Under the pieces are notes generated by a model. That model did not search any database. It was given only the letters and a program-made list of their open reading frames with translations, and had not been told where the DNA came from. A stretch of 64,000 nt of DNA from Polynucleobacter parvulilacunae (GTDB taxonomy: Bacteria; Pseudomonadota; Gammaproteobacteria; Burkholderiales; Burkholderiaceae): assembly GCF_018881715.1 (NCBI RefSeq), contig NZ_JACVPW010000013.1:1-64000 (forward strand). The letters run 5' to 3'. The stretch's first letter is position 1; each line of letters opens with the position of its first letter. This document shows, piece by piece, positions 1-64,000 of this stretch. The position numbers and the translations under genes were made by a program.

Positions 1-36
1 GGTAGCTGTGTAATAGATTCGAGGTCGTTGTTTCAT
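1..36 (-). CDS. IS30-family-like transposase, N-terminal fragment running off the window edge
   Basis: Minus strand of 1..36 reads ATG AAA CAA CGA CCT CGA ATC TAT TAC ACA GCT ACC = MKQRPRIYYTAT, which resembles the start of IS30-family transposases. A Shine-Dalgarno AAGGAG (minus strand of 45..50) lies 8 nt upstream. Confidence 0.55.
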   Translation of the reverse strand, partial: MKQRPRIYYTAT

Positions 37-100
37 GAGCAACACTCCTTGCGCTTACGCAGTTTGTAGTGTGTTGCATCGACGGGTTGAAATCAAGGCC
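1..100 (-). mobile_element. Left end of an IS30-like insertion sequence (partial; outer boundary approximate)
   Basis: Transposase start at 36 (minus), followed outward by GTGTTGCATCGACGGGTTGAAATCAAGGCC (about 70-100), which looks like a terminal inverted repeat. The other end is outside the window. Confidence 0.45.
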
Positions 101-391
101 ATTAAGAGACACCAGTAAGAGGCAGGGTTGCGCCCTTTTATGTCGCAGTTCGCATATAAATCATGCTATTCCCGCCAAAATCCTGGTTAAACATATTTAA
201 AGCAGCCATTTGAGTGTTAAATAAACCTCACCTGTGGTCCAATCTTAGGACTGTAGCTCTGTGGATTTGAATACAAATGCAGCGTACTTGTGTCAATAGC
301 TTTAGTTTCGAAATTTAGACTTTATGCGATCAAGGTTTTTTTATCAAATACCCCATAAACTCTCAGCAAATAATAACCACCCTGAATCTAT

Positions 392-3300
392 ATGAAATTA
401 GTCAAAATTTACTTGGCAATACTTTTGGTATTGAGCTCCTCGCTCATATTTGGTGTCGAATGTGACCCTACTCAAGTAATTTCATCCAGTTGCTCCATAA
501 CTAGAAATGACCTCGGTACTTATACCCCCAACCCTTTAGTTAGTTTTGCATGGGATGGCGGAAGTATTAACGTTAGCCCTGCAGGACCAATAAACTTTAA
601 CAATGGAACTTCAACCGGTTTCTGGGTGGGTCCAACGGTCCCGGCATCTGTTGGAAGCTTGATTATTAACTCAAATTCCACCATAGATATTCCTGGTAAC
701 CCAATCTACATTACAGTGGGCAATACTGTTGACACCATTGTGAATAATGGCACCTTAAATTCATCTGGCGACATCACAGTCTCTAACGGTGGAACAATTA
801 ATAACTTTACAAATAATGGCACGATAAGCAGCTCTGGTGATAACGCCATCAATTCAGGGACAATTATCAACTTTACAAATAACGGAACTATTTCGAGTTC
901 TGCCGGTGTCGCCATCTCTCCAAGGGCAATTAATAATTTTGCCAACACCGGAACAATTTCTAGCTCTAATAGCACCGCAATCATGTTAACTGATGGTGCA
1001 ACGATAGGTTCTCTGAATAACTCAGGAATAATTCAGGGTAGTTCTAGTGCAATTTACTTTACCACCGCAAACTTCGGGTCTGCCGCCAGAATTGATGCCC
1101 TAGTTAATTCGGGAACGATTCAAGCCATAAGCGGAAATGGAATTGACTTAAATTCTGGAAGCATTAGCAGTGTCTCAAGCATAGGAGTTCTTACCAATAC
1201 CGGCACAATCTTGGGGGGAGGGGGTGCCGGTAGCTATGCAATCTCAGTCGACTCTTTATCGGCAATAGAAACTCTAAACAACTTACAAGGCGGCACCATT
1301 TCAGGTTCATCAGGTGATGGCCTGAACAACTCTGGCACCATAACAAACTTAAATAATGCTGGCCTAATTAGAAGCTTTGGTCCTGGCGGGCAGTATGGGG
1401 TAATAAACTCAGGAACCATTAGCAATTTAAATAATAGCGGTACTTTAAGCGGTCTTAACTCTGGCTTATCCAACAGTGTTGGTGCAACTATTTCTGTATT
1501 GACAAATGCAAATGGTGGCTCCATTGGCGGTGGCGGTACTGGAATTACTAACGCAGGAGATATTGGAGTGCTGATAAATAACGGTCAGATTTCATCTGCG
1601 TTTAGCACTGGTTTATCTAACACTGGAACTGTTGGGGCGCTTACAAACATTGGGAGCATTCGAGCGCCATTTGGCAATATGATTTCCAACTCCGGAACAA
1701 TTACCTCTCTGAATAATGCACAGGGCACTGGTGATACGACCCCGTTAACCTACACTCGAAACCTCCCTCAAAACTACAATATTATTCTTGGTTCTACTGC
1801 AAATACTTATGGCAAGTTAGCTGCAACTTCTGTAACTAGCTGGGACGGTGGTGCTGGTACAACTAACTTTGGAATTTATAGTGGACTAGTTAGGTCAACA
1901 AGCTATTTGAATGTGATTTCCGGGGTAAGTGCAGGCCTTTTCACACCGGGGAGCCTCACAGGTACCTATGGAGGGTATCTCTATAATTTAGTGCTAGAGG
2001 CCGGAACCGCTGGCACTACCAATATGTGGGATTTGCTATTCCCTGCATATGTTGCCTCTAGTAACATCGTCACTAGTTCTGGAAATTATTTGAGCGATGT
2101 TGGCAACACTTTAAATCCAGTCTTTGCCGGTGGAACTTTAACTTTGCTTAATGGAGATAATTCCAATCAAGCTTTTGCAGTTAATTCTAGTGGCGGCACA
2201 ATTACCTCACCTTCAGGCGGCTCAGCCACTTTATCTGGAGCGTTCTCAGGCCCGGGTGCAATGACTTTTAACGGTACTGGCACTACGTATATGAATGGCG
2301 TTAATACATATACCGGTGGCACCACAGTAGCAGGCGGCACTTTAAGCGTTGGCTCTTCAGAAGCAAACAATGCAGCACGTTTGGCTGGTGATGTTACGGT
2401 GCAAGCAGCTGGTACTTTGGCTGGTCATGGTGGTATTGGTGGTAATGTCACCAATAACGGCAGAGTAGCTCCCGGCGGCTCTATTGGAACTCTCTCTGTC
2501 GCTGGTAACTATACTCAAAACAGCGGCGGTACTTTATCAATCTCCATTACCCCAACTGCCAATAGCGTGTTAGCAGTAGGTGGAACAGCAAGCGTAGCGG
2601 GCGGCTTTACTATTGATGCCTCTAGTGGCACTTACGCTAAGAAGACTTATACAGTTCTCACCTCTGCTGGTCTAACAGGGAAGTTTTCTAACCTCTCAGG
2701 TAACCTAGCAAGCTACAGCTCTTTGAACTCATCACTTAGTTACGATGCTAATAATGCTTATCTCACCTTAAGTGCAGGAACAGGCGATACCCAGCAATCT
2801 TTGGTGAATACCGCTTCTGTATTACAAGGCATCTACACTTTGCAAAATACTGTTTTAGCCAATAGCTTTTCTTATGACTGTGCAGTCTTTGGTGCTAATA
2901 ATGTATGTATATCTGCTGGTGGTCGAAGTACTGCTGTGCAAGCAGAGGGCATTAACAACACTAGTGGTTTACTCATCGCAGCCTATCGCCCCCATGCCAA
3001 TTATCGAATCGGTGCGTACGCAGATCAAAATCTTTCAACCAATAGTCCGGGTGGCACAGTCAAGTTAGGCAATAGCACCCCATTGATCGGCCTGTTTGGT
3101 GCTTGGAATGAGCGCTTGGATGGCACGGGTACTGAAGTCAAAGTATCAGCAGCTTATGGGCAAAAGAATGCAACTGTGACCCGTTCTGTGGTTGGAACAT
3201 CAGATCCTGGTACGGGCTCCTCAAACCTAACCAGCCAAGGCGCTCAAGTTCAAGCCAAGTATGGTTTTGCAGTCCTGCCAGAGGTAATTGTTAGTCCGTA

Positions 3301-3709
3301 TGTTGGTATACGTTATACCCAAAACAACATGGGTGGCTACACCGAAGGCGCATCTTCAACAGTGACTGCCCCTCTGACTTACTCAGCCCTTAATACCAAT
3401 GCCACTACCGCATTAGCAGGACTTGGTGCTTCATACCGCTTTATTCCTAAAGCCACGGTATACGCTAGTGCTGGTCTCGAGACTGATACCAATACTGCTA
3501 ACGGTACTTACTCTGCGACTGGAGTAACTGGATTAACTCCAATCAACTTTAATGCTAATCCCGTTAAAACTAGACCTACCGCTACTATTGGTGCTTATTA
3601 TGATGTGGAGAAGAATCAACGTGTAGGTATCAATGGTATTTATCGCCAAGAGCCATTCCAAGCAGTATCGACAACTACGGTGATGGCAACTTATACGATT
3701 GGTATGTAA
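392..3709 (+). CDS. Autotransporter (type Va secretion) with repetitive beta-helix passenger, PATR-like motif and C-terminal beta-barrel
   Basis: N-terminal signal peptide; many INxFTNNGTISSS/LNNSGTI repeats; NTYTGGTTVAGGTLSVG autotransporter-associated repeat; C-terminal barrel-like segment ending ...MATYTIGM. Confidence 0.88.
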   Translation: MKLVKIYLAILLVLSSSLIFGVECDPTQVISSSCSITRNDLGTYTPNPLVSFAWDGGSINVSPAGPINFNNGTSTGFWVGPTVPASVGSLIINSNSTIDIPGNPIYITVGNTVDTIVNNGTLNSSGDITVSNGGTINNFTNNGTISSSGDNAINSGTIINFTNNGTISSSAGVAISPRAINNFANTGTISSSNSTAIMLTDGATIGSLNNSGIIQGSSSAIYFTTANFGSAARIDALVNSGTIQAISGNGIDLNSGSISSVSSIGVLTNTGTILGGGGAGSYAISVDSLSAIETLNNLQGGTISGSSGDGLNNSGTITNLNNAGLIRSFGPGGQYGVINSGTISNLNNSGTLSGLNSGLSNSVGATISVLTNANGGSIGGGGTGITNAGDIGVLINNGQISSAFSTGLSNTGTVGALTNIGSIRAPFGNMISNSGTITSLNNAQGTGDTTPLTYTRNLPQNYNIILGSTANTYGKLAATSVTSWDGGAGTTNFGIYSGLVRSTSYLNVISGVSAGLFTPGSLTGTYGGYLYNLVLEAGTAGTTNMWDLLFPAYVASSNIVTSSGNYLSDVGNTLNPVFAGGTLTLLNGDNSNQAFAVNSSGGTITSPSGGSATLSGAFSGPGAMTFNGTGTTYMNGVNTYTGGTTVAGGTLSVGSSEANNAARLAGDVTVQAAGTLAGHGGIGGNVTNNGRVAPGGSIGTLSVAGNYTQNSGGTLSISITPTANSVLAVGGTASVAGGFTIDASSGTYAKKTYTVLTSAGLTGKFSNLSGNLASYSSLNSSLSYDANNAYLTLSAGTGDTQQSLVNTASVLQGIYTLQNTVLANSFSYDCAVFGANNVCISAGGRSTAVQAEGINNTSGLLIAAYRPHANYRIGAYADQNLSTNSPGGTVKLGNSTPLIGLFGAWNERLDGTGTEVKVSAAYGQKNATVTRSVVGTSDPGTGSSNLTSQGAQVQAKYGFAVLPEVIVSPYVGIRYTQNNMGGYTEGASSTVTAPLTYSALNTNATTALAGLGASYRFIPKATVYASAGLETDTNTANGTYSATGVTGLTPINFNANPVKTRPTATIGAYYDVEKNQRVGINGIYRQEPFQAVSTTTVMATYTIGM
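740..1725 (+). repeat. Degenerate in-frame repeats encoding N-N-S/T-G-T-I beta-helix coils
   Basis: Repeated aat-aac/agc-gga-aca-att type units; protein shows NNGTLNSSG, NNGTISSSG, NTGTISSSN, NSGTIQA, NSGTITNLNN, NSGTISNLNNSG. Confidence 0.75.
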
Positions 3710-3832
3710 AACGCTCAATGACCCTTGTGGGTCGTTGGAAGTCATTGCAGAGGCGGGATATATCAAGCCATGTTTGACTTGTATAGATGCCTCTGTATCT
3801 TGAGCCTCAATAAGTCTTGACCCTAATTTCAG

Positions 3833-4822
3833 TTAGTTGGCCAGCAGCGCCTCTAACTTTTCAGTATCTACACAGAAGTTCCGAATGCCTTCAGCCAATT
3901 TCTCAGTTGCCATTGCATCATTGTTGAGTTGCAGGCGGAAACTAGACTCATCGAGCTTTAATGGTGTAATACCTTCAGCCTGTAATGCTGCCTGAGCATT
4001 GGCGGGATTGAGTTTTTTCTCAACAGAAGCATCGCCACTTTGGAGCTCGGCCAATAGTTCTGGACTGATGGTTAATAAGTCGCAACCAGCTAACTCTAGT
4101 ATCTGGCTGGTATTGCGGAAGCTAGCGCCCATGATCTCTGTAGAGATCCCAAAGTGCTTGTAGTAATGAAAAATTCTCTTCACTGAAGTCACACCAGGAT
4201 CATTTGCTCCACCATTGGCCGTATCACTCCAGTTGGCACCAAGCTTGGCTTTGTTCCAATCCGTAATGCGACCTACAAATGGAGAAATGAGTTTGGCATT
4301 GGCGGCACCACATGCAGCCGCTTGCACTAGCGAGAAGAGTAGAGTCATATTGCAGTGGATGCCTTGCGCTTCTAATTCTTTTGCGGCAGCAATACCTTCC
4401 CATGTGCCTGCTAATTTAATTAGGATGCGTTTACGATCAATGCTATGAGATTCATATAAGGCAATTAAATGCTTAGCCTTAGCTACGGTACCCTTGGTAT
4501 CGAAAGATAGTCTGGCATCTACTTCTGTAGAAACACGTCCTGGAACTATCTTCAAAATCTCCAAGCCAAACGCAACCAAGATGTAATCCACCAGGTCAGT
4601 TGGACTCATACCCGGATGAGCTGCTTTCACGGATTGCACCAAATCCTGGTAATTGCTTTGTTGAGCAGCTTTCAGAATGAGTGAAGGGTTAGTGGTCGCA
4701 TCCTGTGGCTGGAAGGCCTGCATGCGCTCAAAATCGCCTGTATCGGCTACAACTGTAGTCAGTTTCTTGAGTTGCTCTAACTGGCTTAATGCTGAGGCGG
4801 TGCTATTCATGGGCTTGCTCAA
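3833..4822 (-). CDS. tal: Transaldolase
   Basis: 329 aa; [39 protein letters not shown] and [13 protein letters not shown] are transaldolase B signatures. Confidence 0.96.
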
Positions 4823-4910
4823 TACTCTAAAGTGGGTTTCTTGTGAATATCATATGATAGATGGATTATTACTCCATTCCAATTAAGTCATAAAGGTATT
4901 CAGTAGGCAT

Positions 4911-5621
4911 ATGAATCAAGATCAATTAAAGCAAATGGTGGGTGAAGCGGCTAGAGACGAAGTGCTTAAGCTTCCTGCTGGGCAGATTTTGGGTGTTGGC
5001 ACAGGCTCAACTGCAAATTGCTTCATTGATGCGCTAGCTCCTCATAAGGATCATTTTGCTGGCACGGTATCGAGCTCTAATGCTACTACTGAGCGCCTAC
5101 TCAAACATGGCTTTCAGGTTTTAGATCCCAATGATGTGCAAGGCCTACCGGCCTACGTTGATGGCGCTGATGAAATCGATCCATCTGGACACATGATTAA
5201 AGGTGGCGGCGGGGCGCTTACTCGAGAAAAAATTATTGCCTCGATGGCCAAACAATTTATTTGTATCTGCGATTCGTCTAAGCAAGTGCCAGTTCTAGGT
5301 AACTTTGCATTGCCGGTGGAAATCATTCCGCTTGCTCAAGGCGTTGTCAGCAGAGAGCTGGAGAGGTTTGGCGGCAAGGTGACTTTGCGCTTAGCGAAAA
5401 ACACCCGCGCCGATCTGAATCAAACACCAAGCGAGCCATTCGTGACGGATAACGGCGGTTGGATCTTAGATGTGGCGGGCCTTAAGATAGCTGACCCACT
5501 GAAGATGGAAGCGCAAATCAATCAAATCGCTGGAGTGATTACCGTTGGCTTATTTGCCAAAGAAAAAGCCAATATTCTGCTGGTCAGCAATGCTGCTGGT
5601 GTGGAACGCATAGCCCTCTAG
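4911..5621 (+). CDS. rpiA: Ribose-5-phosphate isomerase A
   Basis: GVGTGSTANCFIDAL, YVDGADEIDPSGHMIKGGGGALTREKI motifs. Confidence 0.96.
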   Translation: MNQDQLKQMVGEAARDEVLKLPAGQILGVGTGSTANCFIDALAPHKDHFAGTVSSSNATTERLLKHGFQVLDPNDVQGLPAYVDGADEIDPSGHMIKGGGGALTREKIIASMAKQFICICDSSKQVPVLGNFALPVEIIPLAQGVVSRELERFGGKVTLRLAKNTRADLNQTPSEPFVTDNGGWILDVAGLKIADPLKMEAQINQIAGVITVGLFAKEKANILLVSNAAGVERIAL

Positions 5622-5647
5622 TTACAGCTTGAGATTATTTAGGTATT

Positions 5648-5679
5648 AAAAAACCCGACGGGGTATGCCCATCGGGTTT
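5648..5679. terminator. Rho-independent terminator, probably bidirectional (stronger T-tract on the minus strand)
   Basis: AAACCCGAcGGG-gtatg-CCCaTCGGGTTT. Minus strand ends GGGTTTTTT; plus strand ends GGGTTTATTT. Confidence 0.85.
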
Positions 5680-5805
5680 ATTTGCCATGGTATGCATGGC
5701 GTAGGCTCTCGGAAGGTATTTAGTTCCTTAGCCTATAAGTACATAGATGTACTTATTTAGAGTGGCTTTCGCCAATGTAGCGGGGCACTAAAACTGCCTC
5801 ACCAC
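5648..5805 (-). ncRNA. Putative structured small RNA downstream of yggX
   Basis: Minus-strand hairpins TGGC-gaaa-GCCA (5763-5774), ATAAGTACAT-ct-ATGTACTTAT (5735-5756) and TAGGCT...AGCCTA (5702-5735), then the intrinsic terminator (5648-5679). Upstream TTGACA (5834-5839), 16 bp, TAGGAT (5812-5817). Confidence 0.55.
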
Positions 5806-5811
5806 GACTTC

Positions 5812-5839
5812 ATCCTACGCTTATCTTTGGCGGTGTCAA
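5812..5839 (-). promoter_or_regulatory. Putative sigma70 promoter for the small RNA (TTGACA-N16-TAGGAT)
   Basis: Plus strand tgtcaa at 5834-5839 and atccta at 5812-5817; 16-bp spacer. Confidence 0.5.
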
Positions 5840-5877
5840 CACCCCAAATCAATAATTAATTAAAAGCTAATGAATAT

Positions 5878-6150
5878 TTACTCTGCTGGTGGCACGTAAC
5901 CTTGTGCCATATCAGCGCCGCCCTCAAAGAAGTACTTCTCAACCTGCTTTAAAAGGTATTGGCGTGCACGTGGGTCAGCCATATTGAGTCGGTTTTCATT
6001 AATGAGCATCGTTTGTTGCTTTAACCAGGCAGCCCAGGCTTCTTTGGAAACTTGATTCCAAATCTTTTTGCCAAGATCGCCTGGAAGCGGGGCGAAATCC
6101 ATTCCTTCAGCCTCTTTGTTGAGTTTGATGCATTGAACCATGCGTGCCAT
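5878..6150 (-). CDS. yggX: Probable Fe(2+)-trafficking protein YggX
   Basis: 90 aa; [56 protein letters not shown]. Confidence 0.96.
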
Positions 6151-6191
6151 CTGTAATGCCTTTCTAGTAATTCTGTAGTTGCTTAGATTTC

Positions 6192-7556
6192 TTATAGATC
6201 TTTAGTTAAAACCATGGACTTGCGATCCCAGTTATAAATTTGTTTTCTTTCTTCGGGCAAGTCATCTACTGATGCCCGTTTGAAGCCACGTTTCAAGAAC
6301 CAATGCTCCGTTCTGGTGGTGAGAACAAATAATTTTTTGATGCCTTCTTGCTTGGCGCGCATTTCAACCCGCTTGAGAAGACGCTCGCCGTCACCCGAAC
6401 CTTGAACATCTGGATCAACGGCAAGACAGGCTAATTCACCAACACCATTTGGGAATGGAAAGAGGGCAGCGCAACCGAAGAGTACGCGGTCATGCTCAAT
6501 TACTGAGAAGCGTTGAATATCACGCTCTATCACGTCTTGACCACGAGCTGCCAAGATACCTTCATCTTCCAGAGGCATAGTCAATTGCAAAATGCCGCCA
6601 ACGTCATCTTGGTTGGCTTCACGCAAGTTCTCGATATCGGATGAGGCAAGCATCATGCCAATACCGTCATGGGTAAAGAGTTCTTCTAAAAGTGCGCCAT
6701 CTTGATTGCAAGGCAGGAAGTGAACGCGGCTAACACCTGCACGGATAGCTCTGCCAGAAGTATTGAGCAGGCTCTTCATGCCAAGATCCATATCCTTATG
6801 CTGGCCAATATATTCCTGGAGCTGCGGCATAGACATCTCGGTAATAAAGTCACCCTCAGCATCTTTTAAGCCAGCATATGGGCTTAGGAAAATCAGCTTG
6901 TCTGCCTTTAATGCAGCAGCAGTAGAAGCTGCTACATCTTCATAGGCCAGATTAAATGCTTGACCTGTTGGAGAGAAGCCTAGTGGAGAGAGTAGAACAA
7001 TTTTGTTGCTGTCTAGGGATTGTCTAATCGAACCAGAATCCACTTTACGTACCAAGCCGGTGTGAATGTAGTCTGTGCCTTCCACGACGCCCACAGGCAT
7101 CGCAGTAATAAAGTTGCCAGAGATAACGGAAATACGTGAGCCCGCCATTGGAGTATTTGGAAGTCCACGACTAAACGCAGCCTCAATGTCGAGACGCAAT
7201 TCACCGGCGGCTTCTTTAACGCACTCGAGTGCAGCGGCGTCAGTAATCCGATAGCTATGCAGGGCGCTCTTACCAAACTTGCTCTTAATATTACGCAGCA
7301 TGAGCTGCTCTTCAATCTGGGGGCGGATACCGTGAACCAGCACAATGCGCATGCCCATGGCATGCAACATGGCGATATCTTCAATCAGGTTCTCAAGACC
7401 GATTTCTTGGGCAAGTTCGCCGGCAAAGGCGATAACAAAGGTCTTCTCGCGGAAGCTGTGAATGTAGGGCGCAACATCGCGCAACCACCCTACGAAAGGG
7501 AAGTTGGAGGTCGTTTCTTCGGCCATTAAGGCCTGGTTCGGTGCATTTGTTGGCAT
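6192..7556 (-). CDS. argA: Amino-acid N-acetyltransferase (N-acetylglutamate synthase)
   Basis: 454 aa; amino acid kinase domain ([13 protein letters not shown]) plus C-terminal GNAT domain ([24 protein letters not shown]). Confidence 0.95.
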
Positions 7557-7573
7557 AGTGAGAAAATTATAGG

Positions 7574-10500
7574 GTGCAAGAGCCTATAAACCAACAAAAA
7601 CCCAAAGCAATGCCCAAGCCTGTGCCTGCTTCCAACACCTCACGCAAGCTAGAAATTCGCTTTCCGGAGGAATTGCCGGTCTCTGGTCAGCGTCAGCTGA
7701 TCAAAGATGCCCTGCAGGGCCACCAGGTGGTGATTGTTTGCGGTGAGACGGGCTCAGGCAAGACTACTCAGCTTCCGAAGATCTGCTTGGATCTGGGGCG
7801 AGGCACGATCAATGGCGGAAAGCTGATCGGCCACACCCAACCTCGTCGAATCGCAGCAACTGCCACTGCCAAGAGAATTGCCCAAGAGCTCGGGTCACCC
7901 ATTGGTCAGGATGTTGGTTATCAAGTGCGCTTTGCTGATAAAACTAGCAATACCGCTTCTATCAAGTTGATGACAGATGGCATCCTGCTCGCCGAGACCC
8001 AGCGTGATCCTCAGCTTCGTGCTTATGACACGCTCATCATTGATGAAGCGCACGAGCGCAGTCTGAATATCGATTTCTTATTAGGGTATCTGAGGCAGCT
8101 CCTCCCCAAGCGACCAGACTTGAAATTGATCATTACGTCGGCAACGATTGATGCCCAGCGATTTGCAGAACACTTTGCGATGAATGGCAAAGTAGCGCCA
8201 GTCATTGAGGTTAGTGGCCGACTGTTTCCTGTAGAACAGCGTTATTCACCATTAGAGCCCGATGCTAAGTCTGAGAGTAAGCCAGACGGCAAAAAAGAAT
8301 CCAAGACTGCAAAGGAAATTCCAGACGCGGTGACGGAAGAAATTGCTAGATTGTGGCGCGAAGGTGCAGCAGGCACCGGAGATGTTTTAGTCTTCTTGCC
8401 AGGTGAGCGAGAGATACGCGATTGTGCTGAGGCCTTACGTAAAGATCATGTCTTGCAGCAACGCTTTCATCCAGAGATTCTGAGTCTGTTTGCACGCCAG
8501 TCGGTTGCTGAGCAGGAGAGGGTATTTAGCCCAGGCAATGGGCGTCGCATCATTTTGACGACTAACGTGGCAGAGACTTCATTAACGGTACCGAATATTC
8601 GTTACGTTATCGATAGCGGTTTGGCGAGAGTGAAGCGTTACTCCTACCGCAATAAAGTAGAGCAACTCCAGATTGAGTCAATCTCCCAGGCGGCAGCCAA
8701 TCAAAGGGCGGGTCGATGTGGCCGTGTCTCCGATGGCATCTGTGTTCGCTTGTATAGCGAGCAAGACTATCAAGGCCGTCCTAAATTTACCGACCCAGAA
8801 ATACTCCGCAGCTCCTTAGCTGCAGTGCTATTGCGCATGAGTTCATTGCGCTTGCCCAAGATTCAGCACTTTCCATTTATTGATAAGCCACTAGGTAGAG
8901 CGATTGCCGATGGCGTGCAGCTTTTGGATGAATTGGGTGCGATTGAGTTTGATGAATCAGATCCAACGGATGGTAAGGACATAAATAACAGCTTCAAGCT
9001 CACTGCTACAGGCAAGCAATTAGCAGACTTACCGCTAGATCCACGCATTGGCAGAATGCTTTTAGCTGCCAAAGAGCACAACGCATTAAAAGAAGTCACC
9101 ATTATTGCTTCTGCACTAGCGACCCAAGACCCACGTGATCGACCTATGGATCAAGCTGCTGCAGCAGATCAAGCCCACTTGCAGTTTGCCGACGAGCGAT
9201 CAGAGTTTTTGAGTTTCGTAAAGTTGTGGAATTGGTACCAAGATGCTTTGCAACATAAGCACAGCAATCGCCAGTTAGAGAATTTATGTAAGAGTAAATT
9301 CCTATCACCGCGCCGCTTGCGTGAGTGGCGCGATGTGCATGGTCAGTTACACACCATGCTTGGTGAAAAGGGTTGGAAAGAAAATGGTTTAGCTGCAACC
9401 TATGAGCAAGTCCATCTTTCTTTGCTGACAGGGCTGCTCGGTTATGTAGCCAAAAAAGAAGAGGACGAAAAATCCCAAGACCGCAATAGTAAAACCGGTG
9501 GGTATGTTGGGGCGCGCGGTATTCGCCCATTTATTTGGCCTGGCTCTACGATTGGCAAGAAGGCGGGCGCTTGGATTCTGGCGGGCGAGTTACAAGAAAC
9601 CAATCGCATGTATGCCAGAACGATTGCAAAGATCGAGCCGCAATGGGTTGAGCGTGTAGCGGCACATCGTCTGATTAAGTCTTTGAGTGACCCATTCTGG
9701 GATAACCGCCAAGGCGAAGTGATGGCATTTGAGCGCGGAACTCTTTATGGATTACCCATCTACCATGGCCGCCGTGTTCGTTACGAACCTCACAACCCGG
9801 ATGAAGCACGAGAGTTGTTTATTCGTCAGGCATTGGTTCAGGAAGAGATGTTTGGGCGTATGGATACGCCAGCATTGCAGCGTGAAACCGAAACCGATGC
9901 CAAGAAAAAATACCCCAATCTGTTTGGATTCTTCTGGCATAACCGTCGCCTCATTAAAGAAATTGAAGCACTAGAGCATCGCTCACGTCGTCCCGATGTA
10001 TTGGTGGATGACGAATTGCTATTCGCCTTTTATGACTCCCGCATTCCTAAAGGGGTGTGTAGTCGAGAAAGTCTTAACGCCTGGCTGACGAAAAAAGGTG
10101 GAGAAGATAAAAATCAAGGAAATGAGCTAGATGCTCAGCTTCGCTTAGAAAAAGCAGATCTAATGCGCCATGAGGCGGCTGGTATTACAGTCGATCGCTA
10201 TCCAAAGACGATGTTGGTCGGCGGGGCGCAACTTAGTCTGACTTATCACTTTGAACCCGGCAGCCCCAAAGACGGTGTGACGCTAGTAGTGCCGCTGACA
10301 CAGCTCAATCAAGTTGATGGTCGCCGTTGCGAGTGGTTGGTGCCTGGAATGTGTGAAGAGAAAGTACTTCTGCTTCTCAAATCATTACCGCAGAAATTGA
10401 GGCGCCATTGTGTGCCACTACCGGATTACGCCAAATCTTTCCTCGAGCGCAAGTTGGAAGAAAAACAATTTGGCACAGGTGATTTCTTGGATAGTCTGAT

Positions 10501-11659
10501 TAACGATATCCGTAAAGAACGTGGTCTTGAGATTAAGCGCACTGACTTCAGGCCTGAGTCACTACCTTTACATTCATCCATGAACTTCCGTTTGATTGAT
10601 GAGCATGGGCGCCAGTTGGAGGTGGAGCGCAACTTAGCGCGTTTACGTTCAGAGTATGGGCAAACTGCCCGCAGCGCCTTCCAAGCGATTGCTCAGGAAA
10701 CTGCCCAGGTAGAGCTAGGAGTTGAGCCGCCAGTAGGTAAATCCAATATCAATGAGAGCGTAAAGACCGCTGATGCCACACGCAAAGTCGAGCAGGGCGG
10801 TTACCGCTCCTGGGAGTTTGGTGAGCTGCCTGAAACTTTAGAGATTCAAAAGGGCAATAAAACGCTATTTGGCTACCCCGCATTAGTTGACCGAGTTGAT
10901 TTCTGTGATCTTGAAGTGTTTGATGATTTAGAAGAGGCACGTAAACAGCATGCCCTTGGATTGCGTCGCTTATTTGCCCTGAGTAATAAAGACACACTCA
11001 AAGCTTTACAAAAACAGTTGCCCGGCATTCGTGAGCTGGGATTGTTATTTATTAATGTGGGATCCGTTGATGGCTTAATTGATCAGATACTCAATCTTGC
11101 TCTTGAACGTGCATTTATGAGTGAACCTCTTCCAGTAAATGCCGAACAATTTGCGGAGCGATTACAGGCCGGCAAACCTAGGTTGGCTCTTATTGCGCAA
11201 GAGATTTCACGTCACGCATTAAATGCGTTACAGGCCCATGCAGATCTGCAGAAAAAAGTTGCCAGCTCAAAAGCCGCTTCGCCAACTGCCTATACGGATA
11301 TTCAGACGCAGATGCAGGGGCTGGTATTTCCGAAGTTCGTTGCTGACATACCGTATGCCCAATTGGTCCACGTGCCGCGTTATCTGAAGGCTATTGCCAT
11401 GCGAATCGATAAATTGCGCTCCAACCCAAGCCGTGATGCGCAATGTCAAAAGGATTGGGAATCTGTAGCTCGCCCATGGCAAAAGCTGATGCAAGTTAAC
11501 AAGGGTGCCGCATCGTACGTAATGTCTGAGGATCAGGCTTTGACGGATTTCCGGTGGCAGCTAGAAGAGTTGAGGGTGGCTTTATATGCCCAAGAGCTCA
11601 AAACCCCAACCCCGATGTCCTTAAAGCGCCTTGAAAAGGTATTGGCGAGCTTGCGCTAA
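7574..11659 (+). CDS. hrpA: ATP-dependent RNA helicase HrpA (DEAH box)
   Basis: 1361 aa; GETGSGKTTQLPK, DEAHERS, QRAGRCGR and DUF3418-like C-terminus. GTG start. Confidence 0.95.
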   Translation: MQEPINQQKPKAMPKPVPASNTSRKLEIRFPEELPVSGQRQLIKDALQGHQVVIVCGETGSGKTTQLPKICLDLGRGTINGGKLIGHTQPRRIAATATAKRIAQELGSPIGQDVGYQVRFADKTSNTASIKLMTDGILLAETQRDPQLRAYDTLIIDEAHERSLNIDFLLGYLRQLLPKRPDLKLIITSATIDAQRFAEHFAMNGKVAPVIEVSGRLFPVEQRYSPLEPDAKSESKPDGKKESKTAKEIPDAVTEEIARLWREGAAGTGDVLVFLPGEREIRDCAEALRKDHVLQQRFHPEILSLFARQSVAEQERVFSPGNGRRIILTTNVAETSLTVPNIRYVIDSGLARVKRYSYRNKVEQLQIESISQAAANQRAGRCGRVSDGICVRLYSEQDYQGRPKFTDPEILRSSLAAVLLRMSSLRLPKIQHFPFIDKPLGRAIADGVQLLDELGAIEFDESDPTDGKDINNSFKLTATGKQLADLPLDPRIGRMLLAAKEHNALKEVTIIASALATQDPRDRPMDQAAAADQAHLQFADERSEFLSFVKLWNWYQDALQHKHSNRQLENLCKSKFLSPRRLREWRDVHGQLHTMLGEKGWKENGLAATYEQVHLSLLTGLLGYVAKKEEDEKSQDRNSKTGGYVGARGIRPFIWPGSTIGKKAGAWILAGELQETNRMYARTIAKIEPQWVERVAAHRLIKSLSDPFWDNRQGEVMAFERGTLYGLPIYHGRRVRYEPHNPDEARELFIRQALVQEEMFGRMDTPALQRETETDAKKKYPNLFGFFWHNRRLIKEIEALEHRSRRPDVLVDDELLFAFYDSRIPKGVCSRESLNAWLTKKGGEDKNQGNELDAQLRLEKADLMRHEAAGITVDRYPKTMLVGGAQLSLTYHFEPGSPKDGVTLVVPLTQLNQVDGRRCEWLVPGMCEEKVLLLLKSLPQKLRRHCVPLPDYAKSFLERKLEEKQFGTGDFLDSLINDIRKERGLEIKRTDFRPESLPLHSSMNFRLIDEHGRQLEVERNLARLRSEYGQTARSAFQAIAQETAQVELGVEPPVGKSNINESVKTADATRKVEQGGYRSWEFGELPETLEIQKGNKTLFGYPALVDRVDFCDLEVFDDLEEARKQHALGLRRLFALSNKDTLKALQKQLPGIRELGLLFINVGSVDGLIDQILNLALERAFMSEPLPVNAEQFAERLQAGKPRLALIAQEISRHALNALQAHADLQKKVASSKAASPTAYTDIQTQMQGLVFPKFVADIPYAQLVHVPRYLKAIAMRIDKLRSNPSRDAQCQKDWESVARPWQKLMQVNKGAASYVMSEDQALTDFRWQLEELRVALYAQELKTPTPMSLKRLEKVLASLR

Positions 11660-11730
11660 GTCAAAAACCTAAGCATATCCATTGAGCTGTAGAGGTCAAT
11701 TTAGCCCCTCTGAATGCTTACAATAGAGAC

Positions 11731-12777
11731 ATGTATACATTTATCAAGAATAGAGGTTTTCGCACAATTGCGACCTCTGCATTATTTGCACTTCTGTTGG
11801 CTAATCAAAACGCCTTTGCGCAAGCCGCTAATGTTGCAACAGCAGCAACATCGGCAAACTCTGCAAATCAACCAAAGCTGGCAGTGATTCTCAACTCAGG
11901 TGCAGCCTCAGTCAGCTTGATTGATATGAGTACCCGTGAGGTGGTGAAAACGATTCCAGTTGGCAAAGAGCCTCATCACTTGATGATTACCCCTGATCAA
12001 AAAACATTACTCATTGCAAACGCAGCTGGCAATGATGTTGTATTGATGAACCCAACTACTGGTGAGTTGAACGGCAAAATTCCGAACATCATTGACCCTT
12101 ATCAAATTGGTTACTCACCAAACCACAAATGGTTCGTAGCAAACGGCAACCGTTTGGACCGTGTAGATATTTATGCTGCTAATGGTGCCGATCTTAAATT
12201 GGCTAAGACGGTGAAGTTAGCAAAGACACCAAGTCATATTGCTTTCACTGCTGATAGCAAGATTGCTTTTATTACCTTGCAAGATTCTAATGAGCTCTCG
12301 GCAATTGACCTTGATACCCAAAACGTATTGTGGACCATGCCTACAGGAAAAGTGCCTGCTGGTTTATGGATGACTCCTGGCGACCAGTATTTATTGGTAG
12401 GCATCACAGGCGAAGATTATGTTCAGGTCATCGACTGGAAAACTCGCAAAGAAGTAAAGCGCATCCCAACAGGTAAAGGCGCACACAACTTCCGTCCTTT
12501 AGGGGATAAGAAGCACGTCTTCGTGAGTAACCGTATCGCCTCCACAATTAGCTTGATTAATATGCAAACCTTGGAGAAGGTTGGCGATATCACAGGCCTA
12601 CCGGCAGGTCCAGACGATATGGAAATCACGCCTGATGGCAAAACTCTGTGGGTTACTTTTCGCTTCTCTAAGAAGGTGGGCGTGATTGATATTCCATCTA
12701 TGAAGTTAGTTGCCGTGATTCCAGTAGGTAAGTCTCCACATGGTGTGTTCTTTACTCCAAGGGCTGGATGGGAATAA
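11731..12777 (+). CDS. Secreted YVTN/YncE-like beta-propeller protein
   Basis: Signal peptide; repeated KTIPVGKEPHHLMITPDQKTLLIAN / IPVGKSPHGVFFTP blades. Confidence 0.85.
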   Translation: MYTFIKNRGFRTIATSALFALLLANQNAFAQAANVATAATSANSANQPKLAVILNSGAASVSLIDMSTREVVKTIPVGKEPHHLMITPDQKTLLIANAAGNDVVLMNPTTGELNGKIPNIIDPYQIGYSPNHKWFVANGNRLDRVDIYAANGADLKLAKTVKLAKTPSHIAFTADSKIAFITLQDSNELSAIDLDTQNVLWTMPTGKVPAGLWMTPGDQYLLVGITGEDYVQVIDWKTRKEVKRIPTGKGAHNFRPLGDKKHVFVSNRIASTISLINMQTLEKVGDITGLPAGPDDMEITPDGKTLWVTFRFSKKVGVIDIPSMKLVAVIPVGKSPHGVFFTPRAGWE

Positions 12778-12781
12778 GTAA

Positions 12782-13561
12782 GTGATGAATCATCAATTGA
12801 TCGTCCGTATTGCAGCCGCGCTTTTGCTCGGCTGTTTTTCATTGGGCACTATTGCGCAAGCGGAATGCAGTAAGAAGGTTTATTTAACTTTTGATACCGG
12901 CAATATGTCTGTAGCAGAAAAAGTGGCGGAGATTCTGAAGCGACAAAACGTGAAAGCTACTTTTTTCTTGGCGAATGAAAAAACCTTTCGCGGCGACTTT
13001 TCTTTAGATGATTCTTGGAAAGCCTATTGGCAAGAGCGCGTTAAAGAAGGTCATCACTTCGGTAGCCATACTTATGACCATACGTATTTCGTGAAAGATG
13101 GACCAAAGGGTGAGGTGTTTGAGAAACCTCAATTTGGTCCAAAAGCAGGCATGACGATTCTCTATAACGAAGCAGCCATGTGTAAAGAAATCCGCAGGGT
13201 AGATCAGCGCTTTCAGGAGCTCACAGATCATCCGATTCAAAAGATATGGCGCGCACCGGGCGGCAAAACTTCGCCCACCTTGATTCGGATGGGCGATATG
13301 TGCGGCTATCAGCACATTGGCTGGGCTCCCGCTGGTTTTTTGGGGGATGAGTTGAATTCCGACAAACATCCCAATGACGCTCTTTTGAATAAAGCCACTA
13401 GAGATCTGAAGGATGGCGACATTACCATGGCCCACTTAGGCATTTGGTCTAGAAAAGACCCTTGGGCACCCGCTGTTTTGGAGCAGCTCATCATCAATCT
13501 CAAGGGGCGCGGCTTCTGCTTTGGGCTCCTGCCCAAGAATTTCCCAAATCCAGCAAAATAA
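12782..13561 (+). CDS. Polysaccharide deacetylase family protein, secreted
   Basis: Signal peptide; KKVYLTFDTGNMSVAEKVAEILKRQNVKATFFLAN; HHFGSHTYDHTYF. Confidence 0.87.
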   Translation: MMNHQLIVRIAAALLLGCFSLGTIAQAECSKKVYLTFDTGNMSVAEKVAEILKRQNVKATFFLANEKTFRGDFSLDDSWKAYWQERVKEGHHFGSHTYDHTYFVKDGPKGEVFEKPQFGPKAGMTILYNEAAMCKEIRRVDQRFQELTDHPIQKIWRAPGGKTSPTLIRMGDMCGYQHIGWAPAGFLGDELNSDKHPNDALLNKATRDLKDGDITMAHLGIWSRKDPWAPAVLEQLIINLKGRGFCFGLLPKNFPNPAK

Positions 13562-13564
13562 GAC

Positions 13565-14536
13565 ATGGATTTCAACGCGATCACCTCCTTAATTTCAGAC
13601 GCTTACGCCAGCGTTCAGGAGTTTCTATTTTCCAATGTCGTTGGTCCGATTCTGTATGAGTTTGATTTGATGTCTTGGGCTGAAGATCTCTTCGATGGCA
13701 TCGATTGGTTTTTGTTTGGCTGCATTCAGATTTTCTTAATTGTCTTTGTACTCAGGACCTGGGAAAGGCTTGCTCCAGCAGAAAAGCAAGAACGCTTTGC
13801 AAAAGCGAGCAGGGCGGATATGTTCTACACCTTGTTTCATCGCCTGGGAATATTTCACGGACTTATATTTATTGCACTATCGGGATTCTTCTTTGAAATC
13901 GATTCCATTCTGCACGACTTTCGTTTTGGTCGATTGAATGTAGAGTCCTGGTGGCCAGGGGTGAGCTCAATTCCGGTGGTGAGCTTCTTGATTTATCTAG
14001 TGCTGCTAGATTTCGTTGATTACCTTTACCATCGCGCTTCACATACCTTTAACTGGTGGTGGCAACTACATGCTTTGCATCACAGTCAAACCATCATGAC
14101 TGCTTGGTCAGATAACCGAAATCACATTATTGATGACATCATGCGCGCGAGTTTTATGGCCTTCTTTGCGCTCTTATTTGGTGTTTCTCCAGGGCAATTC
14201 ATTATGTTGATTGCGCTCAGCCAATTTATTCAAAGCTGGCAGCATGCCAATATCAAAGTTCACTTGGGGCCTGCAAAATATCTATTGATCTCCCCAATGT
14301 TTCATCGCATGCACCATGCAGTCGGGTATGGTCATGAGGCCAAGGGCAAGCCAGGTGTTCTAGGCGGCTGTAATTTTGGTATTTTGTTTCCATGGTGGGA
14401 CATGCTGTTTAGAACGGCCATCTTCCCCAAAGAGGTCTATCCTACAGGCGTAAGAAATTTAACCGTCTCACACAATATCTTTACCCAACAATGGCAAGGC
14501 TTGGTTCGTGCCCTTAAAGAAATCATGCCTAAGTAG
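13565..14536 (+). CDS. Sterol desaturase / fatty acid hydroxylase superfamily membrane protein
   Basis: 323 aa; histidine clusters HRASH, HALHHSQ, HRMHHA. Confidence 0.9.
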   Translation: MDFNAITSLISDAYASVQEFLFSNVVGPILYEFDLMSWAEDLFDGIDWFLFGCIQIFLIVFVLRTWERLAPAEKQERFAKASRADMFYTLFHRLGIFHGLIFIALSGFFFEIDSILHDFRFGRLNVESWWPGVSSIPVVSFLIYLVLLDFVDYLYHRASHTFNWWWQLHALHHSQTIMTAWSDNRNHIIDDIMRASFMAFFALLFGVSPGQFIMLIALSQFIQSWQHANIKVHLGPAKYLLISPMFHRMHHAVGYGHEAKGKPGVLGGCNFGILFPWWDMLFRTAIFPKEVYPTGVRNLTVSHNIFTQQWQGLVRALKEIMPK

Positions 14537-14547
14537 GTTTACTGACT

Positions 14548-14587
14548 GGGTAATCGGGTAATGGAGTAATGGGGTAATAGGGCAATA
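14548..14587. repeat. 8-bp tandem repeat, five imperfect copies of GGGTAATN
   Basis: GGGTAATC GGGTAATG GAGTAATG GGGTAATA GGGCAATA, immediately followed by GGAG then ATG at 14596. Confidence 0.85.
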
Positions 14588-14595
14588 GGAGTTGT

Positions 14596-15465
14596 ATGGT
14601 CGGATTGCAGCAGGTATTCAAATCGTTTGGCATGGCTTTGGTTGGGACCATGCATCCACGCATGCTCTGGCTAAGCTTAAGGCCATTTCTGATCGTCTCC
14701 GTTTTATGGGGTGTGCTGATTTGGCTCACATGGACGCCAGCGCTTGAAGCGCTCAGTATTTTTCTAACCACCTCCATCTTTACGAGCTGGATACAGGAGG
14801 GGCTTATTTGGGCCGGCTTTGAAAATGCCAGAGCATGGATTGCGCCTCTCTTTTTTGTCATGCTGATCATTCCGTTAATCACGATCAGCTTGCTTGTGTT
14901 TATCGCTTTTTCAACTGTTCCTGCGATCGTCAAAATCGCCTCTAGACAATCTCAATTTCATGATCTTGAATGTAAGCGGGGCGGCGGTTTCTTTGGTAGC
15001 TTGATTTACTCCTTGTGGTCAGCGCTCATTTGTTTAGTGTTGGTGATGTTGACCTTGCCCGTATGGTGGGTGCCTCCTTTAGTGGCAGTATTGCCACCAT
15101 TGCTTTGGGGTTGGTTAACGATGCGCCTGATGTCGTATGACGTATTGGCCAAACATGCCAGCACTGAAGAGCGTGATCTGCTGCTTCAAAAGTATCACTG
15201 GCCTTTGCTCTGCATGGGTATTGCCTCGGGGATGTTGGGTGCAGTGCCTACTTTCTTCTGGGCCACCTCCGCCTTGGCTCTAGTCCTATTTCCGATTGTG
15301 AGTTTTGTGGCGCTTTGGATTTATTCTTTAATTTTCGTGTTTGCTGCCCTCTGGTTTAGCTACTTCTTGTTAGATGCACTCAAGCAACTAAGAGAAGAGG
15401 AATTGAATAAGGCACTTACAGTGGATTCACGTGTTGTTGATATGGAACTCCCTTACCATGGTTGA
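14596..15465 (+). CDS. EI24 domain-containing membrane protein
   Basis: 289 aa, multiple TM segments; FLIVSVLWGVLIW, EERDLLLQKYHWPLLCMGIASGMLGAVPTFFW. Confidence 0.75.
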   Translation: MVGLQQVFKSFGMALVGTMHPRMLWLSLRPFLIVSVLWGVLIWLTWTPALEALSIFLTTSIFTSWIQEGLIWAGFENARAWIAPLFFVMLIIPLITISLLVFIAFSTVPAIVKIASRQSQFHDLECKRGGGFFGSLIYSLWSALICLVLVMLTLPVWWVPPLVAVLPPLLWGWLTMRLMSYDVLAKHASTEERDLLLQKYHWPLLCMGIASGMLGAVPTFFWATSALALVLFPIVSFVALWIYSLIFVFAALWFSYFLLDALKQLREEELNKALTVDSRVVDMELPYHG

Positions 15466-16324
15466 TGCAATCAAAAAAGTTGAAATTGACGAACCAAAAG
15501 ATGTAGCAGCTGCAGCACAACGTCGCTTCGGTTTAATCGTGATTGGCGATGAGATTTTGTCAGGACGTCGCCAAGATAAACACATGAGCAAGCTGATTGA
15601 GTTGCTCAATGAGCGCGGCCTCATTCTTGCTTGGGCGAAATACGTTGCAGATGATGCTGCACAAATCACTGCTACGCTAAAGGAGAGCTTTGCAAGCGGA
15701 GACGTTGTATTTAGTACTGGCGGTATAGGCGCAACACCAGATGATCACACCCGCCAATGCGCAGCACTCGCATTGGGAACTAAAACCGAATTACATCCTA
15801 CTGCGCAAGAGTTGATTGCCGGCCGCATTCAGTCGATGGCAGAGGGCGATCCGATTAAGGCAGATTTAAATACTCCCGAGAATCAACATCGCTTCAAGAT
15901 GGGAGAGTTTCCGATTGGCAGTGAAATCATTCCGAATCCATACAACCAGATTCCGGGATTTCGAATTCAAGAGCATCACTTTGTTCCCGGCTTTCCAGTG
16001 ATGGCTGCGCCGATGATGGCTTGGTGTCTGGATACACATTACAAGGATCTTTTCCATCAAGAGAATTGGGCAGAGCAGAGTTTCATCGTTCCCAAGGGCA
16101 TTGAATCGACTTTGACGCCCTTAATGGAGCATATAGAAGCTAATTTTCCTGGGGTGAAGGTCTTTAGCCTGCCATCTGTAGGCGATTCCAGCAGGGGCGG
16201 TGTCTACGCCCAACGCCATATTGAATTGGGCATTAAGGGCAATGCAAACCTTCTGGAAAGTGCTTGGATTGCCTTGAGAGCGGGCACCCAGGAGTTGGGT
16301 TATGAAATCCACGACATCAGCTGA
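15458..16324 (+). CDS. Competence/damage-inducible protein A (MoaB/Mog-like CinA N-terminal domain)
   Basis: RRFGLIVIGDEILSGRRQDKHMSKLIELLNERG; VVFSTGGIGATPDDHTRQC. ATG at 15458 overlaps the EI24 stop. Confidence 0.85.
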   Translation: MVDAIKKVEIDEPKDVAAAAQRRFGLIVIGDEILSGRRQDKHMSKLIELLNERGLILAWAKYVADDAAQITATLKESFASGDVVFSTGGIGATPDDHTRQCAALALGTKTELHPTAQELIAGRIQSMAEGDPIKADLNTPENQHRFKMGEFPIGSEIIPNPYNQIPGFRIQEHHFVPGFPVMAAPMMAWCLDTHYKDLFHQENWAEQSFIVPKGIESTLTPLMEHIEANFPGVKVFSLPSVGDSSRGGVYAQRHIELGIKGNANLLESAWIALRAGTQELGYEIHDIS

Positions 16325-16331
16325 ATCTATT

Positions 16332-16348
16332 TGCACTAATATGGTGCA
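16332..16348. promoter_or_regulatory. NtrC-type binding site upstream of glnA
   Basis: TGCACTAATATGGTGCA, close to the NtrC consensus TGCACC-N5-GGTGCA. Confidence 0.7.
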
Positions 16349-16383
16349 AATAGGAGTATTTGAGCTTGTATAAGGGATATTTG

Positions 16384-16400
16384 GGCACTTAAACAGTGCA
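16384..16400. promoter_or_regulatory. Second, weaker NtrC-like half-palindrome
   Basis: GGCACTTAAACAGTGCA (GCACT-TAAAC-AGTGC). Confidence 0.45.
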
Positions 16401-16449
16401 ATAATGGCAGTTCCCATTTGTTTGCTTCAGTAAATTACATACATCCATT

Positions 16450-16465
16450 AGGCATGTTTGATGCC
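16450..16465 (+). promoter_or_regulatory. Possible sigma54-like -24/-12 element (also a perfect inverted repeat)
   Basis: aGGCAtGtttgatGCc has GG/GC at the spacing of TGGCACGNNNNTTGCW; also reads AGGCAT-gtttg-ATGCCT. Confidence 0.35.
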
Positions 16466-16529
16466 TGGAATAAACAAGGGTGTATGCCTTGAGTTTTGAT
16501 TCCGAATTTAGTTAATAGAGGAGATTTGC

Positions 16530-17945
16530 ATGACGAAGACCGTCGCTGATGTGATGAAGTTAGTTAAAGAGAAAGAATGTACTTTCGTTGATTTCCGCTT
16601 TGTAGATACAAAGGGTAAAGAACAGCACACGACAGTTCCTATCTCTGCTTTTGACGAAGATAAATTTGAGAGCGGTCATGCATTTGACGGCTCTTCTATT
16701 GCTGGATGGAAGGGTATTGAAGCTTCTGACATGTTGCTCAGACCAGATCCAACGGCTGCTTATATCGATCCATTCTATGAAGAGCCAACATTAGTGTTGA
16801 CTTGTGACGTAATCGAGCCAGCAGATGGCAAAGGTTACGATCGTGACCCACGTTCTATCGCAAAGCGCGCAGAAGCGTATTTGAAGAGCACAGGCTTGGG
16901 TGATACAGCTTACTTTGGTCCAGAGCCAGAATTCTTTATTTTTGACGGCGTTCGTTGGGGTGCTGACATGCAGGGTTGCTTCGTGAAGATTGATTCCGAA
17001 GAGGCTCCATGGTCTTCAGCTGCTGAAATCGAAGGTGGTAACACTGGTCACCGTCCAGGTAAAAAAGGTGGCTACTTCCCAGTTGCTCCAGTAGATACAT
17101 TCCAAGACATGCGTTCTGAAATGTGTTTGATTCTCGAATCACTGGGCATTCCAGTTGAAGTTCATCACCATGAAGTTGCTGGTCAAGGCCAAAACGAATT
17201 GGGTACAAAGTTCAGCACATTGGTACAGCGCGCTGACTGGACTATCTGGCAGAAATATGTTGTTCAAAACGTAGCCCACGCTTACGGCAAGACAGCAACA
17301 TTTATGCCTAAGCCAGTAGTTGGCGATAACGGTTCTGGTATGCACGTTCACCAATCTATTTGGAAGAACGGTGAGAACTTGTTTGCTGGTAACGGCTATG
17401 CAGGTTTGTCAGAGTTCGCATTGTTTTACATCGGCGGCATCATCAAGCACGCTAAAGCATTAAATGCGATTACTAACCCAGGTACAAACTCATACAAGCG
17501 TTTGGTTCCAGGCTTTGAGGCTCCAGTGAAGTTGGCCTACTCTGCACGTAACCGTTCTGCTTCGATTCGTATTCCACACGTTCCGAATCCTAAGGGTCGT
17601 CGTATTGAAACTCGTTTCCCAGATCCATTGGCTAACCCATACCTCTGCTTCTCAGCATTGATGATGGCTGGTTTGGACGGTGTTCAGAATAAGATTCATC
17701 CAGGCGAAGCTGCTGACAAGAACTTGTATGACTTGCCACCAGAAGAAGATGCAAAGATCCCAACCGTTTGCGCGAGCTTGGAAGAGGCATTGGACGCATT
17801 GAAGAAGGATCACGAGTTCTTGACTCGCGGTGGTGTATTCACTGAATCCATGATTGATGCATATATCAATTTGAAGATGGAAGATGTCACACGTTTCCGT
17901 ATGACAACTCACCCAATCGAATTTGATATGTACTACTCCCTGTAA
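16530..17945 (+). CDS. glnA: Type I glutamine synthetase
   Basis: 471 aa; [19 protein letters not shown] adenylylation-site motif. Confidence 0.97.
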
Positions 17946-17959
17946 GCGAAGGAGAGAAC

Positions 17960-19093
17960 TTGAGCGCAGGTCTGTTGCGCAATTCGTTCAAGGGAGCAGC
18001 TTCGGCTGCTCCTTTTTTTCCGACATTGCTTGATCAGATGCCCAATGCCATCGTGGTATTCGAGGCTGAGAACCAACAATTGGTGTACGTGAACCCAGCA
18101 GCTGAGTCAGCGCTGGATCTCTCACGTAAATCACTTGAGGGTCAATCTGTGCATCATTTATTCGGCGATAACCTTGCATTGAACGACATGATTTCTGAAG
18201 TGAAGTTGGGGCACGTGCTCGCGCAACGCCAAGAAATGGTTTTACATTCACTGCCGAGCAGCATTCATCAAGATTCCATTCCTGCGCACGTAGTGGTGGC
18301 CGCCTTAGATGATCCTGCTTTGATCATGATGGAGTGGTTCCCGATCGATCAACAGTTGCGTAGTGAGCGCGACGAGCGCGTGACGCAACAAGTAGAGGCT
18401 AATAAGCAGTTGATGCGCAATTTGGCGCATGAGATTAAAAACCCCTTGGGTGGTATTCGTGGGGCAGCTCAGTTATTAGAATTCGAGTTGCCAGATAAAG
18501 GTCTGCGTGAGTATACGCAGGTCATTATTAAAGAATCTGATCGCTTACAGACCTTGGTGGACCGTCTGTTGGCGCCGCACCGCAAAGCGCATGTGATGGA
18601 GTCCTTTAATGTGCACGAGGCGCTAGAGCGCGTGCGCAGCTTGGTCTTGGCTGAGTTCCCGAAAGGCCTACGAATTATTCGTAACTACGATACAAGTCTG
18701 CCCGATGTTTTGGGTGACCGTGAGCAGTTAATCCAAGCAACCTTAAATATTGTTCATAACGCAGCACAAGCACTCTCTGAAGAGATTAGCACCGGTGTTG
18801 CGCAAATTGAGTTAAAGACCCGAGTAGCGCGTTCTGTCACGATTGCAAAGCATCGCTACAAATTAGCAATGGACCTGCATGTGATTGATAACGGCCCGGG
18901 CATTCCAGAAGAAATTATTGAGCGCATCTTCTTCCCATTGGTTTCGGGTAGAGAGGGAGGTAGCGGGCTTGGTCTTACCTTAGCGCAAACCTTTGTTCAG
19001 CAACACCAGGGATTTATTGCTTGCAATAGTCGTCCTGGACGCACCGATTTTCATATTCAAATTCCATACCGTAGGCAGGAGAAAGCATCATGA
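17960..19093 (+). CDS. ntrB: Nitrogen regulation sensor histidine kinase NtrB
   Basis: PAS plus NLAHEIKNPLGGIRGAAQLLE H-box; DNGPGIPEE. TTG start preceded by AAGGAG (17949-17954). Confidence 0.93.
   Translation: MSAGLLRNSFKGAASAAPFFPTLLDQMPNAIVVFEAENQQLVYVNPAAESALDLSRKSLEGQSVHHLFGDNLALNDMISEVKLGHVLAQRQEMVLHSLPSSIHQDSIPAHVVVAALDDPALIMMEWFPIDQQLRSERDERVTQQVEANKQLMRNLAHEIKNPLGGIRGAAQLLEFELPDKGLREYTQVIIKESDRLQTLVDRLLAPHRKAHVMESFNVHEALERVRSLVLAEFPKGLRIIRNYDTSLPDVLGDREQLIQATLNIVHNAAQALSEEISTGVAQIELKTRVARSVTIAKHRYKLAMDLHVIDNGPGIPEEIIERIFFPLVSGREGGSGLGLTLAQTFVQQHQGFIACNSRPGRTDFHIQIPYRRQEKAS
17993..18019 (+). terminator. Strong intrinsic terminator inside the 5' end of ntrB
   Basis: GGAGCAGC-TTCG-GCTGCTCC-TTTTTTT: perfect 8-bp stem, cUUCGg tetraloop, T7 tract. 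Confidence 0.85.
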
Positions 19094-20541
19094 AACCAAT
19101 TTGGATCGTTGACGATGACCAATCCATTCGTTGGGTCTTGGAAAAAGCCTTATCGCGTGAGAATATTCCGCATAAGAGCTTCTCCAATCCTAATGATGTA
19201 CTCAATGCATTAGAAAAAGAATCTCCTCAGGTATTGATCTCTGATATTCGTATGCCACGTGGGAACGGTTTAGATTTATTGCAGCACGTCAAAGCGAGCC
19301 ATCCAAATTTACCAGTCATCATCATGACTGCGTATTCGGATTTGGATTCAGCTGTCTCCTCATTTCAAGGGGGCGCCTTTGAGTACCTCACAAAACCGTT
19401 TGATGTGGAAAAAGCCGTTGAGCTCATTCATCGTGCGGTTGAGCAGGGTATTCGCAATGACTCCGGCGCTAAAGAGTTAACTGCTTGGAGGCAGGATGCC
19501 ACCGAGATCATTGGTCAAGCTCCGGCAATGCAAGAGATCTTCCGTGCGATTGGTCGTTTGGCGCAATCTAATGCCACAGTACTCATTACTGGAGAGTCCG
19601 GTACTGGCAAGGAATTAGTTGCCCACGCACTGCATAAGCACAGCCCTTGCGCCAAAGGCCCCTTTGTGTCTTTGAGCACTTCCGCAGTGCCTAAAGATTT
19701 GCTGGAATCAGAGTTATTTGGCCATGAGCGTGGTGCATTTCCTGGCGCACAGACCTTGCGTCGTGGGCGCTTTGAGCAGGCTGATGGTGGCACTCTATTT
19801 CTGGGTGAAGTTGGTGACTTACCATTTGATTTGCAAACACGTTTGCTGCGGGTGCTAGCTGATGGTCACTTCTACCGTATCGGTGGCCAAGACCCCATTA
19901 AAGCAAACGTTCGCATTATTGCTTCAACCCATCAAAATCTGGATGCGAGAGTCGCTGCTGGATTCTTCCGCGAAGACTTGTTGCATCGTTTAAACGTGAT
20001 TCGTTTGCGCATGCCTTCATTGCGCGAGCGCAGTGAAGATATTCCAATGCTGGCAAGACATTTCATGCTCAGCTGCGCTAAATCATTGGGCGTAGATCCT
20101 AAAAAGCTTTCTGATGAAGTGCTGAAAGAGATCAGCGCAATGCCATTCCCTGGGAATGTTCGCCAGTTGGAGAACTTGTGTCACTGGTTAACGGTGATGA
20201 CGCCAGCTAATGTGATTGGCGCGAGTGATCTCCCTGCCGATATCGTTTCAGAAGCCGGCGAACAGCCCGTTATCATTCATGGTGAGTCTTCACCAAGCAA
20301 CCCTGCTGCAAGCAAAGTCGCTACTGGTGATTGGGAGAGCGCTTTGGGGCGCTTAGCTGTGAAGATGTTGCAGGATGGTGATAAAGAGGTATTCGATGCC
20401 TTGACTGCGCGCTTTGAAAAAGCAGTTCTTCAAGCGGCTTTAGAGGTAACGCGCGGTAGAAGGGTTGAGGCTGCACAACGCCTTGGTATTGGCCGCAATA
20501 CGATTACCCGGAAGTTGCAAGAATTGGGAATTGATGACTGA
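19090..20541 (+). CDS. ntrC: NtrC-family response regulator with altered sigma54-activation motifs
   Basis: Receiver (VLISDIRMPRGNG), AAA+ (GESGTGKE), Fis-type HTH (GRRVEAAQRLGIGRNTITRKLQEL). GAFPGA in place of GAFTGA and LFLGEVGD in place of LFLDEIGD. Confidence 0.92.
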   Translation: MKPIWIVDDDQSIRWVLEKALSRENIPHKSFSNPNDVLNALEKESPQVLISDIRMPRGNGLDLLQHVKASHPNLPVIIMTAYSDLDSAVSSFQGGAFEYLTKPFDVEKAVELIHRAVEQGIRNDSGAKELTAWRQDATEIIGQAPAMQEIFRAIGRLAQSNATVLITGESGTGKELVAHALHKHSPCAKGPFVSLSTSAVPKDLLESELFGHERGAFPGAQTLRRGRFEQADGGTLFLGEVGDLPFDLQTRLLRVLADGHFYRIGGQDPIKANVRIIASTHQNLDARVAAGFFREDLLHRLNVIRLRMPSLRERSEDIPMLARHFMLSCAKSLGVDPKKLSDEVLKEISAMPFPGNVRQLENLCHWLTVMTPANVIGASDLPADIVSEAGEQPVIIHGESSPSNPAASKVATGDWESALGRLAVKMLQDGDKEVFDALTARFEKAVLQAALEVTRGRRVEAAQRLGIGRNTITRKLQELGIDD

Positions 20542-21382
20542 TTCAGTACGTATAGCGGCTTGGAATGTGAACTCTTTAAAAGTTCGCCTTCCACAAGTCC
20601 TACGTTGGCTGCAGGATCAAGAAAAGGCTAAACAGCCCATTGATGCGCTCTGTCTGCAAGAGCTTAAGCTCACGGATGAAAAGTATCCTCATAAAGAGTT
20701 AGAAGATGCGGGCTACTTAAGTCTTGCTGCAGGCCAAAAGACTTATAACGGGGTTGCAATTATCTTGCGTAAGGCAGCGCTTGCCCCCATTGCCTCTGAC
20801 ATAGACACAGCGTTTCTAAAGCCTATTAGAAACATCCCCAATCACACAGATGAGCAGCAACGCATTCTGGCTGCAACAGTCTGTTTTGCCGGCACTCAGC
20901 CAATGAGATTGGTCTCGGCGTATTTTCCAAATGGGCAATCGCCCGATAGCGATAAGTTTCAATATAAATTGGGCTGGCTTAATGCGCTACAAACTTGGTT
21001 AACAGAAGAACTTCGGCAGAACCAGCGTTTAGCACTCTTGGGTGACTTCAATATTGCTCCAGCAGATGAAGATGTGCATGACCCCAAGGCTTGGGAAGGG
21101 CAGAATTTAGTCTCCCCGCCAGAACGCGATGCATTTCAAGGGCTCATCAAACTTGGACTTGCTGACTCATTCAGAATGTTTGAACAAGCACCCAAAACAT
21201 TCAGTTGGTGGGATTACCGCATGATGGGCTTCAGAAGAAATGCTGGCATGCGGATTGATCACATCCTTTTAAGTGAAGCCCTTAAGGAAAAGTGCTCTGC
21301 CAGCACAGTGGATAAGGAGCCTAGGACTTGGGAACAGCCTTCGGATCACGCCCCAGTAATAGCGGTAATTAAAAAGGTTTAG
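20534..21382 (+). CDS. xth: Exodeoxyribonuclease III
   Basis: RIAAWNVNSLKVRLPQVLRWL, LCLQELKL, GDFNIAP, SDHAPV. ATG at 20534 overlaps the ntrC stop. Confidence 0.93.
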   Translation: MTDSVRIAAWNVNSLKVRLPQVLRWLQDQEKAKQPIDALCLQELKLTDEKYPHKELEDAGYLSLAAGQKTYNGVAIILRKAALAPIASDIDTAFLKPIRNIPNHTDEQQRILAATVCFAGTQPMRLVSAYFPNGQSPDSDKFQYKLGWLNALQTWLTEELRQNQRLALLGDFNIAPADEDVHDPKAWEGQNLVSPPERDAFQGLIKLGLADSFRMFEQAPKTFSWWDYRMMGFRRNAGMRIDHILLSEALKEKCSASTVDKEPRTWEQPSDHAPVIAVIKKV

Positions 21383-21470
21383 TAGGCTGGGCTAGGGCCT
21401 TATTGGCTTATTATTGATACAAATAGCACCATTTGGTGGGCCTCAAAGCTTTTAAAAATTTACCTCTTTA

Positions 21471-23147
21471 ATGCCATTACTTAGAAACGCGCTCTCCTAT
21501 TTATTAGTCGCTACCAGCACTTTGATGCTGGGTGCTTGCATGATGGTTGGTCCGGATTACGCAAGGCCACCGGTGAAAGCTGCGGACCAATTTAAATCAT
21601 CTACTCAAACTGAATTTACAGAATCCTTAGGTGAAAACTCAAACAAGATTCTGGACCCCGTGGAGTGGTGGCAGAGCTTTAACGATCCGACGCTAAATAT
21701 CTTGCTCAAGCAAGCGATGGCTCAAAATCTGACCTTGCAACAAACTGCGCTACGGATATACCAACTGCAAGCCCAACTTGGCGTGAGCGATGCCGCATTA
21801 TTACCATCTGCCGCTTTAAGTGCTTCGTATTCCAATAACCGCAATAGCGCAATTCAAGAGGCTATTAATGACTCCAATAATTTGGTTTCAAAAAATGCTT
21901 TAGTGCAGGTGAGTTGGGAGCTCGATTTTTGGGGAAAGAATCGTCGCGGAGTTCAGAGTTCATTAACTTCGTATTTATCTAGTGTTGCTGCGTATTACTC
22001 GGCGGATGTTTCATTAACCGCAGACGTTGCTAATACCTATATCAATATTCGAAACTACGAAGAGCTCATAGAGGTCGCCAAAATCAATCTGGCCTTACAA
22101 AAAGAAAGTTTGCGTATCGCAGGTGCCCGTTTTAAATATGGCGCTACCTCAATGCTCGACTTAAGTCAGGCGCAAGCACAGTATGAGCAGACTAAGGCTC
22201 AAATCCCAGGCTTGATCGCTAATTTAAGAAAAAATCAGCATGCCATGAGTGTTTTGTTGGGTGAGCCTCCTGAGTACTATGAAAAGACTTACGGAAACAC
22301 CAAGGGAACACTCAAGCCGCCGACTGCTCTGGGTATTGGTATGCCAAGAGACTTGCTGCGCCGTCGCCCCGACGTTTTACAGGCAGAATTTGATGCCGCA
22401 TCTAAATCCGCCTTGATTGGGGTAAGCAAGGCGCAACTGTTTCCAACATTTACCTTGGGCGGTCTCTTTGGTTATGCCACCTCAAATTACGGAACCTTAT
22501 CCTCCGCTAATTTATTTAGTTGGGGTAATAACTCTTCGGGGGTAAACGCCGGGATTTCCTTGCCGCTGTTTTATCGGGGTGCGATTGTGGATCAAGTCCG
22601 AGTACAGGATGCTGTCTTCCAGCAGGCTCTCTTGGCCTATCAGAACCAAGTCTTGAATGCTCAAAAGGAGGTCGAAGATTCACTCATTACCATTTCGACC
22701 ACTAAGAGTTCAAAAGAAGATTTAGGTCGTGGTGTGATTGCGGCGCAAAGTGCTGCAGATTTGGCGCTTGAACGTTATAAGGCAGGGCAGAATGATTACA
22801 CCACGGTGATTACTGCACAACAGTCACTGTTGAGCATTCAGAACGCTTTAGTCCAGACTTCATCAAACGAGCTTATTGGATATGTGGGTGCATTTAAAGC
22901 GCTAGGTGGTGGTTGGACTGCAGATATGACTCCTCCTAAGCTGCCAGATCAGATGATTGCCGATATGACAGACCGAACAGATTGGGGCTCTGTCCTGACA
23001 AGGACGGGTGATCCATTAACAGTTAAGGTCGGAAAATTTTTGGTAGATGCTCCAGACCCATCAAAGCCCACACAAGTCATTCAGCCAAATAAATTAGATG
23101 CACCCAATACAACTATTCCGCCGACCCAGGGAAGTGCTGCGCCATGA
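21471..23147 (+). CDS. RND efflux outer membrane lipoprotein (NodT/OprM family)
   Basis: Lipobox LGAC; VGPDYARPPV; WELDFWGKNRR; DLLRRRPDVLQAE. Confidence 0.93.
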   Translation: MPLLRNALSYLLVATSTLMLGACMMVGPDYARPPVKAADQFKSSTQTEFTESLGENSNKILDPVEWWQSFNDPTLNILLKQAMAQNLTLQQTALRIYQLQAQLGVSDAALLPSAALSASYSNNRNSAIQEAINDSNNLVSKNALVQVSWELDFWGKNRRGVQSSLTSYLSSVAAYYSADVSLTADVANTYINIRNYEELIEVAKINLALQKESLRIAGARFKYGATSMLDLSQAQAQYEQTKAQIPGLIANLRKNQHAMSVLLGEPPEYYEKTYGNTKGTLKPPTALGIGMPRDLLRRRPDVLQAEFDAASKSALIGVSKAQLFPTFTLGGLFGYATSNYGTLSSANLFSWGNNSSGVNAGISLPLFYRGAIVDQVRVQDAVFQQALLAYQNQVLNAQKEVEDSLITISTTKSSKEDLGRGVIAAQSAADLALERYKAGQNDYTTVITAQQSLLSIQNALVQTSSNELIGYVGAFKALGGGWTADMTPPKLPDQMIADMTDRTDWGSVLTRTGDPLTVKVGKFLVDAPDPSKPTQVIQPNKLDAPNTTIPPTQGSAAP

Positions 23148-24397
23148 AAGATCAATTAATAAAAGCCAAACTTTTGCTGATGCCTTTATGGCGCAAGCTT
23201 GTGACTCTATGGGCCTTACTCTTAGGAAAGTGGAATGCGTTCCTCGGAAAATTAAGCACAGTTGAAATTCCTATTCTTAAAAAGAAACTATCACCACGGA
23301 CGATTGGGATATCTTTATTCGTTATAGTCGTCTTAATTACGCTGATTTGCTTGAAGTCCTGTGGAAAAACAATCAAGCAAATGCCAATTCCAGTAACGAC
23401 TGCACAGCCACTCTCGCAAGAGATTCGTAGCTTTGCTACCTTTGATGGTTTGGTAGATCCATACCTCACGGTGAATTTGGATGCACGGGTTAAGGGCTAT
23501 CTCACAAAGATTGGATTTGCCGACGGAGCCATGGTGAAGAAGGGTGACCTTCTATTTGTGATTGAGCAAGAGCCCTATATCCAAGAGGTGAAGCTAAAAC
23601 AGGCAATTTATACCGAAGCGAAGCTTGAGTATGGTCGCCAGAAATCTTTGCTTAAGGAGAATGCAACATCCCAGGCTGCTGTAGATAAAGCCTTATCTCA
23701 ATTTCAGCAATCGGAAGCTAATTTAACCCTTGCAAAGATTAATTTAGGCTATACCGAAATCAGAGCGCCTTTCGATGGGCTCATGGGAAGACACTTACTA
23801 GACGTCGGTACCTATTTAGATAGCACTACAAAAGGCGTTCAGCTCTCCACCATCCAGCAGATCTCACCAATTTATGTCTACTTCTCAATTAATGAGAGGG
23901 ATTACTTAAAGTTTCAAAAGAGTCAGGATCCAAATGCGGAGCGCAAGTCTGAAGTTAATACCTTGCCGATCTACGCCGGCCTGCAGGGTGAAGTTGGCTA
24001 TCCTTTTGAAGGCGTCTTAGATTACGCTGCCAATTTGATTTCAACCGATACTGGATCCTTACAGTTACGGGCAATCTTTAAGAATGAAAAGTACGAATTA
24101 ATTCCTGGTTTATATGCTCGTGTCATGGCTCAGTATGGCGCACCAAGACAGGCTTTACTGTTACCCAAGACTGCAGTAATGACAGATCAAGTAGGTGACT
24201 ATGTTTTTGTTTTAGATGATGCTATGCGTGCACAACGCCAAGATATTGCTTTGGGTCAGCGCTTTGAGAAGTATGTTGAGATCAGCAAGGGTTTGACTGC
24301 TGCCAGCAAGGTAGTCATTAACGGATTCATTAATCTGAGTATTAATCAAGTTGCCAAACCAACGGAAGTTAAGCTTGAGGCAATGCCAACTCGATAA
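23144..24397 (+). CDS. RND efflux periplasmic adaptor subunit
   Basis: Lipoyl/hairpin topology: VKGYLTKIGFADGAMVKKGDLLFVIEQEPY; NLGYTEIRAPFDGLMGRHLLDVGTYL. Confidence 0.92.
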   Translation: MKDQLIKAKLLLMPLWRKLVTLWALLLGKWNAFLGKLSTVEIPILKKKLSPRTIGISLFVIVVLITLICLKSCGKTIKQMPIPVTTAQPLSQEIRSFATFDGLVDPYLTVNLDARVKGYLTKIGFADGAMVKKGDLLFVIEQEPYIQEVKLKQAIYTEAKLEYGRQKSLLKENATSQAAVDKALSQFQQSEANLTLAKINLGYTEIRAPFDGLMGRHLLDVGTYLDSTTKGVQLSTIQQISPIYVYFSINERDYLKFQKSQDPNAERKSEVNTLPIYAGLQGEVGYPFEGVLDYAANLISTDTGSLQLRAIFKNEKYELIPGLYARVMAQYGAPRQALLLPKTAVMTDQVGDYVFVLDDAMRAQRQDIALGQRFEKYVEISKGLTAASKVVINGFINLSINQVAKPTEVKLEAMPTR

Positions 24398-24399
24398 CC

Positions 24400-27300
24400 A
24401 TGCTCTCTAAATTCTTTATCGAACGGCCGGTACTGGCCAATGTGATTGCTCTAGTCATGTTATTGATTGGGGCTGTATCCATTAATAGCTTGCCGATTGC
24501 ACAGTACCCCAATATTGTTCCACCAACTATTCAGGTAACAGCACGGTATCCAGGTGCAAGTGCAACTCTGGTGCAGCAATTGGTGGCTAGCAATATTGAA
24601 ACTCAGGTCAATGGTGTTGATGGAATGCTCTATATGGAGTCAGCATCCACCAATGACGGAAACTACACTCTAACGGTTACCTTTAAGGTTGGCACAGACC
24701 CCAATTTAGCTCAGGTCAATGTACAAAACCGGGTAGCCATTGCACTTCCTTCTTTGCCTCAGGCAGTGCAAAAGCAGGGCGTTACAACGAAAACACAATC
24801 CACTGCCATTCTGCAGTTCGTTACACTCACTTCATCTAACCCAGATCATGACGGCTTATTTTTAAGTAACCTGGCTAACTTAAAGTTGCAACAGCGTTTA
24901 GCGCGATTACCAGGTGTGGCGGCTGCGAATGTCTTTGGTGTGGGTAATTACAGTATGCGAGTTTGGCTTGATCCTGCCCAACTCAAGATGCGCAATCTGA
25001 CGCCAAACGATGTCATCGCGGTTATTAATAAGCAAAATGTCTTGCTCACAGCAGGTCAAATTGGTGCTCCGCCCACACCGATGGGTCAAGATTTCCAGCT
25101 GACGCTCAATGTCACTAGCGCCATGACCACTCCTGAGCAGTTCGGCAGAATAGTGGTCAAGGCTGGCAGCAAGGCTGAAATAACCTATTTGCGGGATATC
25201 GCCAGAATTGAAATGGGCAGCCAGAATTACAGTCAATTCTTTAAGATTGATGAAAAACCTGCAGGCGGTATTGCGATCTATCAAATGCCCGGCGCCAATG
25301 CAATTGCAACCGCACAAGCAGTGCAAGATGAAATGAAGAGTATCGCTAAGACACTTCCAAAAGAAGTGACTTGGGCCATCCCATTTGATACCACCATGTT
25401 TGTGAAGGCCTCTATTCATGAGGTTTATAAAACACTGTATGAGGCAGGTATCTTGGTTCTACTCGTGATCATGATCTTCTTGCAGAACTGGCGTGCCACC
25501 TTAGTGCCTGCAACCACAGTACCTGTAACCATCATTGGCGCGTTTGCCTGTATGGCCGCGCTTGGCTTCTCCATTAACTTGCTCACCTTATTTGCGATCG
25601 TGTTGTGTATTGGTATTGTGGTCGATGATGCGATTGTGGTGGTTGAGGCAGTTTCTAAGAAGGTTGAAGAGGGTGAAAATCCTAAACAGGGTGCAATTGA
25701 TGCTATGACGGCCCTGATGGGCCCGATTATTGGTATTACCTTGGTCTTGATGGCAGTATTTATTCCCGCCTCATTTATTGCGGGCATTACTGGGCAGATG
25801 TATCGGCAGTTTGCTTTGGTGATTGCAGCAACGGCTTTAATTAGCGGCATTAACGCGATCACCTTAAAGCCAACGCAGTCAGCCCAGTACTTAAAGCCGA
25901 TTGACAAGAGCATAGTGAAAAATAAGCTCTATCAAAAGTTTGATTTGTATTTCAATCGTCTCGCAACTTGGTATGGTCACAAGATAGAAGGCTTGATGAG
26001 AAATCGAGCTAAGGCATCGATGGTAGGTATTGCCATTATTGCGGCCTCCCTCATTGGTTTGATGTTTGTTCCCACAGGCTTTATTCCAAATGAAGATCAA
26101 GGCTATTTGGTAGTTTCGACTACCTTGCCTGATGCGGCGTCTTTGCAGCGCACTGAAGAGGGTATGAAAAAAGCGGTTGAGGTAATCAAGAAGGTACCTG
26201 GCGTAGATACGGTTGTGGTGATCGGCGGCATTAACTTACTGAACAACAGCAGCTCCCAATCTAATAGTGGTGGCCTCTATGTCATCATGAAGAAGTGGGA
26301 AGATCGGGGCAAAGGCGAGGGCCTGCGTGACATCTATAACAATATGAATGCAGGGCTCAAACAGGTTCAAGAGCTTAAGTCTTTTGTGCTCTTGCCACCA
26401 GCCATTCCTGGTTTGGGTCTATCTGGTGGATTTGAGTTGAGATTAATGCTGACCGATGGCAGCAATAACTTTGCCAAGTTAGACGCTGCTACCAAGGCTT
26501 TCATTGCTGAGGCGCAAAAACATCCCGAGATCATGATGATCTTTACACCATTCCAGAACAATGTTCCGCAACTTCAGCTCAGCTTTAATGTGGGTAGGGC
26601 GGAAACTTTTGGTGTTGATATTGGGGATGCATATGATGTATTGCAATCCTATCTTGGATCTTCCTACGTAAATCAATTCTTTAAATACGGTCAAACCTAC
26701 CAAGTGTATGTGCAGGCCGATGGTAAATATCGAAATGCTATAGAGCAGATAAATCGGCTCTATGTAAAAAATAAGAGTGGCAACATGGTTCCACTAGGAT
26801 CCTTTATTGATGTTAAAGACACTACTGGTCCCGCCTTTGCATCACAGTTCCAGCTTTATCCTTCTGCGGCTGTCTTAGGTGCCGCCAATGAGGGTTACAG
26901 CTCAGGACAGGCAATGAAGGCCCTGGATCAGGTGGCTAAGACTTTGCCCGACGGTGTCGCCTATCAGTGGGCTGGTATGTCTTATCAAGAAAATTTAGTA
27001 GGCAATACTGTGATCTTGATCTTTGCGCTGTCGATCTTGTTGGTTTACTTGGTGCTTGCAGCGCAATATGAAACTTGGATAGCACCACTAGCCGTTTTAA
27101 CGGCAGTTCCACTCTCTTTATCGGGAACGGTATTGGCCTTATTGCTTACGGGCCTACCAAACAATATTTACGTACAAATTGGTTTGGTATTGATGATTGC
27201 GCTTTCTTGTAAGAACTCCATTTTGATTGTGGAGGTTGCTATTGAGTGCAGACATAAGGGTATGAGCTTCGTAGATTCTGCCCTTGAGGCCTCTAGAGAG

Positions 27301-27531
27301 CGCTTTAGGCCAATCGTGATGACCTCAATCGCTTTCATATTGGGTGTCATGCCATTGCTGACCTCTACTGGTGCGGGTGCAGCAGCACGTATATCTCTGG
27401 GTATCACGGTATTTAGCGGTATGATCGCCTCAACCTGTCTGGCCGTAGCGCTAGTTCCTATCTTCTACGTAGAAATTGAAACCTTCTTTGAGAACCGTGC
27501 AAATAGGAAGGCAAATAAGGGCGTCCAATAA
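24400..27531 (+). CDS. RND multidrug efflux inner-membrane permease (HAE1 family)
   Basis: 1043 aa; FFIERPVLANVIALVMLLIG; GIVVDDAIVVVEAV; FRPIVMTSIAFILGVMPL. Confidence 0.95.
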   Translation: MLSKFFIERPVLANVIALVMLLIGAVSINSLPIAQYPNIVPPTIQVTARYPGASATLVQQLVASNIETQVNGVDGMLYMESASTNDGNYTLTVTFKVGTDPNLAQVNVQNRVAIALPSLPQAVQKQGVTTKTQSTAILQFVTLTSSNPDHDGLFLSNLANLKLQQRLARLPGVAAANVFGVGNYSMRVWLDPAQLKMRNLTPNDVIAVINKQNVLLTAGQIGAPPTPMGQDFQLTLNVTSAMTTPEQFGRIVVKAGSKAEITYLRDIARIEMGSQNYSQFFKIDEKPAGGIAIYQMPGANAIATAQAVQDEMKSIAKTLPKEVTWAIPFDTTMFVKASIHEVYKTLYEAGILVLLVIMIFLQNWRATLVPATTVPVTIIGAFACMAALGFSINLLTLFAIVLCIGIVVDDAIVVVEAVSKKVEEGENPKQGAIDAMTALMGPIIGITLVLMAVFIPASFIAGITGQMYRQFALVIAATALISGINAITLKPTQSAQYLKPIDKSIVKNKLYQKFDLYFNRLATWYGHKIEGLMRNRAKASMVGIAIIAASLIGLMFVPTGFIPNEDQGYLVVSTTLPDAASLQRTEEGMKKAVEVIKKVPGVDTVVVIGGINLLNNSSSQSNSGGLYVIMKKWEDRGKGEGLRDIYNNMNAGLKQVQELKSFVLLPPAIPGLGLSGGFELRLMLTDGSNNFAKLDAATKAFIAEAQKHPEIMMIFTPFQNNVPQLQLSFNVGRAETFGVDIGDAYDVLQSYLGSSYVNQFFKYGQTYQVYVQADGKYRNAIEQINRLYVKNKSGNMVPLGSFIDVKDTTGPAFASQFQLYPSAAVLGAANEGYSSGQAMKALDQVAKTLPDGVAYQWAGMSYQENLVGNTVILIFALSILLVYLVLAAQYETWIAPLAVLTAVPLSLSGTVLALLLTGLPNNIYVQIGLVLMIALSCKNSILIVEVAIECRHKGMSFVDSALEASRERFRPIVMTSIAFILGVMPLLTSTGAGAAARISLGITVFSGMIASTCLAVALVPIFYVEIETFFENRANRKANKGVQ

Positions 27532-27570
27532 CAGCCCTTTACCAATTAAGTCTAGATGTATTCAGACGCT

Positions 27571-27596
27571 AAAGCCACTCTTCGGAGTGGCTTTTT
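27571..27596 (+). terminator. Intrinsic terminator after the RND operon
   Basis: AAAGCCACTC-TTCG-GAGTGGCTTTTT. Confidence 0.85.
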
Positions 27597-27619
27597 ATTA
27601 ATCCTATAAAGCGAACTTC

Positions 27620-28411
27620 TTAATTTGGCTTAAGGTTATTCAGCATGCGCAATGATTCTTGGATTTTATGGGGCTCCACTGGATTCCAACCTCGGTATGG
27701 TGATACGGCGATAAATAAAAATATCACTGTAGTCACAATACACAATGAAGCTATAGATAACGATACTTTCATTGCTTTAAGGCTTCCAAGATGGACTATG
27801 CCTACTGATAACAGCAGCAGGAATGAGAAGACTGGAATCGCTGGCCATTTTGTAAGACTATCGTTATCGTATGCCAGTGATTGTCTAGCTTGCCGGTCAT
27901 GCCGAATGGTGCCAATAGCTGACAGGAGTTGACTTTCGATACCGCTACGTTGATTGGGCTGATAGGCGATGCCACTGATGATTTTATTTAAAGCTAGAAA
28001 TTCTGGCGTTGAAATTTCACGCTTACTAGCATCTCTATTTGCCATGGCAGGCCATTCTTTTTCTATGACTGCAGTCAAATAGTTTTTCATCCCCGAGATT
28101 ATTTTTTCCTGATCTTTCGCGGGAAGGACTGTCGCCGTGCTTACTATGGTTTCGACTGCATTTGATTCAGTGATGACATTGGAGATGGCTGATTGATGAT
28201 GTTCAAATGAATAGCCCGCTAGGGTGGAGATCGCCAGACCGAAAATAAATGAGGTAATGGAAAGAAAAGAGGGCACTATTGCATCTGAATCATGGAGCCA
28301 TCGGGATATGGGCGAATCATTCAGTGCCCAGTAAATTGCATAAGCGACGCCAGCTGTTATAAGCGTTGTTGCGACAATTAAAATTAGTAATTCAGTAGTG
28401 AAGAGGCTCAT
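27620..28411 (-). CDS. DUF4239-like membrane protein
   Basis: 263 aa with N- and C-terminal TM segments; central soluble region with VITESNAVETIVSTATVLP. Confidence 0.6.
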   Translation of the reverse strand: MSLFTTELLILIVATTLITAGVAYAIYWALNDSPISRWLHDSDAIVPSFLSITSFIFGLAISTLAGYSFEHHQSAISNVITESNAVETIVSTATVLPAKDQEKIISGMKNYLTAVIEKEWPAMANRDASKREISTPEFLALNKIISGIAYQPNQRSGIESQLLSAIGTIRHDRQARQSLAYDNDSLTKWPAIPVFSFLLLLSVGIVHLGSLKAMKVSLSIASLCIVTTVIFLFIAVSPYRGWNPVEPHKIQESLRMLNNLKPN

Positions 28412-28462
28412 TGAGTACTTATAAATCCGTTATTAAAAAAATAGAAACCACAAATTTCGTTG

Positions 28463-30601
28463 TTAAGCTAGCCCGCCATGTCTTAAGAGGGCATCAATGC
28501 TGGGCTCTCTACCTCTAAAGGCTTTAAAGGATTCGGCGGCGGGACGACTGCCACCGACTTCTAAAATTTCCTCGCGATAACGCGCGCCAGTCTTTTCATC
28601 AAGGATGCTACCAGTCAGTTTTGCCGCCTCTTCAAAGGCAGAGTAGACATCGGCAGACAATACTTCTGCCCACTTATAGCTGTAGTAGCCCGCCGCATAA
28701 CCACCAGCAAAGATGTGGCTGAAGGTATTAATCCAACGAGAAATAGTCGGCTGTGGAATGACATTAAATTGATCGGCAATTGCTCTAGAGAGATCTAGCA
28801 CTGCTTGGCCTTGTGAATTCTTTGCATCAAAGCTCGCGTGTAGGCGCCAATCTGTTAATGACATCACGATTTGGCGTAAGGTCATATAGCCGTTTTGAAA
28901 GTTCTTAGCTGCTAAGATTTTTTCATAGAGCTCGCGCGGCAAAGGTTTGCCGGTTTCAGCGTGGGCAGTCATTTTCTCTAAGACTTCCCATTCCCAGCAG
29001 AAGTTCTCCATAAACTGGCTTGGCAACTCAACCGCATCCCACTCAACGCCATTGATTCCTGATACACCCAAAGCGCTCACTTGGGTTAAGAGATGGTGTA
29101 AACCATGGCCACTCTCGTGGAAGAGGGTAATCACATCATCGTGGGTAATGGTAGGTTGACGCAATACGCCATCCACCTTCACTGGCGGCGCAAAGTTGCA
29201 AACCAGATATGCAACAGGTACTTGAATCTCACCATCAGGTAGCACTCTACGACCGCGGGCATCATCCATCCAGGCCCCGCCACGCTTACCAGGACGAGCA
29301 TAGGGGTCTAAGTAAAAGTAGGCCACGATATTGCCCTTGGCATTCTTGACGGAAAAGGATTGCACATCCGTATGCCAGGTCGGCAAGTTAGCAGCTTCAA
29401 TCTTCACGCCAAACAAAGTCTGAATTACTTGAAAAAGGCCATCCAATACTTTGGGTAGGGGGAAGTATTGCTTGAGCTCATTTTCAGAGAAGGAGTAACG
29501 CTCTTGCTTTAATCTTTCAGATGCAAAGGCAACGTCCCATGGCTCTAAGCCATCAATAATCGAAAGTTCAGCCTTGGCAAATTCAGAAAGCTCTTGCCAA
29601 TCCTTTAATGCAAAGGGTTTTGCCTTTTCTGCAAAATTAGTCAAGAAAGAATCAACTTCCTCAACGCTACTGGCCATCTTTGGCGCCAAGCTTAGGGCCG
29701 CATAATTTTTGAAGCCGAGCATGCGGGCTTCTTCATCGCGTAGTCTTAACTGCTCAAGCATATTTTGGGTGTTATCCCAATCTAATTTGCCTTTGGCATA
29801 TTGTGGTGCTAGTTCAGAAGCGCGGGTAACGTATGCCTCATACATCAGGCGACGTAATGCTCGGTTCTCGGAGTACTGCATCACTGGATAGTAAGACGGG
29901 AAGTGCAGAGTGAATGCCCAGCCCTTGAGGTTCTTCTGCTGGGCGGTATCCGCAGCCGCCGCAATGACATCCTCAGGTAGGCCTGCTAATTCCGCTTTAT
30001 CGGAGATCAGATGAACAAAGCCATCGGTTGCATCTAATACGTGATCTGAGAAGGCTTTGCCAAGTATTGCTTGCTCATCTTGAATTTGGGAAAAGCGCGG
30101 TTTATCACTATCACTGAGTTCTGCTCCGCCCAGTCGAAAATCACGTAAGGAGTTCTCAATCACTTTTTTCTGGGCAGTGCTCAGTTTTGCAAAGTCAGGA
30201 GCTTTGCTTAATTCTTTGAATTTCTTGTAGAGATCTAAATTCTGGCCAAGACTTGAAAAGAAGGCAGTTACCTTCGGCAACATCTCTCCATAAGCAGCGC
30301 GCAACTCTGGCGTGTCAGCAACGCTATTGAGATGAGAAATCACACCCCAAGATCTCCCAAAAGATTCTGTAGCGTCTTCCAATGGCTCTGCAAGTGCATC
30401 CCAATTAGATGGGGTGTTCGGATTAACTGCGACATCTACTGCATCTTGCGCGTGCTTGAGTAAATACTCAATCGCCGGTGCAATATGTTCTGGCTTGACT
30501 TCTGAGTAGGCGGCAATACCGCGACCAAACGTCAGCAGAGGATTGTTTTGTAATTCTATGGGGAGGTTTTTAGAGAGAGGGGTAGATGAGGATGTAGTCA
30601 T
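28463..30601 (-). CDS. prlC: Oligopeptidase A (M3 family metallopeptidase)
   Basis: 712 aa; LFHESGHGLHHLLT zinc-binding motif. Confidence 0.94.
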   Translation of the reverse strand: MTTSSSTPLSKNLPIELQNNPLLTFGRGIAAYSEVKPEHIAPAIEYLLKHAQDAVDVAVNPNTPSNWDALAEPLEDATESFGRSWGVISHLNSVADTPELRAAYGEMLPKVTAFFSSLGQNLDLYKKFKELSKAPDFAKLSTAQKKVIENSLRDFRLGGAELSDSDKPRFSQIQDEQAILGKAFSDHVLDATDGFVHLISDKAELAGLPEDVIAAAADTAQQKNLKGWAFTLHFPSYYPVMQYSENRALRRLMYEAYVTRASELAPQYAKGKLDWDNTQNMLEQLRLRDEEARMLGFKNYAALSLAPKMASSVEEVDSFLTNFAEKAKPFALKDWQELSEFAKAELSIIDGLEPWDVAFASERLKQERYSFSENELKQYFPLPKVLDGLFQVIQTLFGVKIEAANLPTWHTDVQSFSVKNAKGNIVAYFYLDPYARPGKRGGAWMDDARGRRVLPDGEIQVPVAYLVCNFAPPVKVDGVLRQPTITHDDVITLFHESGHGLHHLLTQVSALGVSGINGVEWDAVELPSQFMENFCWEWEVLEKMTAHAETGKPLPRELYEKILAAKNFQNGYMTLRQIVMSLTDWRLHASFDAKNSQGQAVLDLSRAIADQFNVIPQPTISRWINTFSHIFAGGYAAGYYSYKWAEVLSADVYSAFEEAAKLTGSILDEKTGARYREEILEVGGSRPAAESFKAFRGREPSIDALLRHGGLA

Positions 30602-30669
30602 CCCTCTAGCTTAATGGACTGGGAGCAATTTTGCCAAAAGTCCCAGTCAATCCCTTGATACAAACTCAG

Positions 30670-31524
30670 TTACAGTTTGGCAGCCTTTTCAGCCGCTTCC
30701 AAGGTGTTCATGAGTAGCATAGTGATAGTCATGGGGCCAACGCCGCCTGGAACGGGGGTTATCCAGCCAGCCACATACTTGGCAGTATCAAAATCTACGT
30801 CACCACACAGCTTGCCATCTGGCAGGCGGTTAATGCCAACGTCAATGACTACTGCACCATTCTTAACCATGTCGCCAGAGATCATCTTTGGCTTGCCGGT
30901 AGCAACCACCAAAATATCAGCGTCCTTAGTGTGGTGCGCTAAGTCACGAGTCTTGCTGTTACAAATGGTCACTGTTGCACCAGCTTGCAAAAGGAGCATC
31001 GCCATAGGCTTGCCCACAATATTAGAGGCGCCAACAATCACCGCGCGCGCACCGCGAATGGGGTACTCAATACTTTCGAGAATCTTCATGCAGCCATAAG
31101 GTGTGCAAGGCTTGAACTCGGGTTGGCCAACCATCAAAGCGCCAGCATTGGCAACGTGAAAACCGTCCACATCTTTTTCAGGGGCGATTGCTTCGAGTAC
31201 ATGTTCGGAAGCAATATGTTCTGGCAATGGCAGTTGTACCAAGATGCCATGAATCGCAGGATCTGCATTGAGGGTGGCAATACGAGCGAGTAATTCTTCT
31301 TCACCCAGCTCTGCAGAGTAGCGCTCTAAAACAGAATGAAAGCCTACATCTTCACAGGCTTTGACTTTATTGCGAACATATACGGCGCTGGCAGGATTGT
31401 CGCCAACCACAATGACAGCCAATCCAGGTCTTGTACCTTTGGCGGTAACAATGGCGCCACGAGCAGCAATCTCTGTGCGGAGTTTTTTTGAAAGGGCGTT
31501 TCCATCTAATAATTGGGCTGGCAT
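30670..31524 (-). CDS. folD: Bifunctional methylenetetrahydrofolate dehydrogenase/cyclohydrolase
   Basis: [19 protein letters not shown]...[20 protein letters not shown]...[15 protein letters not shown]. The supplied ORF's extra 55 residues (to 31689) do not look native. Confidence 0.95.
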
Positions 31525-31561
31525 AGAAAACCTCAGTGATTGCTCAGTGATTGCTCGGTGA

Positions 31562-32209
31562 TTAATTCGGCTGAGGATCAGATAAAGCCAAGCGGAGCAG
31601 GTCGGCAACGGTGTTGACGTTGAGTTTCTCCATGATGTTGGCGCGGTGCGCTTCAACGGTCTTAATGGAAATGCCAAGATCATCAGCAATTTGTTTATTC
31701 AAGCGACCGGCAACAATGCGCTCGAGTACTTGACGCTCACGACCAGTCAACTTGCTGAGCAAGCTCTGGGTAATTTTGCGTTGGCTAGCTTGTGAGTAAT
31801 CAACACGTGCTTTAGCAAGCATGCGATCTACTAAACCACAGAGGTCATTTTCTTTAAATGGTTTTTCAATGAAATCTACTGCACCACGTTTCATGGTGGA
31901 GACAGCCATTGATACGTCGCCATGACCAGTAATAAAAGCAACTGGCATAGGTAGGTTTTCACTAGTTAGGCGCTCTTGCAATTCAAGGCCCGACATACCG
32001 GGCATACGCACATCTAAGATAGCGCAAGAAATAGTGGACTTATCAGTGCTTTGTAAAGACTGCAAGAAACGTTCTGCGCTAGCGTGGCAACGTACAACGT
32101 AACCATTGCTTTCTAAAAGCCAAGTCAGTGAATCTCTAACCGCTTCATCATCATCCACTACGTAGACAACTTCGGCTTGGTTTGGTTTTGCAGTAGCGCT
32201 TAAGTTCAT
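31562..32209 (-). CDS. FixJ/TtrR-type LuxR-family response regulator
   Basis: [76 protein letters not shown]. Confidence 0.93.
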
Positions 32210-32257
32210 ATCAGTTCTCGCGAGGTGATTCTGTAAATTCGATCTTAAAATTCAATG

Positions 32258-34783
32258 CTAAACATTAGCCTTGGATTCAGGTGATCCCAAGGGTAGAAGT
32301 ATTGTAAAGGTGCAGCCAGCCAGCTTGGTCTGTTCTGAGTCCTGGACATTGGTGGCCCAAAGCCTGCCGTGGTGGGATTCGATGATGGAGCGGCAAATAT
32401 TGAGGCCCATACCCATTCCATCCGATTTTGTGCTGAAAAACGGCTCAAAAATGCGTTCCAGCACGTTTTCAGGAATGCCGCCGCCAGCATCCGTCACCTG
32501 AATGCGAAGCATGGCTGGGAAGATGCTGGTATCCAAATCGGTGCTGATGCGCACGGGTGGCGCTGACCAGCGGGAGGAGAGGGGGTAGGCCTCGCGCACG
32601 CTATCTAAGGCATTTTTCAGTAGATTGACCACAACCTGCAGAATGAGGACCGGATCTAAGTTGACCACCGGCAGATTTTCAGCGATTTCAGACTGAATGC
32701 TTAAGCGGTGGCGATGGGCTTCAATTTCAACCAAACCAACTGCGTCATTAATAATTTCAGTGATGTTTGCTTCTTTCCGTTGAGGCTCGCTACGTTTAAC
32801 GAAGCCACGAATCCGTTGAATGATGGTGCCCGCTCGATGTGCCTGTTCAGAGGCTTTTTCTAAGGCCGGCAAGATGTCTTTAGTTAAAGCGGGATCGAGG
32901 TGTCCATCAAGACGCTTTGCAACACCCATGCAGTAATTCGAAATGGCCGAGAGCGGTTGATTAAGTTCGTGCGCCAAAGAGGAGGCCATTTCACCCATGG
33001 TGGTGAGACGACTGGTAAATTGCATGCGTTCCTCTTGTAGGCGTGCTTGTTCATCTGCCGCCTTACGAGCGGTAATGTCGGTTGCAATTAATAGTTGTGC
33101 AAGGTGTCCGTCGACCCATGGAATAAAGCGACGACGAACCTCAAACCATTTATTGCTGCCATCAGTTAATTGAATATCCTCTGACTCTGATTCTTGATAC
33201 AAGAACGAGGTCGGAATGCCATCACGTATGTAGTCTTGAAGATCTTGCGCAATGTTATGTAGGGTATCAATTTTCTTTTCTTGGTGAGCTAACTGAAAGT
33301 GCCCCTTAGAATCATTGCCAAAGTTTTCTCTGTAGAAGCGGTTAGCAAAGAGGAGCTCATCCGTTTCGAGAGAGACAACCGACACAGCCGCATCAAGACC
33401 TTCTAAAACGGTAGTAAAACGTTCCTGAGAAGCGGCTAATTCTTCACGAATCTTTTTAGGCTCAGAAATATCAATTAAGGAAGTAACCCAGCCGGTCTGC
33501 TTACCTTTTTCATTAATTAGCGGCGCAATAAAGGTACGCGTCTGAATCAAAGTGCCATCGCGCTTCAGAATGGCGCCTTCAATACCAATCTTCATGCTGC
33601 CAGAGATGTTGGCTTTTAAGGCGCGATTCATCTTATCTACAAGCTCATCTCGTCTGCTATCGGGCCAGAACGGAAAGGGTGGAGTAAGCCCCATTAGTTC
33701 TTCCGATGACCAACCTGTCATTTCACAAAAAGCTGGATTCACATATGTAATGCGTTTTTCCATGTCATGCGCACGAATACCCACTGGAGTCGAGTTCTCC
33801 ATCGCATTACGAAAGGTGGTTTCTGTCCGCAGACTTGCTTCAGCCTCTTGACGGACTTGCATTTGTTTGAGAACGGACCACAAACTCCAGATCACGAATA
33901 CGCACAATCCCAATACAACACCAATTAACATTCTGAAGGTCAGATTGGTTGGTGGCGGGTAGGTGTCAATGCGTAAATTAATGTTCGGGCTTAAGACGCC
34001 AATATCTAAGCTGGTCTGGTTGCTAAATGCTCTTTTGGGAGTATCTTTGTCCGAAGAGATGCCTAGTACTTTTTCATTGTCTGTCAGCAACGTAAAGCGA
34101 TAGTGGGATTTGAGCTCGCTGGGGATAACATCCAATATGCCCTGAGTGGTATACAGGGAGGCTAAGAAGCCAACCACTTCACCGCCCACGATATTGGGCA
34201 CGACTTGCCAAAAAACAATTTTTCTTTCGGCGGAAATGGGTTGATCACCCGGTAAATTTAAAGATACAAACTGACTAAAGGCTGCCCGACTAGTTACCCT
34301 GCTAAGTTCAATTGTAGTTAGAAGGCTGTCATTAATGAGTTGATCATTTTGCGTTTTGCTAATCCAGTCAGATTTGTTACTTTCTGCCGGAGCAGCCCAC
34401 TGCCGCTGATTTTGATTATTCAACCAAATGATTTTTAAGATCTCATGATTATTTAAAACAATATCCTCTGCTTGCTCGCGAGCAATTTGTCGCAACTTGA
34501 GTTGATCTTCGCTAGCAGCTACTTCGCGATTAATAGTGGTTAATGCTTCAAGATTGTTTGCAAAGCGAGCCTGAATTCGTTGCTTTGCAAAAGAGAGCTC
34601 CCTAAACAAAGCGGCTTCTTGCTGATTCTTCTCTTGTAAATGCAGGGTGCCCAAAATAATGCCCATGACTGCCGTAAAGAGAAGAATTGCGAGCAGCGGG
34701 GTGTAAACGAGCCTAAATCCACGTATTTTGCGGAGCCATCTAATGGGGCTAAGGATGAGTCTAGAAATGGCCGTTTGTTTCAT
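32258..34783 (-). CDS. PAS-domain sensor histidine kinase, partner of the FixJ-type regulator
   Basis: 841 aa; N-terminal TM and sensor region, PAS domains, SSLAHELNQPLSAISNYCMG H-box, DAGGGIPENVLERIFEPFFSTK. Confidence 0.93.
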   Translation of the reverse strand: MKQTAISRLILSPIRWLRKIRGFRLVYTPLLAILLFTAVMGIILGTLHLQEKNQQEAALFRELSFAKQRIQARFANNLEALTTINREVAASEDQLKLRQIAREQAEDIVLNNHEILKIIWLNNQNQRQWAAPAESNKSDWISKTQNDQLINDSLLTTIELSRVTSRAAFSQFVSLNLPGDQPISAERKIVFWQVVPNIVGGEVVGFLASLYTTQGILDVIPSELKSHYRFTLLTDNEKVLGISSDKDTPKRAFSNQTSLDIGVLSPNINLRIDTYPPPTNLTFRMLIGVVLGLCVFVIWSLWSVLKQMQVRQEAEASLRTETTFRNAMENSTPVGIRAHDMEKRITYVNPAFCEMTGWSSEELMGLTPPFPFWPDSRRDELVDKMNRALKANISGSMKIGIEGAILKRDGTLIQTRTFIAPLINEKGKQTGWVTSLIDISEPKKIREELAASQERFTTVLEGLDAAVSVVSLETDELLFANRFYRENFGNDSKGHFQLAHQEKKIDTLHNIAQDLQDYIRDGIPTSFLYQESESEDIQLTDGSNKWFEVRRRFIPWVDGHLAQLLIATDITARKAADEQARLQEERMQFTSRLTTMGEMASSLAHELNQPLSAISNYCMGVAKRLDGHLDPALTKDILPALEKASEQAHRAGTIIQRIRGFVKRSEPQRKEANITEIINDAVGLVEIEAHRHRLSIQSEIAENLPVVNLDPVLILQVVVNLLKNALDSVREAYPLSSRWSAPPVRISTDLDTSIFPAMLRIQVTDAGGGIPENVLERIFEPFFSTKSDGMGMGLNICRSIIESHHGRLWATNVQDSEQTKLAGCTFTILLPLGSPESKANV

Positions 34784-34868
34784 GAATAGGACAATTTTGC
34801 CCTAATTGACCACTTAGAAAAGCTTTTTTGCCTCTTTTGTCGGTTCTTATTTGCAGCGCAATAAATTA

Positions 34869-34899
34869 CCACATTATGAGAAATACTATCATTATGTGG
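34869..34899. promoter_or_regulatory. Operator-like imperfect palindrome upstream of aceE
   Basis: CCACATTATGA-gaaatacta-TCATTATGTGG (10 of 11 paired arm positions). Confidence 0.55.
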
Positions 34900-34907
34900 A
34901 AAATTCC

Positions 34908-34936
34908 TTGTTTACACCCATATACCTTCCTAGAAT
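34908..34936 (+). promoter_or_regulatory. Putative aceE promoter (TTGTTT-N17-TAGAAT)
   Basis: TTGTTT at 34908-34913, TAGAAT at 34931-34936, 17-bp spacer. Confidence 0.45.
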
Positions 34937-34987
34937 ATTACCTATAGAGTTAATGACAAATTAAGCACTATTCAATGGAGACAAAAG

Positions 34988-37684
34988 ATGGCAGCAGTTC
35001 CAGACCAAATATTAGGTAAACAGAATACCCATGATGCTGATCCGGGGGAGACTCAAGAATGGTTGCAAGCGCTTGATGGCGTTATTCGCAACGAGGGTCC
35101 TGAGAGAGCTGCCTATTTAATAGATCAACAAATTTCCCATGCGCGTGTCAATGGGGTGGTGCAGCCATTCCATGCGGAGACTCCTTACATCAATACGATT
35201 CCGGTTGAAAACCAGGCGCGTCTACCGGGCGATCAAAACGTAGAGCATCGCATTCGTTCATATACACGCTGGAATGCAATGGCAATGGTTCTACGCGCGA
35301 ACAAAGATACGAACGTTGGCGGACATATTTCTTCATTCCAGTCAGCGGCTACTTTGTATGACGTTGGCTTCAATCATTTCTGGCATGCACCGTCTCCCGA
35401 GAATGGCGGCGATTTAATTTTTGTACAAGGACATTCAGCACCAGGTGTATACGCCCGTGCTTATATGTTGGGTCGTCTCGAAGAGAGTCAACTTAATAAC
35501 TTCCGCCAAGAAGTCGGCGGTAAAGGTATTTCTAGTTATCCGCATCCTTGGTTGATGCCAGACTTCTGGCAGTTCCCAACGGTGTCGATGGGTTTAGGTC
35601 CGATCATGGCGATTTATCAAGCTCGCTTTATGAAGTACCTCACAGACCGTGGCTTTATTCAGGAGCAGGGGCGTAAAGTTTGGGCCTTCTTGGGTGATGG
35701 CGAAACTGACGAGCCAGAATCATTGGGCGCGATCGGCATGGCGGGTCGTGAAAAACTAGACAACCTCATTTTCGTCATTAACTGTAACTTGCAGCGCTTG
35801 GATGGACCGGTGCGCGGTAACGGTAGCATCATTCAAGAGCTCGAGAGCGAGTTTCGCGGTGCTGGTTGGAATGTGATCAAAGTAGTGTGGGGTGGCCAGT
35901 GGGATGCATTGTTTGCCCGCGATAAGAAAGGCATCTTGATGCAACGCCTTGGCGAAATCGTCGATGGCCAGTATCAGACTATGAAGTCTAAGAATGGTAG
36001 CTACGTTCGCGAGATCGTATTCAATACTCCAGAACTAAAAGCGTTAGTTAGCGACTGGAGTGATGATGAGATTTGGCAGTTGAACCGTGGTGGACATGAT
36101 CCACATAAAGTTTATGCAGCATTTCATGCGGCGGTAAATCATAAGAAGCAACCTACTGTGATTCTGGCTCACACCATTAAAGGTTATGGCATGGGTGGCT
36201 CAGGCGAGGCAATGAACATTGCCCACCAAGCGAAGAAGATGAACGATGACGACGTGCGTCGTTTCCGTGATCGCTTTGAGATTCCTGTTAAGGATGAGCA
36301 GTTAGAAGAAATGCCTTTGGTGAAGTTTGCTGAAGGTAGCCCTGAGTTGGAGTACATGAAGGCGCGTCGTCAAGAGTTGGGCGGTTACTTGCCGCAACGC
36401 CGCACTAAAGCCGAAAGCTTGCCAGTTCCACCATTGGAAACTTTTGCGCCATTGCTTGAGGCAACTACTGAGGGTCGAGAGATCTCTACAACCATGGCAT
36501 TTGTGCGCATGCTCAATACAGTGGTGCGCGACAAAGTACTCGGTAAGCGTGTTGTTCCAATCGTTCCAGATGAGTCCCGTACCTTTGGTATGGAAGGTAT
36601 GTTCCGCCAGCTCGGTATCTGGAATCAATTAGGACAGCTCTACACACCAGAAGATCATGATCAATTGATGTTCTATAAAGAGGATAAGACTGGTCAGATT
36701 CTGCAAGAGGGCATTAACGAAGCTGGCGGTATGTGCGACTGGATCGCAGCTGCTACTTCTTACTCTACACATGGCGTACCGATGTTGCCTTTCTACATCT
36801 TCTACTCCATGTTTGGTTTCCAACGTATTGGTGACTTAGCTTGGGCGGCAGGTGATATGCGCAGCCGTGGATTCTTACTTGGCGGTACAGCCGGAAGAAC
36901 AACATTGAACGGCGAAGGCTTGCAACACGAAGATGGCCATAGTCATTTGTGGAGTGGTGCGATTCCTAACTGCATTAGCTATGACCCAACATTCTCTTTT
37001 GAATTGGCTGTAGTGATTCAGGATGGTATGCGTCGTATGCTGGAAGTTCAGGAAGACGTTTATTACTACGTCACTTTGATGAATGAGAACTATTCACACC
37101 CAGCAATGCCTAAGGGTGCTGAAAAAGACATTATCAAGGGTATGTATAAGCTCAAGTCTGTTGGTGATGACAAGGCAAAGTTGCGCGTACAACTCTTGGG
37201 TTCAGGAACCATCTTCCGCGAAGTAATTGAGGCGGCTGAGATTTTGCATAAAGACTGGGGTATTGCTTCAGACTTATGGGGTTGCCCAAGCTTTACTGAG
37301 CTGGGTCGTGATTGGACTGCAGTTCACCGTAGCAATCTCTTAAACCCAACTGTTGAGCCTGCTTTGTCTCATGTAGAGAAGTGCCTAAAAGATACTTCAG
37401 GCCCAATCGTTGCAGCCACTGACTATGTTCGCTTGTTTGCTGAGCAGATTCGTCCCGCGATTCAGCACATGGGTCGTCGTTACGAAGTATTGGGCACCGA
37501 TGGCTTTGGTCGCTCTGATACTCGTGAAAAACTCCGTGACTTCTTTGAGGTAGATCGTCGTTGGGTGGTTCTGACTGCCTTGAGATCTTTGGTTGACTCT
37601 GGTCAGCTTGACCGCTCTAAGTTGGCTGAAGCAATTAAGAAATACGATATCGACGCTACTAAACCAAACCCAATGACGGTTTGA
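34988..37684 (+). CDS. aceE: Pyruvate dehydrogenase E1 component, homodimeric type
   Basis: 898 aa; GDGETDEPESLGAIGMAGREKLDNLIFVINCNLQRLDGPVRGN. Confidence 0.97.
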   Translation: MAAVPDQILGKQNTHDADPGETQEWLQALDGVIRNEGPERAAYLIDQQISHARVNGVVQPFHAETPYINTIPVENQARLPGDQNVEHRIRSYTRWNAMAMVLRANKDTNVGGHISSFQSAATLYDVGFNHFWHAPSPENGGDLIFVQGHSAPGVYARAYMLGRLEESQLNNFRQEVGGKGISSYPHPWLMPDFWQFPTVSMGLGPIMAIYQARFMKYLTDRGFIQEQGRKVWAFLGDGETDEPESLGAIGMAGREKLDNLIFVINCNLQRLDGPVRGNGSIIQELESEFRGAGWNVIKVVWGGQWDALFARDKKGILMQRLGEIVDGQYQTMKSKNGSYVREIVFNTPELKALVSDWSDDEIWQLNRGGHDPHKVYAAFHAAVNHKKQPTVILAHTIKGYGMGGSGEAMNIAHQAKKMNDDDVRRFRDRFEIPVKDEQLEEMPLVKFAEGSPELEYMKARRQELGGYLPQRRTKAESLPVPPLETFAPLLEATTEGREISTTMAFVRMLNTVVRDKVLGKRVVPIVPDESRTFGMEGMFRQLGIWNQLGQLYTPEDHDQLMFYKEDKTGQILQEGINEAGGMCDWIAAATSYSTHGVPMLPFYIFYSMFGFQRIGDLAWAAGDMRSRGFLLGGTAGRTTLNGEGLQHEDGHSHLWSGAIPNCISYDPTFSFELAVVIQDGMRRMLEVQEDVYYYVTLMNENYSHPAMPKGAEKDIIKGMYKLKSVGDDKAKLRVQLLGSGTIFREVIEAAEILHKDWGIASDLWGCPSFTELGRDWTAVHRSNLLNPTVEPALSHVEKCLKDTSGPIVAATDYVRLFAEQIRPAIQHMGRRYEVLGTDGFGRSDTREKLRDFFEVDRRWVVLTALRSLVDSGQLDRSKLAEAIKKYDIDATKPNPMTV

Positions 37685-37699
37685 TAAGAGATAAATACT

Positions 37700-39316
37700 A
37701 TGAGTCAAATAATTGAAATCAAAGTCCCGGATATCGGTGACTATAAAGATGTGCCAGTCATTGAAGTCTTGGTAAAGGCTGGTGACAGGGTTGAGAAAGA
37801 GCAATCCATCGTTGTGCTTGAGTCTGATAAAGCCACAATGGATGTTCCGTCATCACACTCTGGCATCGTTAAAGAGGTCAAAGTTAAGGTAGGCGACAAC
37901 CTTTCTGAAGGATCACTTGTGATTACCTTAGAAGAGGGCGTAGGCGCTTCGGCTGCACCTGCAGCAGCGCCAGCAGCGAGCGCTCCTGCGCAAGCTCCTG
38001 TAACTGCTAGTACTGGTGCTCCGATTGAAATCAAAGTCCCGGATATCGGTGACTATAAAGATGTGCCAGTCATTGAAGTCTTGGTTAAGGCTGGTGACAA
38101 AATTGAGAAGGAGCAATCCATTGTTGTGCTTGAATCTGACAAAGCTACTATGGATGTTCCTTCATCACACTCCGGCATCGTGAAAGAAGTTAAGGTCAAG
38201 GTGGGCGACAACCTCTCCGAAGGATCGGTAGTCGTGATTTTGGAAGACGGAGCGTCAGGATCTGTAGCGGCGCCAGCGGCTGCACCTGTAGCAACGGCAG
38301 CTCAAACTGCTCCCGCAACGAAGGCTGTTGAGCCTCCAATTGCACGTGCACCAGCACCGCCTCCAATGAGCAATACACCTCCTCCGGTGGATGCCGCGGT
38401 TAGTCATGCAAGTCCATCGGTGCGTAAGTTTGCACGTGAGCTTGGCGTGACGGTTACTCAAGTTAAAGGTTCTGGCCCTAAAGGCCGAATTACACAAGAA
38501 GACGTTCAATCATTTGTAAAAGCAGCAATGAGTGGTGGCGCAGCAAGCTCTGCGGCAGCTTCTAGTGGCGGCAGCTTGGGCGGTCTTAATCTGATTCCTT
38601 GGCCGAAAGTGGATTTCACGAAGTTTGGTGAAATCGAGCGTCAGCCACTCAACCGTATTAAGAAACTCACAGCTGCCAATTTAGGTCGCAACTGGGTAAT
38701 GATTCCTGCTGTGACTTATCACGAGGATGCAGACATTACTGACTTAGAAGCATTCCGTGTTCTTACCAATAAGGAGAATGAGAAGAAGGGCGTCAAGATC
38801 ACTATGCTCGCTTTCTTAATGAAAGCTGCAGTAGCTGCGCTGAAAAAATATCCAGAGTTCAATAGCTCATTGGATGGTGATGATTTGATTCTCAAGAAAT
38901 ACTTCAATATTGGTTTTGCAGCAGATACCCCAACGGGATTGGTTGTGCCTGTCATTAAAGATGCTGATAAGAAAGGCATCTTTGAGTTGGCTAAGGAAAC
39001 TTCTGATTTAGCGGCGCTCGCTCGTGATGGCAAATTAAAGCCAGATCAAATGCAGGGTGCCAGCTTTACGATTTCATCATTAGGTGGTATTGGCGGAACG
39101 TATTTTTCACCGATCGTTAATGCACCTGAAGTTGCTATTATGGGGGTGAGCAAAGCGTCTATGAAGCCAGTTTGGGATGGTAAGCAATTTGTCCCACGTC
39201 TTATTTGCCCGCTGTCCCTCTCCGCAGACCATCGTGTGATTGATGGTGCGTTAGCGACACGTTTTAATGTGTACATCGCTCAGCTCTTGGCCGACTTCCG
39301 TCGCGCTAGTCTGTAA
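37700..39316 (+). CDS. aceF: Dihydrolipoamide acetyltransferase (E2) with two lipoyl domains
   Basis: Two ESDKATMDVPSSHSG lipoyl motifs, peripheral subunit-binding domain, LSADHRVIDGA catalytic motif. Confidence 0.97.
   Translation: MSQIIEIKVPDIGDYKDVPVIEVLVKAGDRVEKEQSIVVLESDKATMDVPSSHSGIVKEVKVKVGDNLSEGSLVITLEEGVGASAAPAAAPAASAPAQAPVTASTGAPIEIKVPDIGDYKDVPVIEVLVKAGDKIEKEQSIVVLESDKATMDVPSSHSGIVKEVKVKVGDNLSEGSVVVILEDGASGSVAAPAAAPVATAAQTAPATKAVEPPIARAPAPPPMSNTPPPVDAAVSHASPSVRKFARELGVTVTQVKGSGPKGRITQEDVQSFVKAAMSGGAASSAAASSGGSLGGLNLIPWPKVDFTKFGEIERQPLNRIKKLTAANLGRNWVMIPAVTYHEDADITDLEAFRVLTNKENEKKGVKITMLAFLMKAAVAALKKYPEFNSSLDGDDLILKKYFNIGFAADTPTGLVVPVIKDADKKGIFELAKETSDLAALARDGKLKPDQMQGASFTISSLGGIGGTYFSPIVNAPEVAIMGVSKASMKPVWDGKQFVPRLICPLSLSADHRVIDGALATRFNVYIAQLLADFRRASL
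37712..37773 (+). repeat. 62-bp exact direct repeat copy 1 (lipoyl domain 1)
   Basis: attgaaatcaaagtcccggatatcggtgactataaagatgtgccagtcattgaagtcttggt; identical to 38024-38085. Confidence 0.9.
38024..38085 (+). repeat. 62-bp exact direct repeat copy 2 (lipoyl domain 2)
   Basis: Identical to 37712-37773; offset 312 bp (in frame). Confidence 0.9.
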
Positions 39317-39325
39317 GGAGGGTCT

Positions 39326-41107
39326 ATGGCTAAGCAAACGATCCTTGTTCCGGATATTGGGGACTATTCAGATGTGCCAGTGATTGAAGTGCTGGTTAAA
39401 GTGGGTGATGTCATTGAAAAAGAGCAGCCTCTATTAGTGCTTGAGTCTGATAAAGCGACTATGGAGGTGCCTGCAGATGCTGCCGGTACTATTACTAGCA
39501 TCGCAGTTAAATTAGGTGACAAAGTTAGCAAAGGTTCTGTGATCGCAGAAATTGAAGCGAGCGGTGCAGCACCTGCTGCTAAGTCTGCTTCAGCCCCAGC
39601 AGTATCCGCACCTGCACCAGCGCCAATTCTTGCCCCATCTCCAATAGCAGGGCAGTACAGCGGCAAGGTTGATCATGAATGTGAAGTGTTGGTGCTTGGT
39701 GCTGGCCCTGGCGGTTACAGCGCAGCGTTCCGTAGTGCTGACTTAGGTATGAATACTGTATTAGTAGAGCGCTATCCAACTCTAGGCGGTGTGTGCTTGA
39801 ACGTAGGCTGTATTCCATCCAAGGCATTGCTGCACACAACTTCAGTCATGGATGAAGTCAAAACCATGGCTAAGCACGGCATTACATTTGGTGCGCCAAA
39901 GATCGAGATCGATCAGTTGCGTGGCTATAAAGAGTCAGTCATCGCCAAATTGACTGGTGGCCTTGCTGGAATGGCAAAGGCTCGGAAAGTAAAAGTAGTG
40001 CGTGGTCTGGGTAAGTTTCTAGATGCAAACCATGTCGAGGTTGAGTTAACCGATGGCACTGGCCAAGATTTAACTGGCAAAAAAGAAGTAGTGCATTTTC
40101 AGAAGGCGATTATTGCTGCTGGTAGCCAACCAGTGAAATTACCTTTCTTACCAGAAGATCCGCGCATTGTAGATAGTACTGGCGCCTTGTTGCTTAAGAG
40201 CATTCCCAAGCGCATGCTCGTCATCGGCGGTGGCATCATTGGTTTAGAGATGGCTACTGTTTACAGCACGCTAGGCTCACGTATTGATATCGCGGAAATG
40301 ATGGATGGCCTGATGGCTGGCGCTGATCGTGATTTGGAGAAAGTCTGGGAAAAGTTCAATGCCGGACGTTTTGAAAAAATCATGCTCAAGACTCGTGCAG
40401 CGAAAGCAGAAGTAAAGCCTGATGGTATTCAGGTTTCTTTCGAAGGTGATAATGCTCCAGCCGAACCACAAACATATGACTTAGTTTTGGTTGCAGTAGG
40501 CCGTACTCCGAATGGCAAGAAGATTGATGCTGGCAAAGCAGGTGTTCAGGTGGATGAGCGCGGCTTTATTCCGGTTGATAAACAAATGCGCACCAACGTC
40601 CCTAATATTTTTGCAATTGGTGACTTGGTTGGTCAGCCGATGTTGGCTCACAAGGCGGTGCATGAAGGTCACGTTGCTGCCGAAGCTGCTGCTGGTGAAA
40701 AATCTTATTTCGATGCGAAGCAAATTCCCTCTGTTGCCTATACTGATCCTGAGGTAGCTTGGGCTGGATTGACAGAAGAGCAGTGCAAAGCTCAAGGTAT
40801 TGCTTATGAGAAGGGTTTATTCCCATGGGCTGCAAGTGGGCGCGCAATCGCTAATGGACGTGACGAAGGTTTTACTAAGCTCATTTTTGATGCCGCCACC
40901 CATCGCATTATTGGTGGAGGCATTGTAGGTACACACGCTGGCGACCTTATCGGCGAAGTGTGTCTTGCTATTGAGATGGGTGCTGATGCAGTGGATATCG
41001 GTAAAACAATTCACCCACATCCAACCCTAGGTGAATCAGTTGGCCTTGCTGCAGAAGCGGCCCACGGCCATTGCACGGACTTGCCGCCAGTGAAAAAGAA
41101 AGCCTAA
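39326..41107 (+). CDS. lpdA: Dihydrolipoamide dehydrogenase (E3) with N-terminal lipoyl domain
   Basis: ESDKATMEVPADAAG lipoyl motif followed by GGVCLNVGCIPSKALL. Confidence 0.96.
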   Translation: MAKQTILVPDIGDYSDVPVIEVLVKVGDVIEKEQPLLVLESDKATMEVPADAAGTITSIAVKLGDKVSKGSVIAEIEASGAAPAAKSASAPAVSAPAPAPILAPSPIAGQYSGKVDHECEVLVLGAGPGGYSAAFRSADLGMNTVLVERYPTLGGVCLNVGCIPSKALLHTTSVMDEVKTMAKHGITFGAPKIEIDQLRGYKESVIAKLTGGLAGMAKARKVKVVRGLGKFLDANHVEVELTDGTGQDLTGKKEVVHFQKAIIAAGSQPVKLPFLPEDPRIVDSTGALLLKSIPKRMLVIGGGIIGLEMATVYSTLGSRIDIAEMMDGLMAGADRDLEKVWEKFNAGRFEKIMLKTRAAKAEVKPDGIQVSFEGDNAPAEPQTYDLVLVAVGRTPNGKKIDAGKAGVQVDERGFIPVDKQMRTNVPNIFAIGDLVGQPMLAHKAVHEGHVAAEAAAGEKSYFDAKQIPSVAYTDPEVAWAGLTEEQCKAQGIAYEKGLFPWAASGRAIANGRDEGFTKLIFDAATHRIIGGGIVGTHAGDLIGEVCLAIEMGADAVDIGKTIHPHPTLGESVGLAAEAAHGHCTDLPPVKKKA

Positions 41108-41143
41108 GAAGCTTTTCGATTTACTGCAGTAAGTAGCGGAAAC

Positions 41144-41171
41144 AAAAAAGCCCCGAGCAATCGGGGCTTTT
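41144..41171. terminator. Bidirectional intrinsic terminator between lpdA and the phasin gene
   Basis: aaaaaaGCCCCGA-gcaa-TCGGGGCtttt. Confidence 0.85.
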
Positions 41172-41209
41172 GCATTGCCGAGCACCTGAAGTGCAGGGTA
41201 AGATATTTA

Positions 41210-41764
41210 TTACTTCTTCTTACCGGCTTTACTCGCTGTGTCGGCAGCCTTCATAACAGTTTCAGTAGCGCTAGTGAGGTTTGTTTGCGCAACCTCTACC
41301 GCATGTTTTACAGCCTTTTGACTGGTTTCAAATACATTGTTTGCAGAAGCAATGGCTTGCTTCATTGCTTGAACGGCTGCATCAGATCCAGCCGGTGCAT
41401 TCTTGGTCCACTCTTCAACTAAAGAGTTGATTTTCTTTTGACCAGCTTGGAATTCTTTTTCAGCGGACTCTGTGAAACTGTTTTGAGTCTCGTGCGCCAA
41501 TTCATATAGATGACGGCTGTAAGCCATAATCTTTTCTGCCATTGGCTGTACTGCTTCTGCTTGATGGGCAAGTAATTGCTGAATATCTTTTACTTCCAAT
41601 GCTTTCTTGGCGCTATTCATGCTGTCGCTCAAACTTTGCTTGGCGATGTGCATATTGAGTTCAACCAATTTTTCGATGCTCTGCAATGCTTGATTGGTCA
41701 ATCCACTCAAGGTCTCTAGGTTTGCTTTTTGTGCTGCGGCAATTTGTTCTGGAGTTAAGTTCAT
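41210..41764 (-). CDS. Phasin family protein
   Basis: MNLTPEQIAAAQKANLETLSGLTNQALQSIEKLVELN; helical, Lys/Ala-rich C-terminus. Confidence 0.9.
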   Translation of the reverse strand: MNLTPEQIAAAQKANLETLSGLTNQALQSIEKLVELNMHIAKQSLSDSMNSAKKALEVKDIQQLLAHQAEAVQPMAEKIMAYSRHLYELAHETQNSFTESAEKEFQAGQKKINSLVEEWTKNAPAGSDAAVQAMKQAIASANNVFETSQKAVKHAVEVAQTNLTSATETVMKAADTASKAGKKK

Positions 41765-41969
41765 GTTTATCTCTTTTCGTTTAACTGCGTCTTTATTTCT
41801 TTATTCTCACTTTAGGCTCTTACCTAATGTACTCTCTTTATGCCATTATATTTCAAATATATTGCGTTGCAGCATAAGTTACACAAAATGAATCCAGGTT
41901 GGGTAGTGAGCAAAAGAGCCTAAAATTGGGCCCTAAATTAAAAATCTCAATATTTTCAGTAAGTTATCT

Positions 41970-42857
41970 ATGAAGCTTTCGCTAGACAACGCCATAGCCC
42001 CAATATTTGTGCTCATTTGGAGCACGGGCTTTGTCATTGCCCGTTTAGCGATGCCATATGTCGAGCCAGCTACCTTTTTGTTTTGGCGTTTTGCAGGGGT
42101 TTTAGCGGCCATGGCAGCACTTAGTTTGGTGTGGAGAATCACGTGGCCCAGTTGGTCACAAATCAAACACATCGCGGTTGCTGGCATCTTGCTGCAGTTT
42201 GGTTATTTGTTGGGAGTTTGGTTTGCTGTCCGCCTGGGAATGACGGCAGGTCTCGTAGCCATCATTGTTGGTTTGCAACCCATCGTGACCGCATGGTTTG
42301 CTGCGTGGATTTCAGAAAAAGTAACGCCGCGTCAGTGGATCGGTCTAGGCTTTGGATTTGCGGGTGTAGCTTTAGTGGTCGTTGAGAAAATTGCTTTTGT
42401 ACACATTCCATTGGCTAGCTACATATTGGCATTTATTGCACTGCTGTCCATTACGTTTGGCACCTTGTACCAAAAGAAATTCTGCCCTATATTTGATCTG
42501 CGTGCCGGATCTTCTATTCAGTTTGGTGTTTCAGCAGTGCTGTGCTTTATCTGCATGTGTTTATTTGAGTCGGGAGAGATGGTTTGGAATCTCTCTGTCA
42601 CTGGCGCCTTACTATGGGCAATCTTTCCCTTATCCATTGGATCAATTAGTTTGCTCTTCATGATGATTCGCAAGGGTGCTGCTACTAAAGTGACAAGCTT
42701 TCTCTACTTGGTGCCACCAACAACGGCCGCAATGGCTTGGCTCTTATTTGATGAGCCATTTACATTATTAATGGCGGTTGGCTTGTGTTTGACAATGACT
42801 GGCGTAGTGCTCGTAAATGCCCGTCAGGCCAATACAGTAGCAACGATTGCAGAGTAG
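41970..42857 (+). CDS. EamA/DMT-family transporter
   Basis: Ten-TM-like hydrophobic protein; APIFVLIWSTGFVIARLAMPYVEPATFLFWRF. Confidence 0.9.
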   Translation: MKLSLDNAIAPIFVLIWSTGFVIARLAMPYVEPATFLFWRFAGVLAAMAALSLVWRITWPSWSQIKHIAVAGILLQFGYLLGVWFAVRLGMTAGLVAIIVGLQPIVTAWFAAWISEKVTPRQWIGLGFGFAGVALVVVEKIAFVHIPLASYILAFIALLSITFGTLYQKKFCPIFDLRAGSSIQFGVSAVLCFICMCLFESGEMVWNLSVTGALLWAIFPLSIGSISLLFMMIRKGAATKVTSFLYLVPPTTAAMAWLLFDEPFTLLMAVGLCLTMTGVVLVNARQANTVATIAE

Positions 42858-42978
42858 GGTGATCACATTAGCATTCATTTAGTGGGATGAATTACCTAGA
42901 TTGGGGCGAATAAAACCGCCTTGTCCTGGGAAATTAATTATCATTCCGTATGTTGAAAGTTTTGGAAGGTATTTTGGG

Positions 42979-43983
42979 ATGCGTTTGAATCGATTTTGGC
43001 CCTTGGGCGTTGCATTGCTATTTTCGCTTGGAGTGTTAGGTAGTGCGCCTGTGCAGGCTTCAACAAAAGAAAAGCAGAAGCAAGCAAAGTCTACAAAAGT
43101 GGTGACTAAGTCACCTAAAAGAGCCAAAACTGTCCGAGTTACCGTTACTAGATCATCGGCACCCGTAGTCGCCGCCGCTCCCTCATTAGCTACTGCTCTA
43201 GGTTTACGTGGTCAGCATGATGAGCTCAATCTCAAATCCACAGTTGTCATGGTTGTCAATCAAGATACAAGGGAAGTGTATTACGAGAAGAACCCTTCAG
43301 TTAGCCTGCCAATTGCATCGATTACCAAGTTAATGACTGCAATGGTGGTACTGGATTCTAAATTGCCGTTAGATGAGACGATAGTTATTAATGCAGATGA
43401 TGCCCATATTTATAGACATTCAAGATTGGCGGAGGGCACAGTCCTAACGCGTGAAGAAGCGCTGCTTTTGGCTTTAATGTCTTCAGAAAATAGGGCTGCC
43501 TATACGTTAGCAAGGAATTATCCGGGCGGCCTTCCATCCTTCACCGCGGCCATGAATCGTAAAGCTAAAGAGCTAGGAATGGACCATTCACATTTTGAGG
43601 ATCCTACGGGGCTAACGAGTGAGAATGTTGCTTCGGCTGAAGACCTTACCCGGATGCTAAATGCGGCATATCAATACAAAATGATTCGGGAGTTTTCAAC
43701 CTGGCCAGATTTGACGATGGTTATTGCTAAGCGCCCACAGAAATTTCTAAATACCAATCGTTTGGTTCGTTCGGGCGATATGGATATTGGACTTCAGAAA
43801 ACAGGATTTATTAATGCAGCTGGAAGATGTTTGGTGATGCAGGCGCGAGTGAATAACACGCCTTTGTTATTAGTCTTCTTAGATTCTGTTGGAACACAAT
43901 CGCGTTTTGCTGATGCAGTACGTGTGCGTGATTGGTATGAGCGCATGCCTTCAGGCGGTGCTCACGCTATTCGTCGCTTGTGA
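42979..43983 (+). CDS. D-alanyl-D-alanine endopeptidase (serine peptidase S11, PbpG-like)
   Basis: SLPIASITKLMTAMVVLD (SxxK), SSENRAAYTLAR (SxN), QKTGFINAAG (KTG). Likely start MRLNRFWPLG at 42979. Confidence 0.92.
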   Translation: MRLNRFWPLGVALLFSLGVLGSAPVQASTKEKQKQAKSTKVVTKSPKRAKTVRVTVTRSSAPVVAAAPSLATALGLRGQHDELNLKSTVVMVVNQDTREVYYEKNPSVSLPIASITKLMTAMVVLDSKLPLDETIVINADDAHIYRHSRLAEGTVLTREEALLLALMSSENRAAYTLARNYPGGLPSFTAAMNRKAKELGMDHSHFEDPTGLTSENVASAEDLTRMLNAAYQYKMIREFSTWPDLTMVIAKRPQKFLNTNRLVRSGDMDIGLQKTGFINAAGRCLVMQARVNNTPLLLVFLDSVGTQSRFADAVRVRDWYERMPSGGAHAIRRL

Positions 43984-43997
43984 TCTTAATTGGTGGG

Positions 43998-44831
43998 TTA
44001 GTTTGCTGAGCCTGGCTCAGCAGACTTGGGCTTAAAGCCCATGCCCTTAGATATCTGCAAGGCGGTTTCTTGAAGTGCGCGTAACCAATCTGCCTGAATG
44101 CGATCGGTTGGGGCGCTCAGAGAGAGGCCGGCAACCAATTTTCCAGTGTCATCCAAAATTGCAGCGGCTAGACAGCTCACACCAAGCTCTAATTCTTCAT
44201 CGTCACGGGCGCTGCCTACTTTGCGAACGTGATTGAGTTCAGTCTCTAGTTTGCCAAGCTCGGTAATGCTGTTGCGTGTATGGCCTGATAGACCAGTACG
44301 AGTGACATAGGCGCGAACCTGACCAGGATCATCGCTTGCTAAAAAGAGTTTGCCAACCGAGGTAAGGTGTAGCGGGGCACGACCACCAATGGCGCGCACT
44401 ACCTGCATACCTGAGCGTTCGCTGTAGGCGCGATCAACGTAAACGATCTCATCGCCTTGGCGTACCGATAGGTTCACAGTCTCACCAGTGAGTTTATGAA
44501 GAGTGCGCATTGGGAGTTGCGCAGCTTCACGAACAGATAGGCGTGCTTTCACTAAGTTGCCAAGCTCTAATAGCTTTAGGCCTAAACGGTAAGTGCCACC
44601 ATCGCCACGCTCAACCAAGCGGCACGCAACCATGTCATTCAGAATGCGGTGGGCGGTAGATGGGTGTAGCCCAGTAATTTCAGCCAAATTCTTCAGGCTG
44701 CTGGCATCTTCTTGATCGGCAAGGGCGTCGAGCAAATTCATCATGCGCTCCACTACCTGGATGGCAGTTTTGCCAACCTCGCCAGTAGCTTTCGGAGTTT
44801 TAATGGGTTTGCTGGTGTTCATAGACCTCAT
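43998..44831 (-). CDS. IclR-family transcriptional regulator
   Basis: NLAEITGLHPSTAHRILNDM HTH; RAPLHLTSVGKLFLA. Confidence 0.93.
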   Translation of the reverse strand: MRSMNTSKPIKTPKATGEVGKTAIQVVERMMNLLDALADQEDASSLKNLAEITGLHPSTAHRILNDMVACRLVERGDGGTYRLGLKLLELGNLVKARLSVREAAQLPMRTLHKLTGETVNLSVRQGDEIVYVDRAYSERSGMQVVRAIGGRAPLHLTSVGKLFLASDDPGQVRAYVTRTGLSGHTRNSITELGKLETELNHVRKVGSARDDEELELGVSCLAAAILDDTGKLVAGLSLSAPTDRIQADWLRALQETALQISKGMGFKPKSAEPGSAN

Positions 44832-44918
44832 TGTAGCGATTTCGAATGAAATTGCATATTATGAAATCTGATTTTATAGAGCTAATTCAGTAAATTAGGG
44901 TGCTGCAGCAGTGTTTTG

Positions 44919-44962
44919 GGGTTGCTTTAGGGTTGCTTTAGGGTTGTCCTACGGCTGTCTTA
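44919..44962. repeat. 11-bp tandem repeat (about four degenerate copies) overlapping the pyrD stop codon
   Basis: GGGTTGCTTTA GGGTTGCTTTA GGGTTGTCCTA CGGCTGTCTTA. Confidence 0.8.
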
Positions 44963-45983
44963 GGGCCTTAGCGCACTCATTAACGAGATCAGGGCCGCGA
45001 TAAATTAAGCCACTATAGAGTTGGACTAGGCTCGCACCAGCCATGATCTTCTCACGGGCATCGGCGCCCGATAGGATGCCGCCTACACCAATGATGGGTA
45101 ATTGGTTGCCCAATCTTGCTTTGAGTGCCTTGATCACGACATTTGAGGCATGACGCACTGGCGCTCCCGATAGGCCTCCAGATTCAGTTCCAAATGCCAT
45201 TCCCTGTACTGCATCTCGAGAGATAGTTGTATTGGTAGCAATAACAGCATCGATTCCAAACTCCATGAGGAGGTCAGCAATCAGATTGATATCGCCATGA
45301 TCTAAGTCTGGGGCAATCTTCAGAAAGAGTGGCTTACGTACACCATAGCGATCACTTAAACGTTTTCTGGCTGCATCAAGACTACCCAATAATTCACGGA
45401 GCATTGCTTCGCCCTGGAGGGCGCGCAGATTCTGAGTGTTAGGAGAAGAGATGTTGACGGTGATGTAAGTCGCAATTTCATAAACGGCTTCCATTGCTAG
45501 AACATAGTCACGTGATGCTTCTTCGATAGGGGTGCTAGCATTCTTACCAATATTCAAACCCAGTACGCCACCGCTTTGCCAAAACTGGGAGCGGCGTACG
45601 CGTGCTACGCAAGCATCAACACCATCATTGTTAAAGCCCATGCGATTAATAATGGCCTGAGCTTCGGGTAAACGAAACATCCGTGGTTTAGGGTTGCCAG
45701 GTTGTGGTTTTGGTGTAACTGTACCAATCTCTAAAAACCCAAAACCCAATGCAGCGAGTGCATCGATGTGTTTGCCATCTTTGTCTAATCCTGCAGCCAG
45801 CCCAACCGGATTTGGAAACTCAATACCGCAGAGTGATTGCGGATCGTTCATCGGCTTATTTACTAAACGTTCTAAAAAGCCCCAACGTTGAGCACGATCT
45901 AAATTGCTGAGGGTGAGGTTATGGGCTTTTTCTGGGTCTATACAAAAAAGCCAAGGGCGAAGAAGAGAGTAACGATCGATCAT
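44949..45983 (-). CDS. pyrD: Dihydroorotate dehydrogenase (class 2, quinone)
   Basis: [64 protein letters not shown]. Confidence 0.96.
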
Positions 45984-45992
45984 GGGTAGATA

Positions 45993-46739
45993 TTATGACT
46001 CAGACAAGGATTGCCAATGGTCATCAATCAAACCTTCTAAAGGTTGATATTTAATCTTGTATGACATCTTGTCACTTTCCTTGATGTAGTACCCAAGGTA
46101 AAGGTAAGGCAGGTCTAAGACGCGAGCTTGTTCAATCTGCCACAAAATACTGTAAGCGCCATAACTCGCAGTAGGCTCAGAGGTGTCATAAAAGGTATAT
46201 ACCGATGAGATACCCTGTTCCAGTATGTCAATCATGCTCACCATACGCAAACGTCCGGGGTGTGGGTCATGTGCACCATCCCGAAACTCGACAATGCGGG
46301 AGTTGACGCGACTTTGTAATAGAAACTGCATGTACTGATCTTGGTCATCACTATCCATGTCGCCGCCTGCGTGGCGCTCAGTTTGATAGCGTTGATAGAG
46401 TTGGTAGTGCTCTTCTTGGTAGCCAAGATTCAGAACGGAAGCCTCAAGGCCCGCATGTTTTTTCTGGGCGCGACGTTGGCTACGCGAAGGTGTAAATTGA
46501 TTTACTAAAATACGCGTGGCAACGCAGGCTTTGCATTCATCGCAATAGGGTCGATAGGTATATAAACCACTACGCCTAAAGCCTGCATTGAGTAAATCAC
46601 TATAGACATCTGCATTAATTAAATGCGATGGAGTGGCTACCTGAGAACGTGCCGTTTTATTGGGGAGATAGCTACAGTCATACGGAGCAGTTGCATAAAA
46701 CTGCAGCGTAGTCAGGGGAAGTTCTTTGAGCTGGGTCAT
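45993..46739 (-). CDS. bpt: Aspartate/glutamate leucyltransferase (Ate/Bpt family)
   Basis: [56 protein letters not shown]. Confidence 0.93.
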
Positions 46740-47473
46740 AGCCAGTAATGCAGGATAGTTTTATCAAAAGTCCAATGTTGCTTAATCTTAGTTTGATTTA
46801 TGGATATTTGCAGTTGCTCTAAAAAGACCTGTCTGGATATTGGAGCAGCACCCAATGAGAGGAGGTGGGCCGTTTCTTGTTGGCAGTCGATCATCTGGAC
46901 GTCGTTATCTAGACACCAGGCGCTGAGGGCTGCTAATGCGATTTTAGAGGCATTGGTCTTGCGGCTAAACATGGACTCACCAAATACCATGCCGCCAAAG
47001 GAAACACAGTAAAGCCCCCCAGTAAGCTGGCCTTCCTCTATAACGGCAATGCTATGGGCATTACCTTGTTCGTGAAGAGCTGTGTAAGCATTAATAATCT
47101 CATGGGTAATCCAAGTGCCGTCTTGGTCTTTACGGCTACTCGTAGCGCATGAACGTATGACAGCACCAAAATCGTCATCCACCACTATTTGTGACTGGGC
47201 GTTTTGACAAAATGAGCGAATGATTTTTCGTAATGAGTCGCTGCACTTAAACTCATTAGGCTTTAATACCATTCGGGGGTCAGGTGACCACCAGAGAATG
47301 GGTTGATTGTCGAAGTACCAAGGAAAGATACCTTGTTGGTACGCGCGCGCGAGTTGTCCTGGGTAGATATTTTCGCTAACAGCAATTAAGCCAGGCACAC
47401 TAGGATCGGGATCTGCCTCTGTGAGGGGATTTGGAAAAGGATCGTGCGGCCCTAGCCAAGCAATCTGACCCAT
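46736..47473 (-). CDS. aat: Leucyl/phenylalanyl-tRNA--protein transferase
   Basis: [45 protein letters not shown]. Confidence 0.96.
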
Positions 47474-47479
47474 GTCGAC

Positions 47480-48040
47480 TCAAATTCGTTCAGATGGCAA
47501 AACATCGCGGCTGCGCACATGAAACTCTTTTCCTGTATCCAAGATGCCAGCAGCGCGATCAGCAAAGAACCACTCGAGCGTTTGCTTAACAGTGGGGAAG
47601 GCTAAGTCAGCCCAAGGAATTTCATGTTCATGAAAGAGTGCTACCTCTAAGCTTTCTTCGCCAGCGGAGAATTCTGGTGTTGTCATCGTCGCTAGATAAA
47701 ACAGGTGCACTTGTTCTGCATGCGGCACATTTAACAATGAATAGAGGGGGCCAATTTCTACAACAGCGCCTGCCTCTTCAAGAGTTTCACGTGCGGCACC
47801 ATGACTAGTGCTTTCACCCAACTCCATAAATCCGGCAGGGAGTGTCCAAAAGCCATGACGTGGTTCAATCGCTCGACGACATAAAAGAATCTGTTTGCCA
47901 TACACCGGAATGCTACCCACGACATTACGAGGATTTTGATAATGAATACTGCCGCAGGATTCGCAGACATGACGTTCACGAGAATCATCCGCTGGAATTT
48001 TGATCGTCAATACGGCGGCGCAGTTAGGGCAATACTTCAT
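47480..48040 (-). CDS. NUDIX hydrolase with N-terminal zinc ribbon
   Basis: CPNCAAVLTIK...CESCG; GFMELGESTSHGAARETLEEAG Nudix box. Confidence 0.92.
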   Translation of the reverse strand: MKYCPNCAAVLTIKIPADDSRERHVCESCGSIHYQNPRNVVGSIPVYGKQILLCRRAIEPRHGFWTLPAGFMELGESTSHGAARETLEEAGAVVEIGPLYSLLNVPHAEQVHLFYLATMTTPEFSAGEESLEVALFHEHEIPWADLAFPTVKQTLEWFFADRAAGILDTGKEFHVRSRDVLPSERI

Positions 48041-48049
48041 GCTGACTTT

Positions 48050-49876
48050 CTAAAAATGGGCTTTGATAGCGCCGCGGAGGGCATTACTAAGGATAATCTC
48101 TTCCGCCATTGAAACATCATTAATAGTCAGGTTAGCTTCACGGGCATTCAGGGAAGGGTCTGCAAGCAGGGCGGCTCGCATGACTCCAGGTAAAAGACCT
48201 GCTGAAACAGGTGGCGTTAGCCACTCAGAGCTGCCTTGGGGTTTAACAAAAATGCTAGTCCTGCCACCTTCAGTCACAAAGCCTTGCTCATTCACAAAAA
48301 GTGCATCAAAACCACCTAGCTGAACCGCTTTTTGCCAAGCTTCATCGTATAAAGTGCGATTGCTGATTTTGTGACGTAATAAAGCATCCCCAGAAAACAT
48401 CGTTACATCACCAGGAAGAATATCTTTAGCCCAAAATATTTTGACAGGCTCATTTGTCTGGTGAATCACAGCGCTAGCAACGGATAGCTCTCCGTTAGGA
48501 GAGAGATCAAGTCTTAATCGATAGGATAGAGATGTATCTAATGATGCGCAGGTCTTCAAGGTTAGCTTCTCTGCATGCTCAGCATCAAAAGCAATTCTTA
48601 AAGCGCGGGCAGAAGCTTGCATACGCTGCAGATGTTCTCGCAGTCGCAGCGGCTCACCTTTAGAGATCGCAATGGTTTCAAATAAACCGGTAGCACTCGG
48701 AAGATCCATGAGAAAGGCCGCCTTAATTCGGCACTCTTGCCATTCTTGGGTTGCATCAGAATCGTTGGTAATACCGGCACCAATACCTAACGAGAAAGTA
48801 GATGCATGAGATTGATTGTCTTGTTCAATTTCCACAGTACGAATTGGAACGCTAAAGGCAAAGTTGCCATTAGGATCAAGCCAACCAAGGGCGCCACAAT
48901 AGTAGCCGCGATCTACAGGCTCTAATTCTTGAATAATTTCCATGCTGCGTTTTTTGGGGGCACCCGTGACAGAGCCACATGGAAAGACTGCCGTAAAAAT
49001 ATCCAACAGGCCTATCTCTGGTTTGATTTGGCCTTGCACGGTAGATGTCATTTGTAAAACATCACCATGTCTGGCAACTTCGAATAGATTGGGAACGGTG
49101 ACTGTTCCCGGTAGAGAGATGCGACTGAGATCATTTCGCAGCAGATCAACAATCATGACGTTCTCTGCTTGATTCTTTGGATCGTCGGATAGGGCACTCG
49201 CTTCTGCAGATAGGGCGCTAGCGGTACCTTTCATTGGCATCGCTTTTAATGTATTGCCATTACGAGCAATAAAAAGTTCTGGCGATTGCGACAATAAAAA
49301 GTGGCCATCATGTTCTATGTAGGCACCAAATCGACCGGGCTGTCGATCTCTTAAGCGACTATAGAGACTTAGTGGAGCGCCATACGTCTTGCCGGTAATG
49401 CGATAGGTGTGATTGATCTGATAGCTATCGCCACTGCGAATATATTCTTGTATTGCTTCAATATCAGTAGAAAATTGCTCCTCATCCAGAGAGGCCTGCA
49501 CATCCAACACCCCAGCACCTGTATCGGAACGATCAAGTAAGGCTAGCTTACTGGAGATGTAGTGATCTATATCTTGCTTAGAAAGTGTTTTGAAGTCCGC
49601 AAAAGACCAGGCCTCGATGAGGGGGTGAGGGCTACCTGAGTAATTTACACGTGCTGGCAGTTTGTGAATCAATCTGCCTAGTTCGTAAGCAAAGGCCGAG
49701 ACGACATATTCACCTCTGGCTAAAGCGGTAGATATTTCTGTGAAGCAATTTTTTACCGCCGCTAAATCTTCTTCTGGATTGCCGCTAGGTAGTACGCGCC
49801 AATAATGAAGCGCGTTTTCATAGAGGCGGCTAGTGGGCGAGGCCGCGGTGCTTTGCGCATCATCGAGCAAAATCAT
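48050..49876 (-). CDS. pabB: Fused aminodeoxychorismate synthase component I / class IV aminotransferase (PabB-PabC-like)
   Basis: GDSYQINHTYR, MKGTA, FPCGSVTGAPKKRSMEII; C-terminal LFETIAISKGEPLRLREHLQRM lyase-like domain. Confidence 0.92.
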   Translation of the reverse strand: MILLDDAQSTAASPTSRLYENALHYWRVLPSGNPEEDLAAVKNCFTEISTALARGEYVVSAFAYELGRLIHKLPARVNYSGSPHPLIEAWSFADFKTLSKQDIDHYISSKLALLDRSDTGAGVLDVQASLDEEQFSTDIEAIQEYIRSGDSYQINHTYRITGKTYGAPLSLYSRLRDRQPGRFGAYIEHDGHFLLSQSPELFIARNGNTLKAMPMKGTASALSAEASALSDDPKNQAENVMIVDLLRNDLSRISLPGTVTVPNLFEVARHGDVLQMTSTVQGQIKPEIGLLDIFTAVFPCGSVTGAPKKRSMEIIQELEPVDRGYYCGALGWLDPNGNFAFSVPIRTVEIEQDNQSHASTFSLGIGAGITNDSDATQEWQECRIKAAFLMDLPSATGLFETIAISKGEPLRLREHLQRMQASARALRIAFDAEHAEKLTLKTCASLDTSLSYRLRLDLSPNGELSVASAVIHQTNEPVKIFWAKDILPGDVTMFSGDALLRHKISNRTLYDEAWQKAVQLGGFDALFVNEQGFVTEGGRTSIFVKPQGSSEWLTPPVSAGLLPGVMRAALLADPSLNAREANLTINDVSMAEEIILSNALRGAIKAHF

Positions 49877-49900
49877 CGCGGCTAACCCAGTAAGTTCTGT

Positions 49901-50482
49901 TTATTTCAGAATCGTAGCAGATTCAATGGTGACGGTCTTGCTTGGAACATCGGCCATTCTGCCCATGCGTGGAGCAGGCGCAACCATCGTTGGTATCTTG
50001 CGAATGGCATCAATGGTTTGTGTGCCAGAGATCACTTTGCCAAACACTGTATAGCCGTTACCCATGGCATTAGGGTAGTCCAAGCCTGCATTGTCTTTAA
50101 CGTTAATAAAGAATTGTGCAGTAGCGGAATCTGGGTCGGATGTGCGAGCCATTGCAATCGTATAGGCATTATTCTTTAAGCCATTCTGCGCTTCAGAAAC
50201 TACTGGAGCATCTGTTGGTTTCTGATTAAGGTCAGCAGTAAAGCCACCACCCTGAATCATGAAGCCATCGATTACACGATGAAAGATCGTACCGTTATAA
50301 AAACCGCTCTTCACATAATTTAAAAAGTTAGCAGTTGTCTTTGGTGCCTTAACGTCATCTAGTTCCACCACAAAGTTACCCATGGTCGTTTTGAACTCTA
50401 CCTTTGGGCCTGCAAAAGCTTGACTAGAAAAGCAAAAAAAACAAGAGAAGGCAACAACAAGGGCAACTAATAGCTTACGCAT
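49901..50482 (-). CDS. Peptidyl-prolyl cis-trans isomerase (cyclophilin), exported
   Basis: Signal peptide; NGTIFHRVIDGFMIQGGGF; ARTSDPDSATAQFFINV. Confidence 0.95.
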   Translation of the reverse strand: MRKLLVALVVAFSCFFCFSSQAFAGPKVEFKTTMGNFVVELDDVKAPKTTANFLNYVKSGFYNGTIFHRVIDGFMIQGGGFTADLNQKPTDAPVVSEAQNGLKNNAYTIAMARTSDPDSATAQFFINVKDNAGLDYPNAMGNGYTVFGKVISGTQTIDAIRKIPTMVAPAPRMGRMADVPSKTVTIESATILK

Positions 50483-50555
50483 AAGAACTCCTTAAATAAA
50501 AAATAGCTTGTGTCTGATTGTATTGCTCAATAACGCGGGAGGGGTAAATGGGCCT

Positions 50556-51182
50556 TTAGTCCAGTCCATTAGGAACATTGCCGGCATAGGCATAAGAAGC
50601 CTCTGCAAACATGCCAGGTCTAGCGAGGTAATCCAAGGTCCAGTCAATGGTGTCGACGCCCCAAAAGCAATGTTGGTTCACTATGATGGCGGGCACTCCA
50701 AATGCGCCATCAGCTTTAGCTTGATTGGTATTGGCAATCAGCTTAGCCTTCACTTCAGGACTTGCTGGTTTGGGCGTATCCGCAGACAAGCCTAGGTAAG
50801 TACAAAATTCTGGCCAGGATAGATTGGGATCTTTGCCTTCCACCCAAACGTAATCAAAAGCGCGCTCAACCATTTGCCAATCTGCATTCTGTTCAACTAG
50901 GAGCCGTTGTGCAGCAACTGTCATAAAGGGATGATGTTCAGGAAAGCGAAAAGGGATGCCGAGTTTTTCAGCTTGCCAAACGCAAAACTGATAGGTATGA
51001 GGGCGTTTCGCAGCCACTTCACCTGGACCTTTGTTTTCGGAGGCGCGGAGTAGGCCGCCCAGCAGGATGGGAACAGGCGTGATATCTAGCTTGCCTTCAA
51101 GGCGTTGTCGTTGCTTGACATAAAGATAGGCAAAGGGAGAAACAATATCGTAATAAAAGGTGGCCGCAATCTTTTTGCTCAT
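50556..51182 (-). CDS. 2-hydroxychromene-2-carboxylate isomerase family protein (DsbA-like fold)
   Basis: FYYDIVSPFAYLYVKQ; FGVPAIIVNQHCFWGVDTIDW. Confidence 0.9.
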   Translation of the reverse strand: MSKKIAATFYYDIVSPFAYLYVKQRQRLEGKLDITPVPILLGGLLRASENKGPGEVAAKRPHTYQFCVWQAEKLGIPFRFPEHHPFMTVAAQRLLVEQNADWQMVERAFDYVWVEGKDPNLSWPEFCTYLGLSADTPKPASPEVKAKLIANTNQAKADGAFGVPAIIVNQHCFWGVDTIDWTLDYLARPGMFAEASYAYAGNVPNGLD

Positions 51183-51207
51183 ATTGCCTTACCCTTTATT
51201 TGCTTCA

Positions 51208-52521
51208 TTATTTTTTCTGATGCTCATCATCAAGCTTTTTCAAGAAAGCCAACTTCTCTTTAATTTGTGACTCAAGCCCTCGTTCTACCGGCTCATACCA
51301 ATGCTGCTCTTTCATACCATCTGGTAGATAGGATTCACCAGCAGCATAGCCATGAGGCTCATCATGGGCATAGCGATACGCTTTGCCATGACCAAGCTCT
51401 TTCATTAATTTTGTTGGGGCGTTGCGCAGATGGTTGGGTACAGGCTTGGATTGATCATTGGCTACATAGGCGCGGGCTTCATTAAATGCGTTGTAACTTG
51501 CATTACTCTTAGAGGCGACAGCAAGATAAACCACTGTTTGTCCCAGTGCCAGCTCACCCTCAGGGGAGCCCAGTCTCTCAAAAGTCTGCGCCGCATCGTT
51601 CGCTAACTGCATCGCCCTTGGATCAGCTAGACCAATATCTTCCCAAGCCATTCGAATGATGCGTCTGGCTAGATAGCGTGGGTCTGCGCCACCATCAAGC
51701 ATGCGGCAAAACCAATACAAGGCAGCATCAGGATTGGAGCCGCGTACCGATTTATGTAGGGCAGAGATTTGATCGTAGAAATGATCGCCGCCCTTATCAA
51801 AGCGCCGTGCTTGAGCACTTAGCGCATTTTCAATAAATTGCTGATCAACCACTTTAATTTCAGCATTTGGTGTGAGGGCTGCGTTGCGTACTTGTTCTAC
51901 TAAGTTGAGAAGGCGCCGAGCATCACCATCTGCATTGGCGATGAGCGTATCAATCGCAGTAGATTCAAATTGCACATCCGGCAATGCATATTGGTGCGCG
52001 CGATCAAAGAGCGACTTTAGTTCTTCAGGGGTCAGCGACTTCAGCACATAAACCTGGGCACGCGATAAGAGTGCGGAGTTCACCTCAAATGAAGGGTTCT
52101 CGGTGGTAGCGCCAATAAAGGTGAAGAGACCTGATTCCACATGGGGCAGCAGGGCATCCTGCTGGCTTTTATTAAAGCGGTGAATCTCATCCACAAACAA
52201 AATGGTTTGCTTGCCATACTGATCCATATTCTGCTGGGCTTGTTCAATGGCTTCGCGGATCTCTTTCACGCCAGCCAGAACAGCCGAGATCGCAATGAAC
52301 TCACGATCAAATGCCCTGGCTGAGAGACGTGCCAGCGTAGTTTTACCAACGCCTGGAGGGCCCCACAAAATCATCGAGTGCGGTTTGCCAGAAGCAAAAG
52401 CAAGATTAAGTGGTTTACCGTTGGCTAATAAATGGGTTTGCCCAATGACTTCTTCAATCGTTTTTGGACGCAAGGCTTCCGCTAAGGGTGGCGGTGGCGC
52501 ATTTTCAAAAAGATTGCTCAT
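51208..52521 (-). CDS. rarA: Replication-associated recombination protein A (AAA+)
   Basis: [69 protein letters not shown]-type region. Confidence 0.95.
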
Positions 52522-52525
52522 TGCA

Positions 52526-53005
52526 TCAGGCTTGAATAAAGAGAATGACTAAAGATGCCCATGTTAAACATCCAGCAGCAATATAGGTTAAGCGATTGCG
52601 CATCGTCATGAATGCTAAGCGGGTAGCCTCATCAGCAAAATAGTATTGATAGGTATTCTGATCAATATTGCGCTGAATAATCAAAGTAGACGCTAAGATA
52701 AGCAAGCCAACCGGAATGTAAATATGAAGGGCTACCCAAGCAACCAGTGCGGGAATAACACCCCAAATCCAAGCATTGCGGTCTTCCCAGCGGTCACCAG
52801 CAGGCGCTTTACCCAAGAGGTGCAAATTAGCGCCCCAGTGCAACGCACCCATGAATGAAGTGATTACAGCGCCATAGCCTGCTAAAGACTCAGCGCTTAA
52901 ATAATTGATTGGCGTTGGCGCTAGCTGAACCATGAGGGCTAAACCAATAAATGGAATAAGACCGGCGTAGCCGAGCTTGCGAACTAAAGGTGGGATGGGA
53001 TTCAC
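52526..53005 (-). CDS. DUF3429 domain membrane protein
   Basis: 159 aa, five TM-like segments; LGYAGLIPFIGLAL, YGAVITSFMGALHWG. Confidence 0.8.
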   Translation of the reverse strand: MNPIPPLVRKLGYAGLIPFIGLALMVQLAPTPINYLSAESLAGYGAVITSFMGALHWGANLHLLGKAPAGDRWEDRNAWIWGVIPALVAWVALHIYIPVGLLILASTLIIQRNIDQNTYQYYFADEATRLAFMTMRNRLTYIAAGCLTWASLVILFIQA

Positions 53006-53041
53006 GATAAAGTTTTCTAAGTTGATGAGATATGAATCAAG

Positions 53042-53896
53042 TTATTTGTCGTAGGTGTAAACGCCGCGGCCAGTTTTGCGACCGAGATATCCAGCAGCAA
53101 CCATTTCACGAAGTAGTGGGCAAGGGCGGTATTTAGAGTCGCTGAAGTTTTCAAAATAGACTTCCATGACTGCTAAGCAAGTGTCCAGGCCAATTAAGTC
53201 GGCTAAAGCTAAAGGCCCAATCGGTTGGTTGCAACCTAGCTTCATACCAGCGTCTATGTCTTCTGGGCTAGCTAGTCCTTCAGATAAAACAAAGAACGCT
53301 TCGTTAATCATCGGCAGCAAAATGCGGTTCACTACAAAGCCTGGTGAGTTCTTCACGGTAATGGGCTCTTTGCCAACGCGTTTAGCCATCTCAATAATGG
53401 CAGCATGCGTTGTATCACTAGTTTGCAGACCACGAATCACTTCCACCAAGGCCATCAGGGGAGGTGGATTAAAGAAGTGCATACCAATAAAGCGTGCAGG
53501 ATTGGAATCCAGCGCTGCAAGTTTAGTAATCGACAGTGAAGATGTATTAGTTGCAATGATGGTGTCTTTATCAACAATCTCATCGACTTGCTTCAGAATC
53601 TTTTCTTTAATTGCTTGGTTCTCAGTCGCAGCCTCAATAACCAATCCCAAACCTTTGAAATCAGCATAAGAGGTGCTGCCTTTAATACGTTTAAGCGCAG
53701 CTTCTTTTGCTTCAACAGTCAGCGTTTCTTTTTTGACAAGGCGATCTAAGCTTTTGCTAATTTGTTCGAGGCCACGCTGTACAGCAGCTTCGTTAATGTC
53801 AACCATGACTACATCAAGGCCTGCAACAGCACAAACTTGCGCAATTCCGTTGCCCATAGTGCCTGCACCAATGACGCCTACTGATTGAATACTCAT
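53042..53896 (-). CDS. 3-hydroxybutyryl-CoA dehydrogenase
   Basis: GVIGAGTMGNGIAQVCA; GMHFFNPPPLMALVEVIRG; NSPGFVVNRILLPMINEA. Confidence 0.94.
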   Translation of the reverse strand: MSIQSVGVIGAGTMGNGIAQVCAVAGLDVVMVDINEAAVQRGLEQISKSLDRLVKKETLTVEAKEAALKRIKGSTSYADFKGLGLVIEAATENQAIKEKILKQVDEIVDKDTIIATNTSSLSITKLAALDSNPARFIGMHFFNPPPLMALVEVIRGLQTSDTTHAAIIEMAKRVGKEPITVKNSPGFVVNRILLPMINEAFFVLSEGLASPEDIDAGMKLGCNQPIGPLALADLIGLDTCLAVMEVYFENFSDSKYRPCPLLREMVAAGYLGRKTGRGVYTYDK

Positions 53897-53897
53897 C

Positions 53898-54629
53898 TTA
53901 TTTCCTCTTTTGATACTGGGTTAAACCAAATAACTGCTCTCGTGCCTTGTCATCATGCAAAGGCTTACGTAATGCTGTTAATACTTCGCAACCACGCTTA
54001 ACTGCTGGTCGCGCACCAATCTTTTCAAACCACTTTTTGAAATGCGGATACTCGTTGATATCAATCCCTTGATTTTTCCAGTTACGAGTCCATGGATAAA
54101 TCGCAATATCGGCAATCGAATAGGATTTGCCTGCAATATAAGGATTATCTTTCAGTTGACTATCCAATACTCCATAGATGCGTTTGGCTTCATTGGTGTA
54201 ACGGTTGATGGCGTATTCAATTTTCTCAGGTGCGTAGAGGCGGAAGTGGTGGTTTTGTCCAAGCATGGGACCTAAGCCGCCCATTTGGAACATCAGCCAT
54301 TGCAGTACTTCGTACTTGCCGCGGGTATCTTTAGGCAAGAATTTGCCAGTCTTGCCGGCTAGATAGAGGAGGATAGCGCCCGATTCAAAAAGGCTGATTG
54401 GTTTGCCGTCTGGTCCGTTTGGATCAACGATTGCTGGAATCTTGTTATTAGGGCTAATTTTTAAAAAGGCTTTGGCGAATTGATCTCCAGCGCCAATATC
54501 AATTGGGTGCGCGATCCAATCTTTTCCTAAACGATAGCCACACTCTTCGAGCATGATATGAATCTTATGACCATTTGGGGTAGGCCAGCTGTAGACATCA
54601 ATTACGTTATTGGATTTAGGGTTTGCCAT
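53898..54629 (-). CDS. Glutathione S-transferase (YfcG/YghU-like)
   Basis: Start at MANPKSNNVIDVYSWPTPNGHKI; NKIPAIVDPNGPDGKPISLFESGAILLYLAGKTG. Confidence 0.88.
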   Translation of the reverse strand: MANPKSNNVIDVYSWPTPNGHKIHIMLEECGYRLGKDWIAHPIDIGAGDQFAKAFLKISPNNKIPAIVDPNGPDGKPISLFESGAILLYLAGKTGKFLPKDTRGKYEVLQWLMFQMGGLGPMLGQNHHFRLYAPEKIEYAINRYTNEAKRIYGVLDSQLKDNPYIAGKSYSIADIAIYPWTRNWKNQGIDINEYPHFKKWFEKIGARPAVKRGCEVLTALRKPLHDDKAREQLFGLTQYQKRK

Positions 54630-54637
54630 ATTGGCCT

Positions 54638-55834
54638 CTATAAAGTTTGTAAACGCTCTAATGCATTTGTGAGAGTCTGCTCTTGCTTTGCAAAACAAAA
54701 ACGAATGACGCCAGACTCGGTGGGTTGATCATAAAAAGCTGAAACTGGAATGGCGGCTACCCCAATTTCAGTAGTAAGCCATTTACAAAAATCAGCTTCA
54801 CTCAATTTTGCTTGAGGGATATTTAATAAAGAGTAGTCGACACATTGAAAATACGTCCCAGGTGTTGGCAGCAATTTAAATTTTGTCTTGCTTAATCCGG
54901 ATCTAAAAAAATCTCGCTTAGCCTGATAAAAGGCTGGCAGATTTAAATAATGATCCGCGTTGGAAAGATAGGATGCCAGGCCGTATTGCATGGGCGTATT
55001 AACTGTAAAGACATTGAACTGGTGAACTTTACGAAACTCTTTGGTCATTGCGGGTGGGGCTGCAACGTAGCCTACTTTCCAGCCAGTCACGTGATAAGTC
55101 TTACCAAAGCTAGAAACTACAAAGCTCCTGGCTGCAAGCTCTGGGTGGGAGGCAACGCTATGATGCTTTGCGCCGTCATAGACCATATGTTCATAGACTT
55201 CATCACTCAAAATCAATGCAGATGTATTGCGCACTAAATCTGCAAGGCGATCTAGATCCTTCTCACTCCAAACCATCCCGGTAGGATTATGCGGAGTGTT
55301 GATAATGATTAATCGGGTCTTAGAATTTATTGCTTTGGCTAATGCATCCCAAGGAATTTCATAATAAGCCACTTGCCCAGATTCATTGCGAACAACTTGC
55401 AAAGAGATGGCAATCGTTTTACCGCCAGCTAATTCAATAGAAGGTCGATAGCTGTCATAAGCTGGTTCGATGATGATGACTTCATCACCTGGGCTAACGC
55501 AAGCGAGTATGGCCGTCAGAATTCCTTGTGTGCCACCAGCGGTGATAGTGATTTCACTATCGGCATCGTAGTGATGGCTGTATAGGTTTTCAATCTTCTG
55601 GCTAACACCATTACGCAATTCCGCAATACCAATCATTGGCGGGTATTGATTGCGATCTGCCAGCATGGCAGTATTTACTTCTTCAATCAGTTTTCGATCG
55701 CACGGAAAATCTGGAAAACCTTGCCCAAGATTAATCGCTTGATGCTCGGCAGCAAGCGCAGACATGACCGTAAAGATCGTCGTGCCAACTTGGGGTAAGC
55801 GGCTTGGAAAAGAGGGGGTTTCTAGCGGGTTCAT
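54638..55834 (-). CDS. PLP-dependent aminotransferase (YbdL/methionine aminotransferase-like)
   Basis: INLGQGFPDFPCD; NTPHNPTGMVW; SSFGKTYHVTGWKVGY. Confidence 0.93.
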   Translation of the reverse strand: MNPLETPSFPSRLPQVGTTIFTVMSALAAEHQAINLGQGFPDFPCDRKLIEEVNTAMLADRNQYPPMIGIAELRNGVSQKIENLYSHHYDADSEITITAGGTQGILTAILACVSPGDEVIIIEPAYDSYRPSIELAGGKTIAISLQVVRNESGQVAYYEIPWDALAKAINSKTRLIIINTPHNPTGMVWSEKDLDRLADLVRNTSALILSDEVYEHMVYDGAKHHSVASHPELAARSFVVSSFGKTYHVTGWKVGYVAAPPAMTKEFRKVHQFNVFTVNTPMQYGLASYLSNADHYLNLPAFYQAKRDFFRSGLSKTKFKLLPTPGTYFQCVDYSLLNIPQAKLSEADFCKWLTTEIGVAAIPVSAFYDQPTESGVIRFCFAKQEQTLTNALERLQTL

Positions 55835-55866
55835 GACGGTAGAGGGTGGCTGTCTGTCTTTTAAAG

Positions 55867-55878
55867 CGGATATATCCG
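55867..55878. promoter_or_regulatory. 12-bp perfect palindrome in the divergent promoter region upstream of yaaA
   Basis: CGGATATATCCG. Confidence 0.35.
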
Positions 55879-55919
55879 GTAGTCGCTAGAATGGTAAAAA
55901 TACATTAACAAATTGTGCC

Positions 55920-56696
55920 ATGCTGATCGTTCTTTCACCTGCTAAATCCTTGGATTACAAGACCCCTACCAAGGTCAAGGCACCAACCTTGCCTGAGTTT
56001 GTCTCAGAATCTGCCAAGCTGATTGCCGATCTCAAGAAGTTAGCCCCGCAAGATGTTGCCAAATTAATGGGTTTATCTGACCAATTGGCGACCCTGAACG
56101 TTGGTCGTTACCGAGATTGGTCCAAGAAATTCACCGAGGAGAACAGCAAGCCGGCAATTTATGCTTTTGACGGAGATGTTTACGATGGGTTTGACGTCAA
56201 AACCTTGGATACAAAGTCTGTTCAGTTTGCCCAGGACCATATTCGGATTCTGTCTGGTCTCTATGGAGCGCTCAAGCCCTTGGATTTAATGCAGCCCTAC
56301 CGCCTGGAGATGGGGACTTCATTCAAAAATGCCAGGGGTAAAGATCTCTATGCGTTTTGGGGGAGCCGCGTAACCGATTCCATTAAGAAGGTTCTAGAAA
56401 AGCAAAAGAAGCCTGTGCTGCTAAATTTGGCATCAGAAGAGTATTTCAAGGTGCTCCAGCCCAAAGAGTTAGATTGCCAAGTGATCTCCCCGGTGTTTCA
56501 GGATGCCAAGGATGGCAAGTACAAGATTATTTCTTTTTATGCCAAGCGTGCTCGCGGCTTAATGGCGCGTTACGTGGTTGAAAACCGCATTACTGATCCA
56601 GTAGATTTAAAAGGTTTTAACTTAGGCGGATATAAGTACTATGCTGCAGAATCTAAAGTGGACAAGCCAGTATTTAGAAGGGCAGAAAGAAAATAA
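55920..56696 (+). CDS. yaaA: Peroxide stress protein YaaA (DUF328)
   Basis: [52 protein letters not shown]. Confidence 0.95.
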
Positions 56697-57907
56697 TGGC
56701 CGTACATCGCACTAAAACTTCACAACGCAATTCTCCTGAGGTGGAGAAGTTGGTGGCTGACGCTATTTCTTTGGCCGCATCCGGAAGTCAAGTCGAAGAT
56801 CGTTTTTGGGAAGAGCGCCTGAATGTTCGCCTAATGCGCTTACTCAAAAGTCAAAATCAAAATGTGATTGATGCTGCTCTGGATCAAACCTTCCGCATCA
56901 ATACCGTGGCATTTGAGGTGCTGGCAGATATTGCAGAAACCTTGGCAGAGTCATTAAAGCTTGAGCATGAAGGGCAGGAGTGGGATGTGTTGTTATTGGC
57001 AATGCCGATTGTTGCTCACACGCGCTACCAAATCCCATCGGGCCCACTACCAGCAAATATTATTGAATCCACCGCGCAAGCTTTGCACGCCGCAATTGCT
57101 TCAACAGACACTCGCATAGCGATTGTTCCTTGGCTCTACAGTATTGATCAAATGCCGCATTCGCATTGCCAAACGCGTATTCTGACTGAAGCTTTAGCAA
57201 CTGCTGCAATCTCTGGAAAAGACGTCAAGCTTGAGTTACGCGATATGTCAGAAACCATTGCTGTCTTAGCTGATCCGCGTTTCATTATTGCTGCCCTAAG
57301 CGCGCCAGCTGGCTCCCCGATATTCCGTTGGCAAGCAGAGCCACCGGCTCGTCAAGAGCGTGGCGTCAGTTTGATTGGTTGGCAAAATGCAATGCAAGAA
57401 CCAATTGCCTCGCTCATGCCTGGTTGTGAGTTTGAATTGTTATTGCCAGAGGCTTATTTCACCAACTGCCGCTTGGCAGATAAACATGTGCGACCTTTAA
57501 GTATTCGTGCAGCGGTGAATTTCTTAGAGAGCACTCTCGGAATAATGCCCGCTGGCTTATCGTGTGTCGTTGGCGCCTTTGGTGAGGAGCAGGCTGATGA
57601 ATACCGCATTTCATTTAGTGCCAAAGGCTCATCAGAAGTCATGTACGGCGTAATCTGGCCCTTGTATGACCGCGAGAGTGTAGCGGGCGATGCCTTAAAT
57701 GACTTATCCGATGATGAGAGTCCGATTAAAAAGATTTGCGATGCTTTGCATGATGCCGGAGTGGAGGATGTCTTCCGTCACGCGATGTTATTTGATCCAG
57801 AGCTCTGCGATGACTGTGGTGCGCCGCTATTTCCAGATCGTTCTGGAGAAGCTGTACATGCTGAGATGCCTGATGATGCGCCATCACAGCAGCCTTTGTT
57901 TCACTAG
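56696..57907 (+). CDS. DUF2863 family protein
   Basis: 403 aa; architecture and neighbours resemble the betaproteobacterial DUF2863 family; C-terminal CDDCGAPLFPD. Confidence 0.75.
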   Translation: MAVHRTKTSQRNSPEVEKLVADAISLAASGSQVEDRFWEERLNVRLMRLLKSQNQNVIDAALDQTFRINTVAFEVLADIAETLAESLKLEHEGQEWDVLLLAMPIVAHTRYQIPSGPLPANIIESTAQALHAAIASTDTRIAIVPWLYSIDQMPHSHCQTRILTEALATAAISGKDVKLELRDMSETIAVLADPRFIIAALSAPAGSPIFRWQAEPPARQERGVSLIGWQNAMQEPIASLMPGCEFELLLPEAYFTNCRLADKHVRPLSIRAAVNFLESTLGIMPAGLSCVVGAFGEEQADEYRISFSAKGSSEVMYGVIWPLYDRESVAGDALNDLSDDESPIKKICDALHDAGVEDVFRHAMLFDPELCDDCGAPLFPDRSGEAVHAEMPDDAPSQQPLFH

Positions 57908-57954
57908 AGAAAATAATGAAATAATAAAGAAACGATGAAGAAAAACTAAGTAAT

Positions 57955-57982
57955 AAAAAAGCCGCAACTAAGCGGCTTTTTT
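57955..57982. terminator. Bidirectional intrinsic terminator
   Basis: AAAAAAGCCGC-aactaa-GCGGCTTTTTT. Confidence 0.85.
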
Positions 57983-58002
57983 ATTTGATGCAATCTCAGA
58001 AA

Positions 58003-58377
58003 TTAATTCTGGACAAATGGTTCTGCGCCTGCAAACAAATGTGGCAACTTGCCGGACTTCATTTCTGCTGTTTGGCAGAAATCAGCAAGACGTACACCTG
58101 CTTTGATGTTGAATAGCATTGCTTTATTGCCCAACACTACAAGGTCGTAACCAGAGTTCGTATTTTTATAACGCAAGCTGCCTGGCAATGAAGTTTGGCG
58201 CTCTAAATCATAAGACTTAGATTCCCAAGTTAAGCGAACATTTTCAGTAGAGCCGGTAGTTTTGAACTGCTTGCTTTCCTGACAGGTCCATGTAACTACT
58301 TCTTCATTAGCGCTAACATTTGCGGTGCCCAAAAGGCTTGCAAGTGCCAAGCTAATAGCGAGAAGGTTTTTCTTCAT
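58003..58377 (-). CDS. Exported small protein, possibly MliC/PliC-like lysozyme inhibitor
   Basis: Signal peptide; WTCQESK...VRLTWESKSYDLERQTSLPGSLRYKN...NKAMLFNI...DFCQT resembles MliC-type spacing. Confidence 0.55.
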   Translation of the reverse strand: MKKNLLAISLALASLLGTANVSANEEVVTWTCQESKQFKTTGSTENVRLTWESKSYDLERQTSLPGSLRYKNTNSGYDLVVLGNKAMLFNIKAGVRLADFCQTAEMKSGKLPHLFAGAEPFVQN

Positions 58378-58388
58378 CTGTGTTGTCC

Positions 58389-59378
58389 TTATGAGAGCAA
58401 GTGCTTAACGCCAGCTTGCTCTTCGAGTAATTCATTCAATGTGTGTGTCATGCGCTCACGTGAGAATGCATCGATCTCTAAACCTTCGATCATTTTGTAT
58501 TCGCCGTTTTCGCAAACCACTGGGAAGCCATAAATAACTTCAGCAGGAATCTCGTACTCACCTTTAGAAGGGATGCCCATCGTTACCCACTTGCCGTTAG
58601 TGCCAAGAACCCAGTCATGAATATGATCAATTGCTGCATTCGCTGCAGAAGCTGCAGAAGAAAGGCCGCGAGCTTCAATGATGGCTGCACCACGCTTACC
58701 AACAGTAGGAATGAATACATCTTTGTTCCATGCTGCATCGTTGATAGAGTCTTTTACTGACTTGCCATCGATTGTTGCGAAGCGATAGTCAGGGTACATA
58801 GTTGGGCTGTGGTTACCCCATACAACCAATTTCTCAATATCAGCAACAGGCTTGTTTAACTTGCTAGCCAATTGTGAGAGAGCGCGGTTGTGATCGAGAC
58901 GCAACATTGCTGTGAAGTTCTTCGCAGGAATATCTGGAGCAGATTTCATCGCGATGTAAGCATTGGTGTTTGCTGGGTTACCAACAACCAATACTTTTAC
59001 AGTCTTCTTAGCAACTGCATTCAATGCTTTGCCTTGAGCTGTGAAAATTTGTGCATTAGCGGAGAGTAAATCTTTACGCTCCATGCCAGGACCACGTGGG
59101 CGTGCACCAACCAAAAGGGCAACGTCGATGTCTTTAAATGCAGTCATTGGATCGGAGTGCGCTGTCATGCCAGCCAACAATGGGAATGCACAGTCTTCCA
59201 ATTCCATCATCACGCCAGTTAAGGCCTTTTGCGCTTTTTCATCTGGAATTTCAAGTAATTGCAGGATTACGGGCTGATCTTTGCCCAAAAGGTCGCCATT
59301 GGCGATACGGAATAAAAGGGAATATCCGATTTGACCGGCTGCACCGGTTACGGCGACACGCATTGGGGCTTTTGCCAT
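58389..59378 (-). CDS. mdh: Malate dehydrogenase
   Basis: [71 protein letters not shown]. Confidence 0.97.
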
Positions 59379-59485
59379 TACTAATAACTCCAGAAGAAGG
59401 TTAAGAGGGTTAAGAAGGTAAATTAATGAAAACTTTTCTATTATCCATTCAAGTGTAGGGACTTTAGCTTTACACTGTCAATGAT

Positions 59486-59499
59486 GTCTTATATAAGAC
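59486..59499. promoter_or_regulatory. Perfect 14-bp palindrome, likely GntR/HutC-type operator
   Basis: GTCTTATATAAGAC between divergent mdh and the GntR gene. Confidence 0.6.
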
Positions 59500-59524
59500 T
59501 AGAATTATCAAGAATTTTATCTAA

Positions 59525-60283
59525 TTGACGCGGTCTGGAGTTAATTTGTCTGATGTGACTTTGCCTGTTGCCTCATTTAGCCCTCTGTATGAACAGATTA
59601 AGGCGATGATTTTGGCTAGTTTGCAAGCCTCGGAATGGCTTCCGGGGGAGGCTATTCCTAGTGAAATGGAGCTTGCAGCCCGTTATGCCGTCAGCCAAGG
59701 CACGGTCCGTAAGGCTATCGATGAGCTTGCTGCCCAAAACCTCCTAGTTCGTCGCCAGGGTAAGGGCACTTTTGTTGCCACCCATCAAGAGGACGACTGG
59801 CAATACCGTTTTTTACGATTAGCCCCGGATTCTGGTGAGAAATTCCACCTTACTAATCAATTTTTGACCTGCGAAACGACTAAAGCTACCCCTTATGTGG
59901 CCGAACTGCTTAAATTAAAGGCAGGTGACCCCATTATTCATATTGATCGTATTCAGAGTTTTGCGGGCAAACCTATTGTTTTTGAAGAGATTTTTCTGCC
60001 GGGTACCCGTTTTAAGGGCTTGGATCTTGAGGCGCTCAATGATTGGCATGGCCCTATGTATGCCTTTTATGAGGGGCAATACGCTACCCACATGGTGCGT
60101 GCAGAGGAAAAAATTAAGGCTGTTGCTGCTGATGAGGCTTTGGCCAAACACCTCCATCTAAAAGATGGGGCACCACTACTTTCTGTAGAGCGGGTGGCAT
60201 TTACCTACGGGAATAAACCAGTAGAAATTCGGCACGCTAGGTATGACACTTTAGAGCAGCATTACGAGAACAAATTGAACTAA
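59525..60283 (+). CDS. GntR family regulator, HutC-type (UTRA domain)
   Basis: PLYEQIKAMILASLQASEWLPGEAIPSEMELAARYAVSQGTVRKAIDELAAQNLLVRRQGKGTFVA; UTRA C-terminal domain. TTG start likely. Confidence 0.93.
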   Translation: MTRSGVNLSDVTLPVASFSPLYEQIKAMILASLQASEWLPGEAIPSEMELAARYAVSQGTVRKAIDELAAQNLLVRRQGKGTFVATHQEDDWQYRFLRLAPDSGEKFHLTNQFLTCETTKATPYVAELLKLKAGDPIIHIDRIQSFAGKPIVFEEIFLPGTRFKGLDLEALNDWHGPMYAFYEGQYATHMVRAEEKIKAVAADEALAKHLHLKDGAPLLSVERVAFTYGNKPVEIRHARYDTLEQHYENKLN

Positions 60284-60373
60284 CTTTAATAAACGCTAAA
60301 TCAGTAAAAACCAGTAATTCACCCCTTTAAACGCTAAAAAATCCCCACCACCCCTAAGGTTTCCAATAGAATA

Positions 60374-60388
60374 TGTTGCGATACAACA
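60374..60388. promoter_or_regulatory. Small inverted repeat upstream of sdhC
   Basis: TGTTG-CGATA-CAACA. Confidence 0.35.
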
Positions 60389-60427
60389 AAACCACACTGA
60401 ACCTCCACCTAAAGATAGAGATTACCC

Positions 60428-60847
60428 ATGGTTGATTCACAGCAAAACGTAAAAAAAGATAGACCGGTTTATAAAAATATTGGTCTTGCGCAATTGATTA
60501 AGTACCGCCTTCCTTGGGCCGGTAAAGTTTCAATTCTTCATCGTATTAGCGGAGCAGCACTGTTTTTAATGTTGCCTTTCTTGCTATATCTCTTGGATCA
60601 AAGTCTTGCTTCAGAAGTGAGCTATCAAAAGTTCCAGGCAATCACTGGTCACGTTCTAGTGAAAATTATTTGCCTTGGTTTGATCTGGTCCTTCTTGCAC
60701 CATTTCTGCGCCGGTATTCGCTATCTCCTCTTGGATTTAGAGATCGGCGTTGAAAAGGTTGATGCAAACCGCTCAGCGATTTTTGTATTTTTCTTGGGTC
60801 TCGCTTTGACTGCGGTTGTTGGTCTCAAATTATTCGGCTTGTACTAA
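60428..60847 (+). CDS. sdhC: Succinate dehydrogenase cytochrome b556 subunit
   Basis: KISILHRISGAALFL-type motif (KVSILHRISGAALFLMLPF); HHFCAGIRYLLLD. Confidence 0.95.
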   Translation: MVDSQQNVKKDRPVYKNIGLAQLIKYRLPWAGKVSILHRISGAALFLMLPFLLYLLDQSLASEVSYQKFQAITGHVLVKIICLGLIWSFLHHFCAGIRYLLLDLEIGVEKVDANRSAIFVFFLGLALTAVVGLKLFGLY

Positions 60848-60871
60848 GCGCACATCATTTAAGGAAATTTC

Positions 60872-61237
60872 ATGCCTATTTATCAAATTGGACCAAAGCG
60901 CTTAGTTGTAGGCGCGCACTACGGACTTAAAGAATGGATCATCCAACGCGTTACTGCGATTGTGATGGTGGTATTCACAGTTGTTTTGTTAGTTGACTAT
61001 TGCGTTACCGGTAGCGCAACTTATGAAGGTTGGGCTGCTTTGTTTAGCAACCAATTCATGAAGTTATTGACGCTATTGGCATTCATTAGCTTGTTCTATC
61101 ACGCATGGATTGGTATCCGTGACATCTGGATGGACTACATCAAGCCTGTCAGCATTCGTTTGACACTTCAAGTGTTGACCGTTCTGTATCTCGTAGCCTG
61201 TGCGGCCTATGCCGTTCAAATTTTGTGGAAAGTGTAA
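60872..61237 (+). CDS. sdhD: Succinate dehydrogenase membrane anchor subunit
   Basis: LKEWIIQRVTAIVMVVFTVVLL; FYHAWIGIRDIWMDYIKP. Confidence 0.95.
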   Translation: MPIYQIGPKRLVVGAHYGLKEWIIQRVTAIVMVVFTVVLLVDYCVTGSATYEGWAALFSNQFMKLLTLLAFISLFYHAWIGIRDIWMDYIKPVSIRLTLQVLTVLYLVACAAYAVQILWKV

Positions 61238-61241
61238 TTCG

Positions 61242-63020
61242 ATGACTGCGATTAAAAAATCATTGCCACGCCGCCGTTTTGATGCGGTGATTATTGGAGC
61301 AGGTGGTTCAGGTATGCGTGCATCATTGCAGTTGGCTGAAGCCGGCTTGAATGTTGCTGTGCTGACTAAAGTTTTCCCAACACGTTCACATACTGTTGCT
61401 GCACAAGGTGGTATCGGTGCTTCATTGGGCAATATGAGTGAAGACAATTGGCACTATCACTTTTACGACACCATTAAAGGTTCCGACTGGTTAGGTGACC
61501 AGGACGTGATCGAATTTATGTGCCGCGAAGCTCCAAAAGTTGTTTATGAGCTAGAGCACTTTGGTATGCCGTTTGACCGCAACCCAGATGGCACCATTTA
61601 TCAGCGTCCATTTGGTGGCCACACTGCAAACTACGGTGAGAAGCCAGTACAACGTGCTTGTGCTGCTGCTGACCGTACTGGTCATGCAATGTTGCACACT
61701 TTGTATCAGCGCAACGTACGCGCAAAGACTAATTTCTTTGTTGAGTGGTTAGCCCTCGACTTAATTCGTGATGATACTGGTGACGTTGTTGGTGTTACCG
61801 CTCTCGAAATGGAAACAGGTCAGGTTTACATCTTGGAAGCCAAGATTGTGATGTTGGCTACTGGTGGTGCAGGCCGTATTTGGGATGCATCAACAAACGC
61901 ATTTATTAATACCGGTGACGGTATGGGCTTAGCTGCTCGCGCAGGCATTCCATTGGAAGATATGGAATTCTGGCAATTCCACCCAACTGGCGTAGCTGGT
62001 GCGGGTGTGTTGTTGACAGAAGGTTGCCGCGGTGAAGGCGGTATCTTGCGCAATAAAGATGGTGAGCGTTTCATGGAACGTTATGCGCCAACACTAAAAG
62101 ATTTGGCTCCACGCGATTTCGTATCTCGCTCAATGGACCAAGAGATTAAAGAAGGGCGCGGTTGTGGTCCTAACGGTGACTATGTTGTGCTCGATTTGAC
62201 ACACATTGGCGCCGACACCATCATGAAGCGTTTGCCTTCTGTTTATGAGATCGGCATTAACTTTGCTAACGTTGACGTTACTAAAGAGCCAATCCCAGTT
62301 GTGCCAACCATTCACTATCAGATGGGCGGTATTCCTACCAACATCAATGGTCAAGTAGTTGTACCCGCAAATGGTATTAATAATGAAATCGTGAATGGCT
62401 TGTATGCCATCGGCGAGTGCTCATGCGTATCAGTGCATGGTGCAAACCGTTTGGGCACTAACTCATTGCTCGACCTCTTAGTATTCGGTCGTGCAGCTGG
62501 TAATCATATTGTTGGTCTTGACCTTAAGAATCGCGAATTCAAACCATTGCCTGCCAATGCTGGTGAGCAAACATTGGAGCGTATTGCGAAGTTGGATAAC
62601 TCTACTTCTGGTGAATACGCACAAGACGTTGCTAACGACATTCGTAAGTGCATGCAGAAATACGCTGGTGTATTCCGCAATCAAGAGTTGATGGACGAAG
62701 GTGTTCGTCAAATGGCTAAATTGACAGAGCGCGCTAAGCACTTATGGGTTAAAGACAAATCCGAAATTTTCAATACAGCCCGTATTGAAGCTTTGGAAGT
62801 GGCTAACTTGGTTGAGACTGCAAACGCAACCATGATTTCTGCAGCGGCTCGTAAAGAAAGTCGTGGCGCTCATTCACATGATGACCATCCTCATCGTGAT
62901 GATGAGAACTGGATGAAGCATACCCTTTGGTATAGCGAGGGCAATAAGCTTGCTTACAAGCCGGTTATTTTGAAGCCTTTAACAGTTGACTCCTTCCCAC
63001 CTAAAGAACGTACTTTCTAA
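61242..63020 (+). CDS. sdhA: Succinate dehydrogenase flavoprotein subunit
   Basis: FDAVIIGAGGSGMRASLQLAEAG; FPTRSHTVAAQGGIGASLGN; GANRLGTNSLLDLLVFG. Confidence 0.97.
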   Translation: MTAIKKSLPRRRFDAVIIGAGGSGMRASLQLAEAGLNVAVLTKVFPTRSHTVAAQGGIGASLGNMSEDNWHYHFYDTIKGSDWLGDQDVIEFMCREAPKVVYELEHFGMPFDRNPDGTIYQRPFGGHTANYGEKPVQRACAAADRTGHAMLHTLYQRNVRAKTNFFVEWLALDLIRDDTGDVVGVTALEMETGQVYILEAKIVMLATGGAGRIWDASTNAFINTGDGMGLAARAGIPLEDMEFWQFHPTGVAGAGVLLTEGCRGEGGILRNKDGERFMERYAPTLKDLAPRDFVSRSMDQEIKEGRGCGPNGDYVVLDLTHIGADTIMKRLPSVYEIGINFANVDVTKEPIPVVPTIHYQMGGIPTNINGQVVVPANGINNEIVNGLYAIGECSCVSVHGANRLGTNSLLDLLVFGRAAGNHIVGLDLKNREFKPLPANAGEQTLERIAKLDNSTSGEYAQDVANDIRKCMQKYAGVFRNQELMDEGVRQMAKLTERAKHLWVKDKSEIFNTARIEALEVANLVETANATMISAAARKESRGAHSHDDHPHRDDENWMKHTLWYSEGNKLAYKPVILKPLTVDSFPPKERTF

Positions 63021-63037
63021 GCGAAGAGAAATAGAAA

Positions 63038-63742
63038 ATGAGTGATATCCGTATATTCGAAATTTACCGCTACGATCCAGATGTCGATGCAGCTCCACGC
63101 ATGGAACGTTATGAGTTAGAACTCACTGGTGAGCGTATGTTGTTGGACGCTTTGATTTCCTTGAAGAAGCAAGACGAAACGATTTCTTATCGTCGTTCAT
63201 GCCGTGAAGGTGTGTGCGGTTCAGATGCAATGAACATCAACGGTAAAAACGGTTTGGCTTGTTTGACCAATATGTTGACTTTGCCTAAGGTCATCACATT
63301 GCGCCCATTACCTGGCTTGCCAGTTGTGCGTGATTTGATCGTCGACATGACTTTGTTCTTCAAACAATATTTGTCTATCAAGCCTTACTTGGTAAACGAC
63401 AATCCACCTCCTGAAAAAGAGCGTCTCCAGAGCCCTGAAGAGCGTGAAGAGTTGAATGGTTTGTATGAGTGCATCTTGTGCGCCTCATGCTCCACTTCAT
63501 GCCCATCTTTCTGGTGGAATCCAGACAAGTTTGTTGGCCCAGCTGGTTTGTTACAGGCCTATCGCTTTATTGCCGATAGCCGTGACGAAGAAACTTCTCA
63601 GCGCTTGGATAACTTAGAAGATCCGTACCGCTTGTTCCGTTGCCACACCATCATGAATTGCGTGGACGTATGTCCTAAGCACTTGAATCCAACGAAGGCT
63701 ATTGGCAAGATCAAGGAGTTGATGGTTCGTAGGGCAGTATGA
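63038..63742 (+). CDS. sdhB: Succinate dehydrogenase iron-sulfur subunit
   Basis: [43 protein letters not shown]. Confidence 0.97.
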
Positions 63743-64000
63743 CCCTCGGCAATGCAGAGTTATATCGTTTAAAGAGTGATGCTCGCAGGGGCTTGCTAGA
63801 GAATGATTTAATTCTGCAGCGTTTCTTTGAGCGTTATGGCTCTCAGTTAAGCGCAGAAGATGGAAATGTTTTAAGCCAGTTATTAGCTTTAGATGACAAC
63901 GACCTAATGGATTTGTTGATAGGTCGCAAAGATTCTGTGGAAAGTCTGGAGAAAGAGATGCAAACAGACTCTTTCAAGATAGTCTTACAAAGGCTGAGAG
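63739..64000 (+). CDS. sdhE: FAD assembly factor SdhE, truncated by the window edge
   Basis: ATG at 63739 overlaps the sdhB stop; [63 protein letters not shown]. Confidence 0.88.

Follow-up and report, generated by a model that had tools for sequence, protein, structure and literature searches.

Activation of sigma54 is classically illustrated by NtrC. The copy encoded in the stretch of DNA analysed here (the window, 64,000 nucleotides), which comes from a Polynucleobacter genome of 2.07 Mb rated 100% complete, has GAFPGA in place of GAFTGA and Gly-Glu in place of the Walker B Asp-Glu, which raises the question of which RNA polymerase it now serves. The answer bears on how a regulator changes its sigma factor and on whether an NtrC without GAFTGA needs ATP hydrolysis, to which the work on Rhodobacter capsulatus is reported to answer no and that on Caulobacter implies yes. 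A search of open full text, with subscription journals outside its reach, returned no papers devoted to Polynucleobacter NtrC or rpoN, at most passing references to them.

The ntrC locus and its altered motifs

The window carries the gene order glnA-ntrB-ntrC (Table 1), and the receiver, AAA+, lid and Fis-type HTH domains of NtrC score far above the Pfam cut-offs. Its domains and its ntrB/glnA context make the protein by descent a group 1 bacterial enhancer-binding protein; the nearest named record in the genome scan is from P. yangtzensis (97% identical). The first-pass annotation had reported the GAFPGA and Gly-Glu motifs, both of which are present as read and prove to be clade states within Polynucleobacter, and had described the receiver, Walker A and HTH as intact and the gene as not simply decayed. 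This description agrees with the Pfam scores, with low dN/dS and with the invariance of key residues (receiver Asp52, Thr80 and Lys102, and Walker A Lys174 in all groups). A third change, absent from that annotation, lies at the glutamate switch, where Asn196 is replaced by Ser; the position was equated by its place in the motif with Asn64 of PspF, which forms the switch together with E108 (PMC4132715). The GAFTGA threonine of PspF is T86, and the T86A variant cannot engage the sigma54 closed complex (PMC4132715). Of the features of a functional sigma54 activator, the protein thus has neither GAFTGA nor the Walker B Asp-Glu with a switch Asn, while the loss of GAFTGA with retention of Walker A is the combination of the R. 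capsulatus type.

Table 1. Features of the glnA-ntrB-ntrC region in the window
Feature	Positions	Strand	Remarks
NtrC-like palindrome I, TGCACTAATATGGTGCA	16332..16348	+	one of only four exact TGCACN7GTGCA in the genome
NtrC-like palindrome II, GGCACTTAAACAGTGCA	16384..16400	+	52 bp from palindrome I
-10-like hexamer TAAATT	16431..16436	+	30 bp past the end of palindrome II; no -35
Relic sigma54 -24/-12 element, AGGCATGTTTGATGCC	16450..16465	+	TGGCATGCTTTGTGCA in basal GAFTGA genomes
glnA, glutamine synthetase	16530..17945	+	ends 14 bp upstream of ntrB
ntrB, sensor kinase	17960..19093	+	PAS, HisKA and HATPase_c domains; 4-bp overlap with ntrC
ntrC	19090..20541	+	intact single ORF, 483 aa; receiver (phospho-Asp52 kept), AAA+, lid, Fis-type HTH
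Glutamate-switch position, Ser196 replacing canonical Asn	19675..19677	+	Ser in 61/61 Gly-Glu genomes
L1 loop GAFPGA	19732..19749	+	Pro218 (codon CCT, 19741-19743) for the sigma54-contacting Thr
Walker B Gly239-Glu240, canonical Asp-Glu	19804..19809	+	Gly GGT 19804-19806, Glu 19807-19809; context GGTLFLGEVGD

Order of the changes across the genus

NtrC sequences from about 150 Polynucleobacter genomes and from related genera were aligned. Basal Polynucleobacter lineages have GAFTGA, the switch Asn and Walker B Asp-Glu. The NtrC tree places the loss of GAFTGA at the base of a clade of 121 genomes, nearly all of which have Pro in place of Thr, with a minority carrying Q, S, A, N, L or the form AQFGNT; a separate lineage of eight genomes has ANA, INA or PNA forms instead of GAFTGA. 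The Walker B Asp-to-Gly replacement maps once on the tree, at the root of a subclade of 62 genomes in which it is fixed apart from one member with Asn. Every one of the 61 Gly-Glu genomes has Ser at the switch; the 21 GAFTGA genomes and the six outgroups without exception have Asn, and five Pro218 genomes retain the Asn; on the tree the order of events is T218P, N196S and then D239G. In four Gly-Glu genomes the second Arg finger is gone as well (HRLN to HSLN). Receiver Asp52, the Walker A Lys, the sensor II Arg and the Walker B Glu (one exception, G390) do not change in the alignment, and neither does the recognition helix GRNTITRKL. Because the changed motif states are clade-wide, they are ruled out as a sequencing error or the mutation of a single strain. 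The earlier proposal that NtrC was rewired in this lineage is supported, with the correction that a whole clade is affected, stepwise, and that the Walker B change came last. In G248, G319 and G398 (L244, L245 and L251) the L1 loop reads GNERAQFGNT, so that GAFTGA is wholly rewritten with no residue deleted; these genomes, too, lack rpoN.

Promoters of glnA and amtB

The two palindromes upstream of glnA are presumed to be NtrC-like from their resemblance to the enteric NtrC consensus. Basal GAFTGA genomes combine such palindromes with TGGCATGCTTTGTGCA; another group with GAFTGA, the sister of the Pro clade, retains the sigma54 element at porin-glnK-amtB but no longer at glnA; and the Pro clade has the relic AGGCATGTTTGATGCC, with the GG and GC of -24/-12 still at the correct spacing. 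Upstream of porin-glnK-amtB, a sigma54 element scoring 20.5-21.5 of 21.5 accompanies NtrC palindromes in 7/7 GAFTGA genomes, whereas the score is at most 18 in 13/13 non-GAFTGA genomes (Fisher P about 1e-5 for the 7 + 13 genomes), most of which keep two NtrC-like palindromes there. With this element absent and that of glnA a relic, the -24/-12 promoters of a sigma54 activator are missing. All groups lack a sigma54 element close to the NtrC site of the second amtB gene (amtB2).

A different arrangement is shared by glnA and amtB2. At amtB2 the distance from the end of the palindrome to CATAAT or GATAAT downstream is, in most genomes, exactly 30 bp; this rule was noticed there in four genomes before the others were tested. 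With the proximal palindrome chosen by a hand rule, and in related genomes whose counts are not independent, the distance from palindrome to -10-like hexamer is 30-31 bp in 52/52 cases at glnA (background 0.04) and 16/16 at amtB2 (background 0.11). The glnA hexamers at 30 or 31 bp, found in every lineage, are TAAAAT, TACAAT, TACAGT, TAAAGT, TAAATT, TACATT and TTTAAT; GAFTGA genomes share the arrangement, and no -35 element was found at the glnA and amtB2 promoters that follow the rule. The hexamer at +30 of porin-glnK-amtB (TAATTA and similar) is a poor -10. In other Burkholderiales 0/64 sites obey the rule, a weak control given their higher G+C. From this promoter anatomy we infer binding of NtrC to these palindromes and a sigma70 -10 element in the hexamer, with NtrC probably acting there as an activator of sigma70 promoters.

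The same sites could make NtrC a repressor or anti-activator of sigma70 promoters, in the manner of TyrR or of the enteric glnAp1 site: palindrome II abuts another -10-like hexamer, AATAAT (offset -1), in a position that would block a promoter, and pure repression would be consistent with a lost sigma54 machinery. We consider this unlikely, given that the site which both glnA and amtB2 hold at a fixed spacing has its centre some 39 bp before the first base of the hexamer, outside the core promoter, that promoters without a -35 are as expected of activator dependence, and that the receiver phosphorylation site is invariant. It is more doubtful still that the palindromes 30 bp from the hexamer serve a different transcription factor, with the targets of NtrC lying elsewhere. 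They were defined by likeness to the enteric consensus, but the same palindrome accompanies the sigma54 promoters of GAFTGA genomes, the recognition helix is unchanged and, of the four exact TGCACN7GTGCA copies genome-wide, one precedes glnA and one amtB2.

Another of the four exact NtrC-like palindromes in the genome (L428:1501-1517) precedes a gene that resembles a circularly permuted ATP-grasp protein and is a possible further target of NtrC. The glnA leader (16407-16529 and homologues) shows much stronger conservation, as in TTTGCTTCAGTAAATTA and GGCATRTTTGRTGCCTGGAAT, than the sequence that precedes it, and a -10 does not account for all of this. A riboswitch in the leader was rejected: an apparent three-way fold seen in four near-identical sequences showed no covariation and was lost over 23 sequences, the predicted structure of the leader RNA did not beat shuffles (z -0.81), and Rfam gave no credible match.

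Loss of rpoN

Searches of the host genome with two rpoN Pfam families gave no match, and control families matched. The ancestral order lptB-rpoN-hpf was found in five GAFTGA genomes; in the host lptB and hpf adjoin across a gap of about 190 bp that is empty of rpoN. None of the non-GAFTGA genus genomes examined has an intact rpoN in this slot, and fragments of the gene remain there in G395 (GAFAGA) and G339 (GAFTGA). NtrC is the only enhancer-binding protein of the host, just as the sampled rpoN-negative genomes each have exactly one protein of the sigma54-activator type, NtrC. The loss of rpoN, raised only as a possibility in the first-pass annotation, is hence confirmed, and the sigma factor on which a functional sigma54 activator depends is missing.

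Among the 150 typed genus genomes, rpoN is present in 21/21 with GAFTGA (or GSFTGA) and in 33/129 without, and for the latter reason rpoN alone is ruled out as a predictor of the motif. In the rpoN-positive, non-GAFTGA genomes examined, the gene lies outside the ancestral slot, in what appears to be a motility/bactofilin/CheW-like island (ten genomes), a flagellar cluster (G425) or another island (G356). Each rpoN comes with one extra activator (two extra in G170), carrying GSFTGA or GAFTGA wherever the motif is readable. Since each accessory rpoN has its own activator, sigma54 modules and NtrC look separate, and possession of rpoN is not decisive by itself. The suggested tie between the NtrC change and rpoN loss accordingly holds for the host, but some GAFPGA genomes do carry an rpoN, a separate copy in the cases examined.

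It is very improbable that NtrC still activates sigma54 holoenzyme, with GAFPGA and Gly-Glu tolerated and rpoN either missed or accessory. The 33 rpoN-bearing genomes and the correctly spaced GG and GC of the glnA relic would fit this possibility; the negative Pfam searches with their positive controls, the empty slot, the missing porin-glnK-amtB element in 13/13 non-GAFTGA genomes and the failure of PspF T86A at the closed complex (PMC4132715) all oppose it.

Selection on NtrC

The dN/dS ratios within the Gly-Glu clade are 0.014 (receiver), 0.015 (AAA+ domain) and 0.018 (HTH), so that the AAA+ domain is as constrained as in a working regulator. Pro218 is encoded by CCT, CCA, CCG and CCC in 24, 20, 15 and 1 genomes and Gly239 by GGT, GGC, GGA and GGG in 51, 7, 2 and 1, respectively; both residues were kept through many synonymous changes and are thus under selection. 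That NtrC is a fading gene of little function in a streamlined genome, as its breakage in G260 and G084, an internal stop in G326 and the failure to find it in G329 might suggest, is hardly credible, because a near-zero AAA+ dN/dS, the result that would refute decay, was found, the low ratio extends to all three domains, Pro is conserved in 60/61 genomes over four codons and the ORF is intact almost throughout; simple decay is ruled out by dN/dS and codon usage. The regulator can nonetheless be lost entirely, since a few Polynucleobacter genomes carry ntrC as a pseudogene or interrupted (L270, L273 and L186) or lack it (G329).

A proposed path from sigma54 to sigma70

Strong selection, together with a fixed distance from ordinary promoters, makes the housekeeping RNA polymerase the most likely present target of NtrC. 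Taken as a whole, we regard it as probable that NtrC is a phosphorylation-controlled activator of sigma70 promoters; the earlier suggestion of a sigma54-independent NtrC accompanying rpoN loss is supported. The genus ancestor probably had two modes, a sigma54 mode at glnA and porin-glnK-amtB and a proximal mode at glnA and the second amtB. As the spacing arrangement is also found in rpoN-positive GAFTGA genomes, the proximal mode would predate rpoN loss. In the lineage to the host, the sigma54 promoters and the chromosomal rpoN were lost, which would leave the sigma70-type mode alone. With sigma54 gone, the parts that served only its remodelling (loop, switch and Walker B Asp) would be free to change, and on the NtrC tree the replacements run from the GAFTGA Thr (to Pro) through the switch Asn (to Ser) to the Walker B Asp (to Gly).

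In the resulting system, NtrB would phosphorylate NtrC, which would assemble at the proximal palindrome, the centre of which lies about 51 bp before the expected start, and help RNA polymerase with the housekeeping sigma factor at a promoter without a -35. The AAA+ domain would be kept for ATP binding and assembly, not for remodelling: retention of Walker A implies that ATP binding is probably still needed, and ATP may be bound without turnover. On balance, we lean towards the further view that the genus preserves successive stages from a dual-mode NtrC to a pure sigma70 activator, with the promoters beginning to change first, then the loss of rpoN and the dismantling of the AAA+ motor last, and that the end state is a naturally occurring Walker B mutant in which strict conservation still holds the AAA+ domain as a nucleotide-gated scaffold. 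Intermediates are extant in the genus (GAFTGA together with sigma54 promoters; GAFTGA after loss of the sigma54 promoter at glnA; GAFPGA with Asp-Glu; GAFPGA with Gly-Glu) and permit direct tests of the order and the need of each part, and the spacing amounts to a specific rule for sigma70-type promoters on which NtrC would act, in a bacterium that is abundant in fresh water.

Comparison with known systems

The closest known case, which Polynucleobacter NtrC appears to resemble, is that of R. capsulatus. NtrC of R. capsulatus uses distant tandem sites, in contrast to the single palindrome at a fixed proximal distance in Polynucleobacter. Its L1 loop is deleted, whereas the Polynucleobacter loop is of full length, with Thr-to-Pro, Asn-to-Ser and Asp-to-Gly replacements in the protein; and as R. 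capsulatus belongs to a different class of Proteobacteria, the two would be of independent origin. Both are NtrC orthologues without a working GAFTGA, and that of R. capsulatus is reported to act with sigma70, in a manner that, in the account of Bowman and Kranz 1998 given in PMC10274813, needs ATP binding and not hydrolysis. If hydrolysis is not required, a Walker B change would be tolerated.

Caulobacter NtrC likewise lacks GAFTGA, controls glnBA and acts at sigma70 promoters, but has an eight-residue L1 deletion, in a genome that encodes the GAFTGA proteins FlbD and TacA (PMC10274813). Its Walker B Asp235Ala substitution abolishes growth on ammonium (PMC10274813), so hydrolysis is not dispensable for every GAFTGA-less NtrC; the residue that Caulobacter needs on ammonium is the one that the Polynucleobacter clade has lost. 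The canonical NtrC of Ralstonia, Cupriavidus and basal Polynucleobacter shares its domains and its glnA-ntrB-ntrC context with the host protein, of which it is an orthologue, and differs in its intact GAFTGA, switch Asn and Walker B Asp and in the sigma54 promoters at glnA. Basal Polynucleobacter with canonical NtrC have rpoN, unlike the host. TyrR, as well as VpsR and VspR of Vibrio cholerae, are relatives of enhancer-binding proteins that lack GAFTGA and act at sigma70 promoters, but are paralogues with other inputs, not members of the NtrB-NtrC nitrogen pair. VspR works without ATP (PMC10274813).

Accessory sigma54 modules

In L284-L296 (for example L284:6092-7477), accessory rpoN genes stand in motility-type islands, with bactofilin-like, CheW-like and flagellar genes and a dedicated GSFTGA or GAFTGA activator; the names given to island genes (bactofilin-, CheW-, cyanase- and NifA-like) are our own reading of the sequences. 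It is as if sigma54 had been turned into a movable module for surface functions. Island rpoN also occurs in two GAFTGA genomes (G339 and G342), and in the rpoN tree, whose deep nodes are weak, the lptB-slot copy of G182 groups with the island copies. Two genomes of related genera without detected rpoN, G022 (L272; 97% complete) with GAFTGA and G021 (L271) with GAFSGA, represent either an exception or a recent loss of rpoN. In G170 (L287:2236-7504), a second accessory rpoN lies by a putative NifA-like activator with GAFTGA, a cyanase-like gene and predicted ABC transporter genes.
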